From an uncultured Thermomicrobiaceae bacterium (GTDB lineage: Bacteria; Chloroflexota; Chloroflexia; Thermomicrobiales; Thermomicrobiaceae), in NCBI GenBank assembly GCA_938082375.1, contig CALKCJ010000007.1:1-64000 (forward strand): a stretch of 64,000 nt of DNA, in the 5' to 3' direction. Numbering within the stretch: position 1 is the stretch's first letter; each line of letters opens with the position of its first letter. Shown piece by piece: positions 1-64,000 of this stretch. Below the pieces are notes generated by a model that searched no databases, was not told the DNA's origin, and saw only the letters and a list, made by a program, of their open reading frames with translations. The position numbers and the translations under genes were made by a program.

Positions 1-1
1 G

Positions 2-361
2 CGGCGGATTCAGCACGTCTCGATCACGGCCCCGCTCGATGGAGCCGAGACGGCGCGGCAGTTCTACGGCGGCGTGCTCGGCTTCCGGGAAAAGCCGGTG
101 CCGGAGACACTTGCGGGGTTGGACATCCTCGCCTGGTTCGAGGTCGGCCCGGACGAGCTGCATGTCGTTGGGCAGGACGAGCCCGGCCGCGGGAGCTCGC
201 GGCGGCACGTCTGTTTCGAGGTCGAGGATCTTCACGCCGTGCGCGCGGCGCTGGAGCAGGCTGGGTACGCTCCCTACGATGCGGCTCCGATTCCCGGGCG
301 GCCTCGCTTCTTCTGTCGCGATCCCTTCGGCAACCTGCTCGAGTTCATGGTCTTCGAGTAA
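2..361 (+). CDS. VOC/glyoxalase-fold protein (5' end outside the window)
   Basis: The frame is open from base 2, so the start lies upstream; a GTG at 74 would cut off the first beta strand and is not the true start. The visible 119 residues form the VOC fold: an opening strand with QHVSI, then helix and strands, then RHVCFEVED, and a closing RDPFGNLLEFMVFE. Members of this superfamily bind a metal through one His or Glu from each repeat unit; the His of QHVSI, the His of RHVCF and the Glu of LLEFM sit at the expected places. The families include glyoxalases, ring-cleaving dioxygenases and antibiotic-resistance proteins, and the fold alone does not tell which this is. The gene ends about 280 bp before the promoter of the next operon, so it is probably a separate unit. 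Confidence 0.75.
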   Translation, partial: RRIQHVSITAPLDGAETARQFYGGVLGFREKPVPETLAGLDILAWFEVGPDELHVVGQDEPGRGSSRRHVCFEVEDLHAVRAALEQAGYAPYDAAPIPGRPRFFCRDPFGNLLEFMVFE

Positions 362-637
362 CCGGCAGCGGGGCGCGCTCCGTTCTCTCGACACGGCTCT
401 ACTTCGTCCCGATGAGGATATTGGTGGCGCGTGCTCGTGGGCTCGTGCGGGAGCGCGGGGCGGCGCTGTGACGCCGGATCACGGTGCGCGGCGCGTCCAG
501 CGGCCAAAAGCTGTCGTCTCGCCACGGGGCCGTCGGGCGCGCCGACAGCGCCTGCACCGGCACTGGTCATTGGCTCGCGGTTTCCATAGCCCTCCCCGCT
601 CGTTTTGCCGGACAGACGCAACCCCACAGTGGTGGTC
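362..637. other. Intergenic region, no gene seen
   Basis: No credible coding sequence lies here. Open frames in this stretch have compositions typical of out-of-frame GC-rich DNA. It leads into the promoter at 638. Confidence 0.5.
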
Positions 638-666
638 TTGACACTCGCTCGATCATCGATTACGAT
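638..666 (+). promoter_or_regulatory. Sigma-70-type promoter of the livHMKGF catabolic operon
   Basis: A perfect -35 box TTGACA (638-643) is followed by 17 bp and a -10 box TACGAT (661-666, 4 of 6 consensus bases). The first gene of the operon begins about 90 bp downstream of the expected start point. The same architecture, TTGACA and a 17-18 bp spacer, recurs at three other places in the window, which supports it as the housekeeping promoter type here. Confidence 0.7.
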
Positions 667-678
667 CATCGATAATCG
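650..678 (+). promoter_or_regulatory. Tandem 13-bp repeat over the -10 box, probable operator
   Basis: Two 13-bp copies lie end to end: CGATCATCGATTA (650-662) and CGATCATCGATAA (663-675), differing at one base. They also form a dyad, CGATTA (657-662) and TAATCG (673-678). They cover the spacer end, the -10 box and the likely transcription start, the usual place for a repressor. The FCD-type GntR regulator at 7938-8666 in the same operon is the obvious candidate; this link is inference. Confidence 0.5.
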
Positions 679-764
679 GTGATCCATCTGACTCGGGCAT
701 CAGAGACCACTCGACCCATGCCGGGTGTCGCGCACAGCGGTCTCACGGAAACGGCTGAGGCACG

Positions 765-1634
765 GTGACTTGGACGCAGTTCATCACGGTAACCCTCAAC
801 GGTCTGACGCTGGCCGCGCTCTACTTCCTGGTGGCGGTGGGCTTCACCCTGATCTTCGGCCTGATGCGGGTCGTCAACCTTGCCCACGGCTCGCTCTATC
901 TCTTCGGCGGGTACGTGGGCTGGGCAGCGGCTGAGCGCTCCGGCAACTGGATCCTCGGTGCCGTGACGGCGGCCGCCGTTGCTGCCGTCACCGGTCTGGC
1001 CCTCCAGCAGGCGCTCCTGCGGCCGATCCAGGGACAAGATCTCCGTGAAGCACTGGTCACCATCGGCGTCTCGATCGTGGCCGCCGACTTGATGCTGGCC
1101 CAGTGGGGCGGCTTTACGTACGGCTTCTCCCCGCCTCGGTCGATCAGCGGCGGTGCGCGGCTACCAGTGCTCGACATCGGTTATCCGAAATACCGGCTGT
1201 TCCTCCTGGCCTTCGCCGTGTTCGTCGGCCTGGCGCTCTGGCTCCTGCTCACCCGCACCCGGCTCGGCATCACCATCCGGGCCGCCATCGATGACCGCGA
1301 CATGGTCTCAGCGGTGGGGATCAACGTACAGCGGCTCTTCGCGCTGATGTTCGCCTTCGGTGCCGGGCTCGCCGGGCTAGCCGGGGTGATCGGCGGCTCA
1401 GCGTTCTCGATCGCCTCCGGCGAAGACGCTCGCTACCTCTTGGCCTCGCTGATCGTGGTGATCATCGGGGGCATGGGCAGCCTGCCCGGTACGGCCGTGG
1501 CCTCGCTGCTGGTGGCGCTGGTGGAGCAGTATAGCCTGGCGCTCTTTCCCACCTATGCGGCCATCGTCAGCTTTCTCCTGATGGTGGTCGTCCTGGCGCT
1601 GCGACCACAGGGGCTATTTGGGAGGCCGGCATGA
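765..1634 (+). CDS. livH: Branched-chain amino acid-type ABC transporter permease LivH
   Basis: This is one of the two membrane subunits of a Liv/HAAT-type ABC importer. The 289 residues are largely hydrophobic with about eight membrane segments, within the usual length. The opening NGLTLAALYFLVAVGFTLIFG and the segment around VNLAHGSLYLFGGYVG are hallmarks of LivH. It starts at GTG 765 behind a purine-rich GGCTGAGG. It is the first gene behind the promoter at 638 and overlaps livM by 4 bp, so the two are translationally coupled. Liv-type importers take up amino acids, but relatives move urea, amides, benzoates and other small carboxylates. Given the catabolic genes downstream, the substrate here is probably not leucine. 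Confidence 0.9.
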   Translation: MTWTQFITVTLNGLTLAALYFLVAVGFTLIFGLMRVVNLAHGSLYLFGGYVGWAAAERSGNWILGAVTAAAVAAVTGLALQQALLRPIQGQDLREALVTIGVSIVAADLMLAQWGGFTYGFSPPRSISGGARLPVLDIGYPKYRLFLLAFAVFVGLALWLLLTRTRLGITIRAAIDDRDMVSAVGINVQRLFALMFAFGAGLAGLAGVIGGSAFSIASGEDARYLLASLIVVIIGGMGSLPGTAVASLLVALVEQYSLALFPTYAAIVSFLLMVVVLALRPQGLFGRPA

Positions 1635-2656
1635 GTGCGCTGGCTTCGCCTCGCACCATGCTCACGCTGCTCGTGGTCGGGCTGCTGGCGACGTTCCCGC
1701 TGTGGGGCAGCGCCTACTTCGTCGGGCGGGTATTTAGCCCAGCGCTCTTCCTCGGCATCGCGGCGCTCAGCCTCGCTTTTCTGGCGGGCTACGGGGGGAT
1801 GATCTCGCTCGCCCAGATGACCATCTTCGGCCTGGCCGGCTACGGCTATGGCGTGCTCACGGTCACCCACGGCCAGCCGTGGTGGGTCGGCGTGATCGGT
1901 GGCCTCGCGGCGGCGACGCTGGCAGCTTTCCTCTTCGGGCTCGTCGCGGTGCGCACGCGTGGGATCTACTTCCTGATGATTACGCTGGCGCTTGGGATGG
2001 TCGTCTACGCGCTCGCCAACCAAAACCGCTCCATCTTCGGCGGGCATACCGGCATCCTCGGCATCCGGGCTCCAGAGGTCAGCGGCCACCTGTTGACTGA
2101 GCGGGCGCTCTTCTACGAGCTCTGCCTGGCGGTGGCGCTGGCGAGCTACCTCGGTGTGCGGTATCTCTTGCGGACGCCGTTCGGCCTCACCCTACAGGCG
2201 GTGCGCGATAACCCACGGCGACTTGCTGCCCTCGGCTACCATGTGGCGCTGCACCGGCTGGCGGCGTTCACCTTCGCCGGATTTCTGGCTGCGTGCGGCG
2301 GGCTGCTGGGGGTCTGGTACAACGGCGCCATCTCCCCCACCACGATCGACGTCACCAGGTTGATCAACGTGCTGGTGATGGCGGTGATCGGCGGGCTGGC
2401 CTCGGTCGAAGGCGCCTTTCTCGGAGCCTTGGCATTCGTCCTGGTGACGAACTTCGCCAGTTCGTTCACCGAGCGCTTCAACACCGTCATCGGTCTTACC
2501 TTCCTTGCCATCGTGCTCTTCTCGCCGGAAGGACTAAGCGGGCTGGTGGCGCGACCGGTCGAGCTGCTTCGGCGACAGAGCCGGGCGCGACAGCGGGCCC
2601 GTGATGAGCTGGATGAGTTGAGCGTGCAGCAGGCGATTGGTCATCAAGACGAGTGA
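1631..2656 (+). CDS. livM: Branched-chain amino acid-type ABC transporter permease LivM
   Basis: This is the second membrane subunit, 341 residues with about nine to ten membrane segments. The motif AGYGGMISLAQMTIFGLAGYG (near residues 55-75) matches the conserved loop of LivM proteins (LxxGYxGxxSLGxxxFxGxGAY). The cytoplasmic coupling region lies around residues 180-200. The C-terminal tail after the last helix is charged, including RQSRARQRARDELDEL. It starts inside the livH stop (ATGA overlap) and is followed after 15 bp by the binding-protein gene. Confidence 0.9.
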   Translation: MSALASPRTMLTLLVVGLLATFPLWGSAYFVGRVFSPALFLGIAALSLAFLAGYGGMISLAQMTIFGLAGYGYGVLTVTHGQPWWVGVIGGLAAATLAAFLFGLVAVRTRGIYFLMITLALGMVVYALANQNRSIFGGHTGILGIRAPEVSGHLLTERALFYELCLAVALASYLGVRYLLRTPFGLTLQAVRDNPRRLAALGYHVALHRLAAFTFAGFLAACGGLLGVWYNGAISPTTIDVTRLINVLVMAVIGGLASVEGAFLGALAFVLVTNFASSFTERFNTVIGLTFLAIVLFSPEGLSGLVARPVELLRRQSRARQRARDELDELSVQQAIGHQDE

Positions 2657-2671
2657 GAGGAGGGGAGTTCC

Positions 2672-4111
2672 ATGCTCGATGGAGGAAACCGAAAGCGGTT
2701 GAGCCGGCGCGAACTCTTGCGACGGGCCGGGCTGCTCGGACTGGTGGTGCCGGTTGCCTCGGGGTTGCTCGCTGCCTGCGCGCGTGAGGAGGCGACGCCG
2801 ACCGCGGCCCCGTCCGCAGCTTCCCCGACCGCGGCCCCGGCAGCCACGCCGACGACCGTCGCGGCTCAAACCCCTGCAGCCGCGGCCTCGCCCACCGTCA
2901 CGGTCGGCCCGGCAGCCGGTGAAATCGTCATCGGCGTGCTCGCAACGCTCGAGGGCGCGTTCGCGCTGTTCGGCGATGAGGGTGTGCGCGGCGTCGAGAT
3001 GGCGATTGCGGAGTTCGGCGGTGAGATCGGTGGGAAGAAGCTCCGCATCGTAAAGGAGAGCACCGATGCCACCCCGCAGGTCGCGCGCGAGAAGGCGCGC
3101 AAGCTGATCGAACAGGCTCGCGTCGACCTCATCGTCGGGCCGCTCTCCGGTGATGAAGGGCTGGCGATCCGTGACTACGCCAAGACGGTGCCGGACAAGA
3201 CGTTCGTCAACGGCACCTCGGCAGCGCAGGACACGACGCTGCGCGACCCGGCACCCAACTTCTTCCGCTTCTCGACCGACGGCGTGCAGTGGATGGCAGG
3301 GCTGGGCACCTACTGCTACCAGGAGAAAGGCTACCGGCGCGTGGCCACGCTCGGGGAGGACTACTCCTACCCCTACAGCCAGGTAGCCGGCTTCCTGCTC
3401 GAGTTCTGCCGACTGGGTGGCGAGGTCGCGGCCCAGTTCTGGGTACCGATCGGCACGCGGGACTACAGCTCGGTCATCGGCTCGATGCCCACGGACATCG
3501 ACGCTATCTACGTGATCCTCGGCGGCTCCGATGCGGTCAACTTCCTGCAGGCCTACGCAGACTTCGGTGGCCAAGCGGCCCTGATCGGCGGGAGCTCCAC
3601 GATCGACCAGAACGTGCTGGAGGCGAAAGGGAACATCCGGCAGCGAGTCATCGGCATCCCTGGCGCCGGGCCGGTGGCCGCAGACAACCCCGATCCTGCC
3701 TGGCAGGCCTGGGTTAAGGCCTACAAGGAGCAGTTCCCGCAAGGGCTCACCACGCCGTCGCTCTTCGCCTGGGGCTACTACGTCAATGCGAAGGGGTTGC
3801 TGCTGGGTCTGCGGGAGGTTAATGGCGACCTGAGCGACGGACAGAAGAAGCTGCAGGCGGCGCTGGCCAAAGTCGAGTTCGACGGCCCCACCGGGCACAT
3901 CAAGCTCGACAAGAACCGCCAGGCCATCGCCAACAACTACGTGACCGAGGTGGCGGAGGGGCCAGACGGCAACCTGTACAATAAGCTGGTCAAGGTGGTC
4001 GAAGGCGTGAACCAGACGCTCGGCTTGCCCGAGGAGCAGTATCTGGCCCTCGGATCGTTCACGCGCGACAACCCGAAGTGCGAGGATATTCACCGCGCCT
4101 TCGGTTCTTAG
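2672..4111 (+). CDS. livK: Liv-type substrate-binding lipoprotein
   Basis: This periplasmic-binding-fold protein (479 aa) should deliver substrate to LivHM. The N-terminus has SRRELLRRAGLLGL followed by a hydrophobic stretch and LLAAC, a lipobox; the twin-arginine-like start may direct export by the Tat route. A low-complexity Ala/Pro/Thr linker covers residues about 45-85, then the Peripla_BP_6 domain begins with IVIGVLATLEGAFALFGDEG. The segments VDLIVGPLSGDEGLAIRD and FVNGTSAAQDTTLRD line the ligand site in this family. A good Shine-Dalgarno, GAGAGGAGGGG, precedes ATG 2672. The ligand cannot be read from the sequence. Confidence 0.9.
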   Translation: MLDGGNRKRLSRRELLRRAGLLGLVVPVASGLLAACAREEATPTAAPSAASPTAAPAATPTTVAAQTPAAAASPTVTVGPAAGEIVIGVLATLEGAFALFGDEGVRGVEMAIAEFGGEIGGKKLRIVKESTDATPQVAREKARKLIEQARVDLIVGPLSGDEGLAIRDYAKTVPDKTFVNGTSAAQDTTLRDPAPNFFRFSTDGVQWMAGLGTYCYQEKGYRRVATLGEDYSYPYSQVAGFLLEFCRLGGEVAAQFWVPIGTRDYSSVIGSMPTDIDAIYVILGGSDAVNFLQAYADFGGQAALIGGSSTIDQNVLEAKGNIRQRVIGIPGAGPVAADNPDPAWQAWVKAYKEQFPQGLTTPSLFAWGYYVNAKGLLLGLREVNGDLSDGQKKLQAALAKVEFDGPTGHIKLDKNRQAIANNYVTEVAEGPDGNLYNKLVKVVEGVNQTLGLPEEQYLALGSFTRDNPKCEDIHRAFGS

Positions 4112-4126
4112 AGACGGTCGCACTCG

Positions 4127-4906
4127 ATGGTCACCGTGCAGGCCACACCGGCGCAAGCGATCGGCCACGCCCTGGAGCTCCAAGGCGTGAGCCGGCGTTT
4201 CGGTGGCCTGTGGGCCGTCGAGGATGTCTCACTCAGCCTGGCCCCCGGAGAGCGCCGGGCGATCATCGGCCCGAACGGCGCGGGCAAAACGACGCTGTTC
4301 AACCTGATCGCGGGCGACCTGCGGCCGACCAGCGGAACCATCCGGTTCTACGGTGACGACATCACGCGGCTGCCGCCGCACGAGCGTATCCGCCTGGGCA
4401 TCGCTCGCACCTACCAGACACCGCTCGTCTTCCCGCGCCTGAGCGTGCTGGACAACCTCTACCTTGCGGCGCGCGGCGTGCGTCCTTGGCGCATGAGCCT
4501 GCGGCGCCCGCGTGCCAGCGACCCCGAAATCGTGAGGGCGCGGCAGCTCGCGGAGCAGGTGGAGCTCGGCCACGCGATCCACGCGCTCGCTGGCGCGCTC
4601 GCCCACGGCCAGCAGCGGCAGCTCGAACTGGGGATGACGCTGGCGTCCAATCCTCGACTCCTGCTCCTCGATGAGCCGGCCGCCGGCCTCTCGCCTGCCG
4701 AGCGCGAGCTGCTCACCGGCCTACTCCTTGGGCTCGATTCGGCCATGACGATCCTGCTGGTGGAGCATGACATGGACGTGGCGTTCCGGGTGGCCCGGCA
4801 AGTCACCGTGATGCACGAGGGGCGGGTGATTGCGCAAGGCACTCCGGGTGAGGTCAGTGCCGACGAGGTGGTGCAACAGGTGTACCTGGGGGTGCGCCAT
4901 GGCTAG
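4127..4906 (+). CDS. livG: Liv-type ABC transporter ATPase LivG
   Basis: This cytoplasmic ATPase subunit has 259 residues. It shows Walker A GPNGAGKTT (near residue 48), a Q-loop in ARTYQTPLVFPRL, Walker B LLLLDEPAAGLSP, and the switch His in VEHDMDVAF. The ABC signature is LAHGQQRQLELGMTLA, with AHGQQ in place of the usual SGGQQ, a common variation in LivG. The C-terminal segment of the family (residues 200-255) is present. It starts 15 bp after the binding-protein gene. Confidence 0.92.
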   Translation: MVTVQATPAQAIGHALELQGVSRRFGGLWAVEDVSLSLAPGERRAIIGPNGAGKTTLFNLIAGDLRPTSGTIRFYGDDITRLPPHERIRLGIARTYQTPLVFPRLSVLDNLYLAARGVRPWRMSLRRPRASDPEIVRARQLAEQVELGHAIHALAGALAHGQQRQLELGMTLASNPRLLLLDEPAAGLSPAERELLTGLLLGLDSAMTILLVEHDMDVAFRVARQVTVMHEGRVIAQGTPGEVSADEVVQQVYLGVRHG

Positions 4907-4995
4907 AGCGCATCGCGTAGCCGATCGCAGGGTCGGTGCCGCCGTTCACGAGCTCGAGGCAGCCTGTGGCTACTCCAGTCGACGATAGGGAGAAC

Positions 4996-5733
4996 ATGGC
5001 CGTGCCTGACCACCTGCTGGAGATCCAGGATCTCCACGCCTACTATGGCCAGAGTCACATCCTCCAGGGCGTGAATCTCACGGTCGCTCGCGAGCCGCTG
5101 GCGCTGCTCGGCCGCAACGGCATGGGCAAGACCACACTCTGCCAGGCGCTGGTTGGGCTCGTCCCGGCGGTGCGCGGCTCGGCCCGCTTCGACGGCCAGG
5201 AGCTTGTTGGCCGGCGGCCGCACGAAATCGCTTCCGCGGGCATCGGCTACGTCCCACAGGGGCGGCGGATCTTCCCCTCCCTGACGGTCGAGGAGCACCT
5301 CCGGCTGGTGGCGCGGAGGGAGAGCGACCGCCAGAACGGGTGGACGCCGGCGCGCGTGTACGAGCTCTTCCCCCAGCTTGCCGAGCGGCGGCAACACCGG
5401 GCCGGCGCGCTCTCCGGCGGCGAGCAGCAGATGCTGGCGATCGGCCGGGCGCTGCTGACCAATCCGCGGCTGCTGATCATGGACGAGCCGTCGGAAGGGC
5501 TGGCGCCAGTGGTCGTGGAGCACCTGATCGAGGTGCTGAGGCAGCTCTCGACCCAGGGGCTGGGGATGCTGGTGGTCGAGCAGCGGCTCGCGGTGGCGAC
5601 GGCGCTCGCTGAACGGATCGCGATCATGGTGACTGGGCGGATCGTACTCGAAACCACAGCATCGGCGCTGCTCGCCGATCCGGCGATCCAGCAGCAATAT
5701 CTGGGCGTGAGTCCGCGACGTGAGGTGGCCTGA
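4996..5733 (+). CDS. livF: Liv-type ABC transporter ATPase LivF
   Basis: This is the second ATPase subunit, 245 residues from ATG 4996, which follows AGGGAGA at the right distance. An in-frame upstream start at 4936 would add 20 residues unlike the family and is rejected. Walker A is GRNGMGKTT, the signature ALSGGEQQMLAIGRAL is canonical, Walker B is LLIMDEPSEGLAP, and the switch region reads VVEQRLAVA. It completes a five-gene importer in the order H-M-K-G-F. Confidence 0.92.
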   Translation: MAVPDHLLEIQDLHAYYGQSHILQGVNLTVAREPLALLGRNGMGKTTLCQALVGLVPAVRGSARFDGQELVGRRPHEIASAGIGYVPQGRRIFPSLTVEEHLRLVARRESDRQNGWTPARVYELFPQLAERRQHRAGALSGGEQQMLAIGRALLTNPRLLIMDEPSEGLAPVVVEHLIEVLRQLSTQGLGMLVVEQRLAVATALAERIAIMVTGRIVLETTASALLADPAIQQQYLGVSPRREVA

Positions 5734-5755
5734 GCTTGGGCTGGAGGGTACACGC

Positions 5756-6994
5756 GTGGCGACGGTCGTCTTGCTGGGCACGCTTGATACGAAAGGCATC
5801 GAGTACGACTACCTGCGGGCGCGCCTGCGTGATGCCGGCTGCGAGGTGATCCTGGTCGACACCGGGGTGCTGGGGCAGCCGCTCGCGACTCCCGACATTT
5901 CTCGCGAGGAAGTGGCACGCGCGGCCGGCGCCGATGTTGCTGAGCTGGCTGCCCGTGGCGACCGGGGCGCCGCGATCGAGACGATGGCCGCTGGCGCGAG
6001 GGCAGTCGTGCTCGATCTGTTTCAGCAGGGTCGGCTGCACGGGATCCTGGCGTTGGGCGGTTCAGGCGGCTCGGCGCTCGCGACGCCGGCAATGCGCGCG
6101 CTGCCGATCGGTGTCCCCAAGCTGATGGTCTCCACACTCGCCTCCGGCGATACGCGTCCCTACGTCGGCGCTAGCGACCTCGCCATGTTGTACCCGGTCG
6201 TCGATATCGCCGGCATCAACCGGATCTCGGAGCGTATCCTCACGAACGCTGCGGCCGCCATCGCAGGCATGGCGAGGGGCTACGAGTCGTTCCAACCGTC
6301 AGCAGCGAGCAAGCTGCTGATCGGCGCGACCATGTTCGGGGTGACCACGCCCTGTGTGACGGAGGCGCGCAAGGTGCTCGAGGAGCGCGGCTACGAGGTG
6401 TTGGTCTTCCACGCCACCGGCACCGGTGGCCAGGCGATGGAGGCGCTCGTCGAGGCCGGCTACCTGGCCGGCGTGCTTGACGTGACGACCACCGAGCTGG
6501 CCGACGAGCTGGTCGGTGGCGTCCTTTCCGCTGGCCCCCAGCGCCTGGAAGCCGCCGGCAAGGCCGGTGTCCCGCAAGTGGTCTCGCTCGGCGCTCTGGA
6601 TATGGTCAACTTCGGACCGATCGACACCGTGCCGGAGCGCTTCCGCGGGCGCACCCTCTACAAGCACAACCCCACGGTAACGCTGATGCGCACGACGCCA
6701 GAGGAATGTGCTGAACTGGGGCGGATGATCGCCCGCAAGCTGAACCAGGCACGCGGGCCGCTGGCAGTCTTCATCCCGCTCCGCGGCGTCTCGTTGATCT
6801 CGAAGGAAGGCGGCCCGTTCTACGACCCAGAAGCCGACCAGGCGCTGATCGAGAACCTCAAAGCCAACCTGCGACCGGATATCGAAGTGCATGAATGGGA
6901 CACCGACATCAACGATTCCGCCCTTGCGCGGGCGATGGCGGAGCGCCTGGACGAGCTGATCCGAGCCCAGGCCGTAGCGCGAGCGGAGGTGTAG
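5756..6994 (+). CDS. Tm-1-like ATP-binding domain protein (UPF0261)
   Basis: The 412 residues match the UPF0261/Tm-1-like family: the opening [18 protein letters not shown], then [33 protein letters not shown] and a closing [18 protein letters not shown] are all characteristic. The N-terminal part of the tomato antiviral protein Tm-1 belongs to this family and binds ATP; the bacterial enzymes have no settled reaction. GTG 5756 is chosen because GGAGGG lies just upstream; a longer version from 5720 would overlap livF. It is followed after 2 bp by a TIM-barrel gene, the partner that is fused to it in plants and fungi. Confidence 0.85.
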
Positions 6995-6996
6995 GG

Positions 6997-7839
6997 ATGA
7001 GCGGGCTGCCAATGACCCGAGCGGAAGCGCTCGCCCGGTTGCGCGCGACCGTCGCCGCCGGGGGCGTGATTATCGGTGCTGGAGCGGGCACCGGGCTCTC
7101 GGCGAAGTGTGCCGAGGCGGGTGGTGCCGACCTGATCATCATCTACAACTCCGGCCGGTACCGCATGGCCGGCCGCGGCTCCCTGGCCGGCCTGATGCCC
7201 TACGGCGACGCCAACGCGATCGTGGTCGAGATGGCGGCGGAGGTCTTGCCGATCGTCAAGCACACCCCGGTACTGGCCGGGGTGTGCGGCACCGATCCGT
7301 TCCGCCTGATGCCGGTCTTCCTACGCCAGCTCAAGGAGATGGGCTTCGTCGGCGTCCAGAACTTTCCCACTGTCGGCTTGATCGACGGAGTCTTCCGGCA
7401 GAACCTCGAGGAGACCGGTATGGGGTTCGACCTCGAGATCAAGATGATCCGCCAGGCGCATGAGCTCGATCTCTTGACTGCGCCCTACGTCTTCGACCCC
7501 GAGCAGGCGCGGGCGATGGCGGAGGCCGGGGCCGACGTGCTGGTGCCGCACCTCGGGTTGACGACCAAAGGGATGATCGGGGCGAAGACGGCAGTGACAC
7601 TCGACGAGGCGGTCGAGCGCGTGCAGGCGATGTGCGATGCCGCCAAAGCGGTCAACCCGGACATCATCGTGCTCTGCCACGGCGGGCCGATCGCCGAGCC
7701 GGAGGACGTGCAGTACGTGCTGGAGCGCACGCGGGGCGTGGTCGGGTTCTTCGGCGCCTCCAGCGTCGAGCGGTTGCCGACTGAGCGGGCGATGACCGAG
7801 ACCATGCAGCGGTTCAAGAGCCTGCGGCCCCAGGCCTGA
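6997..7839 (+). CDS. Phosphoenolpyruvate hydrolase-like TIM-barrel protein
   Basis: The 280 residues belong to the TIM-barrel family annotated as PEP hydrolase-like, the C-terminal half of plant Tm-1 proteins. Features include [64 protein letters not shown] and [16 protein letters not shown], all conserved in that family. Its activity is unproven in bacteria. ATG 6997 follows GGAGGTGTAGGG directly after the Tm-1-like gene, so the two are surely co-translated. An earlier in-frame start inside the upstream gene is not needed. Confidence 0.85.
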
Positions 7840-7937
7840 GCATGGGATGGCGAGCGGCTTCAAGGCGTCAAAGGGCACTAAATCGACGTGATGATCTCCT
7901 TCGATCGGGACAGGTTGGGTGGTCGCTTGGAGGGTGC

Positions 7938-8666
7938 ATGACGACAGGATCGAGACGCGGAAGTGCTTTGCCGGGGGCCGAGGCGCGCTCGAACCGGCGG
8001 CCGATTGCCCGCCGGGTTTTGCGCGACGAGATCAAGGAGTACCTGATCGAGGCGATTCTCCAAGGTGTGTTCAAACCAGGCGATCGGATCGTCGAAACCC
8101 GGATCGCCCAGGAGCTCGGTGTCAGCCAGACGCCGGTACGCGAGGCGCTGCGCGACCTGGAGATGCTCGGCTTCGTCGTCAGCTCTCCCTTCCGCGGCAC
8201 CCACGTCCGTGAGTTCACCGACGAGGAACTGGTGGAGATCTACCCCATCCGCGCCGCGATCGAAGGGGTGGCAGCGCGCGCCGCTGCCCAGCGGATCACC
8301 GCCCAGCAGATCCTCCAACTGGAGGAGCAGATCGACCGCATGCGCGAGGCATCGGCGGCCGGCGACGAGGCGGCCGCGATCGAGGCGGACGTGGCCTTTC
8401 ACCGCATCATTGTCGAGGCGTCCGGTAACCGGCTGCTCCAGCAGTTCTGGACGAGCTTGAGCCTGGCCACAACCACGTACCTGACCTTCACGGCGGTCAA
8501 GCGTGCGCTCGGCGGGTTGGCCGAGCGCCACGAGCCGGTGTTGGAGGCGCTGCGTGCTCGCGACCCCGATCTGGCCGAACAGGTGATGCGTCGCCACATC
8601 GAGGAACCGGGCCGCTGGGTGTTGCAGGCACTGAAGGGCGCTCCTGCAGACGAGGCCGCGGAGTAG
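7938..8666 (+). CDS. GntR-family transcriptional regulator, FCD domain
   Basis: The 242-residue regulator has an N-terminal winged helix (residues about 25-90), including LGVSQTPVREALRDLEMLGFV, and a C-terminal helical FCD ligand-binding domain with EIYPIRAAIEGVAARAAA, DVAFHRIIVEASGN and the His region RHEPVLEALRARD. FCD domains often bind a metal through Asp and three His and sense carboxylic acids. The start at ATG 7938 follows GGAGGGTG; an upstream ATG at 7842 would add 32 unrelated residues. It sits inside the operon and probably represses the promoter at 638, where tandem repeats cover the -10 box. The 98 bp ahead contains GATGATC (7890-7896), the reverse of a core in that repeat. Confidence 0.85.
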   Translation: MTTGSRRGSALPGAEARSNRRPIARRVLRDEIKEYLIEAILQGVFKPGDRIVETRIAQELGVSQTPVREALRDLEMLGFVVSSPFRGTHVREFTDEELVEIYPIRAAIEGVAARAAAQRITAQQILQLEEQIDRMREASAAGDEAAAIEADVAFHRIIVEASGNRLLQQFWTSLSLATTTYLTFTAVKRALGGLAERHEPVLEALRARDPDLAEQVMRRHIEEPGRWVLQALKGAPADEAAE

Positions 8667-8701
8667 GGATGTTCAGGGTGAGCGACGCGAAGGAGAGCAG
8701 G

Positions 8702-9424
8702 ATGGGAGTGCGACTGATTGACTTGAGCATGCCGGTGCATAACGACATGCTCACCTTCCCGCGGATCAGCAAGCCAAAGCTGGAGATGTTCGAGACATGG
8801 GAAGAGTTCGCCGAGAACATCGGCGCCGCCAAGTACGGTGCGACTTGGCTCACCGCGAGCTACAAGATCGAGCTGAGCGACCACGTCGGCACGCACATCG
8901 ATGCCCGCAAGCACCTCGTCGCTGAGGCACCCGGCCCCGAAGGTATTCCACTCGAGTACTGCTACAGTGACGGTGTGCTGCTCGACTTTCGCCACAAAGA
9001 GAAAGGAGCCGGGATCACCGCCGCCGAGGTACAGGAGGCGCTCGCGAAGATCGGCTATCAGCTCAAGCCGCTGGACATCGTGCTGATCTGGACGGGCGCT
9101 GGTGCCTACCAGGACGAGCAGCGCTACCTGACCGACCACTGCGGGATGACGCGCGAGGCGACGCTCTGGCTTCTCGACCAGGGTATCAAGGTGATGGGCA
9201 TTGATGCGATCACCTTCGACCCGCCAGTCTGGGCCATGTTCGAGCGCAAGCAGTTCTGGGAAGCTCACCTGGTGATGCGGGAGCGCGAATACTACCACAT
9301 CGAAAACATGACCAACTTCGACCAGATCCCCGTCTCCTTCGGCTTCAAGGTGGCAGCCTTTCCCATCAAGTGGGTCGGGACGACCGCGGCTCCGGTGCGG
9401 GCGGTCGCGATCGTCGAGGAGTAG
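8702..9424 (+). CDS. Cyclase-family hydrolase (kynurenine formamidase-like)
   Basis: The 240-residue protein has the cyclase signature SDHVGTHIDARKHL (near residues 58-71), which holds the metal-binding His and Asp residues of kynurenine formamidase and related amidases. The opening RLIDLSMPVHNDMLTFP is also typical of the family. The enzymes hydrolyse formamides, lactams or cyclic esters with a divalent metal. A strong site AAGGAGAG precedes ATG 8702. In this operon it could open a ring or remove a formyl group from an intermediate. The substrate is not identifiable. Confidence 0.85.
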   Translation: MGVRLIDLSMPVHNDMLTFPRISKPKLEMFETWEEFAENIGAAKYGATWLTASYKIELSDHVGTHIDARKHLVAEAPGPEGIPLEYCYSDGVLLDFRHKEKGAGITAAEVQEALAKIGYQLKPLDIVLIWTGAGAYQDEQRYLTDHCGMTREATLWLLDQGIKVMGIDAITFDPPVWAMFERKQFWEAHLVMREREYYHIENMTNFDQIPVSFGFKVAAFPIKWVGTTAAPVRAVAIVEE

Positions 9425-9429
9425 CGTCG

Positions 9430-10401
9430 ATGGGTTCGGTGGCGCTCCGTCCGTTGATCCACTGGTTCAGCGACCCCGCCTGCGCTGAGGTGCGGCTTGC
9501 CGGCGGGAAGGGGGCCAGCCTGAGCCGGATGGCCTCCGCTGGTCTCCCGGTGCCGCCCGGCTTCGTCGTCAGCGCGACGGCGTTCGCGCGCTTCCTCGAT
9601 GAACACAGGGTCGCCGGACGGATCCTCGAGGCGTTGGAACGTGTCGACCCCGCCAGCAGGGCCAGCCTGGAGGCGGCCTCGCGGCAGATCAAAGAACTCA
9701 TCCGCTCGCTGGAGGTGCCACTGGAGATATCGCGGGCCGTTCATGCGGCATACGCGGAACTCGGAGGAGGGATCGACGTCCCGGTGGCGGTGCGCTCGAG
9801 CGCGGTCGCTGAGGATTCCCAGGCTGCGTCCTACGCTGGCCAGCAGGAGACCTATCTCAACGTCTTCGGCGCGCGTCAGGTCGTCGAGCGGGTGCGGGAC
9901 TGCTGGGCCTCGCTCTTCGGTTCGCACGCCCTCTTCTACCGCTCGGAGAAAGGCGCCCTCCGCGACACCGCGATCGCGGTCGTCGTCCAGCGGATGGTGG
10001 TACCAGAGAAGTCCGGCGTGCTCTTCACCGCTGATCCGGTGCAGCGGCGCCGGGATTGCTGCGTGATCGAGGCGACCTGGGGTTTCGGCGAGGCGGTCGT
10101 ATCCGGGCTGGTGGTGCCGGACAACTACCTCGTCTCTCGCGTGGATCGCTGTCTGTTGCGGGCCTTCGTGCCAGCGAAGACTGTGATGCTCGTGCGCGAT
10201 CCCTCTGGTAATGGCTTGAAGCAGGTGTCGATTCCACCGGGAAGAGAGCGTCAGCGGGTGCTTTCTGACGTCGAACTCCACGCGTTGATCGAGCTGGCCG
10301 AGCGGGTCGAGGCCTACTTCGGGGCGCCGCAGGACATCGAGTGGGCCATCGAAGGCGGCCTGGTCTACCTGCTCCAGAGCCGGCCGATCACCACACTGTG
10401 A
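9430..10401 (+). CDS. PEP-synthase-like ATP-grasp subunit (N-terminal domain only)
   Basis: The 323 residues match only the nucleotide-binding N-terminal domain of PEP synthase/pyruvate phosphate dikinase: LAGGKGASLSRM near residue 23, VAVRSSAVAEDSQAASYAGQ near 125, MVVPEKSGVLFTADPV, and a terminal QDIEWAIEGGLVYLLQSRP. The swivelling His domain and the pyruvate barrel are absent. The His domain is supplied by 13888-15591. The same division occurs in phenylphosphate synthase of anaerobic phenol degraders, where one subunit is the ATP-binding half. Predicted role: accept the beta-phosphate of ATP and pass it to the partner His. It starts 5 bp after the cyclase gene. Confidence 0.8.
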   Translation: MGSVALRPLIHWFSDPACAEVRLAGGKGASLSRMASAGLPVPPGFVVSATAFARFLDEHRVAGRILEALERVDPASRASLEAASRQIKELIRSLEVPLEISRAVHAAYAELGGGIDVPVAVRSSAVAEDSQAASYAGQQETYLNVFGARQVVERVRDCWASLFGSHALFYRSEKGALRDTAIAVVVQRMVVPEKSGVLFTADPVQRRRDCCVIEATWGFGEAVVSGLVVPDNYLVSRVDRCLLRAFVPAKTVMLVRDPSGNGLKQVSIPPGRERQRVLSDVELHALIELAERVEAYFGAPQDIEWAIEGGLVYLLQSRPITTL

Positions 10402-10410
10402 GGGGAACTG

Positions 10411-11016
10411 ATGCCGACCGTCGATGAACTACTCGAGCGAGCCAGTGAGTGGATCGACTCGTACTGGAACGCTGACCATCTCCGGCGCACGCTCGACTGG
10501 CTACTAGTGCTGGCGCCGGACGCCCGGGGCCATCTCCGCCTGGCTGCGTTGACGCACGATATGGAGCGGGCATTCCCTGGGCCGGACTCGCCGGTGGCGG
10601 ATGCCCGGCGGCCGATCCCCGACCCTGACTACGAGCGGCAACATCAGGAACGCTCGGCGCGAATCGTGGCGAAGTGGTTGCGCCAGCAGGGGGCTGAGCC
10701 CGGACTTATTCAACGCGTGCGTGCGCTGATCGAGGTACACGAGGAGGGCGGATGGCCCGAAGCCGACTTGCTCCAGGCAGCCGATAGCCTGAGCTTCCTG
10801 GAGACCAACGTGGAACTCTTCGTCGGATACGCGCGAGAGGGAAAGCATCACTACACGCCGGAGCGCGTCCGCGAGCGTATGACCTATATGTACGAGCGTA
10901 TCCGGCTGCCGCAAGCGCGCGAGCTGGCGCGGCCGCTCTATCAGGCCGCTCTCGCGCGGATCGACGAGTTCGTCGCGCACGAGGCGTCGCGTGTTGGGGG
11001 GGAGAGTGCCAGGTGA
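10411..11016 (+). CDS. HD-domain-like phosphohydrolase of unknown substrate
   Basis: The 201-residue protein has the spacing of a small HD-fold metal hydrolase: LAALTHDMERAFPG (HD pair near residues 49-50), a His-containing helix EVHEEGGWPEADLLQAADSLSFLE, and a downstream Asp in AADS. It ends in a basic helical region. Proteins of this type remove phosphate groups, but no substrate is known. It lies 9 bp after the ATP-grasp gene and overlaps the next gene by 4 bp, so it is co-translated with both. A phosphatase beside a phosphotransferase could reset a phosphorylated intermediate; this is inference. Confidence 0.6.
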   Translation: MPTVDELLERASEWIDSYWNADHLRRTLDWLLVLAPDARGHLRLAALTHDMERAFPGPDSPVADARRPIPDPDYERQHQERSARIVAKWLRQQGAEPGLIQRVRALIEVHEEGGWPEADLLQAADSLSFLETNVELFVGYAREGKHHYTPERVRERMTYMYERIRLPQARELARPLYQAALARIDEFVAHEASRVGGESAR

Positions 11017-11486
11017 TCATCAGCCAGGAGTTCACGCTCAGCGCGCCTCGCGAGCGGGTCTGGGAGTTCTTCCTCGACGTTCCCCGATCGAGTGCCTGCA
11101 TGGCCGGAGTCGAAGACGTCACGCAGGTGGATGAGAAAACGTACACAGGGCGTATCCAGGTCAAAGTGGGGCCGCTGCGAGCGACGTTCGGCGTGACGGT
11201 CGAACTTTCCGAGGTGCAGCCGCCGGAGCGGCTCGTTGTGCAGGTACAGGGTAACGAGCGCGCGACCGGCAGCCTGGTTCGCGTTGTGGTGAGTGCCTCT
11301 CTCCACCCACAGGGGGAGCAGACACTGGTGCGCTACCAGATGGAGCTTTCGATCCGCGGTGCCCTGGGGCGCTTCGGTGGCACGGTGATCCAGGACGTCG
11401 CGCGCAAGATGACCGAGCAGTTCGTCGAGTGCGTCGAGCGGTCGTTGGCTGCCCCAGCCGGGATCGACAGGCGGTCAGATGGCTGA
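11013..11486 (+). CDS. CoxG/SRPBCC-family protein
   Basis: The 157-residue protein has the START/Bet v 1-like fold seen in CoxG: it opens with FTLSAPRERVWEFFLDV, continues with beta strands, and ends in a long amphipathic helix VIQDVARKMTEQFVECVERSL. CoxG proteins accompany xanthine-oxidase-family enzymes and are linked to their assembly or membrane attachment. It starts at GTG 11013 within the stop of the HD-like gene, and its end overlaps the FAD subunit gene by 8 bp, consistent with a role in that enzyme. Confidence 0.8.
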   Translation: MIISQEFTLSAPRERVWEFFLDVPRSSACMAGVEDVTQVDEKTYTGRIQVKVGPLRATFGVTVELSEVQPPERLVVQVQGNERATGSLVRVVVSASLHPQGEQTLVRYQMELSIRGALGRFGGTVIQDVARKMTEQFVECVERSLAAPAGIDRRSDG

Positions 11487-12363
11487 GTTCGCGGTCGTGG
11501 AGCCGGGAAGTGTCGCTGAGGTGCTGGATCTCCTGGCCCGGTACGGCGAGGAGGCGAAGCTGGTGGCTGGCGGCACCTGGGTTACCCTCGTGCTCCGCCA
11601 GGGCTTGCTCTGGCCCTCGCTGCTGGTCAGCCTGCGGCGTGTCTCCGAACTGGCGGGGATCGCGGTGGATGAAGCGGGGAACCTGCGACTCGGAGCGATG
11701 GCCCGTCTCCGCTCGGTCGAGACCTTGCCGCTGGTGCGCGAGCGGCTGCCAGTCGTCGCCGAGACCTGCCGCCAGGTGGCCAACGTGCGTGTGCGCCACC
11801 AGGCCACCGTCGGCGGCAACCTCTGCGATGCGGACTACGCCTCCGACCCGCCGGCGCTGCTCGCGGCGCTGGGTGCCAGGGTGGTGGCGGTGAGCCAACG
11901 CGGCCGGCGCGAGATCGCAGCGCGCGACTTCATCGTCGGCCACTACCAGACGGTGCTGGAGCCGGACGAGCTGGTCACCGAGGTGGTCGTGCCGGCGCTG
12001 CCGCCGGAAGTTGGAGCGGTCTATCTCAAGTACCGGACGCGCTCGCACGAAGACCGGCCGTGCCTCGGGGTAGCCGCGGTGGTCGTGCCGGACAGGGATG
12101 GGCGACTGGCGCGGGCCGAGGTGGTCGTCGGTGCGGTCGCCGAGCGTCCCCAGCGGCTGCCGGAGGTTCTCGAAGGCGTAGCGGGCCGGGCGCTCGACGA
12201 CGCGACGATCGCCGAGATCGCCGAGCGCTACGCGGCGGGAATCGAACCGCTCTCAGATCTACGCGGCTCGGCCTGGTATCGCACCGAGATGATCCGCGTC
12301 TTCGTCGAGCGGGCGCTGCGCGTCGCCCGCCAGCGGGCGCGATGGGAAGGAGGACGGTCGTGA
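11479..12363 (+). CDS. Molybdenum hydroxylase FAD-binding (medium) subunit
   Basis: The 294-residue CoxM/CutM-type subunit carries electrons from the Fe-S subunit to the acceptor. FAD-binding motifs are AGGTWVTLV (in place of the usual AGGQSL, near residue 32) and RHQATVGGNLCDADYASDPP (near residue 110), followed by the C-terminal CO_deh_flav_C domain from about residue 180. The large and Fe-S subunits lie 3 kb further on in the same operon (15588-18364), so this medium subunit is separated from its partners by the FAH, ABM and phosphotransferase genes. Confidence 0.88.
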   Translation: MAEFAVVEPGSVAEVLDLLARYGEEAKLVAGGTWVTLVLRQGLLWPSLLVSLRRVSELAGIAVDEAGNLRLGAMARLRSVETLPLVRERLPVVAETCRQVANVRVRHQATVGGNLCDADYASDPPALLAALGARVVAVSQRGRREIAARDFIVGHYQTVLEPDELVTEVVVPALPPEVGAVYLKYRTRSHEDRPCLGVAAVVVPDRDGRLARAEVVVGAVAERPQRLPEVLEGVAGRALDDATIAEIAERYAAGIEPLSDLRGSAWYRTEMIRVFVERALRVARQRARWEGGRS

Positions 12364-13343
12364 AGCTTGCAACCTTCGCGATTCCGACGCCAGCTGGCCC
12401 GGTGCGCCGAATCGGCGCGCTGGTCGATGGCCGGCTGGTGGACCTGCAAGCGGCCTACGCAGGCTATCTCGAGCGGACCGAACCCGGCTGCGACGCCACA
12501 CGCCTGGCGGCGGCCCTGCTCCCCGACGACATGGTTTTCTTCCTCGGCAACGGTGCGCTCGGCCGGGAGGCGGCGCTCCGGGCGATCGAGGAGAGCGGCC
12601 GAGTCGAGGAGGCGCTGGGGAGGCGGACCGCCTACCGGCTCGGAGAAGTCCAGCTCCTGGCACCGGTGCCGCGCCCGCGAGTGATCCGTGATTTCCTGAC
12701 GTTCGAGGGCCACATGCGCAACGCGAGTCGGGCACTCGGGCGAGGCGGCGAGATCCCGCCGGCCTGGTACGAGGTTCCGGCCTATTACAAGGGCGACCCC
12801 GACACGGTGGTTGGTCCCGACCATGATGTGGTCATGCCGCGCTACACCGAGAAGTTCGACTTCGAGCTGGAGCTGGGCATGGTGATCGGCCGGCGCGGTA
12901 AGGACATCCCGAAGGCGGAGGCGCCGAAGTATATCGCCGGCTTCACGATCTTCAACGACTTCAGCGCTCGCGACCAGCAGATGCGCGAAGCCCCAATCGG
13001 TATGGGGCCGAGCAAGGGTAAAGATTTCGATACGGGCAATGCCATCGGCCCTTACCTGGTGACGCCGGACGAGATCGATGTCAGCAACGTGCGCATGGTC
13101 GCCAGGGTGAACGGCGAGGTCTGGTCGGAGGGGCGGAGCGCGGGGATGCACGTTTCGTTCGCCGACTTGATCGCGCACGTGTCGCAGAGCGAGACGATCT
13201 ACCCGGGTGAGCTGTGGGGCTCAGGCACGGTCACGAACGGATGTGGTCTCGAGCTGGGGCGCTGGCTGCAGCCCGGTGACGTGGTGGAACTGGAAGTGGA
13301 GGGGATCGGAGTGCTGCGTAATCGCGTCGTGCGCACGGAGTGA
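12360..13343 (+). CDS. Fumarylacetoacetate hydrolase-family protein
   Basis: The 327-residue protein starts at GTG 12360, overlapping the previous stop by 4 bp. The C-terminal FAH domain is complete: FLTFEGHMRN, a metal-binding set in FDFELELGMVIG with the acidic residues, FTIFNDFSARDQQ, GKDFDTGNAIGP and a final SGTVTNGCGLELGRW. FAH proteins hydrolyse C-C bonds of acylpyruvates, isomerise or hydrate dienoates, or decarboxylate oxaloacetate. The presence of a cyclase-type hydrolase and a hydroxylase suggests a ring-cleavage product as substrate. An upstream open frame in the same register is a shadow of the FAD subunit gene. Confidence 0.85.
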   Translation: MKLATFAIPTPAGPVRRIGALVDGRLVDLQAAYAGYLERTEPGCDATRLAAALLPDDMVFFLGNGALGREAALRAIEESGRVEEALGRRTAYRLGEVQLLAPVPRPRVIRDFLTFEGHMRNASRALGRGGEIPPAWYEVPAYYKGDPDTVVGPDHDVVMPRYTEKFDFELELGMVIGRRGKDIPKAEAPKYIAGFTIFNDFSARDQQMREAPIGMGPSKGKDFDTGNAIGPYLVTPDEIDVSNVRMVARVNGEVWSEGRSAGMHVSFADLIAHVSQSETIYPGELWGSGTVTNGCGLELGRWLQPGDVVELEVEGIGVLRNRVVRTE

Positions 13344-13500
13344 GCGGTGGTCGCGTCGCGGCGCCAGGTGGTGGGGCGCGCCATCGCCTGCCGAGCTGGA
13401 TTCGTGCTCCGCGTGGGGCATGGGGCGTCGCAGCGGCTTGTGCCAGAGTGCGGTCTGCGAGCGCGAGGAACGAGGGGACAAGACCGAGAGGAGGTCGCCG

Positions 13501-13794
13501 GTGTTCGTGGTGGTGGCGCAGTACTATACGAAGGAAGGCAAGGACGACGAGGTCGCGGAGATCCTCAAGCAGATGGTTCCGGTCTCGCGTGCGGAGCCAG
13601 GCTGCCTCGTGTACTATGTCAATCGCTCGCTCGACGACCCGCGGAAGTTCCTGCTCTACGAACAGTATCGGACGCGAGACGACTACGAGGCCCACAAGGC
13701 CACCGCAGCGTTCCAGGAGAACATTGTCAACAAGGTGATCCCGATGCTGGAGAGTCGGGTACCGGAGTTCTACGAGCTCGTCGAGCCGGAGTAG
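13501..13794 (+). CDS. Antibiotic biosynthesis monooxygenase (ABM)-fold small protein
   Basis: The 97-residue protein opens with FVVVAQYYTKEGKDDEVAEIL and contains EPGCLVYYVNRSLDDPRKFLLYEQY, the pattern of the ABM ferredoxin-like fold. Family members include quinol monooxygenases, haem oxygenases and simple dimeric binding proteins. The GTG start at 13501 sits behind GAGAGGAGG. The 157 bp before it shows no gene. It belongs to the operon by orientation and context; its reaction is unknown. Confidence 0.8.
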   Translation: MFVVVAQYYTKEGKDDEVAEILKQMVPVSRAEPGCLVYYVNRSLDDPRKFLLYEQYRTRDDYEAHKATAAFQENIVNKVIPMLESRVPEFYELVEPE

Positions 13795-13887
13795 GCACAG
13801 TGCCCGGCTGCAGCGGGAGAGCGATGCAGCCGGGTCGGTGGCGAGGTCGAGGCGGGGTGCGGCGTAAAGACAGGAGGGAGGCCGGAC

Positions 13888-15591
13888 ATGGCTGCGACGA
13901 CGCCCGAAGTCCAGTTGCCGGTCAGCTTCTTCGGTGACGAGAAGTTTCCGGTCGAGTGGGAGAGCGAGGAGGAGAAGCAGCTCCACTGGTGGTGGGACGA
14001 TCTCCACTGCCCGCAGCCGCTCTCACCGATGTGGTTCGACTTAGGCGGCTGGTGGTCGACCTGCGCCTACATGTTCCGCCGCTTCGGCGCGCCCTTCGCG
14101 GTGGACTGGAAGGCCAAACTGGTGAACGGCTACCTCTACACCGCAGTGGTGCCCCCCGACCCGAAGTATGCGCAGGAGATCGCTCCCTACTACGGTATGG
14201 TGATGCCGATCTATGCGGAGAGAGGGCTCGAGTGGTGGGAGACCCGGCTGAGGCCGGAGATCCTGCGCAACTTCGAGTATCTGGACAACTTCCCCTACGA
14301 CTCGGCCAGCCTGCCGGAATTGATGGTCTTGTTCGAGGACGCGCTCGATATCCAGGAGCGCCACTGGCGCATCCACTGGATCCTGAACCTCTCGCAGTTC
14401 CAGGCGTCGCTCGACTTCCAGAACGCCGTCCGCGAGGTGATCGGCGAGGTAGACAAAGATCTCCTCGGCCGAATCATGGTCTCGGACGACGACCGGAACT
14501 GGGATGCGATCCGCGAGCTGTGGGAGGCCAAGGAACGGGTGAAGCGGAACGTCGTCCTCACTGAGGCCTTCTCCAAGGAGACGCCTCGGGAGGTTCTGGA
14601 GGAGCTCGCGAAGACGGCGGAGGGACAAGAGTTCCTGCGCTGGCTGGACAAGTACAAGCGAGAATACGGCAACAAGGCCATCTTCAGCCACGAGTACGTC
14701 TACGTGACCTGGCGCGAAAATCCAGCGCCGATTATCGCGGCTATCCAGGGATACCTGGCGACCGACTACTCCTTTCCCGAGGCGCTGCAGCGCCTCCGTG
14801 ACGACCGCGACGCGGCGATCCGCGAGCTGATGAGCATGATCCCGGCGGACGACGTCCGTGGTCGCGAGATCGTACAGGCCGCGCTCGACCGGGTGCTGCA
14901 GATGATGCCGTTGACGCCAGATCATCACTTCTACATCGATCAGGGCACGTTCGCACGCGTGCGCTACGTGCTGCTCGCTATCGGCCGGCGGCTGGTCGAG
15001 GCTGGCTTGCTCGACCAGCCCGACGACACGATCTTCCTCAAGTACCACGAGCTGCGTGTGCTGGCCGCCAACCCAGGCGCGCTGCCGAATGCCAAAGAGA
15101 TCGTTCGGGAACGCCGGGAGGCTCGAGAGCGTGCCATGGCGATCCGCCCGCGAGAGTGGGTTGGCACGGTTACCCACTGGTCGCTCTTCGAGGAGCCGTA
15201 CAAGCAGGGCCTCTGGGGTTACCCGCAGAAATTCTACGACTCGCTCAAGCGCGAGAAGCGGGAGCCCTCGGCGCGGGTCGAGGGGCTGCCAGCCTCCCCG
15301 GGCGTGGTCGAGGGAACCGCGCGGGTGGTGGAGTCGCCCGACGAGTTCGACGAGGTACAGCAGGGGGAGATCCTGGTGTGCCGGATGACCAACCCCGCCT
15401 GGGTGGTCGTTTTCACCAAGATCGGCGGCCTGGTCACCGACTCCGGCGGGCAGCTCTCGCACCCGGCAGTCGTCTCGCGCGAGTTCGGGATCCCGGCGGT
15501 GGTGGGCACCACCAATGCCACGCAGATGATCAAGACCGGGGCGCGGGTGCGGGTGAATGGCAACACTGGCGTGGTGGAGATCCTGGAGTGA
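13888..15591 (+). CDS. PEP-utilising enzyme with phosphohistidine swivel domain (partner of the ATP-grasp subunit)
   Basis: The 567-residue protein has about 460 residues of an unassigned, Trp-rich domain (for example QLHWWWDDLHCPQPLSPMWF) and a C-terminal mobile domain starting near GLPASPGVVEGTARVV. The phosphotransfer His lies in GGQLSHPAVVSREFGIP (about His525). No PEP/pyruvate barrel follows. This is the layout of the alpha subunit of phenylphosphate synthase, and in principle that of rifampicin phosphotransferase, where the middle region binds the acceptor. With 9430-10401 it should form an ATP-dependent phosphotransferase (ATP, acceptor and water to phospho-acceptor, AMP and phosphate). 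The acceptor is unknown. It starts behind GACAGGAGGGAGG and overlaps the next gene by 4 bp. Confidence 0.8.
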   Translation: MAATTPEVQLPVSFFGDEKFPVEWESEEEKQLHWWWDDLHCPQPLSPMWFDLGGWWSTCAYMFRRFGAPFAVDWKAKLVNGYLYTAVVPPDPKYAQEIAPYYGMVMPIYAERGLEWWETRLRPEILRNFEYLDNFPYDSASLPELMVLFEDALDIQERHWRIHWILNLSQFQASLDFQNAVREVIGEVDKDLLGRIMVSDDDRNWDAIRELWEAKERVKRNVVLTEAFSKETPREVLEELAKTAEGQEFLRWLDKYKREYGNKAIFSHEYVYVTWRENPAPIIAAIQGYLATDYSFPEALQRLRDDRDAAIRELMSMIPADDVRGREIVQAALDRVLQMMPLTPDHHFYIDQGTFARVRYVLLAIGRRLVEAGLLDQPDDTIFLKYHELRVLAANPGALPNAKEIVRERREARERAMAIRPREWVGTVTHWSLFEEPYKQGLWGYPQKFYDSLKREKREPSARVEGLPASPGVVEGTARVVESPDEFDEVQQGEILVCRMTNPAWVVVFTKIGGLVTDSGGQLSHPAVVSREFGIPAVVGTTNATQMIKTGARVRVNGNTGVVEILE

Positions 15592-17885
15592 GTGTCGGCC
15601 AGGCGGTTCCGATGATCGACGCGGTCGAGCGGGTGACCGGCCGCATCCGGTTCTCCCAGGATGCGAGCCTGCCGGGCATGCTCCACGCTGCTGCCGTGCG
15701 CAGCGTCGTGCCCCACGGCCGCATCGCGCGCATCGACACCGCGGCAGCCCTGGAGGTGCCGGGTGTGGTCGCCGTCGTCACCGGGGAAGACCTGCGCCGC
15801 CTCCCCGGTCTGCGCCCGGTGTACGGCCCGCAGATCGAGGATCAGCCGGTGGTCGCGCTCGACTGTGTGCGCTACGTGGGCGACATTGTGGCGCTGGTCG
15901 CGGCGGAGACGTTGCAGGCAGCGCAGGAGGCGGCGGCGCTGGTGGCGGTCGAGTGCGAGGAGCTGCCGGCGGTCTTCGACCCGCTGGAGGCGCTGGAGCC
16001 CAGCGCGCCGCTGCTGCACGAACTGGAGCCAGAGCGGCCGCACGAGGGCACCGCGCTCTACTTTGGGATCAGGCCGCAGTTCGGCACCAACTGCTGTAAC
16101 CTCTTCCGGATCCGGCGCGGTGACGTCGCCCGGGGCTTCGCCGAGGCCGACCTGGTGATTGAGGAGACCTTCCGCACGCCAGCGATCCAGCACGTGGCGA
16201 TGGAGCCGCACGCTGCCCTGGCCCTCTGGGAGGACGGCCGGCTGACGGTCTGGTCCGGCACGCAGACGCCGTTCAACACGCGACAGATCCTGGCCGAGAT
16301 CTTCGGTTTGCCGGTCGAGCGCGTGCGGGTGATCGTGCCCCCAATGGGCGGCTCCTACGGCTGCAAGGTCTTCCCGCGCATCGAGCCCCAGGCCGCACTG
16401 CTGGCGTACGTGACCGGCCGGCCGGTCAAGTTCGTGCTGCGGCGAGATGAGGAGTTCGTCACCCTGACCCGGCACGCCACTGTCGTTACCATCCGGCTGG
16501 GGCTGACGCGAGACGGCCGCATCACGGCGAAAGAGGTACGAGCCTATTGGAACACCGGCGCCTACGCCGACTGCGGGCCCGACGTAGCCCGCAAGGGCGG
16601 CTTCGGCATCGTCGGCCCCTACCGGATCCCGCACGTGGCGGTCGATTCGCGTTGCGTCTACACCAACCTGCCGCCGGCTGGCGCCTTCCGCGGCTACGCG
16701 GTGACCCAGGCTGCCTGGGCTTCGGAGTCGATGATGGACATCGCCGCCGACGCGCTGGGGCTCGACCCGCTCGAATTCCGTCTGCGCAACCTGCTGCGTG
16801 ACGGCGAGACCTTCGCCACCGGCGAGACGCTGCACGACGTGCACTTCGCCGAGTGCCTGGAGCGCGCGGCCGCGGCGATCGGCTGGGAGGGGCCGTGGCG
16901 TCATGAGCTGGGCGATGGCCGGGTGCGGGCCAAGGGGCTGGCGGTGGTGCTGAAGGGGATGACTACGCCCAGCCGCTCGGAGGCGAAGGTGGGGATCGAC
17001 CGGAGCGGCCGGGTGACTGTCTACTCCTCGACCGTGGAGTTGGGCCAGGGCGCCCGCACCGTGCTGGCCCAGCTCGCGGCCGAGGCGCTCGGCGTGCCCT
17101 ACCAGGAGATTCGGGTGGTCGACCCGGACACTGCCCGCACGCCCTTCGACAACCGCACGACGTCGAGCCGCTCGACCTACATGATGGGCAACGCGGTGCG
17201 GCAGGCCGCGCTAGCGCTGCGCGAGCGGCTGCTGCGGATCGCCGCAGAGCGGCTGGAGGTGGAGCAGGCCGATTTGGAGCTAATGGATGGCAGCGTCCGG
17301 GTGGCCGGCGCACCGGCCTCGGCGCTCAAGTTCGGCGAGCTCGTGGAAGCGAGCCGACAAGAGGCGCTGGTCGAGCATGGGGAGTTTCGCAACCAGGGCG
17401 GTCTCGACCCCGACACCGGCCAGGGGATCGCCTCCTCACACTGGCACCAGGGTGCTGGGGCCGTCGAGGTGGAGGTCGATACCCGGACCGGCAAAGTGAC
17501 GATCCTCCACGCGCACGCCAGCGTCTACGCCGGGCAGGTGGTCAACCGGCACACCGCCGAGCTGCAGAACCTGGGCAATATCGTGTTCGGCCTAGGCAGC
17601 GCGCTCTTCGAGGAGCTGGTCTACGAGCAGGGGCAGCTCGTCAACCCGAACCTCTCCGACTACCTGATCCCCTCGTTCCTAGACCTGCCGGAGCGGATGA
17701 CGCATGACCTGGTCGAGCGGCCCGGCGCCGAGATCCATGGGTTGGGGGAGACCGCGCTGCCGACCATCCCGGCGGCGGTGGGCAACGCGGTGGCGCGGGC
17801 GATCGGCGCGCGGGTGACGGAGCTGCCGCTGACGCCGGAGCGCGTGCTGCGGGCCATTCGGGCGCGCGGCGGGGAGCGAGGCTGA
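15588..17885 (+). CDS. Molybdenum hydroxylase large subunit, xanthine oxidase family (not CO dehydrogenase)
   Basis: The 765-residue catalytic subunit binds the Mo-molybdopterin cofactor. The GTG at 15588 overlaps the previous stop by 4 bp and is preferred; ATG 15612 would remove eight residues. The active-site loop reads GAFRGYAVTQ, not the AYRCSFR of form I CO dehydrogenase, and ELGQGARTVL and the catalytic Glu in HGLGETALP (about Glu721) are present. The usual GGGFGGK motif is changed to MGGSYGCK. It probably hydroxylates an aromatic, heterocyclic or aldehyde substrate using water. Its Fe-S subunit follows with a 1-bp overlap; its FAD subunit is at 11479-12363. Confidence 0.88.
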   Translation: MSVGQAVPMIDAVERVTGRIRFSQDASLPGMLHAAAVRSVVPHGRIARIDTAAALEVPGVVAVVTGEDLRRLPGLRPVYGPQIEDQPVVALDCVRYVGDIVALVAAETLQAAQEAAALVAVECEELPAVFDPLEALEPSAPLLHELEPERPHEGTALYFGIRPQFGTNCCNLFRIRRGDVARGFAEADLVIEETFRTPAIQHVAMEPHAALALWEDGRLTVWSGTQTPFNTRQILAEIFGLPVERVRVIVPPMGGSYGCKVFPRIEPQAALLAYVTGRPVKFVLRRDEEFVTLTRHATVVTIRLGLTRDGRITAKEVRAYWNTGAYADCGPDVARKGGFGIVGPYRIPHVAVDSRCVYTNLPPAGAFRGYAVTQAAWASESMMDIAADALGLDPLEFRLRNLLRDGETFATGETLHDVHFAECLERAAAAIGWEGPWRHELGDGRVRAKGLAVVLKGMTTPSRSEAKVGIDRSGRVTVYSSTVELGQGARTVLAQLAAEALGVPYQEIRVVDPDTARTPFDNRTTSSRSTYMMGNAVRQAALALRERLLRIAAERLEVEQADLELMDGSVRVAGAPASALKFGELVEASRQEALVEHGEFRNQGGLDPDTGQGIASSHWHQGAGAVEVEVDTRTGKVTILHAHASVYAGQVVNRHTAELQNLGNIVFGLGSALFEELVYEQGQLVNPNLSDYLIPSFLDLPERMTHDLVERPGAEIHGLGETALPTIPAAVGNAVARAIGARVTELPLTPERVLRAIRARGGERG

Positions 17886-18364
17886 TGGAGCAGTCGATCA
17901 CCATCGAGTTGAACGGCGAGCGGCGGGCACTCACGGTGCGGACCGATGCCACCCTGCTGGAGGTGCTGCGCGATGGCTGTGGGCTGAGCAGCGTGCGCGA
18001 GACCTGCGGGATCGGCATCTGCGGGGCCTGCGCCGTGCTGGTGGACGGTGTGCCGATCAGCAGTTGCCTGCTGCTCGCGCCGCTGGCCGACGGCTGCCGG
18101 ATCACCACTGTCGAGGGGCTGTCGCGCGGCGATGAGCTGCACCCGGTGCAGCGGGCCTTTATCGAGCAGATGGCCTTCCAGTGCAGCTACTGCACGCCCG
18201 GCATGGTCCTGAGCGCAGTCGCGCTGCTGGCAGAGCACCCAGACCCGAGCCCGGAGGAGATCGCCGAGTACCTGGCCGGCAACCTCTGCCGCTGCGGGTC
18301 GTACCCGCGCATCCTGGCGGCAGTTTCCGACGCCGCGCGCCTGATGCGCCAGGCAAGCCGCTGA
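17885..18364 (+). CDS. Molybdenum hydroxylase 2Fe-2S (small) subunit
   Basis: The 159-residue protein binds two 2Fe-2S clusters. The plant-ferredoxin-type cluster uses the Cys residues of ETCGIGICGACAVLVDG and a Cys in ISSCLLL; the second uses QCSYCTPGM and NLCRCGSYP. The length and order match CoxS/XdhC-type small subunits. Its ATG overlaps the large-subunit stop (TGATG). It is the last gene of the operon, followed by a hairpin about 40 bp on. Confidence 0.92.
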   Translation: MEQSITIELNGERRALTVRTDATLLEVLRDGCGLSSVRETCGIGICGACAVLVDGVPISSCLLLAPLADGCRITTVEGLSRGDELHPVQRAFIEQMAFQCSYCTPGMVLSAVALLAEHPDPSPEEIAEYLAGNLCRCGSYPRILAAVSDAARLMRQASR

Positions 18365-18406
18365 GCGCGCCCGGGGCTCCTCGTTACCCCCTCCATCCTG
18401 CGACCG

Positions 18407-18436
18407 CTCCCTCTCCCGATCCTTCGGGAGAGGGAG
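18407..18436 (+). terminator. Perfect 13-bp hairpin after the catabolic operon
   Basis: CTCCCTCTCCCGA (18407-18419) and TCGGGAGAGGGAG (18424-18436) pair perfectly around a TCCT loop. The flanks are GC-rich without a T-run, so it may act as a terminator or RNA stabiliser rather than a classical intrinsic terminator. Hairpins with CCCTCTCCC/GGGAGAGGG stems followed by GGGTGAGGG occur as dispersed elements in many GC-rich genomes, so a repeated intergenic element is the alternative. No second copy is visible in the window. Confidence 0.5.
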
Positions 18437-18484
18437 GAGGGGGTGAGGGCCGCACGACGCTCTTGACTTCCTGGCTTTCTCCTC

Positions 18485-18510
18485 TTGACAATATCCCCCC
18501 GTACTAGAAT
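18485..18510 (+). promoter_or_regulatory. Weak promoter candidate ahead of the secreted-protein genes
   Basis: TTGACA (18485-18490) is followed by TAGAAT (18505-18510), a good pair of boxes but only 14 bp apart, shorter than the 16-18 bp norm. It lies 40 bp upstream of the next gene. Confidence 0.3.
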
Positions 18511-18551
18511 AAGGCTAGCGTACCCGCTCGCTCAGCGGTAGGAGGACGAGG

Positions 18552-19385
18552 ATGGCAAGGCCGGTTTCGCGTCTCGCGGCCCTGCTCGCGGTGCTGGTCG
18601 TCGCGGGAGGGGCGCTCGCCTGGGGATACTGGTCGGGCGCCCGCTCCCGGTCAGAGGCCGGCGAGCAGCCAGCCGTGGGCTCCATGCTGACCCCTGCTCA
18701 GGAGCAGCTCGTGCGGGAAGCGACCCTGGCGCACCCGACGGTCCAGGCGGTGCTGGCGACGCTCCCGTCGCGCGAGGTGGCGATCTCCTACGGCACGGTC
18801 AACGATCCGGCCGGAGAGCTGGCCGGCGGTATCGCCTGGATGCCGTTCGACTCCCAGCAGACCGTGCGCGGCGAGTGGCTGACCCCGCTCGACTGGCAGG
18901 CGCGCTGGCCGCCGACGCGCTTCAAGCAGGCGACCTACACCGTGCGGAACGCCGAAGGCCTGCTGGTCTGGGTCGACCTTGCGAGCGGGCGCGCGGTCCG
19001 CGTGGAGGCGACCGGCGCGTATGCGAGCATCGACCCGGCCGAGGACCCGTGGGCACTTCCGAGCGAGCTCGAGCAGCGCGCTGCGGAGCTGGCGCTGGCC
19101 GCGCCCTGGCTCGAGCCGCTGCTGGCTCAGGGGAAGCCCGAGGTCAGTGGGGTCAGTCCCGTTCATGACCAGGAAGGTGAACTCGTTGGCGCGCTAGTTT
19201 TGCTCGAGTTCGCAACTCCGATAACGCTCGAGGGAACCTTCCCCGTTGCCGTCAAGCCACCCTACAAGCCGATCGATTTCGTCACAGTCGAGGTACAGCG
19301 GATCGACGAGCCGCATGTCGAGGGAATCATGGTTCTTGTTCTCTTCGAGGAGGACAAGGCGATCGGCCTCTACTTCGGAGAGTAA
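18552..19385 (+). CDS. Secreted or membrane-anchored protein of unknown function
   Basis: The 277-residue protein has a basic start and one hydrophobic segment (residues 7-28, LAALLAVLVVAGGALAWGYW), giving a signal anchor or signal peptide. The rest is soluble, mixed alpha and beta, with acidic bias. I do not recognise the family. A purine-rich TAGGAGGACGAGG precedes ATG 18552. It opens a run of five + strand genes for exported or membrane proteins (to 22079) that fill the gap between two metabolic operons. Confidence 0.7.
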   Translation: MARPVSRLAALLAVLVVAGGALAWGYWSGARSRSEAGEQPAVGSMLTPAQEQLVREATLAHPTVQAVLATLPSREVAISYGTVNDPAGELAGGIAWMPFDSQQTVRGEWLTPLDWQARWPPTRFKQATYTVRNAEGLLVWVDLASGRAVRVEATGAYASIDPAEDPWALPSELEQRAAELALAAPWLEPLLAQGKPEVSGVSPVHDQEGELVGALVLLEFATPITLEGTFPVAVKPPYKPIDFVTVEVQRIDEPHVEGIMVLVLFEEDKAIGLYFGE

Positions 19386-19420
19386 AGCATGGGAAGCGTC
19401 CATCTAGAGAGGAGCAATCC

Positions 19421-20086
19421 ATGCGGAACCGCACTCTGTCTGGTCTCTCGCTCGCCCTCGGGTCGGCGCTCGTGCTCACGAGCGTCGTCCTCGCTGGCAC
19501 CACCACGACCTACACGACGGTGAGTTACAGCGGCGATACGTTCTACAACTGGGACAACACCTCGACTTCCTGTGCCTGCGGCAACGCCGTTGACTGGCCG
19601 GTCACGATGGTCTTCCGCACCTACGCCGACGTGAATAGGGTCAAGGATATTCTCGCCCCCTACTACATCGGAGGCCCCATGTACCTGCGTGCCAACGACG
19701 GTGCAGGCTGGTTCTGGGACAGTGATCGCGGAAGCTAGAAACCCATCTCTGGGTACGGGAACTGGTATCACCATGTCCGGCTCTATGCGCCGAACCCGCC
19801 GGACTACTTCTACAGCACGGCATGGGGCCGGTACGTCCTCGGCACCACGCATATCGACAAAGACGAAGACGGGACGAATGAGCAATTCGGTTGGAGCGAG
19901 ACGGCCGAGGAGTGGTTTGCGGCCTACTTCCGGAACCGCAACTACAGCGTGACTGAGGACGCTTTCTGGATGGCGAACCGCGACGGGTGGTCTAGCGGGC
20001 GCTGGGAAGGGAATCGCTTCGTGCTCAACAACGGCTACGCGACGATCACCGTGATTCCGACTCCCACGCCGACGCCCAGGCCGTGA
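19421..20086 (+). pseudogene. Secreted protein gene interrupted by an in-frame TAG
   Basis: ATG 19421 follows GAGAGGAGCAA and opens a signal peptide (LSGLSLALGSALVLTSVVLA) and a Tyr/Trp/Asn-rich domain. A TAG at 19736-19738 stops it after 105 codons, but the same frame stays open for another 115 codons to TGA 20084-20086. The continuation has the same composition (SGYGNWYHHVRLYAPNPPDY, then DKDEDGTNEQFGW) and ends in a PTPTPTPRP tail. No frameshift is needed. The full product would be 221 codons, counting the TAG. Either a single nonsense change has truncated the gene or the stop is read through. The protein family is not recognised. Confidence 0.7.
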
Positions 20087-20089
20087 GCG

Positions 20090-20614
20090 GTGTCTGGCGG
20101 TACGGTCGCTCGCGATCCGCTCGCCCTGGTAACCGATATGGGTACATCGGGAAGCGCCACACGGGCCATGGTAGGACGAGCGGCCCGGCTTCTCCTGGGT
20201 GCGGCCACGGGAGCTGCCGGGCTCGGGCTGGTGCTTTTGGCAGGCTGGCTGGTGCTGGACTCGTTCCGCGCCGAGTACTCCGAGGCGCGGTTCGACGCGC
20301 GCCGCTTCGCTGCCGTGGCTGTGTACTATGGTGCCATCTACCTGGCACACGTCGTCGCCTTCCTGCGGCGTGGCCGGCCCCCGCGGTGGGTCGTGCTCCT
20401 CGGCGCGCTCGGCTTCCTGACCCCGGCACTCTACTCTGTCGCCGACTGGCTCTACCTCGGGATGGCGACTGATCCACGGTGGTTTCCGATAGATATACTG
20501 GCCGAGCACGTGTGGGAATTCTACCGGCCGCCGTTCACGGTTCTCCACGCTGTGCTATACGGCTGCGCGGCACTCGCCCTGGCCGCTCTCTGGCTCAGGC
20601 GGCGCCCCGCGTAG
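20090..20614 (+). CDS. Membrane protein of unknown function
   Basis: The frame begins at GTG 20090, 3 bp after the previous stop, giving 174 residues; ATG 20138 or 20168 are equally possible starts and would leave the membrane part intact. Four hydrophobic helices are seen: LLLGAATGAAGLGLVLLAGWLVL, VAVYYGAIYLAHVVAFL, WVVLLGALGFLTPALYSVADW and VLHAVLYGCAALALAALWL. No family is recognised. Orientation and spacing place it in a unit with its neighbours. Confidence 0.6.
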   Translation: MSGGTVARDPLALVTDMGTSGSATRAMVGRAARLLLGAATGAAGLGLVLLAGWLVLDSFRAEYSEARFDARRFAAVAVYYGAIYLAHVVAFLRRGRPPRWVVLLGALGFLTPALYSVADWLYLGMATDPRWFPIDILAEHVWEFYRPPFTVLHAVLYGCAALALAALWLRRRPA

Positions 20615-20664
20615 CTCCAGGCGTAAACGGGCTACGGCCAGTGACGCTGGGAGGGGGTGACGCG

Positions 20665-21552
20665 GTGACCCGGCACTGGGCCCGACCGGTGCACGGCATC
20701 GTCATCGGCCTCATCGCGCTGGGGCTCGCGCTGCCGCTGACCGCTTCCTCGCTGGCCGTCGGCAAGCCACCCTATCCAGGCTACTGGTCGCTCGCGGATC
20801 TCGCCGCGCCCGGACTGGATCTTCACAGCCCAGAAGACGGTGCCTACATCATCGCCAATATCTCCCTCCCGCCGACAAACGGAGCGTACGTCGCGGTCTT
20901 GCTGCACTACCTGATCGAAGTCGATCCCTCGAGTGGCCCGGGGGAGCTTCTCCTTTGGGACGAGCGGGCCGGCGGGAGCGCGACCCTGGTTCGCCTCCGC
21001 TGGTATCCTGGGCAGCCCAGCGGCTACCTGGAGTGGGACACGCTCGATGTGTTCCGGGGCCTGCGGCGCGGGATCATGCTCGGGCCCAGATTGGAGCTGG
21101 CGGTGCACAACCTCGTGCCAATCGACTGGCTGGCGTCCGGGAATCTCCCGCTCGTGCTGCGCGTGGAGCGGCACGGCGGGATCCGTTTGAGTCGACTCTC
21201 CGTCCTTCCGGACTCAGGGGTCGAGATCGCGCGACGTGGTCCACCGCGCCTCGATCTCGTGGTGGCGGTTCCACGCGGCGAAGTCGAAGCCGGGCGAGAG
21301 ATCTCGATCAGAGCGCTCGGCTACAATCCGGGGCGCGAGCCCCTACAGGACGTCGTGCTGCGCCTGCGTGCCGACCCGTGCGCTACAGTCGTCCCTAACC
21401 TGGGTGAGGCTCGCTGGCCACAGGTCGGTAGAGTCGTCGCGGCCACGTTCCGCCTACGTGTGGCTGCAGGGCACTGTCCTCTGGCCCTCGAGTGGGGAGG
21501 CCGGGGCAGCGGCGGTATCTTGCCGCTGGTGATCGAGGGCGAAACTCCGTGA
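20665..21552 (+). CDS. Secreted protein of unknown function
   Basis: GTG 20665 follows GGGAGGGGG and starts a 295-residue protein with a signal peptide (residues 8-30, HGIVIGLIALGLALPLTASS). The mature part is predicted to be beta-rich, and the C-terminal third (around EVEAGREISIRALGYNPGRE) resembles an Ig-like or CARDB-type sandwich found in surface proteins. This resemblance is weak. Longer in-frame starts (20479, 20641) are not supported by a ribosome site. Confidence 0.6.
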   Translation: MTRHWARPVHGIVIGLIALGLALPLTASSLAVGKPPYPGYWSLADLAAPGLDLHSPEDGAYIIANISLPPTNGAYVAVLLHYLIEVDPSSGPGELLLWDERAGGSATLVRLRWYPGQPSGYLEWDTLDVFRGLRRGIMLGPRLELAVHNLVPIDWLASGNLPLVLRVERHGGIRLSRLSVLPDSGVEIARRGPPRLDLVVAVPRGEVEAGREISIRALGYNPGREPLQDVVLRLRADPCATVVPNLGEARWPQVGRVVAATFRLRVAAGHCPLALEWGGRGSGGILPLVIEGETP

Positions 21553-21578
21553 GGTTCTCGCACGAAGAGGGGGTCGTC

Positions 21579-22079
21579 ATGCCGCAACTCACCAGCAGGA
21601 ACCGTTCTCGACAGCCGGCGCTCGCCACGCTGACTGTTGGAAAGTCGCTTGTCACGTGTCTTCGCCTGCTTCTCGGTATACTCGTACTCGCCTGGGCAGC
21701 GGGTCAGTTCGGATGGGCCGGCTGGCTCCTGGCCGGCCCCCCAGGCTGGCTCGTTCCGGAATCGATCGCCTCCGCTGGAGAGCTGGCGCTCTGGCTCGCC
21801 GGTAGCGGCCTCATGGCTTGTGTAGCCGCGACTGTCTTGCTCAGCGGTGGGGAACAGGTCTGGCACGTCACGGCCCTGTCGAGTGTGATCGGCTGGGTCG
21901 CATGGCCAGCGCGCGTGCTCCTGGAACGCTGGTGGCTGCTCGGCACACTCACAATTGAATCGCACGGGAGTTCGCTTGGAGTGCCCTGGCCGGTTCGAGA
22001 GGGGTGGCTCGTGCTACTGGTGGTGAGCGCGGTCGGTATCCTCGTGGCTCGGCACCGGGTGCGCGTACCGGCCCACTGA
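21579..22079 (+). CDS. Membrane protein of unknown function
   Basis: The 166-residue protein from ATG 21579 (ribosome site AGAGGGGG) has about four hydrophobic helices, around residues 23-40, 45-75, 82-105 and 140-155. A GTG at 21549, overlapping the preceding stop, is an alternative start. No family is recognised. It is the last gene of the unknown exported-protein set and runs towards the convergent formate dehydrogenase operon. Confidence 0.6.
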   Translation: MPQLTSRNRSRQPALATLTVGKSLVTCLRLLLGILVLAWAAGQFGWAGWLLAGPPGWLVPESIASAGELALWLAGSGLMACVAATVLLSGGEQVWHVTALSSVIGWVAWPARVLLERWWLLGTLTIESHGSSLGVPWPVREGWLVLLVVSAVGILVARHRVRVPAH

Positions 22080-22164
22080 CCTGCTGCTGGAGCACGCGGA
22101 TCCCGCTGGCGCTCGGACGCCGCTGTTCAGGAGTGGGATAGCGGGCCGGCTTACGGGGGCGGGT

Positions 22165-22566
22165 TCAGGTGGCTGTGTCGTCGCGCAAGCGGCGCCCGGT
22201 GCCCAGCCGGGGCTCGGGCAGCGCGTCGTCGCTCGGCGCGCCGGTGGCGAGCCACTCGCTGAAGCTCGGATCGTGGCGGGCGAGCTGGTACTCCTGGTAG
22301 ATCTCCTGGCAGATGGCCCGTAAGCCCCCGCTGCCCGGCGTCGCCAGTACCAGCTCGAGGAGCCAGGCTTCGAAGACATCAGGGTCGGGATCGGCCTCGA
22401 TCACCCGCTCCAACACTTGCCGCTTGAGGCCCAGGCCGATACTGTCAGGCGTCTGGTCGCGCTTGCGCCGCTTGCGCCGCCCCTCGGCCGCCTCGAGCGC
22501 CTGGAGCAAGGCCCGGCTGAAGGCCGCCGGGCGCACCAGCGCGGAGCGATCGGTCCATCCAGCCAT
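22165..22566 (-). CDS. Conserved-looking hypothetical protein at the end of the formate dehydrogenase operon
   Basis: The 133-residue protein is charged and mostly helical, with a basic patch EGRRKRRKRDQ and the central LERVIEADPDPDVFEAWLLE. No family is recognised. It starts behind GGGAGA and lies 15 bp after fdhE on the same strand, so it is likely co-transcribed with the formate dehydrogenase genes and may be an accessory factor; that is inference from position only. Confidence 0.55.
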   Translation of the reverse strand: MAGWTDRSALVRPAAFSRALLQALEAAEGRRKRRKRDQTPDSIGLGLKRQVLERVIEADPDPDVFEAWLLELVLATPGSGGLRAICQEIYQEYQLARHDPSFSEWLATGAPSDDALPEPRLGTGRRLRDDTAT

Positions 22567-22581
22567 ACCGTGTCTCCCTGG

Positions 22582-23460
22582 TCAGGCCTCGCGGTCGCGC
22601 GGCACGACTCGCGTGTCCAACTGGAAGCCGAGCGGGCCCGGTCGCCGGTACTCGCGGTCGAGGGCGACCAGGTCAAGCTCGACCGTCATCAGATCCTGGA
22701 GGAGCAAGTCGCCGAGCGACCAGGCGGTGATAGTCGAGAAGGTCTTCAGGTAGCCCCGGCAGCGCTCGCACACCTCCACGCGCTGCGTATCCTGCTTGCC
22801 TTCCTCAGCCAGGTAGCGCAACGTCCGGTGGTCGGCGTTATCACAGAAGGGACATTGCTGGTGCGGGTATGACCACTCGCTGGCGCAGCGGCCGCAGCGC
22901 AGCCAGCGGCTGCGCTCGAGCCCGCGCAGCTCGGCGAGCGCTGGCCAGGCGCCGCAGACCGGGCAGTAGCCGGCCCGCCACGCGAGCTGTCGCACCAGAT
23001 CACGCGCCTGGCGCCCGCAGGTGCCAAGCACTGGGAGAGCCAGTGCTTGACCAGCCACCGTGAGCAGCGAGGACGGTACGCTCGCCTGCACCGCCAGCCG
23101 CTCGAGCTCGACCTCGCGGTGCGCGATGCTCGCCGCCAGGAGCGCGACGGCGGCGAGCCTGCCGCCGGTCACCGCGGCCCGGAGCTCCTGCCCGCCCTCG
23201 ATCGATTGCGATGCGACGACGCGGGCGAGTTCGTCGAGCAGGAAAGCGAGTCGGGCGCTCTCGACTCCGATGGTACGCTCGTGCAGGAGTGGAGCCCGGG
23301 ATGTGCCGTGCGGCAGCGCCACGAAGTCGATCGAGACCCCGACCTCCCACGCCGGATCGGCAGCCGAGCGGAGCGCCGCCGCATAGAGGCGTGCCAGCGG
23401 CGCGGAGACCGCGTCGTCACGGGCCAGGGCCTCGAAGCGCTGGAGAGTGGTGCCACTCAC
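22582..23460 (-). CDS. fdhE: Formate dehydrogenase accessory protein FdhE
   Basis: The 292-residue protein has the four Cys pairs of FdhE in the C-terminal half: YCPVCGAWP, LRCGRCASEW, CPFC and CERCRGYLK, which bind iron in characterised members. FdhE is needed for maturation of respiratory formate dehydrogenases. The N-terminal half is helical as in the family. The GTG start overlaps the stop of the preceding lipoprotein gene, so translation is coupled. Confidence 0.88.
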   Translation of the reverse strand: MSGTTLQRFEALARDDAVSAPLARLYAAALRSAADPAWEVGVSIDFVALPHGTSRAPLLHERTIGVESARLAFLLDELARVVASQSIEGGQELRAAVTGGRLAAVALLAASIAHREVELERLAVQASVPSSLLTVAGQALALPVLGTCGRQARDLVRQLAWRAGYCPVCGAWPALAELRGLERSRWLRCGRCASEWSYPHQQCPFCDNADHRTLRYLAEEGKQDTQRVEVCERCRGYLKTFSTITAWSLGDLLLQDLMTVELDLVALDREYRRPGPLGFQLDTRVVPRDREA

Positions 23461-23693
23461 TCTAGCGGCATCCCGGCAAGACCGCTCGCGCTACCTGGGC
23501 GCGGCGTGTTGTAGTAGATCACGCGTGGGCCAGTCGGACGGAGCTCCACCGTCGCGCCGCGGTTACCGATGTCTGCCCCTGGGCCACCGCCGCGGGTTCG
23601 CGAGGCCTCGGGCCCACAGGCAGTAAGGAGCAGAGCCAGAGCGAGGAAGAGCACTGGCACCACCTGCTGGGCTACACGACGCACCTGCATCAC
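23457..23693 (-). CDS. Small lipoprotein in the formate dehydrogenase operon
   Basis: The 78-residue product has a signal peptide ending in LLLTACG, a clear lipobox, so the mature protein of about 53 residues would be lipid-anchored outside the membrane. It is Gly/Pro/Arg-rich and ends with RVIYYNTPRPGSASGLAGMP. No family is recognised. It sits between the membrane subunit gene and fdhE with overlaps or near-overlaps on both sides. Confidence 0.65.
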   Translation of the reverse strand: MMQVRRVAQQVVPVLFLALALLLTACGPEASRTRGGGPGADIGNRGATVELRPTGPRVIYYNTPRPGSASGLAGMPLE

Positions 23694-23694
23694 G

Positions 23695-24579
23695 TTACGC
23701 CGCCTCCGATGAGAGCAGCATCACGACCCGCAGTACGAACCCGCCGACCAGCACCAGCAGCGCGGCGCCGGGCACCGTTAGCCTGCCGAGCAGCGGGCGA
23801 TAGTGCAAGAGCCCGGGCACCAGAATGCCCACGAGCACGACGCCGAGGACAAGCAGGACTCCCCAAGCGTTGAACAGCACCGGGCGCAGGACGGCCATGC
23901 CGACCGTCGCGAGGAGCACGATCAGCACGACGAGTTCCAGGCCGAGCACCCAGGTGTCCAGCTCCTTGAGCCAAGCCAAGGCTGGGAGGTTCTGGCGCCA
24001 GCTCAGCAGGATCAGCAGCGCGGCGCCGGTGGAGAAGCCGGAGAGGAGGAAGAGCAGGCCGAGCCAGACCGTATCGCTCCAAAGCGGGCGGTTCGTGGTC
24101 GATAAGAGCACGCCGGTATACCCAGCCAAGAAGAAGCCGGAGATACCCCCCAGGACATTGACGACTGCGCCCAACCCACCCTGCACCAGCGCCTGTAACC
24201 CGCGCGGCAGAATCCCGACCTCAGCCAGACCGCCCACAAAGGCCAGGAAAGAGAAGAGCCCGAACAGGAGGAGACCCCACGACCCGACCGAGATCGGCGA
24301 CCACCACTTGAACGCCGGTGCGAAGGTCTCGGACTGGATCAGCATGTGCCAGAAGCGCTCCGGCCGCTTCAGGTCGGCGATCAACAGGATGCCGCTGATG
24401 ATGCTGCCAGGGAAAGCGATGTAGTAGCCCAGGCGGGACAGCGGCCGATCGACCTCGCGCCCGAACAGGCGCAGGAGCGCGGCGATGGCGAAAGCGCCAC
24501 CAGCGATGCCGCCGACGAAGAAATAGAAAACGATCCACCAGCGCCATTCGGGCGATGCCGTGAAGAAGCTATCCGGCAT
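23695..24579 (-). CDS. NrfD/PsrC-type membrane subunit of formate dehydrogenase
   Basis: The 294-residue protein has about eight membrane helices. The first segment, WRWWIVFYFFVGGIAGGAFAIAALL, and the following DRPLSRLGYYIAFPGSIISGILLIADLKRPERFWHML are diagnostic of NrfD proteins, which anchor Mo enzymes and pass electrons to quinone without haem. The start at 24579 (MPDSFF) overlaps the Fe-S subunit gene by 11 bp; the longer open frame upstream is a shadow of that gene. Confidence 0.88.
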   Translation of the reverse strand: MPDSFFTASPEWRWWIVFYFFVGGIAGGAFAIAALLRLFGREVDRPLSRLGYYIAFPGSIISGILLIADLKRPERFWHMLIQSETFAPAFKWWSPISVGSWGLLLFGLFSFLAFVGGLAEVGILPRGLQALVQGGLGAVVNVLGGISGFFLAGYTGVLLSTTNRPLWSDTVWLGLLFLLSGFSTGAALLILLSWRQNLPALAWLKELDTWVLGLELVVLIVLLATVGMAVLRPVLFNAWGVLLVLGVVLVGILVPGLLHYRPLLGRLTVPGAALLVLVGGFVLRVVMLLSSEAA

Positions 24580-25399
24580 GGCTCCCGTCTCCTTCCTGCT
24601 GCTCCCGAGCCTCAGCGGCCAGCTTGTCCATTCGCTGCTTGCGGAGGCCGACAAGTCCGAGCACGCCGAGCGCGACGGCGCCGGCCGCCGAAAGGCCGGC
24701 CGACGGCGCGACGTTGCGGCTTGGCAACTGCGGGTTGGATGGCAGGCCGTAGACTTCCGGTTCATCGAGCAACAAGTAGAAGGAGTTGAGGCCACCCAGG
24801 ATCGACTCGTCGTGCCCGTAGAGCCGCGCCTGGCTGACGCCCTGGGCCTGCAACTGGGCCAGGCGTGCTTCCGCGTGCTGTCGCAGCTCGGAGATCGGCC
24901 CGAACTGGATCGAGTGCGTCGGGCAGGCCTGAGCGCAGGCCGGTACCATGCCTGCTTGCATGCGGTCGTAGCAGAGCGTGCACTTCATCGCCGTGTTGGT
25001 CTCGGGGTTGATGTCGATCACCCCGAACGGGCAGGCCGCGATGCAGGCCCGGCAACCGTTGCAGACATCGGACTGGATAACGACGGTATCGAACTCGGTG
25101 CGGATAATGGCCCCGGTTGGGCAGACCTCGAGGCAACCGGCTTGCACGCAGTGCTTGCACACGTCGCTCATCATCAACCAGCGCCCACTGCTGCGGTCGG
25201 GGCTGAACTGCTCGATGAACTTGACGTGGCGCCACTGAATGCCACTGAGCTCGACGGTATTGTCGTAGCTCTGGCCGGTGAGTGGAACCTTGCCGCCGTT
25301 GCGGGCCGGGAGCTGGTTCCAGGCCTTGCAGGCGACCTCGCAGGCCTTGCAACCGATACAGACGGACGTGTCGGTGAAGAAGCCCATCGGTTCGGCCAT
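24569..25399 (-). CDS. Formate dehydrogenase Fe-S (beta) subunit
   Basis: The 276-residue subunit has four 4Fe-4S motifs: CIGCKACEVACKAW, CKHCVQAGCLEVCPTG, CNGCRACIAACPFG, and CTLCYDR with CAQACPT. Near the C-terminus lies a hydrophobic segment, AGLSAAGAVALGVLGLVGL, that may anchor it to the membrane, as in the beta subunit of FDH-N. It transfers electrons from the Mo/W subunit to the NrfD-like subunit. It starts 65 bp after the catalytic subunit. Confidence 0.92.
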   Translation of the reverse strand: MAEPMGFFTDTSVCIGCKACEVACKAWNQLPARNGGKVPLTGQSYDNTVELSGIQWRHVKFIEQFSPDRSSGRWLMMSDVCKHCVQAGCLEVCPTGAIIRTEFDTVVIQSDVCNGCRACIAACPFGVIDINPETNTAMKCTLCYDRMQAGMVPACAQACPTHSIQFGPISELRQHAEARLAQLQAQGVSQARLYGHDESILGGLNSFYLLLDEPEVYGLPSNPQLPSRNVAPSAGLSAAGAVALGVLGLVGLRKQRMDKLAAEAREQQEGDGSHAG

Positions 25400-25464
25400 C
25401 GTGCGGCTCCTTCAGATACGCCCCGCGCGGCGTGCGTCACCGCGCGTGGGTCACACCTCGCACC

Positions 25465-28400
25465 CTACTGTAGCCTCTCGACGTTACAGCACAGCGCCTT
25501 GCTCTCGTGGATCGAGACGTTGGGGTCGCCGACCATCGCCGTGAGGTCGTTGACGATGTCGCCGGTGACGATCCCCATGTAGCCCCAGTGCCACGGCATG
25601 CCGACCTGGTGGACAACCTTGCCATCGATCATCAGCGGGCGCAGGCGCGGGGTGACAAGTGCCTTGGCCACGATCGAGCGGCGCTTGGTCGTGATCCGCA
25701 CCAGGTCGAGGTTCTTGATTCCCTTCTCCTGGGCGAGCTCCGGGCTCATCTCGATGAAGAGCTCGGGTTGCAGTTCGGCGAGCCATGGGAGCCAGCGCGT
25801 CATCGCTCCGGCCAGGTGGTGCTCGGTGAGCCGGTAGGTGGTGAGCACGATCGGGAAGTTGGGATCGGCCACCACGGCGAGCTGGTTCTCCTCGTGCTGC
25901 CAGTACTTGGCGATCGGGTTGTGCTGCTGCTTCGGGTAGAGCAGGTTGACAACGGGCGACTCCATCGGCTCGTAGTGGGTCGGCAGTGGCCCGTCGGCCA
26001 GCCCGACGGGCACGAAGAGCCAGCCTTTGCCGTCCGCCATCATGATGAAGGGGCTCTTACCGTCGTGAGCATCCAGGCCAGTCGCGCCCGGCTTGGCTGG
26101 GGTATCGGGCGCCTTGGTCGCCGCGAAGTCCGGCACGTCGTAGCCGACCCACTTCTTCTGCGCGGCGTCCCACCAGATGAACTTCTTGCGCTCCGACCAC
26201 GGGTTGCCGTCTGGATCGGCCGAGGCGCGGTTATAGAGGATGCGGCGGTTAGCTGGCCAGGCGTAGCCCCAGTGGAGGTTGGTGCCCGGCTTGTTGTCCG
26301 GATCTGGCTCGCGGCTGCGGGCCAGCAGCTTGCCCTTCTCTGGGTAGATACCGCAGTAGATCCAGGAGGCGCAGGTCGTGGAGCCGTCGTCCTTCAGCTC
26401 GCCGAAGCTCTTGAGTAGCTCCTTGGAGCCAGTCTGGTAGCCGTTGATCTCGCGGATGATCTTGAGCACGTCTGGCTCGCCCTGGATCCGCGTGTCGGTG
26501 GGGTATGTACCTGGCTCGTAGTCGAAGTCCCAGAGGAGGTTCTTGATCCCCTCGTCGCGCGGCAAGGTGCTGTCGGCGTACAGCTTCTTGAGCCGTAGTG
26601 CAAGCTGGTGCGTGAACCAGGCATCGGAGCGGCAGTCACCCGGCGGGTCAGCGGCCTTCTCGTGGAACTGGATGAGCCGCTGGGTGTTGGTGAAGGTACC
26701 CTCGACCTCGCCGACCTGAGCCGAGGGGAAGAGGAAGACCTCGGTCTTGATATCCTCGGGCTTGAGCTGGCCACTCTTGACCTCCGGCGAGGCGTACCAG
26801 AAAGAGGCTGTCTCGGTCTCGAAGTTGTCCTTGACCACGAGCCAATCGAGCTGCATCAGCGCGCGGCGTTGCAACGCAGCGTTAATCGAGGTGGCCGGGT
26901 TCTGGCCGAAGATGAGCGCGCCCTTCACCTCGCCCTTCGCCATGGCGATCATGGTCGGCATGTGGGAATAGTCGCCAGCGATCTTGGGGTGCCAGTCGTA
27001 GCCGAAGTCGTTCTCCGGCGTCGCGGCGTCGCCGTACATCGACTTGAGATAGCTGACCATGAACTTGGGCAGGTTGGCCCAGTAGCCGGTCGGCCGCGTC
27101 TCGGTCAAGATGTAGTCGGTCAGCGTATCGTGGGCCTTGCGGGCATCCGGGTGGGCCATGTAGCCCTGGATCGAGTGGTAGAGCGTGGGCACGTCGGTCG
27201 AGCCCTGGATGGTCGCGTGGCCGCGCAGGGCTAGGATCCCGCCCCCTGGCCGCCCCATGTTCCCGAGTAGGAGCTGGAGGAGTGCAGTGGTGCCGATGGT
27301 CTGGACACCGTAGGTATGCTGTGTCCAGCCCATGGCGTAGACGAAGGTGGTCGTCCGCTCCGGGCCGGAGTTGGCGGTCACGGTCTCCGCCACCTTGAGG
27401 AACACGTCTTGCGGGCAGCCGGTGATTCGCTCGACCAGCTCCGGCGTGTAACGGGAGAAGTGCCGGCGCACGAGCTGGAAGACACTGCGCGGGTGCTGGA
27501 GCGTGGGATCCTTCTCGGCGGCTGGAGGCACCATCTTCTGGATCATCTCGGCGAAGGTCGCGGCCTTCTTAGCCTCCTCGCGCGCCTTGGCAGCGTCCCA
27601 CGGCTGCACCCGCTTATACTGCCAGGTCGCGTTGTCGTAGATGTACTTCTGGTCGCTCCCCTGCGGCGCTTCCTTGAGGCCGGAGAAAACCCCCTCGAGG
27701 TCTTCGGTGTCCTGGAACTTGTCGTTGATGATGGTGGCAGCGTTGGTGTAGTTGACCACGTAGTCCTTGAAGTACTTCTCGTGCTCGATCACGTAGCGGA
27801 TCAGCCCGCCCAGGAAGGCGATGTCCGTACCCGAACGCATGGGGACGTAGAGGTCGGCCATGGCCGAGGTGCGGGTGAAGCGCGGGTCGACGTGGATGAG
27901 CGTTGTGCCGTTGAGCTTGGCCTGGGCCACCCAGCGGAACGCGACCGGGTGGTTCTCGGCCATGTTCGAGCCCATGATCACGATACAGTCGGCGTTGACG
28001 AGGTCACCGGGGAAGGTGGTCGAGCCACCGCGCCCGAGTCGCGTCCCCAGACCGGGGACGGTCGAGCTGTGTCATATCCGGGCCTGGTTTTCGATGCGGA
28101 CGATCCCCAGGCCGCGCATCAGCTTCTGCTGCAGGTGGTTCCACTCGTTATCGATCGTGGCCCCGCCGAGGGAGAAGATGGCCGTGGTGTGCATGACCCG
28201 CTTTCCGTTGGGCAGGGTCTCGACGAAGGTCTCATCACGCGTCTTCTTGACCAGCTCCGCCACCCGATCCATTGCCGTATCGAGGTCGATCAGCTCCCAC
28301 TGGGTGCCGTGGGGCGGGCGGTGGAGTACCTTGGTCAGCCGGTTCGGGTTTACGTGGAGCTGGTAGGTCGCTGCGCCCTTGGGGCAGAGGTTGCCCATGT

Positions 28401-28650
28401 TGATCGGGCTCTTCGGGTTCCCCTCGATGTTGACGATCTGGCCGTTGACGACGTGCACCAGCGTGCCGCACCCGACCGCGCAGTACGGGCAGACGCTGGG
28501 GAAGGCTTGTGCGTTCTGGATACGCAACGACTGGGCGCGCACCTGCTTGGGGTGGAGGTCGACTCCAAGTCCCAGCAGCGCCCCGACTGCCGTCCCGGCG
28601 GCCGCCCCACCCACTTTGAGAAAACGGCGTCGCGAGAGTACGACAGCCAT
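25465..28650 (-). CDS. Formate dehydrogenase catalytic subunit, selenocysteine-containing
   Basis: One frame runs from ATG 28650 (ribosome site AAGGAGGG) to 25465 with a single in-frame TGA at codon 193, predicted to encode selenocysteine; total 1061 residues. The N-terminus has a Tat signal SRRRFLKVGGAAAG, then the 4Fe-4S set CPYCAVGCG and NLCPKG. The region across the TGA reads NQARI-Sec-HSSTVPGL, matching ARV-Sec-HGPTV in the FDH-N family, and continues ADCIVIMGSNMAENHP. The molybdopterin-guanine-dinucleotide domain at the C-terminus (LTTYRLTEHHLAGAMTRW) is present. It oxidises formate to CO2 on the outer face of the membrane. Genes for selenocysteine insertion are not in the window. Confidence 0.93.
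28042..28060 (-). promoter_or_regulatory. SECIS element, selenocysteine insertion hairpin
   Basis: Eleven bases after the TGA on the - strand, CGTCCCC and GGGGACG form a perfect 7-bp stem closing a GGTCT loop. The loop sequence is that recognised by SelB in the E. coli fdhF element, and the distance from TGA to GGTCT, 18 nt, matches what I recall for fdhF. It lies within coding sequence. Confidence 0.85.
28072..28074 (-). other. TGA selenocysteine codon of the formate dehydrogenase
   Basis: The TGA lies in frame between GCC CGG ATA and CAC AGC TCG, at the exact place of the active-site Sec/Cys of formate dehydrogenases. The residue binds the Mo or W atom directly. Confidence 0.92.
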
Positions 28651-28741
28651 CAGCCTCGCCCTCCTTACTACCTCTCGGCACTGTCATCGGCGCGGCGCGC
28701 CAAACGAAGAATTAGAGCGACGAACAGAGGAGGATGTTAAT

Positions 28742-28771
28742 AGAATAGTGATTAAAAACCTCTCCTGTCAA
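28742..28771 (-). promoter_or_regulatory. Promoter of the formate dehydrogenase operon
   Basis: On the - strand TTGACA (28771-28766) is followed after 18 bp by TATTCT (28747-28742). The start codon of the catalytic subunit lies about 90 bp downstream. The 240 bp between this gene and the divergent lipoprotein gene is unusually AT-rich around here. Confidence 0.55.
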
Positions 28772-28893
28772 GAGGGTAATTTGCCGATTGACCCGCCTGT
28801 GCTTCTTCGCACCGAAGCGCCGAGAACCCAAGCGGGCGCGGCCGAAAATGGGGGACGCTGTACACGCTTCGCTTAACCGGTCAGGAGGTGATC

Positions 28894-29325
28894 GTGTCGT
28901 CGCTGCTACGCTTTTCGCCGAGTGTACTCTTCGCCGCTCTGCTGCTCACGCTGGCCGCAGCCTGTAGCCGGAGCCCGGCACCGACGCCGACACCAACGCT
29001 CTCTCCGAGCGACGAAATCAAGGTCACTGTTCGCCGATACCTCGACGCAATCTATACCGGTGACGCCGAGAAGGCGTGGGGTATGCATACGCGAGAGACG
29101 AACCGCGGCGAATCGTTCGATCTATTCGCCGAGGCGGTCAACGTCGCCGCGAGCATCGGCGACCAGATCGAGATCGTCCAGATCGACGAGCCGGAGATCA
29201 ACGGCGACGAGGCCCGCTGCACCGTCGTGCAACGTCTCGGCCCCCGCATCTCGGTCTACACTTTCGTTCTCCGCTACGAAGACGGGCAGTGGCGGATCCA
29301 CAACCCGGCGCAGTTCAGCCCCTGA
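28894..29325 (+). CDS. Lipoprotein with NTF2-like domain
   Basis: The 143-residue product begins at GTG 28894 behind CAGGAGG. The signal peptide ends in LAAAC (lipobox), followed by a PTPTPT linker, and then an NTF2-like or DUF4878-like cone: DEIKVTVRRYLDAIYTGDAEKAW near the start and the final strand VLRYEDGQWRIHNP. Such domains bind small ligands or act as stabilisers; the specific role is unknown. It is divergent from the formate dehydrogenase operon. Confidence 0.7.
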   Translation: MSSLLRFSPSVLFAALLLTLAAACSRSPAPTPTPTLSPSDEIKVTVRRYLDAIYTGDAEKAWGMHTRETNRGESFDLFAEAVNVAASIGDQIEIVQIDEPEINGDEARCTVVQRLGPRISVYTFVLRYEDGQWRIHNPAQFSP

Positions 29326-29384
29326 GCAGCCGATGTGCGACACAGTGGCGGAAGCGTGAGCAAGGCGCGCTTGGAGCGAGGACG

Positions 29385-29879
29385 GTGGACGAGCGCGAGC
29401 GAGTGACCCACGTGGTCGCGGTGGGTGGCGTTGTGGTGCGCGATGGCGCCGTGCTCCTGGTACGGGTAGCCTATGGCCCAGCGCGTGGTCAGTACTTATT
29501 CCCTGGCGGGTTAGTGGAGCCCGGAGAAACGCTGGATCAGGCAGTCGCCCGCGAGGTGCTGGAGGAGACCGGCGTGGCCGCCGAGCCGCTGGGGGTGATT
29601 GGCCTCCGGACGCGCTACGACGGGCCGCGCTCGGATACCTACGTGCTATTCCTGCTGCGGCACCGCTCCGGCGAACCGCGCCCGGACGGCCAGGAGAGCG
29701 ACGACGCCCGCTACTTCAGTCAGGAGGAACTGGAGGCCGCTGGCGACGCGGTCACTGGGCTTTCCCGCTACGTCGCGCTGCGGGTGCTGCGCGGGGAGTA
29801 CTGTCTTCAGCGCTTCGCCGCCGACTTCGACTACCAGGCAGCCGGCCGCGACCCAGAGCGCTGGAAGATCTTCTGCTGA
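29385..29879 (+). CDS. Nudix hydrolase
   Basis: The 164-residue protein has a complete Nudix box, GGLVEPGETLDQAVAREVLEE followed by TGV, giving the G-x5-E-x7-REVxEExG pattern with all metal-binding Glu residues. It should hydrolyse a nucleoside diphosphate linked to another group; the exact substrate is not evident. The GTG at 29385 follows GGAGCGAGGA; a GTG six codons later is possible. It converges on the ThDP enzyme gene. Confidence 0.88.
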   Translation: MDERERVTHVVAVGGVVVRDGAVLLVRVAYGPARGQYLFPGGLVEPGETLDQAVAREVLEETGVAAEPLGVIGLRTRYDGPRSDTYVLFLLRHRSGEPRPDGQESDDARYFSQEELEAAGDAVTGLSRYVALRVLRGEYCLQRFAADFDYQAAGRDPERWKIFC

Positions 29880-29942
29880 AGCGTGCCCGGCGGCCCGCGC
29901 CCGAGGCGACCCCCGCACGCCGGGCGCCGCTGGCGGCCGCGC

Positions 29943-31553
29943 TCAGGCGATCTCCCGGTAGGCCTCAGGGTCGAGCGGAACCTCGATGAGGAATGGGACA
30001 TCGGCGTGCAGTGCCTGCCGGGCCGCCTCGGCGATCTCTTCCGGCGTGCCGGCGCGGACGCCCTCGGCGCCGCAGGCATGGGCAGTCGCGACGTTGTCGA
30101 TCGGCCCGAAGTCGACGCCGTGCCGGGGCAACCCGCGCGACTCCTGCGCCAGCCGGATCAGCGAGTACGACTGGTCGGCGATGACGACCACGATCACTGT
30201 GGCCCCGATGCGGCGGGCTGTCTCCAGCTCCTGGCTGTTCATCGAGAAGCCGCCGTCGCCCAGCGCGGCCAGTACCGGCACGTCTGGCCGGGCCAGCTTG
30301 GCGCCGATGGCGGCCGGCAGCCCGTAGCCCATCCCAGAGAGCCCGTTGGACATCCAGAACGTCTCCGGGTAGCGGCTGGGCCAGAACTGGCCGAAGAGGT
30401 ACTTATGCGAGCCGACGTCGGTCGTAACGATGGTCTCGGGCGGGAGCACGCTCGCCAGCGCCTGCACGATCTCGGCCGGTTTGAGTCCCCGCCTGGGTGC
30501 TCGGGACTCCCCGCGGGCAATCGCCAGCCGCTCGGCGCGGATGCGGGCGAAGGGCTCACCCCAGGCGCGCGGGGGATCCTGCCGGTTGAGGCCTTCGAGG
30601 AGCAGATGGTGGTCGGCCAGTAGCAGGTCGTGGCGTGGCAGCTCGCCGGCCGCGTTGGCCGACTCGAGCACCCAGAGGATTGGCAGGTGGGCATGCCAGG
30701 TCTTATCCACCTCGACCGGGTCGAAGCCGAACCCGACGAGGAGGTCGGCCTGTTCTAGTGCCTGGAGCATCAGGTCGTCGATCGCCATTCCCCCGATCAC
30801 TCCAACGAAGTTCGGCGCCGTCTCGTCGACCAGTCCCTTGACCTTGGGGGTGACTGCGACCGGGAGCTTCCAGCGCTCGAGCCAGCGACGCAGCGCCGGG
30901 GCGTTCACCGGCCGGATGCCGAGCCCGAGCAGCACCAGCGGCCGCTCCGCCTCACACAGGCGCCGGGCGAGTTCCTTGGCGGCCGCGGCGGGGTCGCCGA
31001 CCGGTTCCGGCTCGGGAGACTGCCAGGGGGTTGCCGGCTCGGCGGCGGGCAGCCGGGCATCCTCGGCCGAGAGCGTGAGGTAGCTGGGGCCGAGCGGCTG
31101 GGCGAGCGTGGCGGCGAGCGCCCGACGGACCGCGCCGCGAACGTTGAGCGGCGTGATGCGCTCGACGTGCTTGGTGAGCGGACGGTAGAGATCGTGCAGT
31201 GGCAGCCGCTGGTGGGTGTGGCTGGGGGGCCAGCTCGCCGGGATATCGGCCGAGAGGGCGAGCAGCGGCTCGCGGTCGAGCCAGGCGTTGGCGAGGGCGA
31301 GCATGAGGTTAGCGGCGCCGGGGCCGAGCGTGGTGAGCGCCACGCCCGCCGTACCTTTGAGCTTGCCGTAGACGCCGGCCATGATCCCGGCGTCGGCCTC
31401 GTGGCGGCAGAGGACGTAATCGATGCCGCGCTGGCGGAGCGCCTCCAGCAGCACGAGCACCTCCCCGCCCGGCAGCCCGAAGACGCGGTCGACCCCGGCT
31501 GCTTGGAGCTCCTGCGCAATCGCATCAGCGGTCGGCTGTCCTGCTGTGATCAT
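29943..31553 (-). CDS. Thiamine diphosphate-dependent enzyme (acetolactate synthase/2-oxoacid decarboxylase family)
   Basis: The 536-residue protein has the three domains of the family. The catalytic Glu is in CRHEADAGIMAGVYGKL (Glu52), the TPP/Mg motif is GDGGFSMNSQELETARR, and the central domain lies between about residues 185 and 330. Relatives include acetolactate synthase, sulfopyruvate and phenylpyruvate decarboxylases and sulfoacetaldehyde acetyltransferase. It is the last gene of a - strand operon that also holds an FAD amine oxidoreductase, so decarboxylation of a 2-oxo acid formed from an amino acid fits. True acetolactate synthase is less likely, since no small subunit or ilvC is nearby. 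Confidence 0.85.
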   Translation of the reverse strand: MITAGQPTADAIAQELQAAGVDRVFGLPGGEVLVLLEALRQRGIDYVLCRHEADAGIMAGVYGKLKGTAGVALTTLGPGAANLMLALANAWLDREPLLALSADIPASWPPSHTHQRLPLHDLYRPLTKHVERITPLNVRGAVRRALAATLAQPLGPSYLTLSAEDARLPAAEPATPWQSPEPEPVGDPAAAAKELARRLCEAERPLVLLGLGIRPVNAPALRRWLERWKLPVAVTPKVKGLVDETAPNFVGVIGGMAIDDLMLQALEQADLLVGFGFDPVEVDKTWHAHLPILWVLESANAAGELPRHDLLLADHHLLLEGLNRQDPPRAWGEPFARIRAERLAIARGESRAPRRGLKPAEIVQALASVLPPETIVTTDVGSHKYLFGQFWPSRYPETFWMSNGLSGMGYGLPAAIGAKLARPDVPVLAALGDGGFSMNSQELETARRIGATVIVVVIADQSYSLIRLAQESRGLPRHGVDFGPIDNVATAHACGAEGVRAGTPEEIAEAARQALHADVPFLIEVPLDPEAYREIA

Positions 31554-31571
31554 TCCTGTCCTCGCTCTCCC

Positions 31572-32339
31572 TCAGCGCCACTGCGAGTCACGGAACGATC
31601 CTTGATCAAGGGCCGCGACAGCCCAACGGACCATCGTGGTGACATCGAAGACGGGTAAACCGGTGAGCGCGCGAATGCGCGGTGCGTAAGGAGGCATGTT
31701 CGTGCATTCGAGCACGATTGCCCCGACGTGCGGATCGCGTTCGAGCAAGAGCCGCGCGGCGTCCTCGTGCTCCCGTGCGGCGCGCTCGACGTCAAGTTCT
31801 TCCAGGTTGTCGAGCAATACTGAAGTAAAGTGGCCGCCAACTTCTTCAAGACCAACGATGGTGATGGGAAAGTCAGGTGCTACCCCGGCTGCAGCAAGAT
31901 GGTGCGGGGTGAGTGACCGGCGTTCAACCGTCAGTACCCCGACCGTTCGGCCACGCGGCAAGAGCGTGGTGACTAGCGGGATCTGCAAAAGGCTCGACGT
32001 GAGCACTGGGATATTAACATGTCTCTGGAGCTGGTCCTGATACAGGATCAGAAAGCCACAGCTCGTGGTGATTAGGCCTACCCCTTGCGCTTCCAGTTCG
32101 CGCGCCGCATCGATGAAGTTGCGGAGCAGGTCGCACTCCCTGAGATGGCGGACAACCAGGTCGGGGGTAGCACCCGACACGATCCGATACGCGACCGGGA
32201 ACGGCCAGGTGCTGGCGTTTCCAATGTCTCCAGGGATACGCGGGAAGCGGGTATCCAGCATCAGGATGCCGACCGGTATCCCGTAGAGCGTGCGTCCACC
32301 CTTTACCGATGGGGCCGCTGGGGTGCCGTTGGCGACCAT
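31572..32339 (-). CDS. Aspartate/glutamate racemase-family protein
   Basis: The 255-residue protein has the two Cys motifs of the Asp/Glu/hydantoin racemase superfamily: LITTSCGFLIL (near residue 95) and VLECTNMPPYAP (near residue 215). The superfamily includes cofactor-free racemases, maleate isomerase and arylmalonate decarboxylase. The gene lies between livM and the ThDP enzyme, 32 bp and 18 bp apart. Start at ATG 32339 behind AAAGGAGGAG. In this setting it could interconvert L- and D-forms of the imported amino acid. Confidence 0.82.
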   Translation of the reverse strand: MVANGTPAAPSVKGGRTLYGIPVGILMLDTRFPRIPGDIGNASTWPFPVAYRIVSGATPDLVVRHLRECDLLRNFIDAARELEAQGVGLITTSCGFLILYQDQLQRHVNIPVLTSSLLQIPLVTTLLPRGRTVGVLTVERRSLTPHHLAAAGVAPDFPITIVGLEEVGGHFTSVLLDNLEELDVERAAREHEDAARLLLERDPHVGAIVLECTNMPPYAPRIRALTGLPVFDVTTMVRWAVAALDQGSFRDSQWR

Positions 32340-32371
32340 TCTGCTCCTCCTTTACTGTAGCGGATCCCGGC

Positions 32372-33352
32372 CTAATTGGCCCGTTGCGACGCCCTCAACC
32401 GAAGCGCGAGTCGCTTTGCCGGTGGGTAGAAGCGTGCCCAGAGTTGGCGAATGAGGGCGACACTGCCTTGGCGATAGGTTCTCATGAGGATGATGACTGC
32501 GACACCAAAGAAGAGCATGCGAAGCTGACCGAACTCCCGAAAATACTCACTTAAGCCCTGAACGATAAGTGCCCCGAGCACCGGGCCGAAGAACGTTCCA
32601 ATGCCTCCAATGATGACCATGACAATGATCTTCCCCATCTCGTAGAATTCAATCGTTTCCGGGCTCAACACTGAGACATAGAACCCGTAGCAGGCGCCGG
32701 CTACTCCGGCTAACAGCGAGCTGAGTGCGAACCCGAAGATCTTCCATCTGGTCGTGTCGATTCCTAGGCTTTCGGCTCGGACTTCATCGTCTCGAACCGC
32801 TTGGAGGTAGAGGCCATAACGGGATCGAATCAGCAGCCAGATTGCACCGAGGGTGAGTAGGGAAAGGGCCAAGAAGATCCAGTAGTACGGTCGGGGATCC
32901 CTCGTAGCGAACAGAGGCGGGACGATTAGCCCAACTGAGCCCCTTGTGATCGGATAGGCGGCCACGATCACGAGCCGAAACGTCTCGGCGAAAGCCCAGG
33001 TAGCAATCGCCAGGTAGATCGCGCGCATGCGAAGGGTAGCGAACCCCAGGACCAAACCGACCCCCGCAGTAAGCATGGCCGCGACGAGAATTGCGGCGAT
33101 GCTTGGAACAGCCAGGCGCAAGACGAGCAAGGCGGCAGTATACCCGCCAAAGGCAGCGAATGCGTGGTGGGCCAGCGAGAACGGGCCGGTATACCCCGCA
33201 AGCAGATTCCAGCTTGAAGCCAGGATTACGTAATAGAGCACGCTGACCGAGACGTGCACGAAATAGTCCGAGGCGCGCCAGGGTATTGCCGCTGCGACGC
33301 CGACAGCGGCTGCGACAAGCGCAACGTACCAGATTCGCTGCTGTAACCGCAC
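32372..33352 (-). CDS. livM: Liv-type ABC transporter permease LivM (second system)
   Basis: The 326-residue protein has about nine to ten membrane segments. The conserved loop is LLAGYTGPFSLAHHAFAAFGGYTAALL, and the cytoplasmic coupling segment reads GLYLQAVRDDEVRAESLGID. The GTG start follows livF by 8 bp. Here livM lies last in the transporter set (K-H-G-F-M), unlike the H-M-K-G-F order of the first system, so the two are not a recent duplication. Confidence 0.9.
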   Translation of the reverse strand: MRLQQRIWYVALVAAAVGVAAAIPWRASDYFVHVSVSVLYYVILASSWNLLAGYTGPFSLAHHAFAAFGGYTAALLVLRLAVPSIAAILVAAMLTAGVGLVLGFATLRMRAIYLAIATWAFAETFRLVIVAAYPITRGSVGLIVPPLFATRDPRPYYWIFLALSLLTLGAIWLLIRSRYGLYLQAVRDDEVRAESLGIDTTRWKIFGFALSSLLAGVAGACYGFYVSVLSPETIEFYEMGKIIVMVIIGGIGTFFGPVLGALIVQGLSEYFREFGQLRMLFFGVAVIILMRTYRQGSVALIRQLWARFYPPAKRLALRLRASQRAN

Positions 33353-33360
33353 GGTGACCC

Positions 33361-34089
33361 CTACACGCCCAGTAAGCTTGCCTGAATCAGCTCACGAACG
33401 CGAGTCGGCGTGAACGTCTCGCTCGGGCCGTGAGCCTTGATTTGTCCAAGAGCCAGTAGGTAGACGTAGTCAGCGATCGCGATGGCGGCCTCCATATGCT
33501 GATCGACCAAGACAATCGTGCTGCCCGATCTCTGGTGGATCGAGCTCAACAGCTCATAGATGTGCTCGGCGAGATGAGGCGCAAGCCCTGCAGTCGGCTC
33601 GTCCACAAGCAATAAGCAGGGCTCGCTCATTAACTCGCGAGCGATGCTCAGCAATCTCGCCTGCCCGCCGCTAAGCTCGGTCGCCCTCACGCGCCGTCGT
33701 TCAGCCAACACCGGAAATCGCGTATAGATCTCGTCAAGCCGCTGCCGCACCAGGCGCGCGTTGGAACGAAACGTCCAGGCCCCGAGCTTGAGATTTTCTT
33801 CCACGGTCAGATGGGGGGCGATGTTGATTCCCTGTGGAATGAAGCCCACGCCAAGTTGCTTAATCTTATGAGGGCTTTGCATGGTGATGTCGAGACCGTC
33901 GAGGGTGATCCGACCACGGTGTGGATGGAGTAACCCGAAGATCGTGCGCAGAAGCGTCGACTTTCCCGCGCCGTTGGGCCCAATGATCGCGACGAACGCG
34001 CCGGACTCTGCCTGGAGCGAGAGCCCTTGCAGCACGTCGATTCCCGGCTGATACCCTGCGGTCACCTCATGGACGTCGAGGTAACTCAT
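33361..34089 (-). CDS. livF: Liv-type ABC transporter ATPase LivF (second system)
   Basis: The 242-residue ATPase has Walker A GPNGAGKST, signature ELSGGQARLLSIARELM, Walker B LLLVDEPTAGLAP and switch region VLVDQHMEAAI, with Gln-His in place of Glu-His before the helix. Its start overlaps the livG stop by 4 bp. The base composition and gene density match the neighbouring genes. Confidence 0.92.
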   Translation of the reverse strand: MSYLDVHEVTAGYQPGIDVLQGLSLQAESGAFVAIIGPNGAGKSTLLRTIFGLLHPHRGRITLDGLDITMQSPHKIKQLGVGFIPQGINIAPHLTVEENLKLGAWTFRSNARLVRQRLDEIYTRFPVLAERRRVRATELSGGQARLLSIARELMSEPCLLLVDEPTAGLAPHLAEHIYELLSSIHQRSGSTIVLVDQHMEAAIAIADYVYLLALGQIKAHGPSETFTPTRVRELIQASLLGV

Positions 34090-34838
34090 ACGAGCTCCTT
34101 CACGCTCGAGCCGAGGTAGGAGCGGATCACGAGGTCATTCCTCGCGATCTCGTCGAGCGTCCCCTGGGCGATTATCCGGCCCCCGCCCATCACCGTGACT
34201 CGGTGTGTCAGCTGCCGAATGACGGCCATCTCGTGGCTCACGATCACAAAGGTAACCCCGCGCGCACGGTTCTCTTCGCGGATGAGACGCATGATGATGT
34301 CCTTGATCAGCGGGTTGACTCCGGCAAAGGGCTCATCGAGGAGGTAGACCTGTGCACGTTCGCTCATGAGGCAGGTGGCGATCTGCAGTAGGGCTTGTTG
34401 TCCACCAGAGAGCTGCTTGGCCGGTAGAGAAGCGACTCGCTCAAGCGTGGTCAGGTGGATCAGTGCCTCCGCACGCTCCACACGGCGCCGATGGCTCCAC
34501 CCGGGGTTGAGCGCATAGCCAGCGACGAGCAGATTGTCTCGGACGGAGAGTTGCCCAAAGAACCGCGGTATCTGGAAGGTCCGCAACAGACCCTGGCGGG
34601 CAATCTCGTGCGGTGGCCGACCGGTAATGCGCTGCCCAAACAGGAAGATGTCGCCTTTGGTCGGTGGGATGGTCCCGCTCAGCAGGTTGAGAAGCGTGGT
34701 CTTGCCGGCCCCGTTCGGCCCGATGAGCCCATGGATCTCGCCTCGGTCGATCGTGAGGGAGACGTCAGCGACAGCGACAAGCCCGCCGAACTGACGCGTC
34801 AGTGCGTGAGTCGTGAGAGCACTGGTCACCGTTGTCAT
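34086..34838 (-). CDS. livG: Liv-type ABC transporter ATPase LivG (second system)
   Basis: The 250-residue ATPase has Walker A GPNGAGKTT, signature QLSGGQQALLQIATCLM, Walker B VYLLDEPFAGVNP and switch His VIVSHEMAVI. The LivG C-terminal tail, GTLDEIARNDLVIRSYLG, is present. It overlaps livH by 4 bp at the start and livF by 4 bp at the end. Confidence 0.92.
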   Translation of the reverse strand: MTTVTSALTTHALTRQFGGLVAVADVSLTIDRGEIHGLIGPNGAGKTTLLNLLSGTIPPTKGDIFLFGQRITGRPPHEIARQGLLRTFQIPRFFGQLSVRDNLLVAGYALNPGWSHRRRVERAEALIHLTTLERVASLPAKQLSGGQQALLQIATCLMSERAQVYLLDEPFAGVNPLIKDIIMRLIREENRARGVTFVIVSHEMAVIRQLTHRVTVMGGGRIIAQGTLDEIARNDLVIRSYLGSSVKELV

Positions 34839-35734
34839 ACTTCACGTTCCCGCTCGCCGAAGAGACCGTACGGCCGAACCAGCAAGAGTGCGAGCACGAG
34901 CAGGAAGCCATAGGCGTGCTGGAATCCGGGTGAAAGCAAGACAGAGCAGAGCGCTTCGACGAGACCGAGAATAAGCCCGCCGAGCAACGCCCCAGGGATC
35001 GAACCAAGCCCCGCGATGATGATGATCTCGAACCCCTTCATCGTCGTGATAGCGCCGTTTGTCGGATAGACGAGAAAGACCGGTGCGAGCAAGGCCCCGG
35101 CAACGCCAGCGAGCGCCACGCCGATGCCGAAGGCGAGCTGGTCTAGTCGCCGGATGTTGACCCCAGCGGTTTGGATCGCAACCCGGTTTTGGGCCGCGGC
35201 GCGCAGGGCCAGTCCAAACCAGGTGAAGCGGAGAAAGCCGTAGAAGAGGGCAATCGCGATTATGGCGCCAGCGAAGGCGACCGCGCGCTCGCCGGGGATT
35301 GTGAGTTCCCCGAGCGTGAGGCGCGGCAGGTTCGTCTGCGGGTTGCGCTGGTACGGGCCACCGAGGACGTACGCCGCGCTGCGGAGTGCCAGCATGAGCG
35401 CGATCGTCACGACGGTGGCGTATTCAGTCCGTCGTTCCACGAAGCCACCAAACATCGGCCTGATGACGACCGGCTCCAGGATGCAGCCAAGAATGAACAC
35501 GGAGACCGCAGAGACCAGCACGCCGAGGTACCAATACTTGACTCCAAGCACATAAATAACAAAGATATACTGGAGATAACTTCCAATCATGTAGAACTCA
35601 CCCATAGACCAGTTTATCATCTTCATGATACTGTAGATGAATGTGATGCCAAGCGCCATGACCGTATAGAGGGCACCGAGCATCATCCCTGCCACGATGT
35701 ACTGGAGGAAAAGGTCAGCCGATGGCACGATCAC
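34835..35734 (-). CDS. livH: Liv-type ABC transporter permease LivH (second system)
   Basis: The 299-residue protein has about eight membrane segments and the conserved start GMMLGALYTVMALGITFIYS followed by INWSMGEFYMIGSYLQY. The C-terminal region includes GLGSIPGALLGGLILGLVEA, typical for LivH. It starts at GTG 35734, 70 bp after the binding-protein gene; this gap is the largest inside the operon. Confidence 0.9.
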   Translation of the reverse strand: MIVPSADLFLQYIVAGMMLGALYTVMALGITFIYSIMKMINWSMGEFYMIGSYLQYIFVIYVLGVKYWYLGVLVSAVSVFILGCILEPVVIRPMFGGFVERRTEYATVVTIALMLALRSAAYVLGGPYQRNPQTNLPRLTLGELTIPGERAVAFAGAIIAIALFYGFLRFTWFGLALRAAAQNRVAIQTAGVNIRRLDQLAFGIGVALAGVAGALLAPVFLVYPTNGAITTMKGFEIIIIAGLGSIPGALLGGLILGLVEALCSVLLSPGFQHAYGFLLVLALLLVRPYGLFGEREREV

Positions 35735-35804
35735 CTCACTTGCTCGCTGGCGATGGCCAGGTTCTCAGTATCGAGGCGCTGCCCGCGGTTTCCGCCCTCT
35801 CCCG

Positions 35805-37127
35805 TCATCGAGACGGCTGGTACTCGTAGACGACCTCCGCTTGCCGCCAGTCCTGCTGTGGTTCGGTGTAGTGCAGGATGAGGAGAGACGGGGTCGCCTG
35901 ATGCCAGTAAGGCCCCTCCGCGCGTGGGAACGTCACCTTCCCGTACCAACTCTCAAACGTTCCATTTTCGAGGGCGGCGATGAGCGCCTGAGGATCTGCC
36001 TTGCCTGCTTGATTCAGCGCTTGCGCCAGGACGACGATGCCGCCGAACGCGCTGAGCGCGCTGTAGACCGGCGGTTCGTTATAGGCCTGCTCGTACGCCT
36101 TGACGAACCACTCGCCTATTGGAGTGAGTGACTGGCGAGGATGATAGTAGGCGATGAAGTAGAGTCCATTCCCTTTCTCACCGAGGTTCTTCCAGAACTC
36201 AGGCCGGACAGGGAAATCGTACGAGGCGAGCATGGGCGTGTCGGGGAATAGTCCGATATCGTACGCCTGCTGCACCATAAGATAGGCCAACTGTCCCACA
36301 GCGACGTTGATGACGAGATCGGGCTTGAAATCGCGAACTTGGAGAAGTTGCGGTGTTAAGTCCGTGCTGCGGCGGTCGACCACGAATTCGCGTAGTTCGA
36401 CCTGGAGTCCGCGTTCCTTAATCTGTCGCTTGGTTTCCTCGATCAACCCAATACCGTAGTCGGTGTCCTCTGCGACGAGCGCCACGCGGGTATAACCCTG
36501 CTGCTGAATGAAGTCGAGCCAGCCCTCGACCCGGATCGGATCGATCAGGTGGGTGCGGAACGCGATCGGATAGTGCTTGGCAGTGATGTCCTTCGCCGAA
36601 GCCTGCGTGGAGAAGACCGGAACGCCGACATCCTTGGCGATCTCGTTCACGGCGAGATTGACCGCGCTGTGAAACTGGCCAACGACGGCGACGACCCGCT
36701 TCTCGTCAACGAGCCGCCGGTAGCCCGCTACGCCCTGTTCGGGTGTCCCTTGGTCGTCCTCGACCACGATCTCGATCGGACGTCCGTCGAGCACGCCTCC
36801 CATCACCTCATTCACGTACTTGACGCCGAGTTCGGCGCCGCGCACAATGAGTTGCCCGGCTGCGGCGTCACCCGGAGGGGAAAGCGGCGTCAAGACGCCG
36901 ATGCGTACCGGCTCACCCGATGGGGCGGGCTTAGACGCGGTGGTCGGGCTGGGTGCCGCCGTCGGTGCAGCGGTGGCGGTGGAAGTCGCTGCCATCGAGA
37001 CTGTGGTGGCTGTGGGTATCGGCGTCGCCTGCGGGGCTGTAGTCGGACTAGCAGCACCCTGCCTACCCGCACACCCAGCGGCGAGCGCGATAAGGAGTAG
37101 CGCGGCGAGGACACGCAGGAACTTCAT
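35805..37127 (-). CDS. livK: Liv-type substrate-binding lipoprotein (second system)
   Basis: The 440-residue protein starts behind AGAGGAGGAG. The signal peptide ends LIALAAGCAG with a lipobox Cys, and a Pro/Thr/Ala linker covers about residues 24-70. The Peripla_BP_6 domain opens with VRIGVLTPLSPPGDAAAGQL, followed by VVAVVGQFHSAVNLAVNEIA and VPVFSTQASAKDIT. The domain is only distantly like that of 2672-4111, so the two importers probably take different ligands. A relation to ABC systems for amino acids or amides is likely from the flanking amine oxidoreductase. Confidence 0.9.
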   Translation of the reverse strand: MKFLRVLAALLLIALAAGCAGRQGAASPTTAPQATPIPTATTVSMAATSTATAAPTAAPSPTTASKPAPSGEPVRIGVLTPLSPPGDAAAGQLIVRGAELGVKYVNEVMGGVLDGRPIEIVVEDDQGTPEQGVAGYRRLVDEKRVVAVVGQFHSAVNLAVNEIAKDVGVPVFSTQASAKDITAKHYPIAFRTHLIDPIRVEGWLDFIQQQGYTRVALVAEDTDYGIGLIEETKRQIKERGLQVELREFVVDRRSTDLTPQLLQVRDFKPDLVINVAVGQLAYLMVQQAYDIGLFPDTPMLASYDFPVRPEFWKNLGEKGNGLYFIAYYHPRQSLTPIGEWFVKAYEQAYNEPPVYSALSAFGGIVVLAQALNQAGKADPQALIAALENGTFESWYGKVTFPRAEGPYWHQATPSLLILHYTEPQQDWRQAEVVYEYQPSR

Positions 37128-37141
37128 GGCTCCTCCTCTCG

Positions 37142-38296
37142 TCAGAACACTGCCGACTCTTCAATTACTCGACCGGCACGGAAACGCTCCAGGGTCAGGT
37201 GGGTCGCATCCCAGGTTCGCGGAGTGCCATACACGATCCACTCGGCGAGCAGAAGGCCGACAGCCGGACTGTGCATCACGCCGTGCCCGCTGAATCCGCA
37301 AGCGAGATACAACCCGAAGAATTCCGGCACGGGGCCAAGGATCGGATGGTGGTCAGGTGTTAGCGAGCGCGCACCGGCATAGGCACGAAGGACTTTGGCA
37401 TTGACGAGAACCGGCATCCGCCGCAAAGTGGCCTCGTGGACCCGTGCAAAGCGATCCCAATCGACCGTGGCTTCCATTCCCGGGCGATCGTCCTTATCCG
37501 TACCGCCCAGGAGCACCTCGTGTCCGTGCGTATGCGCATACCAGCCGGTGTCGACGTCGACCGTAAGCGGAGCGGTACTCGGCATCGCTGATGGTCGCTC
37601 GACCACAAAGACTTGTCTGTGGTACGGGTAAACCGGAACATTCACACCGGCTAGTGCCGCAACCTCCCGTGTCCATGGCCCTGCTGCAAGGACGACAGCG
37701 TGGCTCGCCCACATCTGCTCAGGCGTCTGTACCTGCCATGTCGGCCCATCGAGTGTAGAGAGCCCAGTGACGGGACAATCAGTAACGACCTCACCGCCAA
37801 GGTCGCGGAACCGCCCTAGAAAGCCCTGCACGACTGTGTGCGGGTCCAGCGAGCCATCCAGGGGACAATAGGTTCCGCCGATGAGGTCGTCGACGCGAAC
37901 AGCCGGGTGAAGCGCGGCGATGTCATCGGGAACAAGCTGCTGCGTCGGGACGCCCAACTGGTGCTGGAGCTCGGTTTGCCGTTGAAGAGATTCCCATCGG
38001 TCCGGACTTGCCGTCAGGAATAGGTAGCCGTGCTGCCTGAACCCAGGATCCATGCCGAAACGCTCCCGGAACTCGAGGAAATACGGGAGACTAAGTTGGC
38101 TCAGGCGAATATTTGCTTCGGTGCCGAACTGCAAGCGTACGCCACCGGTCGCCTTGGCGGTTTCACCTGTTCCTGGAAACGCCCGGGCTTCCAGGACGAC
38201 GATACGGAGCCTCGGATTAAGGTCTTTCAGATGGTATGCGACGCTTGCGCCAGCTACGCCCGCGCCGACTATTACGACATCTGCTGTGTATGTCAC
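37142..38296 (-). CDS. FAD-dependent amine/D-amino acid oxidoreductase (DAO family)
   Basis: The protein of about 384 residues has an N-terminal dinucleotide fold, DVVIVGAGVAGASVAYHL, followed by an Arg-rich GGVRLQFGTEANIRLS and a C-terminal TPDHHPILGPVPEFFGLYLACGFSGHGV, the signature of the DadA/sarcosine oxidase/glycine oxidase group. GTG 38296 with GAGGG upstream is preferred; longer starts to 38380 would overlap the regulator gene. It should oxidise an amine or D-amino acid to an imine, hydrolysed to a 2-oxo acid. It lies directly after the GntR gene and before the importer genes. Confidence 0.82.
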   Translation of the reverse strand: MTYTADVVIVGAGVAGASVAYHLKDLNPRLRIVVLEARAFPGTGETAKATGGVRLQFGTEANIRLSQLSLPYFLEFRERFGMDPGFRQHGYLFLTASPDRWESLQRQTELQHQLGVPTQQLVPDDIAALHPAVRVDDLIGGTYCPLDGSLDPHTVVQGFLGRFRDLGGEVVTDCPVTGLSTLDGPTWQVQTPEQMWASHAVVLAAGPWTREVAALAGVNVPVYPYHRQVFVVERPSAMPSTAPLTVDVDTGWYAHTHGHEVLLGGTDKDDRPGMEATVDWDRFARVHEATLRRMPVLVNAKVLRAYAGARSLTPDHHPILGPVPEFFGLYLACGFSGHGVMHSPAVGLLLAEWIVYGTPRTWDATHLTLERFRAGRVIEESAVF

Positions 38297-38330
38297 TGGC
38301 TCTGCCCTCACTTGAGGCGCTTCTCTTCGA

Positions 38331-39017
38331 CTAGGTAAACCATCGTTGAAGCCGACCAGAGGCGATCTCGGCAAGGACATCGTCGAGATATACGAGGATA
38401 TGCTCGCGCATGCGCTTGGCTGCCCGAGCTGCGTCGTGGCAGCGGACGAAGCTGGCGATTTCCTCGTGCTCGCGCATCTGCTTTTCCGGATGACTCACGA
38501 TGGCTGCTGAGATCATACGGATACGGTGCATCTGAGAATCGATGGTAGCCAGGAAGGATATGAGCTGCTTATTGCCGTGTTTCTCGACGAAGTACTCGTG
38601 GAATTCGCGATTGATCTGGAAAAAGGTCGGATAATCGCCAGAGCTGAGCGCCGCGCGGGCGCGCTCAAGGATCTGTTCAAGGTCGACGAGATCGTCCTCG
38701 GTCAATCGAGGCACAACCTGCTCGACGACATAGGGCTCGATGAGCGACCGTGCTTCGTAGATGTCGCGCACATCTTCAACGCGTAGCTCAGCGACGACTG
38801 TCTCCTTGAACGGCGTGATCACGACAAGCCCGTCACGCTGGAGGTGAACCAAGGCGGTACGGATCGGGCTTTTGCTAATGCCGAGCATGGCGGCGAGCTT
38901 GGCCTCAGTGATCGGCTCACCTGGCTCAAGCTTCAGCTCGAGGATCATCCGCTTGATGACCTCATAGGCTTGTTCGGCCAGTGAGGTCCGGGTAAGCGGT
39001 GTAACCGAGGCCTTCAT
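38331..39017 (-). CDS. GntR-family regulator, FCD domain, of the second catabolic operon
   Basis: The 228-residue protein has a winged helix including LAAMLGISKSPIRTALVHLQRDGLV and an FCD domain with DIYEARSLIEPYVVEQVVPRL, NREFHEYFVEKHGN and the His-containing EHEEIASFVRCHDA. It is first in the operon. ATG 39017 is preceded by CGAGGAG; a GTG two codons earlier is possible. Two palindromes placed over its own promoter suggest autorepression relieved by the substrate or an intermediate of the pathway. Confidence 0.87.
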   Translation of the reverse strand: MKASVTPLTRTSLAEQAYEVIKRMILELKLEPGEPITEAKLAAMLGISKSPIRTALVHLQRDGLVVITPFKETVVAELRVEDVRDIYEARSLIEPYVVEQVVPRLTEDDLVDLEQILERARAALSSGDYPTFFQINREFHEYFVEKHGNKQLISFLATIDSQMHRIRMISAAIVSHPEKQMREHEEIASFVRCHDAARAAKRMREHILVYLDDVLAEIASGRLQRWFT

Positions 39018-39050
39018 CGCCACACCTGCTCCTCGCCCGTTGAGATCTGA

Positions 39051-39075
39051 TGTCGGACACATCATATATCGGATA
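39051..39075 (-). promoter_or_regulatory. Twin 9-bp palindromes, probable GntR operator
   Basis: TGTCGGACA (39051-39059) and TATCGGATA (39067-39075) are perfect palindromes about a central base, with centres 16 bp apart. One touches the -10 box on its upstream side and the other lies over the expected transcription start. Short palindromes with GT/AC or TC/GA half-sites are typical of FadR/FCD regulators. Confidence 0.6.
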
Positions 39076-39089
39076 CCAACCGCTGTCAA
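39061..39089 (-). promoter_or_regulatory. Promoter of the second catabolic operon
   Basis: On the - strand TTGACA (39089-39084), a 17-bp spacer and TATGAT (39066-39061, 5 of 6 consensus bases) form the strongest promoter in the window. The regulator start codon is about 45 bp downstream of the -10 box. Confidence 0.75.
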
Positions 39090-39200
39090 GACCCTACCCA
39101 GTTTCGGCGCCGGATATCAGGGTTGGAGCAGCTCGAGGAGGGAGAGAGGGCGGCTACGCGTCCGCCCCGGCGGCGGGTTACCTGTTCGGTAAGCAAGAGG

Positions 39201-39229
39201 TTGACAGGGCCGGCGGGCGGGAGTACGGT
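39201..39229 (+). promoter_or_regulatory. Promoter of the 3-hydroxyisobutyrate dehydrogenase-family gene
   Basis: TTGACA (39201-39206) is followed after 17 bp by TACGGT (39224-39229). The start codon lies 87 bp further on. Confidence 0.5.
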
Positions 39230-39316
39230 GAAGGCGAGTTCAGCGTACTATCGAGCCTGCGAGGTGCTCCCTCGGCGAGCAGTGGGAACGAGCAGACGCT
39301 GGCTGGAGATCGAACC

Positions 39317-40207
39317 ATGGCGACGATTGGATTCATCGGCCTGGGCAACATGGGCTACCCGATGAGCCGCAACCTCCTGCGCGGCGGGCATCGCGTCGTC
39401 GGCTACGACATCGCCGCGCCGACCCGCGACCGGTTCGCTGCGACCGGCGGCGAGGTGCGGTCGGGCGTGGCGGACGTGCTTCGGGAAGTGGAGGTCGTAT
39501 GCAGCAGCCTGCCGGGGCCGGCCGAGGTGGAAGAGGTCTACCTCGGGCCAGGCGGGGTGGCCAAGACCGGCCGGGCAGGCCAATTGGCTATCGAGCTGAG
39601 CACGATCGGCCCGACGCTGGGCCGCCGGGTGGCGGGGACGCTGGCGGAGAAGGGGATCGGCTTCGTGGGCGCGCCGGTCTCCGGCGGGGTGGAGGGTGCC
39701 GAGGTCGCGACGCTGACGATCATGGCTGGGGGCTCGGCCGACAGCTTCGCGCGGGCCAAGCCGATCTTCGATCTCCTGGGCAAGAACGTCTTTCACGTGG
39801 ATGAAGACCCGGGGTCGGGCTACATTGTCAAGCTGCTCAACAACTTCTTCATCGGCTTCTACACCGAGGCGGTGGCCGAGGCGCTGGTGCTGGCCGTCCT
39901 CCTCGGGTTCGATAAGGACAAGCTCTTCCAGATTCTCAACGTCAGCTATGGCCGGAGTGGCATCTACCAGCGCAACTACGAGCTGTGCATCGCCAAGGAA
40001 CGTTACGAGCCGGGGTTCGCGCTGGGCCTGCTGCTCAAGGATCTCACCCTCGCCCGGGCGATGGCCGAGGAGCAGGGAGCGCGTCTCCCGATCTTCGAGC
40101 GCCTGCTTGACGTCTACCGCCAGGCGGTGGAGGCCGACTACGGCCGCAAAGACATGGCGGCGCAGTACCTCTATGTCAAGTCACTGCAAGCTGCGGGCGG
40201 GGGCTGA
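39317..40207 (+). CDS. 3-hydroxyisobutyrate dehydrogenase-family oxidoreductase
   Basis: The 296-residue NAD(P)-dependent beta-hydroxyacid dehydrogenase has the Rossmann motif IGFIGLGNMGYPMSRNLL, the substrate loop FVGAPVSGGVEGAEVATLTIM and the catalytic Lys in YIVKLLNNFF. Relatives oxidise 3-hydroxyisobutyrate, tartronate semialdehyde or 2-hydroxymethylglutarate. ATG 39317 is chosen by homology to the family start; only a weak GGAGA lies upstream. It diverges from the second operon and could act on one of its products. Confidence 0.85.
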   Translation: MATIGFIGLGNMGYPMSRNLLRGGHRVVGYDIAAPTRDRFAATGGEVRSGVADVLREVEVVCSSLPGPAEVEEVYLGPGGVAKTGRAGQLAIELSTIGPTLGRRVAGTLAEKGIGFVGAPVSGGVEGAEVATLTIMAGGSADSFARAKPIFDLLGKNVFHVDEDPGSGYIVKLLNNFFIGFYTEAVAEALVLAVLLGFDKDKLFQILNVSYGRSGIYQRNYELCIAKERYEPGFALGLLLKDLTLARAMAEEQGARLPIFERLLDVYRQAVEADYGRKDMAAQYLYVKSLQAAGGG

Positions 40208-40394
40208 GCGTCTCGGTGTGGGCGGCTATCAGCGCGGTCTTCCCCGGCTGTGCTCAGGCCTGCGCAGGAAGCTGTAAGGGATCGGGCGCTTCTTCGCGCT
40301 CCGAAAAGCACGTAACCCTCGCTAAGTCGATCCAGTGGCGGTGCTCCGCCAGGTTCCAGCCCCGCGACCTCGCCGAGCGGCAAGCGGTCGCTTC
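40208..40394. other. Convergent intergenic gap, no gene seen
   Basis: Neither strand shows a supported gene or a strong hairpin with a T-run. Confidence 0.4.
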
Positions 40395-40868
40395 CTACCA
40401 GCTTTTAACGTAGGAAACGAGCGCGAACTCCACGGACTGGCCGAGGGCCAGCCCGCGCTCGGCGCCGTGGGCCAGGTGGTCGGCGCGTACCACGATGTTG
40501 AGGTGGTTCGGCTCGTGTGAGGTGTCGAAGCCGGCGACGGTGCCGACCGTCTCACCATCGATCGAGCACCTGTCGCCGACGATGACGAGCCCGCCGGTTG
40601 GGAAGCGCACGAAGCCGAGGTAGGCCGCCCGCTGGACAGTCTTCCCCGGCTGGGCATCGGGCTCGTCGGTGACGGCCAGCTCGGCGATCGACCCGTCGGG
40701 GAAGGCCCGCGAGCCGACCGGTTCGAGTTCCAGCCCGCGTCGCTCGAAGGTGACCCGCAGGACGGCGACGAGCTGACCGCGGAGCGGTGTCTTCGCCGCG
40801 AAGGGCTGCGGCGGCACGATACCCAGGGCATAGGGGTCACGTGTGCGATCTCGATCTTTCCCGCTCAT
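40395..40868 (-). CDS. Hypothetical protein
   Basis: The 157-residue protein from ATG 40868 (ribosome site GGAGGGGAG) is predicted to be beta-rich and has no signal peptide. The most striking parts are LRGQLVAVLRVTFERRGLEL and GTVAGFDTSHEPNHLNIVVR. I do not recognise the family. It is divergent from the proline racemase-family gene with 266 bp between, so they may share control. Confidence 0.55.
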   Translation of the reverse strand: MSGKDRDRTRDPYALGIVPPQPFAAKTPLRGQLVAVLRVTFERRGLELEPVGSRAFPDGSIAELAVTDEPDAQPGKTVQRAAYLGFVRFPTGGLVIVGDRCSIDGETVGTVAGFDTSHEPNHLNIVVRADHLAHGAERGLALGQSVEFALVSYVKSW

Positions 40869-41134
40869 CTCCCCTCCGCGCTCATGCGGCTTGGCAGTGC
40901 CTCGGACGCACTCCAGTCGTTCGTCGAGCACCCGCGCTACCTCTCACCGGCAGCCTAGCAAGCCAGGGCGAAACAGTGCAAGGCTAGCGCCGGTCCACCG
41001 ATCGTTCGGATTCGACTGATCCAGCGCCCACGGGGCTCCGGCGTCACACATGGGAAGGTTGCAGGTGCCTACTGCAGCGCGTAGGATGCGGTAACCGGGA
41101 GGGCTCACGATTCGGGAGGGAGAGGAGCGAGGCA

Positions 41135-42175
41135 ATGTTCGGGCATGCGCGTCACGTGCTCCATGTCTGGGACTATCATCACGGGCAGGCAACCCGCATC
41201 GTCGTCAGCGGCTGCCCGCCGCTGCCGGGCAAGACCATGGCCGAGAAGCAGGCCTACTTGGCCGAGCATTACGATCACCTGCGGGCGCTGATCTGCCGAG
41301 AGCCGCGCGGGCACCGCAACATACTCGGCGCTTTCCTGACCGAACCGGCTACTCCAGGCTGTGACGCGGGGGTGATCTTCGTCCATCCCGACGGCTATTT
41401 CGAGGCCTGCGGCGACTCTACCTTCAGCGTGGCGGTCGCGTTGGTGGAGAGCGGGATGGCTCCGCGACAGCTCGAGGACGGCGAGCAGCTCCTGCGGCTC
41501 GACACAGTACTGGGTCCGGTGCCGGTGACCGTGGAGCTGGCCGGTGGGCGCGTGCGCTCGGTCACCATGCGCAGCGGCTGGTCGCACGCGCTTGGCGCGG
41601 CGACGCTGGAGGTGGAGGGGCTGGGCACGGTGCCGGCCGAGCTGGCCTGGGGCGGCCTACTCTACGCCTTCGTGCCGGCGGCTGCGGTCGGAGTGCAGCT
41701 CGGGCCAGATCTCGAGCCGGCCGAACGGGAACAGGTGCTGGAGACCGGCACCCGGATCTGGCGGGCGGCCCGCGAGCAGGCCCGTGCCGATGTACCGGGC
41801 GTGCAGGCCGGCCGGCCGGTCGACCTGATCACGCTGTATGAGGACGTCGACGAGAAGGGGCAACCGATGCCGCCCGGCGACGGGCAGCCGGCCGGCGCCC
41901 GCGTAGCGAACTTCTACGCGCCGCGCACAATGGGGCGCACTCCTTCTGGCACGGGTACCGCGGCGCGGGTAGCCCTGCTGCACCGCGCCGGACGGCTGCC
42001 GCTCGGCGAGCGGTTCTACCACGAGAGCCCGCTCGGCCTGCGCTTCACCGCGCGGCCGGTCGCTGCCAGCACCGAAGGCATCGTCTCCGAGATCTCGACG
42101 ATGTCCTATTGCCTGGGGATCGGGACGCTTGTGCTCAGGGACGACGACCCCTTCCCCGCAGGCTTCGCGCTCTAG
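41135..42175 (+). CDS. Proline racemase-family protein with altered active site
   Basis: The 346-residue protein has the family fold, with FYAPRTMGRTPSGTGTAARVA and EISTMSYCLGIGTLVL. In proline racemases and 4-hydroxyproline epimerases two Cys act as acid and base; trans-3-hydroxyproline dehydratases have Thr in the second position. Here the first Cys is kept (Cys92 in EACGDSTFS) though the following His is Asp, and the second is Ser271 in RTPSGTG. This argues against simple racemisation and for a dehydratase or unknown activity on a proline-like compound. A ribosome site GGGAGGGAGAGGAG precedes ATG 41135. Confidence 0.82.
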   Translation: MFGHARHVLHVWDYHHGQATRIVVSGCPPLPGKTMAEKQAYLAEHYDHLRALICREPRGHRNILGAFLTEPATPGCDAGVIFVHPDGYFEACGDSTFSVAVALVESGMAPRQLEDGEQLLRLDTVLGPVPVTVELAGGRVRSVTMRSGWSHALGAATLEVEGLGTVPAELAWGGLLYAFVPAAAVGVQLGPDLEPAEREQVLETGTRIWRAAREQARADVPGVQAGRPVDLITLYEDVDEKGQPMPPGDGQPAGARVANFYAPRTMGRTPSGTGTAARVALLHRAGRLPLGERFYHESPLGLRFTARPVAASTEGIVSEISTMSYCLGIGTLVLRDDDPFPAGFAL

Positions 42176-42507
42176 CGCGCCACCGTAGGCTCGCACTCGA
42201 CCGAGCCACCGACGCTCCAGGGTACCCCGCGCGCTCCGGGGAACACGTGAGGACCCCGCCGGCGCGTGCGGCCAGCTCTGCCACGCCCCGGTGAGTGGGT
42301 GAGCTTGGCGTACGCGGACGGCGTTTGGCTCGCTTTCGCTGCTGTCGGCAGCCTCTCCCCATCGCGATCCCGCTTTGACGCCAGCCTCACGAGTCGTTCC
42401 ACGCTGGGCGTGGAGCGGAGGCTAATCGTTCTCTAAGGCGACAGGGAGATACTGGCAACCGTGACCGTGGATATCGCCGGGCGGGACCCGGAGGGAGGTT
42501 ACCGAAA
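42176..42507. other. Intergenic region, no gene seen
   Basis: No supported gene, tRNA or clear promoter boxes. The only signal is GGAGGGAGG at 42490-42498, the ribosome site of the next gene. Confidence 0.4.
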
Positions 42508-42840
42508 ATGTCGAGGGCCACCACGCTGTGGGTAGTGGCAGCGCTCGCTCTGGTCACAGCGCTATTGGTCGGCGCGGTGGTGCTGCGCCAGGTCTCTGCG
42601 TCGGAGGCCGGGACGCCGGGCGACCGGGCTGGCCAACCGCCGCTCGAGCTGGTGCGTGCGCCATCCGATGTGACGGGCGATGCATGGCAGTCAGACGACC
42701 GCGAGAGCGACCGAGAGGATGCCGGGCCGGGTGACAGCTCCCGGGAGCGCGTCGAAGCGAGCCGGCAAGCAGGCGGTGAGCACAAGCACGAGGGCGACCG
42801 GCATGGCGAGGAACACGAGGAGGTGGAGTCGCATGACTAG
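42508..42840 (+). CDS. Small membrane-anchored protein with acidic His-rich tail
   Basis: The 110-residue protein has one N-terminal membrane segment (LWVVAALALVTALLVGAVVL) and then a hydrophilic tail. The last 22 residues are strongly acidic and His-rich, for example HKHEGDRHGEEHEEVES, a composition seen in metal-binding tails. No family is recognised. The strong GGAGGGAGG site upstream and the overlap with the next gene support a real product in an operon with ApbE and a two-component system. Confidence 0.65.
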   Translation: MSRATTLWVVAALALVTALLVGAVVLRQVSASEAGTPGDRAGQPPLELVRAPSDVTGDAWQSDDRESDREDAGPGDSSRERVEASRQAGGEHKHEGDRHGEEHEEVESHD

Positions 42841-43135
42841 CGCGGGTCATCATGGTCCGGTCAAGGAGTTGGCCGATCCCCACCAGAGCCACCGTGCCGG
42901 ACTCACCACCGTAGAGCGGGCCGAGCACGAGGCGCGGGCCAGACGGCTGCTTCTCACTGGGGCACTCGGCGCGTTCGTGGCGTTCTTTGCTCTGGCGGTG
43001 GCTGCCGATCTGACGTCCGCTGATGGGCCGAGCAGCGCTCCGGCCGAGCCAGTTCCGGTCGTGATCTCCGGTCAGTGGGACGACGGTCGAGTTCCGCTCG
43101 TGCCCGCACCGCAGGTGCGCACCCGGTCGTCGTGA
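42833..43135 (+). CDS. Small single-span membrane protein
   Basis: The 100-residue protein starts at ATG 42833 behind GAGGAGG, overlapping the previous stop. It has a His-containing cytoplasmic start (AGHHGPVKELADPHQSHRAG), one membrane helix (LLLTGALGAFVAFFALAVAA) and a Pro-rich external tail. No canonical ApbE flavinylation site is visible. Its end overlaps the ApbE gene by 4 bp. Confidence 0.65.
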   Translation: MTSAGHHGPVKELADPHQSHRAGLTTVERAEHEARARRLLLTGALGAFVAFFALAVAADLTSADGPSSAPAEPVPVVISGQWDDGRVPLVPAPQVRTRSS

Positions 43136-44070
43136 GCCAGCTGGTCTACCGCCACACGTTGGCAGCCATGGGATCGACGGTGGAGATCGTCCTGGTCGGT
43201 GGGTGTGCGGCTGAAGCGGGGGAGGCGTTCGCACTCGCTGAGCGGCTGGCGGCCGAGTGGGAGCGGACGTTCAGTCGCTTCCGCCCCGACAGCGAGCTGA
43301 GCCACCTTAACCGTCGATCTGGGGAGGCGGTGGCAGTGTCCGACCTCCTGTATAGCGCGACCGAGATGGCGCTCCACGCCGCCTTTCGTACCGGCGGGCT
43401 GTTCGATCCGACTGTGCTGCCGTCGCTCACCGCGCTTGGCTACGACCGCACGTTCGAGGCGATCTCCGAGCGCGGCGATCTTCCGAGCGGTCTTTCGGCA
43501 GCGCCCGGCGTGTCCGGAGTCATGCTCGATCCCGAACGGCGTACGGTGAGACTTCCTGCCGGAGTGCAGCTCGATCTGGGTGGCCTGGCTAAGGGCCTCT
43601 ACGCGGACGTCCTCGCCGGCACATTGGCGGGCTGGGATGGGGGCGTCGTCTCAGCCGGAGGCGATCTGCGGGTGTGGGGGATCTCGCCCGATCGTGACCG
43701 CTGGTCGATCGGCATCGAGGATCCGGACGAACCGACGCGGAACGTCGCGACCGTACTGGTGACGACCTGCGGAGTCGCCACCTCGGGAACCAATCGCCGC
43801 ACTTGGCTGCGAGGTGGCCGGCCGGTCCACCACCTGATCGATCCGCGAACTGGCTGGCCGGTCGAGAGCCGTTTCCGGTCGGTGACGAGTATCGCGCCGA
43901 CGGCGACTCGGGCTGAGATCGCATCCTTGGCGCTCATCGTCGGCGGGCCGACTGCAGCAGAAGCCGAGGCCGTACGCTCGCTCTTTACTCTCGCCCTCGC
44001 GGTCGGCTGCGAAGGGGAGATCGTCGCGTACCGAGGCTCAGCAACGGTGGGTGGGAATGGGTACCGGTAA
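43132..44070 (+). CDS. apbE: FAD:protein FMN transferase ApbE
   Basis: The 312-residue protein transfers FMN from FAD to a Ser/Thr of a target protein. Family features are MGSTVEIVL near the start, FSRFRPDSELSHLN, LDLGGLAKGLYAD, VSAGGDLRVWG, GVATSGTNRR and HHLIDPRTGWPV, the last with the His-Asp of the metal site. No signal peptide is evident, so it may act on the cytoplasmic side, or the start may lie elsewhere. It is embedded between membrane-protein genes with overlaps, pointing to a flavinylated partner in the same membrane system. Confidence 0.9.
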   Translation: MSQLVYRHTLAAMGSTVEIVLVGGCAAEAGEAFALAERLAAEWERTFSRFRPDSELSHLNRRSGEAVAVSDLLYSATEMALHAAFRTGGLFDPTVLPSLTALGYDRTFEAISERGDLPSGLSAAPGVSGVMLDPERRTVRLPAGVQLDLGGLAKGLYADVLAGTLAGWDGGVVSAGGDLRVWGISPDRDRWSIGIEDPDEPTRNVATVLVTTCGVATSGTNRRTWLRGGRPVHHLIDPRTGWPVESRFRSVTSIAPTATRAEIASLALIVGGPTAAEAEAVRSLFTLALAVGCEGEIVAYRGSATVGGNGYR

Positions 44071-44812
44071 CCGGCCACGTGAGCACGAGGTGGAAGAGAG
44101 CGCCTGGATACTCTTGGGGCCCCTGGGCGTTCTTGCGGTGGCCCTCGGGTTGGCGGCGTTGCTCGTACTCCTGGGGCTGATAGGGCTTTCGCCCAGCCCG
44201 CTGACCTGGTATCTCGCACGTGCCTCGGGCCTGACGCTCTACCTCCTGCTCTGGCTCTCGCTTGTCAGCGGTCTGGGGCTGACGACTAGGCTGCTCGACC
44301 TCCTCGGTGGCCGACGCGTGGTCTGGGAGCTCCACTCTCTGGCGACTGAGCTCGCCTATAGCTTCTTGGCCCTGCACGTTCTCTCGCTCGCCGCCGACCC
44401 GTCAGTGCCGCTGGGGGCCACAGGTGTCCTCCTGATGTCTCAGACGAGCGTCCGCCAGCCGTGGACGGATATCGGGATCGTCACCGCGTACGGCTTTATC
44501 GTCGTCGCAGCCAGCTTCAGCCTGCGCCGCTTCATCGGCCGAGCAGCCTGGCGCGCGCTCCACTACGTCACCTTCCCGCTCTGGGCGATGGCGCTGTCCC
44601 ACGGCCTGGGGGCAGGCAGCGATGCGACGCGCCCGTGGGCTATACTTTTGTATGCGACGACGACCGGTCTCGTCGCTTTCCTCGGATCCATCCGGCTACT
44701 CCAGGCCAGACGTCCCAGGCAGCAATGGAAAGGGGAATGGAGGTCGGGTGCCAGCCTAGCGGTACCGGGGGGAGGTTCTCCGAGCGCAGACGATGCGAGT
44801 CCTCATCGTTGA
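44057..44812 (+). CDS. Ferric reductase-like haem membrane protein
   Basis: The 251-residue protein has about six membrane helices and the ferric-reductase-like domain seen in MsrQ and YedZ. Probable haem ligands are the His pairs in ELHSLATELAYSFLALHVL and ALHYVTFPLWAMALSHGL, on two helices. With ApbE before it and a two-component system after it, it probably passes electrons across the membrane to or from a flavin. ATG 44057 overlaps the apbE end; GTG 44051 is equally possible. The C-terminal tail beyond about residue 220 is soluble. Confidence 0.75.
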   Translation: MGTGNRPREHEVEESAWILLGPLGVLAVALGLAALLVLLGLIGLSPSPLTWYLARASGLTLYLLLWLSLVSGLGLTTRLLDLLGGRRVVWELHSLATELAYSFLALHVLSLAADPSVPLGATGVLLMSQTSVRQPWTDIGIVTAYGFIVVAASFSLRRFIGRAAWRALHYVTFPLWAMALSHGLGAGSDATRPWAILLYATTTGLVAFLGSIRLLQARRPRQQWKGEWRSGASLAVPGGGSPSADDASPHR

Positions 44813-45461
44813 AGATGAAGCTCATCTGGCCAATCTCATCGCACGAGTTCTGCAGCGGGAGCGGTACGAGGTCGACGTCACGTACGACGGCGAGGCCGGG
44901 CTCGCGCGCGCGTTAGGCGGACGGTACGACGCGATCGTGCTGGATCGGATGCTACCCGGTGTCGATGGCCTCGAGGTCTGCCGGAGGATGCGGGCCGCTG
45001 GCGTCCACACCCCTGTGCTCCTCCTTAGCGCCCGCCGTGAGCTGGATGAGCGCGTCCAGGGGCTGGACGCAGGGGCCGACGACTACCTCGGCAAACCGTT
45101 TGCCTTCACTGAGCTGCTGGCGCGCATCCGGGCACTGACGCGGCGTGGCGATCGCCCGGTGTTGCCGGCCGTGCTCAGAGTCGGTGACCTCACGCTCGAC
45201 CCACGAGCGCACCGGGTTGAGCGCGCCGGCCGGGAGATCGCGCTGAGCCAGCGGGAGTTCGCGCTCCTAGAGTATCTGATGCGGAACGCTGGTCAGGTGT
45301 TGACGCGCGAGCAGATCCGAGAGCGGATCTGGGGGCCGGCGGCCGAGCCCGAGAGCAACATCGTGGATCTCTATATCCATTACCTGCGAAAGAAGCTCGA
45401 CGACCGTCCAGAGTCGCTCATCCGGACGGTGCGGGGCGTCGGCTACATGCTGCGCGCCTAG
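44793..45461 (+). CDS. OmpR/PhoB-family response regulator
   Basis: The 222-residue regulator has a receiver domain with acidic pocket VEDE, phosphoacceptor Asp51 in IVLDRMLPG, and Lys in GKPFAF, followed by a winged-helix DNA-binding domain (from about residue 130) ending in RTVRGVGYML. It overlaps the haem-protein gene by 20 bp and precedes its sensor kinase by 11 bp. It probably controls the ApbE/haem operon itself. Confidence 0.93.
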   Translation: MRVLIVEDEAHLANLIARVLQRERYEVDVTYDGEAGLARALGGRYDAIVLDRMLPGVDGLEVCRRMRAAGVHTPVLLLSARRELDERVQGLDAGADDYLGKPFAFTELLARIRALTRRGDRPVLPAVLRVGDLTLDPRAHRVERAGREIALSQREFALLEYLMRNAGQVLTREQIRERIWGPAAEPESNIVDLYIHYLRKKLDDRPESLIRTVRGVGYMLRA

Positions 45462-45472
45462 GTGAAGCAGCG

Positions 45473-46861
45473 ATGTTTACAAACATCGGTCGCCGCCTGG
45501 CACTGCTCAACGCGCTGGTGGTCATCGCGGTCATCGCCCTGGCTGGGCTGGTCATCTACCTGGCACTGCGCCAGAGTCTCGACGCCGAGGTCGACGAGGC
45601 GCTGCGCCTCCGTGTCGAGCAGGTGGCCCGATCGTGGGAGGATGGGCGCATCGCGGAGCCGGTTCCGTCGGTAGAGCGGCGTGAGGAGGACGACGAGCGT
45701 GAGGAGCACGGGGAAGAGATCCTGCGCGAGGGGGACACGATCGTGCTCGTCGCCGACTCCGCCGGGCGCGTAGTCTCCAACCCGCGTGGCATCGCGCTTG
45801 CGGGAATCCCGATCCGACCCGGCATTGAGCGGGCACTGGGCGGAGCAGACGATCGTCGCACCGTGGAGATCGCGGGCGTCGGCGCGATGCGCGTGCTCAC
45901 GGTACCGGTTCGGCACGACGGGGAGGTAGTCGGAGCCGTGCAGGCGCTGCGTAGCCTGCGCGAGCATCAACGCGAGCTCGAGCTCGTCAAGTGGATGACG
46001 CTGCTCGGGGTGGGGCTCGGTGCCATCGTCGCCGTGCCGGCCGGCCTCTACCTGGCACACCACGCGATGCGGCCGATCAACGCCGCCTTCGAGCGGCAGC
46101 GCGCCTTCGTTGCCGATGCCTCGCACGAGCTGCGGACGCCGCTGACGCTGATCCGGGCCAACGCCGAGTTCGCCCTGCAAGACCCGTCGCTGCCGGTCGC
46201 AGAAATCCAGCACGAGCTGGGCGTGATCCTCGAGGAGGTCGACCGGACAGACCGGCTGGTCGATGACCTGCTGACGCTGGCCAGGCTCGATGCCGGCCAG
46301 TTGCCGCTGCGGCGCGCTCCGCACGATCTCGGTAAGCTCGTGGCCAGAGCAGCGCAGGGTATGCGCCCCCTCGCTCTGGAGCGGGGGGTTGTGCTCGAGG
46401 TCCGCGATGCCGATCGATGCCGGGTGATCGTCGACGATGACCGGGTTATCCAGGTTGTGCGCATCCTGGTCGATAACGCGATCAAACATACCCCATCAGG
46501 TGGGCGGGTGGAGATCGCGACCGCGTGCGCCGGAGGCCAGGCGAGGATCACGGTTCGTGACACCGGGGTGGGTATCCCGCCGGAGCACGTGCCGCGCGTG
46601 TTCGACCGGTTCTATCGGGTCGACACCGCGCGGAGCCGGGCCGATGGAGGCATCGGGCTAGGACTGGCGATCGCCAAGGCGATCGTAGAGGCGCACGGCG
46701 GCCGTATCTGGCTGGAGAGCCAAGTCAGTGCCGGGACGACCGTCACGATGATCTTGCCGGCTGAGGCTCGCGCCGCGCCGGGGGATCGGTCGAGCGCGGA
46801 AGAGGCCGTGCGGAGCACAGGTCCCTCGGCCCGATCGCGTCTCACTCACCGCCCGCGATAG
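45473..46861 (+). CDS. Sensor histidine kinase
   Basis: The 462-residue kinase has two membrane helices (about 9-32 and 173-196) around an external sensing domain, then the H-box FVADASHELRTPL with phosphoacceptor His218, and the catalytic domain with N-box VDNAIKHTPSGG, GVGIPPEH and GIGLGLAIAKAIVEAHGG. The external domain holds a dense acidic patch at residues 67-85 (RREEDDEREEHGEE), a possible cation-binding site. The end overlaps the convergent oxidoreductase gene by 20 bp. Confidence 0.92.
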   Translation: MFTNIGRRLALLNALVVIAVIALAGLVIYLALRQSLDAEVDEALRLRVEQVARSWEDGRIAEPVPSVERREEDDEREEHGEEILREGDTIVLVADSAGRVVSNPRGIALAGIPIRPGIERALGGADDRRTVEIAGVGAMRVLTVPVRHDGEVVGAVQALRSLREHQRELELVKWMTLLGVGLGAIVAVPAGLYLAHHAMRPINAAFERQRAFVADASHELRTPLTLIRANAEFALQDPSLPVAEIQHELGVILEEVDRTDRLVDDLLTLARLDAGQLPLRRAPHDLGKLVARAAQGMRPLALERGVVLEVRDADRCRVIVDDDRVIQVVRILVDNAIKHTPSGGRVEIATACAGGQARITVRDTGVGIPPEHVPRVFDRFYRVDTARSRADGGIGLGLAIAKAIVEAHGGRIWLESQVSAGTTVTMILPAEARAAPGDRSSAEEAVRSTGPSARSRLTHRPR

Positions 46862-48779
46862 CCCGGAAGTGCTCCATCGTCAGGCAGCCGGTAGGGCAGC
46901 GGTCGACGCATGCGCCGCAACGGATGCACCGCTCTTCGTCGAGTACCATCACGACCGCGTGTGGCTTGAACGCCTCCTTTACCGAGCGCGGTCGTGCCGG
47001 ATCGTTGTCGATCGCTTGGATCCGATCTGCCATGACCATCTCCAGGCACCGCTGCGGGCAGGCTTCGACGCAGCCGCTACAGAGGATGCAGCGGGTGCCG
47101 TCGATGAAGATGTTGAGCTGACATTGCAGGCAGCGCCTGGCCTCGGCCTGGGCGCTCACCGGTGAGAGCGGGAGCTCGACCTCCGGCGCCGGGCGGAGTG
47201 ACGCGCCCAGCCCGCGTTCGTCAAGCGGCCGGGACGGTACCGCTTGCCGCTGGATCTGGAGGTAGGGATCGCCATGACGGAGACGTCGGTTCGGTGTCGC
47301 CAGCGTCCAGTCCGCGACTCCCCCAACCAGTAGCCTGCGGAGCACGCACGGCTCCGGTGTAGAGAGGGGCACGAGTTCGATTTCGGTCGTGGGCTCGGAA
47401 GCGGTCGCCGGCCTCAGCGCGGCGTCGATCGAGCGTGCAGCGCGCTTGCCGTCGGCGATGGCCGAGATAACGTTGCGCGGGCCGGCGACATAGTCGCCGG
47501 TAGCCCAGATCTTAGGATGACCCGTTCGGAATTGCTCATCGACCTGCGGGGCACCGTGCCGGTCGACGTGCTCGAAGAGACTGCTCTGTCCCAGGGAGCG
47601 GTCCGGCCGCTGGCCGATGGCGACAATTACCCGGTCACAGGGTACGACGAGCTCGCTGCCTGGCACCGGCTCGATCCGTCGCCGGCCGGTCTCGTCTGGA
47701 TCGCCGAGCCGGTTACGCGCGAACTTGACGCCGGCAACCCGGCCGGCTCGGCCGGCGATCCGGGTCGGCGTGGCCATGAAAACGAACTCCACACCCTCGC
47801 GCTCGGCTTCCGCGATCTCGTCTTGGCTTACTGGCATGTCATCTCGCCCGCGCCGGTAGGCCAGGATCGAGCGGACGGCCCCCAGGCGCAGCGCTGTGCG
47901 GGCGCAGTCGAGCGAGACGTAGCCGCCGCCGATGGTGAGCACGCACTCGCTATGGAGCATCCCCTGTGACCCGTAGACGTTCACCCCCTCCAGGAAGCGT
48001 AGGCCGCTCAGTACCCCCTCCAGCTCCTCACCGGGAATGCCGAGAGTCGCGGGCTGCTGGCAGCCAGCGGCGAGCAACACCGCATCGAAGCGGTCAACGA
48101 GCTCCTCAAGGGAGACATCGCGTCCCACTTCGACGTTGTACCAGATTTCGACGCCGAGGCCGGTAATAAGCTCTACCTCGCTGCGGATAACGTCGCGGGG
48201 CAGCCGCCACTCAGGTACTCCGACCCAGAGCATGCCCCCGGGTACGGGATAGCGTTCGAGGATCGTCACCTGGTGACCCTGGCGGGCGAGCTCTCGCGCC
48301 GCGGCCAGGCCGCTCGGCCCGGCGCCGACGATGGCGACGCGCTTGCCTGTCGGCGGTACGACCGGCTCGAGGCGTGCCAAGCTGCCGTAGTCCGCGGCGA
48401 CGCGCTTTAGCGCGCAAATCGCGACTGGGGCATCGACGACCCGGCGTCGGCAGGCATCCTCGCAGGGACGTGCACAGATACGGCCCAGGCACACCGGCAG
48501 CACGTTGGCCTCCCGGTTGACCTCGTCACTGTCGCGGTAGCGGCCGTCAGCGATCAGCGCGATATAGCGGGGCACGTCCGTGCGGGCTGGGCAGGCAGCT
48601 TGACAGGGGATATTATCTTGGAACCAGCGCAGGTCGCCGGTGAAGACGTCGTACTTCGGGCCGGTCCGCTTCGCGTCCGCGGGAACGAAGTTGGTCCGGA
48701 TGACTGCCAGTAATCTGATTCGTCGTCGCGCACCCAAGAGCAGTGTCCTTCTCACTGATACCCGCGGCGCCGGCCGCAC
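46842..48779 (-). CDS. FAD/NAD(P)-binding Fe-S oxidoreductase (GltD-like with C-terminal 4Fe-4S clusters)
   Basis: The protein of up to 645 residues has an N-terminal Fe-S segment (CQAACPARTDVPRYI and GRICARPCEDACRR), a GltD-like body with FAD motif RVAIVGAGPSGLAAARELA and NAD(P) motif LTIGGGYVSLDCARTALRLG, and a C-terminal double 4Fe-4S ferredoxin domain (CILCSGCVEACPQRC and CIRCGACVDRCPTGC). The layout resembles electron-bifurcating or ferredoxin-linked NADPH oxidoreductase subunits. The start is uncertain; no good ribosome site is seen and a start about eight to 25 residues later is possible. It stands alone on the - strand. Confidence 0.82.
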   Translation of the reverse strand: MRPAPRVSVRRTLLLGARRRIRLLAVIRTNFVPADAKRTGPKYDVFTGDLRWFQDNIPCQAACPARTDVPRYIALIADGRYRDSDEVNREANVLPVCLGRICARPCEDACRRRVVDAPVAICALKRVAADYGSLARLEPVVPPTGKRVAIVGAGPSGLAAARELARQGHQVTILERYPVPGGMLWVGVPEWRLPRDVIRSEVELITGLGVEIWYNVEVGRDVSLEELVDRFDAVLLAAGCQQPATLGIPGEELEGVLSGLRFLEGVNVYGSQGMLHSECVLTIGGGYVSLDCARTALRLGAVRSILAYRRGRDDMPVSQDEIAEAEREGVEFVFMATPTRIAGRAGRVAGVKFARNRLGDPDETGRRRIEPVPGSELVVPCDRVIVAIGQRPDRSLGQSSLFEHVDRHGAPQVDEQFRTGHPKIWATGDYVAGPRNVISAIADGKRAARSIDAALRPATASEPTTEIELVPLSTPEPCVLRRLLVGGVADWTLATPNRRLRHGDPYLQIQRQAVPSRPLDERGLGASLRPAPEVELPLSPVSAQAEARRCLQCQLNIFIDGTRCILCSGCVEACPQRCLEMVMADRIQAIDNDPARPRSVKEAFKPHAVVMVLDEERCIRCGACVDRCPTGCLTMEHFRAIAGGE

Positions 48780-48929
48780 ATACCAGCGTAGCGAGCGCCG
48801 ATTGGGCGCGGATTAGAGCGGGCGATCGACTGCCGGGCCAGCAGAAGGCCATCTTCCTGGACATCCCTTTCTGGCGAGACCTGGATGAAATGGCCCTGCC
48901 CACACCCAGGTAGGGACGAGCTGGAGCTC

Positions 48930-50168
48930 CTAGGCGAGCCGGCGCAGCGCGGCAGCGAGCACCCTAATCCCCGTGACCGCGTCGTCGGTGGTGGTGAACT
49001 CGGCCAGGGTGTGGCGACGGCCCCCACCCTGCGGACGAACACGGTCGCGACCCGGGCGATGTGGGCCAGCCGCTGGGCATGGTGTCCAGTCCCGCTCGGC
49101 ATGGTCGTCACCGGAGCTCCTGCTCGGCAGTGGCTTCGACGAGGAGCCGGACGAGTTCCAGGTCGCAGGCGCAGGGTGGGTGGCTCGTCGTGCTCTGCCA
49201 GCTCGCCGCGCGACCGTGCCGCAGGGCGACCGTCCGCGGCGTCTCCTCGTGAGTAGAGCAGAGCTCAGCCAGCCTCGCTACGCCGGGATGCTGGACGTCG
49301 ATGGTGACGCTGACCTTCTCCGGCACAATGTTCGGACAGGTGGGCTCGACTAGCGCCCGGCCGCCGGTGGTCACCGCTGGCCGGCTGATCTCGCGTGTCC
49401 GAGCGATGACGGCCGAAATCATCTCGACGGTGGCCGGCATCGGATCTTGACGCAGATCCATCGGCATGGCGCCGGCATGGTCTGCGCGCCTGCGAACCTC
49501 GACCAGGTAGTGGTGGATGCGCGGGAAGCCGGTCACGACCGCGGTGGGAAGCCCTTGCTGCTCGAGGGTCGGTCCCTGCTCGACGTGCAGCTCGATGAAA
49601 ACCTCGAGGCCGTTCCGCGCCGTCTCGGGAATCCGAACCGGGTCGCGTCCGACCGCGCGCATCGCGTCGGCGATCGTGACTCCAGCAGAGTCGCGGAGCG
49701 TCTCGGGCTCCTCCGGAGCCGATGAGGCCGGTGACGGCGCGGGAGCCCCAGAAGTTGGTGGTCGGGAAGCGGCTCGACTCCTCCTCGCAGAAGGAGACGA
49801 GCTTGAGAGTGCGCCGGGGCGTGCCGAATGCTCGCGGAGCGTCCGGAGGGCGACGAGTCCGACGATGACACTGAGCGCGCCGTCGAGGCGCCCGCCGGGG
49901 GCTTGGGAGTCGATGTGCGATTCGGTGACGATGCTTGGCCCACCCTCGCTCCCTTCGAGCCGGCGCAGACGTTGCCGACTGCATCCTGCCAGGCGTGCAG
50001 GCCGGCCTCCTCAGCCCAGCGCATCACCTGCCGCTGGGCGCCCGCCCATTCCGGCGTGTAGACCTTGCGGACAACGCCGGTCTCGCCCCAGGCTCCGTAG
50101 CGCGCCAGCTCGTGGATCGTGCGTCCGATGAGTTCGTGATCGATCGCGATCAGTGCGGCGATCAGCAT
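48930..50168 (-). pseudogene. Decayed M20-family N-carbamoyl amino acid hydrolase/allantoate amidohydrolase
   Basis: The reading frame of a hydantoinase/carbamoylase-family amidase is spread over all three frames of the - strand with at least five frameshifts, near 49965, 49815, 49712, 49113 and 49025. The pieces in order are ELIGRTIHELARYGAWGETG, SIVTESHIDSQAPGGRLDGA, KLVSFCEEESSRFPTTNFWG, IADAMRAVGRDPVRIPE through ELHVEQGPTLEQQG and MPSGTGHHAQRLAHIAR, and finally HTLAEFTTTDDAVTGIR. Metal and catalytic residues are still recognisable but no intact product can be made. Intact genes of equal GC content on both sides make sequencing error an unlikely cause for all five. Confidence 0.85.
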
Positions 50169-50401
50169 CCTCCCACGCAGGTGGAGACCCGGGCGCTCAT
50201 GGTGCGTTGGGAGGGATCTCTCTGCCGGGGTGTCCACCCGGCGAGCGAAGCATATCCAGCTCGCCGGGTGGACTGTGGGATGGTGAGGGTCGGTAATACG
50301 TGCGAGTCCTACCGGCTCCCGGCGGCTGCCTCGCCGAGTGATTAGAAGGGTGTCCAGCATCTGGCGCGCGGCGCGCGCTGCGCCCATCCGTTGTCTTTCG
50401 C

Positions 50402-50477
50402 TGGTAGGCCGGGTGGGAATCGAACCCACAACCCGCGGATTAAAAGTCCGCTGCTCTGCCAGTTGAGCTACCGGCCC
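50402..50477 (-). tRNA. tRNA-Lys (anticodon TTT)
   Basis: The 76-nt cloverleaf has an acceptor stem GGGCCGG/CCGGCCT with a G-U first pair, D arm with AGCTCAACTGGCAGAGC, anticodon stem GCGGA/TCCGC around CTTTTAA with TTT at the centre, and the T arm GTGGG-TTCGATT-CCCAC. Discriminator A and an encoded CCA end are present. Confidence 0.95.
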
Positions 50478-50507
50478 TCGCGCCACCTGGCGCCGGTCTT
50501 CTCCATA

Positions 50508-50516
50508 ATTGTACCA
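50508..50516 (-). promoter_or_regulatory. Extended -10 promoter candidate of tRNA-Lys
   Basis: On the - strand TGGTACAAT (50516-50508) is an extended -10 box 30 bp upstream of the tRNA. No -35 box is evident at the right distance. Confidence 0.4.
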
Positions 50517-50620
50517 GTACCCTGCTCTCCTTTTCCTCTTGTTCACCTTGGAAACGACGACGCGATCTCTGGCTTGACTCACGGTAAACTCACGCTAGCT
50601 GTAGGAGAAGGGCGGTAACC

Positions 50621-50875
50621 ATGGCGATCGATGAAGCGACCGCGCTGCGGCTGGCCGACCAGGCTGTAGACCAAGCCGGTGGATCACGTTATGTCTATAA
50701 CAACCCGCGTCACCCGTTCGCGCGTAACGCCGTCCGCACCTTCGAGATCGAGGGGTACCGAGTGGTGGTCCGCTTCGGCGAGATCAGCAGCCCGGCGATC
50801 GTCGAGGTCGAGGGTTGGGTCTTCGAGATCCAGGAGCACGGGTTGGTCATGCTCTTCGGGCCATCGTTTCGATGA
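50621..50875 (+). CDS. Small hypothetical protein
   Basis: The 84-residue protein from ATG 50621 follows AGGAGAAGGGCGG. It reads as a compact alpha/beta domain: an N-terminal helix (EATALRLADQAVDQAG) then strands YRVVVRFGEI, AIVEVEGWVFEI and LVMLFGPSFR. No signal peptide or known family is apparent. A TTGACT 42 bp upstream may be part of a promoter but has no convincing -10 box. Confidence 0.6.
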   Translation: MAIDEATALRLADQAVDQAGGSRYVYNNPRHPFARNAVRTFEIEGYRVVVRFGEISSPAIVEVEGWVFEIQEHGLVMLFGPSFR

Positions 50876-50990
50876 GAGGTTGCCTACGGAGATCCGCGCC
50901 GAACGGCCGTTCGCTGCGGGGTGAGCCGTCGATGTACCGGGCCTGCGACGATGCCGCATGCGCGCCGGGTAGCGGCTGAGAGGGACGGCG

Positions 50991-51821
50991 ATGCCGGAAG
51001 GTCTGCTCGGCCGGCTGGCGCTCGGCCTGCTCATCAGCGCGGCCATCGCCGGGGCCGGAGTCTGGCGCCAGGCACTGACATGGAGCGGTGTGGCCGGTGC
51101 GGTGGTAGTCGGCACGCTCATCTTCGCGTTCGGTGGGCTGGCCTGGGCCATCCCGATGGTCGCCTTCTTCGTCGCCGGTAGCGCCCTTTCAGCCCTGGGC
51201 CGCGAGCGGAAGCGGGCACTGGACGCTGTTGCGGCCAAGGGCGCTCAGCGCGACCTCGTTCAGGTGTTGGCCAACGGCGGGGCCGCGACCGCGCTGGCGC
51301 TGGCCGCCGGCTCGACGGGCCGGGCTGCGCTCCTCTTCCCTGCCTATCTGGGCGTGCTCGCCGCGGTCACGGCCGATACCTGGTCGACCGAGATCGGTGG
51401 GCTGAGCCGTCGCCCGCCGCGGCTCGTCACGACGCTGGCTGTCGTGCCGCCGGGCACTTCAGGCGGGGTCACGCCGCTGGGCCTGCTCGCCGCGGCCGCT
51501 GGCGGGCTCTGCATCGGCGCGATTGGCTGGCTCTCGCTCCTGCTGGACGCCGAACTGACCGGATTAGAGCCGTTTCACGCGCTGGCGCTCGGCGCGCTGG
51601 CCGGGCTGGCCGGCTCACTGGCCGACAGCGTGCTCGGGGCGACCGTACAGGAGGTGCGCTGGTGTCCGGTCTGCCGCATTGCGACCGAGGCGGCACTGCA
51701 TCGCTGCGGGGCACCGGCGGTACCTCACCGCGGCTGGCCGAGGCTGAACAACGACGCGGTGAACTTTCTGGCCTCGTTGATCGGTATCCCCATCGGCACC
51801 CTGGTCGTGGCGCTCGTTTGA
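50991..51821 (+). CDS. DUF92 family membrane protein
   Basis: The 276-residue protein has about six to seven membrane helices and the conserved motifs of DUF92: AVTADTWSTEIGG, PPGTSGGVTPLG, GSLADSVLGATVQ and RLNNDAVNFLAS. Plant VTE6, a phytyl-phosphate kinase, and animal TMEM19 share the family, so a polyprenyl-phosphate kinase role is possible. A small Cys motif CPVCR lies between two of the motifs. ATG 50991 is preceded by a purine-rich GAGAGGGACGG. Confidence 0.88.
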   Translation: MPEGLLGRLALGLLISAAIAGAGVWRQALTWSGVAGAVVVGTLIFAFGGLAWAIPMVAFFVAGSALSALGRERKRALDAVAAKGAQRDLVQVLANGGAATALALAAGSTGRAALLFPAYLGVLAAVTADTWSTEIGGLSRRPPRLVTTLAVVPPGTSGGVTPLGLLAAAAGGLCIGAIGWLSLLLDAELTGLEPFHALALGALAGLAGSLADSVLGATVQEVRWCPVCRIATEAALHRCGAPAVPHRGWPRLNNDAVNFLASLIGIPIGTLVVALV

Positions 51822-52082
51822 CCGGACCGCAGCGCTCGCGCCAGCATTCCCTCTGCCGCGGTGCCGCCGACTGCCGGACTCAATTAGGCACCATTCGGCC
51901 CGGAAAGCGCCTTGGGCAGTTTCCTGGTGATGCGGCCATCCCCCTCGCCCATCGGCAGGACGACCTGCATTCGCCCCACTACCCTGGGCTTCGACGATCC
52001 TCTCGACGATCTCGGCTGCCTGAGATGGACGCGGCGTTCGAAGCCCTCCGCTCTCCTCCTCAGCAGTTCCGAGGGCTGAGCG
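51822..52082. other. Convergent intergenic gap, no gene seen
   Basis: No supported coding sequence or RNA gene; the overlapping open frames are continuation of out-of-frame reading from the flanking genes. Confidence 0.4.
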
Positions 52083-52754
52083 CTAGCTCAGGTCAGCCAG
52101 AGCGGCCTCCGGCTCCTTGCGCAGGCCGAGGAAGATCGGCGTATCGAGCTGGGTGTAGCGGCGAACCTCGGCGGCGCGCAGCCGTTGCACCATCGTCACC
52201 AGGGTGGCAACGTCGTCGTCCTCTAGCGCGACGATGAACTCCTGATCCTGCACCCCGAAGGAGTTCACTGTGTTGGTGAGGACGCTCGGGAACTCGTCGC
52301 CGAGTCTCCCGTGCTCGACCATCAGCTCGCGCCGGCGCTCGAACGGCAGCAGGTACCACTCCGGCGTCTTGGTGAAGGGATAGACGCTCAGGTATCGCTT
52401 GGGAGGGATGCCGTGCAGGAAGGCAGGGCCATGGGTGGGATCGTACTGCGAAGCACCCGCGACGCCAAGGTAGGCATAGCGCATCTCCAGTGCCTGGCCC
52501 AGTGGCGTCCGGTTGAGCGCGACAGCCAGCCGCTGCAGGCGCTCGGGATCATCGGCTATCAGCCAGAGGATCAGGTCGACATCGGCCCGGAAGCCGATGC
52601 TCGAGTAGGCTCCTCGTCGGCGCACGCCCTCGGCGTCGCTGAGCACCCCCAGGAACCGCTCTCGCGCCGTCGCCTGGGCCTCTGGCGAGAGCTCTCGCAA
52701 ACGCGGCGTCGCCTTGTAGAGCCAGAAGACCGTGTAGACCTGTTGCCCGCTCAT
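52083..52754 (-). CDS. chdC: Coproheme decarboxylase (HemQ/ChdC, chlorite dismutase family)
   Basis: The 223-residue protein belongs to the Cld superfamily as the haem-biosynthetic ChdC: KRYLSVYPFTKTPEWYLLPF contains the Tyr that forms the radical in coproheme decarboxylation, MVEHGRLGDEF holds the proximal His, and TNTVNSFGVQDQEFIVALE follows. A true chlorite dismutase would carry an Arg in place of Gln near the distal pocket, and the Gln of GVQDQ argues for ChdC. The enzyme completes haem synthesis by the coproporphyrin route. It has 59 bp to the M16 peptidase gene on the same strand. Confidence 0.88.
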   Translation of the reverse strand: MSGQQVYTVFWLYKATPRLRELSPEAQATARERFLGVLSDAEGVRRRGAYSSIGFRADVDLILWLIADDPERLQRLAVALNRTPLGQALEMRYAYLGVAGASQYDPTHGPAFLHGIPPKRYLSVYPFTKTPEWYLLPFERRRELMVEHGRLGDEFPSVLTNTVNSFGVQDQEFIVALEDDDVATLVTMVQRLRAAEVRRYTQLDTPIFLGLRKEPEAALADLS

Positions 52755-52813
52755 CAGCCTGTGCTCCCCCGTCGCTCAGCCGGTAAGAGGGGTCGGTTCC
52801 CTCCCAGCGCAGA

Positions 52814-55459
52814 TTATGCCACCGGCCTCGTCGACGCCTCTGCTACTGGCGGCTCGGGCCCAGCGACAACGATGGCCATGCGCTCAGGAGTCAGGTAGCG
52901 CCGGGCCACCTCCTGGATCTGCTCGGCCGTGATGTTTCCGATGAGATGCGGCAGGCGGTTGACGTAGTCCAGCCCTAGATCGTAGAAGGCAAGGTCGAGC
53001 GCCAACGAGGCGATCGCGCCGCTGGTCTCCAGCCCGAGCGGCAAGCTGCCGAGCAGGTACGTCCGCGCGTCGCTAAGCTCGCGCAGGTCGACCGCTTCCT
53101 CGCGCAGCCGGATCACCTCAGCGATGATCTGCTCGATGGCGCGCTCAATATTGACCGGATTGACGCCGGCATAGGCCATCCAGAGACCGGGGCCGATGCC
53201 CCCTTCGAGCGTGCTGCTCGCGTAGTAGGCCAGGCCGAGCCGCTCGCGCACACTGGCGCCAAGGCGGCCCATCATGCCGAGCCGGCCGAGGACGATGTTG
53301 GCCAGGCGCAAAGCCTCGTAGTCGGGATGACGGCGAGGGATGGTGGGCAGCCCCAGGGCGATGTCGGCCTGGCTCTTGCCGGGCAGAGTCTCTTGGCGCC
53401 GGATTCGGCCCGCTGGCGGCTCGACCAGTGGGATGGCTAGCTGCGGTGCCTGGCCGGGCTCCCAGCCGGCGAACGCGGTTTCGATGTGCCTCCAAGCTTC
53501 CTCAACCGGAACCCCACCGGCGACGGCGAGATACGCTCGCTCGGGCCGGTAATAGCGGTGGTGGAAATCGAGGAGTTCCTGGCGCGTGCACTCGTGCAAT
53601 CGCTCCTCGCTCCCCAGTACCCGGTGGTGGTACGGGTGTCCAGGCGGGTACAACACGCTGCGCAGCGTGTAGTCAGCCTGGGCACGGGTACTGTTCAGCG
53701 CCTGGCGTAGGGCGGTGAGCGCCTGGGCACGCACGCGCTCCAGCTCGTCGTCCGGGAACGTGGGTCGTAACACGACCTCAGCCATCAGCTCGACGACGCG
53801 TGGCAGGTCGTCGCGTAGGCAGGTCGCGCTGATATCAACGGCATCGCGCCCCACGCCGACGGAAAGGGCGGCTCCCAGCGCATCGAGTTCCTCGTTGAGC
53901 GCGTCGAAGCTTCGGAGATCGGTGCCGTGAGCTAGCATCTGACCGGTGAGGTAGGCAGTACCCGGGCGCTCGACATCGCGCGCGGCACCGGCCGGCAGCC
54001 GCAGGGTCACCGCCGCGACCTGGCTGGTCGGGTCATAGTGGCCGAGCAGGGTCAAACCGTTCGTCAACCTAGACTGCTCGAACGTGAGGCTTACCCGGGG
54101 ATACGTGACAGATTCGGACTCAGGGTGGAGCAAGAACTGTGGGTGAGCGGCCAGCCGCTCGGCCGGCGGCGCGGCTGTCGCAGCCGGCCCGGTCGGCTCC
54201 AGCCAGCCGACGGTGCGCCGCTCCGGCACCAGGTAGGTGTTAGCTACCCGCAGCAGTTCATCCGGCGTGACGCTCGCGAACTCGTCGAGCAGCCTGTCCG
54301 GATCGAGTTCCGGCTCGACGGTATGCACCATGCCGAGGAAGTAGCCCAAGGGGGTGACCTGCTCGTAAGCCTGTGCGAACTGCGCGCGGAGCTGGCGGAT
54401 AGCCCGGGCTAGCTCGTCGGGCAGAACCGGTTCCTCCCGTATCCGCGCCAGCTCCCGTTCGACGATGGCTTCGACTTGAGCGGGGTCGGCTGTCGGCGTG
54501 AGGGTGGCCGACACGGTGAACAGATACGGGTCGATGGTGAGGGCGAAGCTGGACGCCGCACTGCTACAGAGGCCGCTCGAGACCAGCGCGCGGTAGAGCC
54601 GTGAACTCCGTCCCATCCCTCCCCCGCCAAAGCTCACCGGCTTGGCACCGGAAAGGATGGTGTCGAGGACGACGAGTGCTGTGACGTCGGGACTGCCGGC
54701 TGGGGGCGCGTGCCAGGCCATGAGCAGCACCGGCGTCGGGGCCGGGCGGCGGACGATGACCCGCCGCTCGCCCCACTGCTCAGGCTCGCGGGCGCGCACC
54801 GGCGGCGGCTCGGCGCCAGCAGGGATGCCGCCAAAGAAGTGTGTGACCAACTGGAGCATCTGCTCGGCGTCGAAGTCGCCGACGAGTACCAGCGTCGCGT
54901 TGTTGGGGGCATAGAAGGTGCGGTAGTGCCGGTACAACTCCTCGCGAGTGATGGCCAGTAGGTCTTCGCGGTGGCCGATGACCGGCTGGCCGTAGGGGTG
55001 TGCCCGGAAGGCAGCGGCCAGCACCTCCTCCCGCAGGAAGTAGGCGGGCTGGTTCTCGTTGCCCTCGCGCTCGGAGAGGATGACGGTGCGCTCCCGCTCG
55101 ACCTCGGCCGGGTCGAAGGCGGCGTGGTGCATCCGGTCGGACTCGATCTCGAGCGCCAGCCGGACGGCAGTGTTCGGCAGCGTCTCGAAGTAGGCGGTGT
55201 AGTCGATCCAGGTGAAGCCGTTGAGCGTGCCGCCCCAGCGGTTGACCTCGCGGAAGATGCTACCAGGCGGGAAACGTGGTGTGCCCTTGAAGAGCATGTG
55301 CTCCACCCAGTGGGAGATGCCGGTGAGGCCGGGCGGCTCGTTGCGGGAGCCGACGCGGTACCAGACCCAGCAGGACACGACCGGAACCCGGTGGAGTTCC
55401 CGCAGGATGACGGTCAGGCCGTTATCGAGCCGTGCGGTGATGGTGGTCGGACTACCCAT
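52814..55459 (-). CDS. Zinc protease, M16 family, two fused peptidase units
   Basis: The 881-residue protein holds two M16 units in one chain. The first has the inverted zinc motif HWVEH (residues 50-54) and the downstream Glu in VILSEREGNENQP; the second (from about residue 460, SRLTNGLTLLGHYDPTSQVA) lacks the motif and has a degenerate TGQMLAHGT at the matching place. A catalytic and an inactive half are the rule in this family. No signal peptide is seen, so it is probably cytoplasmic. Confidence 0.9.
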   Translation of the reverse strand: MGSPTTITARLDNGLTVILRELHRVPVVSCWVWYRVGSRNEPPGLTGISHWVEHMLFKGTPRFPPGSIFREVNRWGGTLNGFTWIDYTAYFETLPNTAVRLALEIESDRMHHAAFDPAEVERERTVILSEREGNENQPAYFLREEVLAAAFRAHPYGQPVIGHREDLLAITREELYRHYRTFYAPNNATLVLVGDFDAEQMLQLVTHFFGGIPAGAEPPPVRAREPEQWGERRVIVRRPAPTPVLLMAWHAPPAGSPDVTALVVLDTILSGAKPVSFGGGGMGRSSRLYRALVSSGLCSSAASSFALTIDPYLFTVSATLTPTADPAQVEAIVERELARIREEPVLPDELARAIRQLRAQFAQAYEQVTPLGYFLGMVHTVEPELDPDRLLDEFASVTPDELLRVANTYLVPERRTVGWLEPTGPAATAAPPAERLAAHPQFLLHPESESVTYPRVSLTFEQSRLTNGLTLLGHYDPTSQVAAVTLRLPAGAARDVERPGTAYLTGQMLAHGTDLRSFDALNEELDALGAALSVGVGRDAVDISATCLRDDLPRVVELMAEVVLRPTFPDDELERVRAQALTALRQALNSTRAQADYTLRSVLYPPGHPYHHRVLGSEERLHECTRQELLDFHHRYYRPERAYLAVAGGVPVEEAWRHIETAFAGWEPGQAPQLAIPLVEPPAGRIRRQETLPGKSQADIALGLPTIPRRHPDYEALRLANIVLGRLGMMGRLGASVRERLGLAYYASSTLEGGIGPGLWMAYAGVNPVNIERAIEQIIAEVIRLREEAVDLRELSDARTYLLGSLPLGLETSGAIASLALDLAFYDLGLDYVNRLPHLIGNITAEQIQEVARRYLTPERMAIVVAGPEPPVAEASTRPVA

Positions 55460-55671
55460 GCGCGCGATCCTTCCGAGCGAGCTGGCCGCTGGGCCGCCGG
55501 CCTCGATGATGCCAGGGGGCTCCCTTTAGTGCCAGCGGCCGGGGCGAGCGAGTGCTCGGCGGCCGCGAGCGCTCGGCAACTGGGGGCAGAGCCTGGCCGA
55601 AGGTGGCCGCGATAGCGACATATCCCTAGTAGGCCCACAGTAACCCCCTAACACTCCGCTTGCCAGCACGT
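55460..55671. other. Intergenic region between M16 peptidase and aconitase genes
   Basis: No gene seen. No clear promoter boxes were found for the M16 gene. Confidence 0.35.
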
Positions 55672-58461
<2,790 letters not shown>

Positions 58462-58911
58462 CCCGCGCCTCCTACTCTTCCGCTCCTGCCCGGCTGCCTG
58501 GTCGGCCAGCTCGTGCGCGACCGACACGCAGGAGAGCTAGCTTCCAATTCCATACTACCGTACCCACCCAGCGGGTGCCCGGCATCAACCCTGCTGGCCT
58601 TGCCGGTCTTTCGAGGTGTGCGCGCGGAGCACGGGTTGAAGAAGTCGAACTTTTCCTGACAGACAGGTGTCACCGCTCTGCCTACACTACCAGCCGTGAC
58701 GGGATAAGCCGGACGACTCCTCTAGGTGGTCTTGGCTCGTTCCGAAGCTGCCGATCCATACCTATCCCCTCAGGGATTGGCAGAGACAACCTCAAAACGC
58801 CTCTTATTTCCCCTCTTCACCCCCTGTGTCGGGACAGCGGTAATCACCCCGCTGTCCCGCCCCATTTGTCCACGTGCTGGCAGTGCACTGGCCCCGAGGC
58901 GTGTCGGCGAG
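58462..58911. other. Intergenic region with two dyads, no gene seen
   Basis: The 450-bp gap carries TGACA-N6-TGTCA (58657-58672) and a strong hairpin at 58831-58858. No coding sequence is supported. Confidence 0.45.
58831..58858 (-). terminator. Perfect 10-bp hairpin after the cox operon
   Basis: GGGACAGCGG (58831-58840) and CCGCTGTCCC (58849-58858) pair perfectly over an 8-base loop, 54 bp beyond the stop of the XdhC-YHS gene. No T-run follows on the - strand, so termination would be factor-dependent or the hairpin may protect the transcript. Confidence 0.45.
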
Positions 58912-59946
58912 TCAAGCGTTCTGAACGCGGCCCAAGTACTCGGTAGGAGAGGCGAGGAACCGGCGACGGCAGGCGGGACAGCAAAAGTAATAGCGGTGCC
59001 CTTCATACTCGGCAGCGTAACTACTGGTGATCTCGACGGTCATCCCGCAGACAGGATCGAGCGCCGTAGCCGGCTGAGCAGGCTCGGTGGTCGAGCCGAC
59101 CACGGCGGCGAGCGGCGAAAGCGTCGATTTATGGGCGATGATCTCGGCCAGGATGCTCACCGCGATCTCCTCGGGCTCGGTCGCCCCGATATCCAGGCCA
59201 GCCGGGGCTTTGACCCGCGCGAGCAGGTCGGGCGAGAGCCCTGACGCCTCGAGCGCTGAGCGGACGACCTCGAAACGCCGGCGGCTCGCGACGAGCGCGA
59301 TGAACGCGGAGCCGGCTCGGAGTGCCCGCTCGACCGCCTCCTCGTCGTACATTCCCATCGTCGCGACGACCGCGACCGTCTGGCGCCCGTGGAGGAGTCC
59401 GTCGAGCTCGAGCGTCGCCAGTGTGACGTCTGCTCCCGGCACTGGCAGCCCGCTGGCACCGGGACGGACAGCGACCACACGGTAGCCCATCGCCTGCCCG
59501 AGGCGAATGAGAGCCTGGGCTACCGGGCTCTCTCCGAAAACGACGAGCTGCAACGGTGGCAGGAACGGCTCGAGAAAGATCTCGAGCGCCCCGCCGCTGT
59601 GGCAGGTCATCGGAACAACGACAACATCGCGACGGTCACCGGCTGGTTGGCCTTCTGGGTCGAGCCGGAGAATGCGCGGTCGCCCATCGTGCAAGGCCTT
59701 GAGCGCTTCCTGGACGACCGCCGGCTGGGCGCAGCTCCCTCCGACCCAGCCGAACAGCGCGCCATCGGCCGTCACGATACCCTTGGCGCCCGGCTTGGCC
59801 GAGGTGGGCCGCTGGCTCCAGACGACTGTTGCGAGGACGAACGGCTGGCCGCTCTGCTTGAGTTCGGCGGCCCGCTCGAAGATGTCTTGCGAGAGCGCGC
59901 CCGCGCTCTCGGTGCCCAACCGGCTCGGCTGCTGGTCACTGTCCAT
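58912..59946 (-). CDS. XdhC/CoxI-family maturation factor fused to a YHS domain
   Basis: The 344-residue protein starts at ATG 59946 behind AGGAGG. Residues about 20-120 are the XdhC_CoxI domain (FVLATVVWSQRPTSAKPGAKG and GWVGGSCAQPAVVQEALK), residues about 155-295 the Rossmann XdhC_C domain (LQLVVFGESPVAQALIRLG and VVATMGMYDEEAVERAL). The last 45 residues form a YHS domain, DPVCGMTVEITSSYAAEYEG followed by HRYYFCCPACRRRF, which binds metal by its Cys residues. XdhC proteins hold or sulfurate the molybdenum cofactor for xanthine-oxidase-family enzymes. It follows coxL by 184 bp and most likely serves CO dehydrogenase. Confidence 0.88.
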   Translation of the reverse strand: MDSDQQPSRLGTESAGALSQDIFERAAELKQSGQPFVLATVVWSQRPTSAKPGAKGIVTADGALFGWVGGSCAQPAVVQEALKALHDGRPRILRLDPEGQPAGDRRDVVVVPMTCHSGGALEIFLEPFLPPLQLVVFGESPVAQALIRLGQAMGYRVVAVRPGASGLPVPGADVTLATLELDGLLHGRQTVAVVATMGMYDEEAVERALRAGSAFIALVASRRRFEVVRSALEASGLSPDLLARVKAPAGLDIGATEPEEIAVSILAEIIAHKSTLSPLAAVVGSTTEPAQPATALDPVCGMTVEITSSYAAEYEGHRYYFCCPACRRRFLASPTEYLGRVQNA

Positions 59947-59999
59947 GGCAACCGCCTCCTGACACGAGCCAGGGAGATCTCGGTCGAGTTCCTGATACC

Positions 60000-60027
60000 A
60001 AGTATGCCAAGACACCTCGGCATACTT
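60000..60027 (-). promoter_or_regulatory. Perfect 9-bp dyad between coxL and the XdhC-YHS gene
   Basis: AAGTATGCC (60000-60008) and GGCATACTT (60019-60027) are exact inverted copies with a 10-base spacer, 54 bp upstream of the XdhC-YHS start codon. It could be an operator or a leader hairpin; no T-run follows, so termination after coxL is less likely. Confidence 0.4.
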
Positions 60028-60130
60028 CTGTCCAGTGGCGTTGACCGAGTCCCCCTGACCATGTCGCTCTCGGCTCTCGATCGAGCGGGGGCACGAGACG
60101 GGTGCTCGCATCGTGCCCGGCACCGTGCTC

Positions 60131-62476
60131 TTACTCGGCTACCCCCTTTTCGGCGAGGAGCTGGTAGAGCTTGGCCGGCGTGATCGGGATGTCGATGTGA
60201 CGCACCCCCAGGTGGCTGAGCGCGTCGACTACCGCGTTGACGATGGCTGGCGGTGCGCCGATAGTCGGGCTCTCTCCTACCCCTTTGGCGCCCAGCGGGT
60301 GATGCGGCGAGGGGGTGACCGTCTTATCGGTCTTCCAGTGCGGAGTCTCCACTGCCGTGGGCAGCAGGTAGTCCATGAAGGTGCCCGTGAGTATCGTGCC
60401 GTTGTCGTCGTAGACGATCTCCTCCAAGAGTGCCGGCGCCATGCCCATAGTCAACCCGCCGTGGATCTGTCCCTCGACGATCATCGGGTTGATGATGGTG
60501 CCACAGTCGTCGACCGCCAGGAACTCGCGCACCTTCACCAGACCCGTGCCGCGGTCGATGTCGACGACACAGACGTAGGCGCCAAACGGGAAGGTCATGT
60601 TGGGCGGATCGTAGTAGCAGACGGCCTCCAGACCGCCCTCGAGTCCTTGCGGGAAGTTGGTGTAGGCAGCGAAGGCGATCTCCTGCATCGTCTTAAAGCG
60701 ATCCGGCGAGCCCTTGACGCGGAAGGCGTAGTCATGCCACTCGAGGTCATCGGGACTCACCTCGAGCAAATGCGCGGCGATGAGCCGTGCCTTCTCCCGA
60801 ATCTTGCGTGCCGCCACGGCGGTGGCGGCGCCAGCGACCGGCGTGCTGCGGCTCGCGTAGGTGCCGAGCCCATACGGGGCGGTATCGGTGTCGCCGTGTT
60901 CGACGAGGATGTTCTCGACGGGGAGCCCGAGCTCCTCGGCGACGATCTGGGCGAAGGTCGTCTCGTGGCCCTGGCCTTGTGTCTGCACACCGATGCGGAC
61001 AATGGCTGAGCCCGTGGGGTGAACGCGGATCTCGGCGCTGTCGAACATCTTGATCCCGAGGATGTCGAAGGTGTGTGACGGGCCAGCCCCGACGATCTCG
61101 GTGAACGTCGAGATGCCGATCCCCATCAGCTCCCCGCGAGCGCGTCGCTCGGCCTGCTCACGGCGCAGCTCCTGGTAGCCGATCGCGTCGAGCGCCTTTT
61201 GCAGCGTGGCCGGGTAGTTGCCGCTGTCGTACTCCCAGCCGGTCGGCGACTTGTAGGGGAACTGCTCCGGCCGGATGAAGTTCTTGAAGCGGATCTCCGC
61301 AGGATCCATCCCGAGCTCGTCGGCCAGCACGTCCACCATCCGCTCGATCGTGTGCACGGCCTCGGTGACCCGGAACGAGCAGCGGTAGGCCACGCCCCCG
61401 GGCGGCTTGTTGGTGTAGACGCCATCGACGGCCACGTGAGCAGCTTCCATATCGTAGGAGCCAGTGCAGACGCTGAAGAGGCCGGCCGGAAACTTCGAGG
61501 GGTTCGCGGCGGCGTCGAACGCGCCGTGGTCAGCGACCGTGTGCACGCGCATGGCGCGGATCTTGCCGTCCCGCGTGGCGGCGAGCTCGGCGTGGATGTG
61601 GTAGTCGCGGGCGAACGAGTCGGCCTGGAGGTTCTCCGAGCGATCCTCGATCCACTTGATGGGCTTGCCCAGCTTCAGGGCCGCGTAGGTGGCGATGACG
61701 TAGCCGGGGTAGACCGGAACTTTGCCGCCGAAACCGCCGCCGATGTCGGGCGAGATAATCCGGATCTTGTGTTCGGGAATGCCGCTCACCAGCGAGAACA
61801 CTGTGCGGTGCGCATGTGGCGCCTGGGAGGTCATCCAGATCGTCAGCTTGTCGGTCGCCCGGTCGTAGTTGACGACACAGCCGCAGGTCTCGATCGAGCA
61901 GACATGGATGCGCGGGATGTAGAGATCCTGGCTGACGACAACCTCGGCTTCCTGGAAGATCCGGTCGGTCTTCTCTTTGTCGCCCGCCTCCCAGTGCCAG
62001 ATGTGGTTAGTCTTCTGCTCGCGGTCCGGGCGCACCAGCGGCGCGCCGGGCTCCAGCGCCTTGAACGGGTCGAGCACCGGCGTCAGCGGCTCGTACTCGA
62101 CCTCGACGGCCAGCACCGCGTCGGCTGCGGTGTAGCGGTCAGTCGCGACGACCGCCGCCACCTCCTGGGCGTAGTAGACGACTCGCTCGGTGGGCAGCAC
62201 CATCTGGCGGTCGCTCATCAGCGTCGGCATCCAGGCAAGCCCGGCTTTCTCCAGCTCGGCGCCGGTGATGACGTCGACGACCCCAGGCATGGCGAGCGCC
62301 TTGGATGGGTCGATCCGCTTGATGCGAGCGTGCGCGTAGGGGCTGCGCACGATGTCAAGGTACAGCATGCCGGGGAGCTTGATGTCGTCTACATAGGTTC
62401 CCTTGCCCCGGATGAAACGGGGATCCTCTTTGCGCTTGACCGGGTGGCCGAGGCCACGGATCGGTGTCGTGGTCAT
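60131..62476 (-). CDS. coxL: Aerobic carbon monoxide dehydrogenase large subunit, form I
   Basis: The 781-residue Mo/Cu subunit carries the diagnostic form I active-site loop AYRCSFR at residues 363-369; the Cys (366) binds the copper of the Mo-S-Cu centre. Other features are DIGGGFGGK near 244-252 and the catalytic Glu in KGVGESPT (about Glu735). It oxidises CO to CO2 and feeds electrons to respiration. ATG 62476 has AAGGAGAG upstream and lies 4 bp after coxS. The gene order coxM-coxS-coxL is that of known form I clusters. Confidence 0.95.
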   Translation of the reverse strand: MTTTPIRGLGHPVKRKEDPRFIRGKGTYVDDIKLPGMLYLDIVRSPYAHARIKRIDPSKALAMPGVVDVITGAELEKAGLAWMPTLMSDRQMVLPTERVVYYAQEVAAVVATDRYTAADAVLAVEVEYEPLTPVLDPFKALEPGAPLVRPDREQKTNHIWHWEAGDKEKTDRIFQEAEVVVSQDLYIPRIHVCSIETCGCVVNYDRATDKLTIWMTSQAPHAHRTVFSLVSGIPEHKIRIISPDIGGGFGGKVPVYPGYVIATYAALKLGKPIKWIEDRSENLQADSFARDYHIHAELAATRDGKIRAMRVHTVADHGAFDAAANPSKFPAGLFSVCTGSYDMEAAHVAVDGVYTNKPPGGVAYRCSFRVTEAVHTIERMVDVLADELGMDPAEIRFKNFIRPEQFPYKSPTGWEYDSGNYPATLQKALDAIGYQELRREQAERRARGELMGIGISTFTEIVGAGPSHTFDILGIKMFDSAEIRVHPTGSAIVRIGVQTQGQGHETTFAQIVAEELGLPVENILVEHGDTDTAPYGLGTYASRSTPVAGAATAVAARKIREKARLIAAHLLEVSPDDLEWHDYAFRVKGSPDRFKTMQEIAFAAYTNFPQGLEGGLEAVCYYDPPNMTFPFGAYVCVVDIDRGTGLVKVREFLAVDDCGTIINPMIVEGQIHGGLTMGMAPALLEEIVYDDNGTILTGTFMDYLLPTAVETPHWKTDKTVTPSPHHPLGAKGVGESPTIGAPPAIVNAVVDALSHLGVRHIDIPITPAKLYQLLAEKGVAE

Positions 62477-62480
62477 AGGC

Positions 62481-62990
62481 TTACTCTCCTTCCGCAATGC
62501 CGGCGGCAGCCGGTACCGTCTCGCGCATCGTGTGTGCCGCGTATTGGATCGCCTTCACGATGTTGACGTAGCCGGTGCAGCGACACAGGTTACCGGAGAT
62601 GGCCTTACGGATCTCCTCCTCGCTGGGATCCGGGTTCTCTTGGAGCAGCGCCACGGCAGTCATCATCATGCCCGGCGTGCAGAAGCCACACTGGAGGCCA
62701 TGTTCCTCCCAGAAGCCCTCCTGTACCGGGTGGAGCTGGCCGTCGCGCTCGAGCCCCTCGACTGTCAGGAGCTCGCCGCCATCGGCCTGGACGGCGAAGA
62801 CGGTGCAGGACTTGACCGGCCGGCCGTTCCATAGGACAGTGCAGGCGCCGCAACTGGTTGTATCGCAGCCGATATGGGTACCGGTGAGGTTGAGCACGTC
62901 ACGGATGAAGTGGACGAGCAGCATGCGCGGCTCGACTTCGACCTGGTAGGATTGGCCGTTCACCGTGAGCTGAATCGGGACTCGCTCCAT
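62481..62990 (-). CDS. coxS: Carbon monoxide dehydrogenase 2Fe-2S subunit
   Basis: The 169-residue subunit has the first cluster motif [16 protein letters not shown] with a further Cys in VKSCTVF, and the second cluster in QCGFCTPGM and [12 protein letters not shown]. Both 2Fe-2S clusters link the Mo/Cu site in CoxL to FAD in CoxM. It lies 24 bp after coxM. Confidence 0.95.
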
Positions 62991-63014
62991 GAGATCCTCT
63001 CCCTTCGTGAGCGA

Positions 63015-63887
63015 CTAGGCTGCCCGTGCCCGGCTCAACGCTTTCTGGAGGGCGCGCAAGGTCATCGTTCGGGCGACCGCGCGCTTGTACTCGGCCGGCC
63101 CGCGCAGGTCACTGGTGGGATCAGCAGCCTGGGCTGCCAGTTCAGCGGCAGCGCGGAACAGCTCGTCGGACGGAGCCTGGCCGAGCAGCGCGCGCTCGGC
63201 CGCCTCGGCACGCAGCGGTTTGTGATACACGTTGGTCAGTCCAATACCCGCACGGGCGATCTTCCCGGCCTCGTCGAGTGCCAGGAAAGCAGCCGCGGCC
63301 GCGACCGCGTAGTCGCCCACCTTGCGCTCGAATTTCATGTAGGCTCCACCGCAGTGCGGCGGTGGAGCCGGAACCCGGATCTCGGTGAGGATCTCGTCCG
63401 GGGCCAGTGCGGTAGTGAAGGTATCGACGAAGAACTCGTCGATCGGGATGACTCGCTCGCCGCTCGGGCCGCGCGCGACCACCTCGGCCCGGAGCGCCAG
63501 CATAGTCGCTGGGTGGTCGTTGGCCGGGTCACCGTGGGCGAGGTTGCCGCCCACCGTGGCGAGGTTCCGTACCAGTGGATCGGCGATGACTTCAGCGGTG
63601 TCAGCGATGATCGGGTACTGCTGGCGGATAAGCGGTGAGCGCTCAAGCGTGGTTTCTCGCACGAGGCCGCCGATAGCGAGGAGGCCGTTGTGCTCCTCGA
63701 TGGTGTCGAGACCAGGAACACCGTTGATGTCGACGATGACCGCGGGCTCGGCGAGGCGGAACTTCATCATCGGGATGAGGCTCTGGCCCCCGCTGAGTAT
63801 CTTGGCGTCACCGCCGTACTGCTGGAGTAAGGCGATGGCCTCCTCAATCGACGCCGCTCTGCGGTAGCTGAATGGCGCTGGTATCAT
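63015..63887 (-). CDS. coxM: Carbon monoxide dehydrogenase FAD subunit
   Basis: The 290-residue subunit starts at ATG 63887 behind GGGGAGG. FAD-binding motifs are ILSGGQSLIPMMKFRLAEP (near residue 31) and NLATVGGNLAHGDPANDHP (near residue 108); the C-terminal CO_deh_flav_C domain follows from about residue 178. It passes electrons to quinone or a quinone-linked acceptor. It is the first gene of the operon; the 113 bp to the window edge shows no convincing promoter. Confidence 0.95.
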   Translation of the reverse strand: MIPAPFSYRRAASIEEAIALLQQYGGDAKILSGGQSLIPMMKFRLAEPAVIVDINGVPGLDTIEEHNGLLAIGGLVRETTLERSPLIRQQYPIIADTAEVIADPLVRNLATVGGNLAHGDPANDHPATMLALRAEVVARGPSGERVIPIDEFFVDTFTTALAPDEILTEIRVPAPPPHCGGAYMKFERKVGDYAVAAAAAFLALDEAGKIARAGIGLTNVYHKPLRAEAAERALLGQAPSDELFRAAAELAAQAADPTSDLRGPAEYKRAVARTMTLRALQKALSRARAA

Positions 63888-64000
63888 GGCCTGACCTCCC
63901 CTTCAGCCTGCCGGTGAACCTGAGAGAACCACCAGGGAACAGCGCGACGAGCGCCGCAGGCGTCAACGATCCGATCTGTTTAGCTACAGTGCGTTTTCGC
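63888..64000. other. Upstream edge of the cox operon
   Basis: No gene. On the - strand a TTGACG lies about 75 bp upstream of coxM but no matching -10 box is clear. Confidence 0.3.

Follow-up and report, generated by a model that had tools for sequence, protein, structure and literature searches.

The window analysed here, a stretch of 64 kb (64,000 nucleotides) from an uncultured Thermomicrobiaceae bacterium, carries on its minus strand a formate dehydrogenase (FDH) operon of five genes. Its first gene, fdhA, contains an in-frame TGA followed by a hairpin with the hallmarks of a selenocysteine (Sec) insertion element (SECIS). The features are as follows.

28660–28668 (approximate, by eye), minus strand: Shine-Dalgarno-like AGGAGG 5′ of the fdhA ATG, AAGGAGGGCGAGGCTG-ATG
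25465–28650, minus strand: fdhA, predicted FDH-N-type catalytic subunit, 1,061 aa with Sec193, ending at TAG
28072–28074, minus strand: in-frame TGA, codon 193, predicted selenocysteine, in the column of the Sec of Desulfovibrio gigas FDH (1h0h)
28042–28060, minus strand: putative SECIS hairpin CGTCCCC-GGTCT-GGGGACG, 11 nt 3′ of the TGA
24569–25399, minus strand: fdhB, iron-sulfur subunit for electron transfer, with a hydrophobic stretch at its C-terminus (TIGR01582, 186 bits, below cut-off)
23695–24579, minus strand: nrfD-like integral membrane subunit with a probable quinone site (PF03916, 84 bits)
22582–23460, minus strand: fdhE, FDH accessory protein with four CX2C motifs
22165–22566, minus strand: orf133, uncharacterised conserved fifth operon gene, 133 aa, all-helical model

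The nrfD-like gene is listed as an ORF at 23695–24795, and its start is likely the ATG at codon 73, that is, at 24579. The order fdhA-fdhB-nrfD-fdhE recurs in other genomes, among them those of Thermomicrobia, Gemmatimonadota and Rokubacteria.

The reading frame of fdhA (28650 to 25465) has a single interruption, the TGA at 28074–28072. The standard ORF list splits the gene into two minus-strand pieces of 192 aa (28072–28650) and 838 aa (25465–27981), exactly the pair that the first-pass annotation had expected from standard gene finders. Taking the TGA as Sec joins them into one frame of 1,061 aa, with U193 lying in ENQARI-U-HSSTVPGLG. The product opens with a Tat-type N-terminus (LSRRRFLKVGG) and matches TIGR01553 (formate dehydrogenase-N alpha) at 1057.9 bits (cut-off 814.2) over residues 5–1059; both this match and that to the Pfam Molybdopterin domain are continuous over the TGA. 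At the metal-ligand position, TGA193 and His194 supply Sec plus His, as FDH-N alpha requires (Sec or Cys, then His). On alignment to solved formate dehydrogenases, the column of TGA193 falls within QARIXHS of the D. gigas enzyme, where X is Sec, in agreement with the first-pass assignment of the TGA to the active-site Sec/Cys position.

The perfect hairpin reported at first pass is indeed present, separated from the TGA by the 11-nt spacer CACAGCTCGAC. When set against the criteria for bacterial SECIS elements (bSECIS) as quoted in PMC13188914 (Fig. 2A), its 5-nt loop and 7-bp stem lie within the ranges of 3–9 nt for the loop and 4–16 bp for the upper stem, and its GGTCT loop has G in the first two positions (typically G[G/U]). 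The distance from the UGA to the apical loop is 18 nt (range 16–37 nt), and the 19-nt hairpin folds at −12.7 kcal/mol (threshold at most −7.5 kcal/mol). The bulged U in the upper stem that marks the E. coli fdhF subtype is lacking, the stem being a perfect 7 bp. The element thus qualifies as a bSECIS while departing in this detail from the E. coli subtype, and SelB is predicted from its sequence to bind it.

Within the window, no other GGTCT-loop hairpin with at least five Watson–Crick pairs was found, and a first-order Markov model expects about 0.017 such hairpins with seven Watson–Crick pairs per 64 kb. When codons are redrawn according to fdhA's own usage with the protein sequence unchanged, perfect stem and loop occur together in 0.6% of these synonymous recodings, and folding as stable as the native occurs in 24 of 1,000. 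Against dinucleotide shuffles, the stability of the 61-nt hairpin region is not unusual (z = −0.48) because the region is G+C rich, and an Rfam scan of the window returned one tRNA only and no SECIS family match. Since the shuffle test does not discriminate, the case for the hairpin rests on comparison, that is, on covariation of the stem and conservation of the loop codons.

In an alignment of 43 distinct homologous elements, 94% of stem cells are paired and 23 have changed on both sides. The covariation score of the stem is 0.301, against 0.170 ± 0.014 for shuffled alignments (0 of 500 reach the observed value) and at most 0.142 in a control with the 3′ arm slid. The signal is carried mainly by two of the seven stem pairs; pair 4 exchanges C-G for G-C among homologs, and 16 of the 43 elements lack pairing at the outermost position. 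Of the 52 distinct homologs with Gly at the loop, 49 encode it by GGT, a codon used for 11 of the 84 Gly residues in fdhA.

Homologous loci, 107 in number and spread over several phyla, carry at the Sec position TGA in 101 cases, Cys in five and TAG in one. Every homolog above 54% identity that covers this position, among the matches listed, has exactly one TGA. The nearest named relative by FDH is Thermalbibacter longus (94% identity), which puts the organism within or close to the Thermomicrobiaceae. All five Cys variants belong to Dehalococcoidia, and their stems are imperfect and their loops altered. The single TAG stands as the Sec codon of the FDH in a Modestobacter MAG (L096), before the same SECIS hairpin, and fits the UAG-Sec decoding reported in the related actinobacterium Blastococcus (PMC5330540). 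In Rokubacteria, eight loci (L062, L063, L064, L087, L129, L098, L099 and L109) retain the stem and have loops that depart from GGTCT (GGACT, GGCTT, GGGCT, GGTTT or GCTTT), a pattern that suggests a SelB with a different loop preference.

The assembly that holds the window (3.36 Mb, 61 contigs, 99.97% complete) encodes all four Sec genes, for which the first-pass annotation had advised looking; its stated ground for refutation, a complete genome lacking selA, selB and selC, thus does not apply. The tRNA-Sec gene selC (C28:18387-18479) scores 73.5 bits, over cut-off, and ARAGORN calls it a tRNA-SeC with anticodon TCA; selA lies on contig C5 (532 bits), selB on C11 (347 bits, counted with the neighbouring stretch) and selD on C39 (368 bits). 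SelD is itself a probable selenoprotein: its gene (G000:C39:18-950, L020), whose start is probably cut off by the contig end, has an in-frame TGA in CAG-U-AGK with a hairpin loop 31–33 nt downstream. A second FdhA (C19:112007-114991), 59% identical to the first, has the same TGA and the hairpin GGTGCCC-GGTCT-GGGCGCC.

Three AhpC/thioredoxin-like genes (G000:C11:98770-99153, C34:9201-9572 and C29:21138-21452; L139–L141) also carry an in-frame TGA, placed at the redox motifs FTSG-U-GDE, GFA-U-PYC and TYC-U-INC, and probably encode further selenoproteins. Each has an AGTT-loop hairpin; that of the FTSG-U-GDE gene is weak and, without a bulge, falls short of −7.5 kcal/mol. In at least five genes besides fdhA, an in-frame TGA thus coincides with a redox or active site. 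The bacterium accordingly belongs with the Sec users, and its probable selenoproteins number at least six, a lower bound obtained by checking known families.

Taken together, we consider it about 97% probable, judging from sequence, that fdhA encodes the Sec-containing alpha subunit of a periplasmic, membrane-bound FDH-N-type formate dehydrogenase. The Sec readthrough proposed at first pass is supported by the readthrough gene, the Sec position and the hairpin conserved in homologs, and the gene model becomes one selenoprotein of 1,061 aa in place of two ORF pieces. In the proposed mechanism, SelB carrying GTP and Sec-tRNA(Sec) would bind the hairpin just 3′ of the UGA, which would then be decoded as Sec193. 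The exported subunit would hold a Mo or W cofactor with Sec193 as a ligand and take part in formate oxidation, and electrons would pass to the iron-sulfur subunit, from there to the NrfD-type membrane subunit and on to the quinone pool.

A TGA inside an ORF looks broken by eye, and standard calling yields two pieces, as would be expected if the gene for a Cys-type formate dehydrogenase had been turned into a pseudogene by a nonsense mutation or by an error in sequencing. The same TGA, however, is conserved across genera and phyla, in relatives that were sequenced independently and share as little as about 45% identity; both halves of fdhA are highly conserved, the hairpin co-varies and the sel genes are in the genome, so that we hold decay or error to be extremely improbable. 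Little more can be said for two separate proteins. An ORF for the 838-aa part with an internal GTG start at 27981 does exist mechanically, but the fold and the unbroken domain matches span both parts, full-length homologs hold them in one frame joined by TGA, and the active-site residue sits between them.

The occurrence of in-frame TGA in several genes could also point to a general reassignment of UGA to an amino acid such as Trp or Cys, or to reading by a suppressor without a SECIS. Such a reading has a very slight chance of being correct, given that TGA terminates 11 of the 23 window genes examined, that every in-frame TGA examined occupies a redox or active-site position and has a hairpin downstream, and that a tRNA-SeC with anticodon TCA is present along with selA and selB. 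The evidence leaves practically no room for nonsense mutation, two genes or general TGA reassignment, and favours a Sec-containing FdhA.

The finding is real yet ordinary, as related bacteria commonly show the same arrangement. Among bacterial selenoprotein families, FdhA is described as having the widest distribution (PMC13188914), and the fdhA described here therefore adds to an already known kind. The first-pass remark that selenoproteins are uncommon in Chloroflexota proved wrong, at least for the machinery: selA scored over cut-off in 318 of 400 sampled Chloroflexota genomes, and the Sec machinery is therefore common and widespread in this phylum.

The absence of fdhD, together with orf133, may matter more than the Sec finding. 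Despite its two Sec formate dehydrogenases, the genome gave no fdhD in searches with TIGR00129 and PF02634, and PF02634 found none in the 20 family relatives searched (20 of 20 without a match), while matching 8 of 14 control genomes including E. coli. FdhD is thus missing from 21 of 21 genomes of the family, several of them about 99% complete, and by our tally 18 have an FDH match. In E. coli, FdhD is a sulfurtransferase that sulfurates the FDH cofactor and is needed for active FDH, and fdhD is, according to a review, missing from some FDH-expressing organisms (PMC10609526). With E. coli requiring fdhD and this genome being without it, FDH activity here may therefore depend on an unknown factor.

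The product of orf133 is strongly conserved, with the core GRRRRRKRDTTPDAIGL and GAPSDDA, and has no Pfam or NCBIfam match, with loose thresholds included. Its model is helical with moderate confidence (pLDDT 76), and a fold search with this model gave no match (best E 3.4). In Thermomicrobia, Gemmatimonadota and Rokubacteria alike, orf133 is found as the fifth gene of the FDH operon. Within the order, it occurs in 32 genomes and fdhD in 21, with only three having both, a near-exclusion with Fisher p = 2.7 × 10⁻⁵, uncorrected for shared ancestry. One genome (G009) has an FDH and neither gene, which calls for caution.

A simple replacement of FdhD by orf133 was considered and is not supported, because the two genes can share a genome: they are found together in Gemmatimonadota, in Rokubacteria and in one Chloroflexia MAG, and in other phyla most genomes with orf133 in the FDH operon have fdhD. 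It is possible that orf133 is a general FDH maturation factor and that fdhD was lost later in one lineage. An alternative route of FDH cofactor sulfuration or insertion in the family without fdhD, possibly via orf133, seems rather unlikely on present evidence; if true, it would explain both FDH without FdhD and the conserved orf133.

Selenoproteins have been described before in this phylum: a 2006 survey listed three from Chloroflexi (PMC1794560), and Dehalogenimonas alkenigignens was reported to have a Sec-FDH and a Sec-SelD (PMC4918011). Those described here belong to the same phylum and the same protein families and likewise combine an in-frame UGA with a putative SECIS, but come from a genome of the Thermomicrobiaceae. 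With the Sec-containing FDH-N alpha family (TIGR01553; E. coli FdnG, 1kqf; Desulfovibrio vulgaris FdhA, 6sdr/8cm4; D. gigas W-FDH, 1h0h), fdhA shares the Tat-type N-terminus, the Fe4S4 and molybdopterin domains, a QARI-U-HS motif in which the Sec residues align, an iron-sulfur partner subunit and FdhE; it differs in a genome without fdhD and in the additional conserved operon gene orf133. The membrane partner of E. coli FDH-N is a cytochrome b gamma subunit, unlike the NrfD-type protein found here, and a literature search for formate dehydrogenases combining an NrfD-type membrane subunit with selenocysteine found no papers. The hairpin, directly 3′ of the UGA, resembles other bSECIS elements in the size of its stem, its GG-initial loop and its spacing. 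The SECIS of E. coli fdhF contains a bulged U and its lower stem is longer, in contrast to the perfect stem here, and the first-pass equation of the two loops does not extend to that bulge; it does hold for the loop core, GGUCU, which both elements share.
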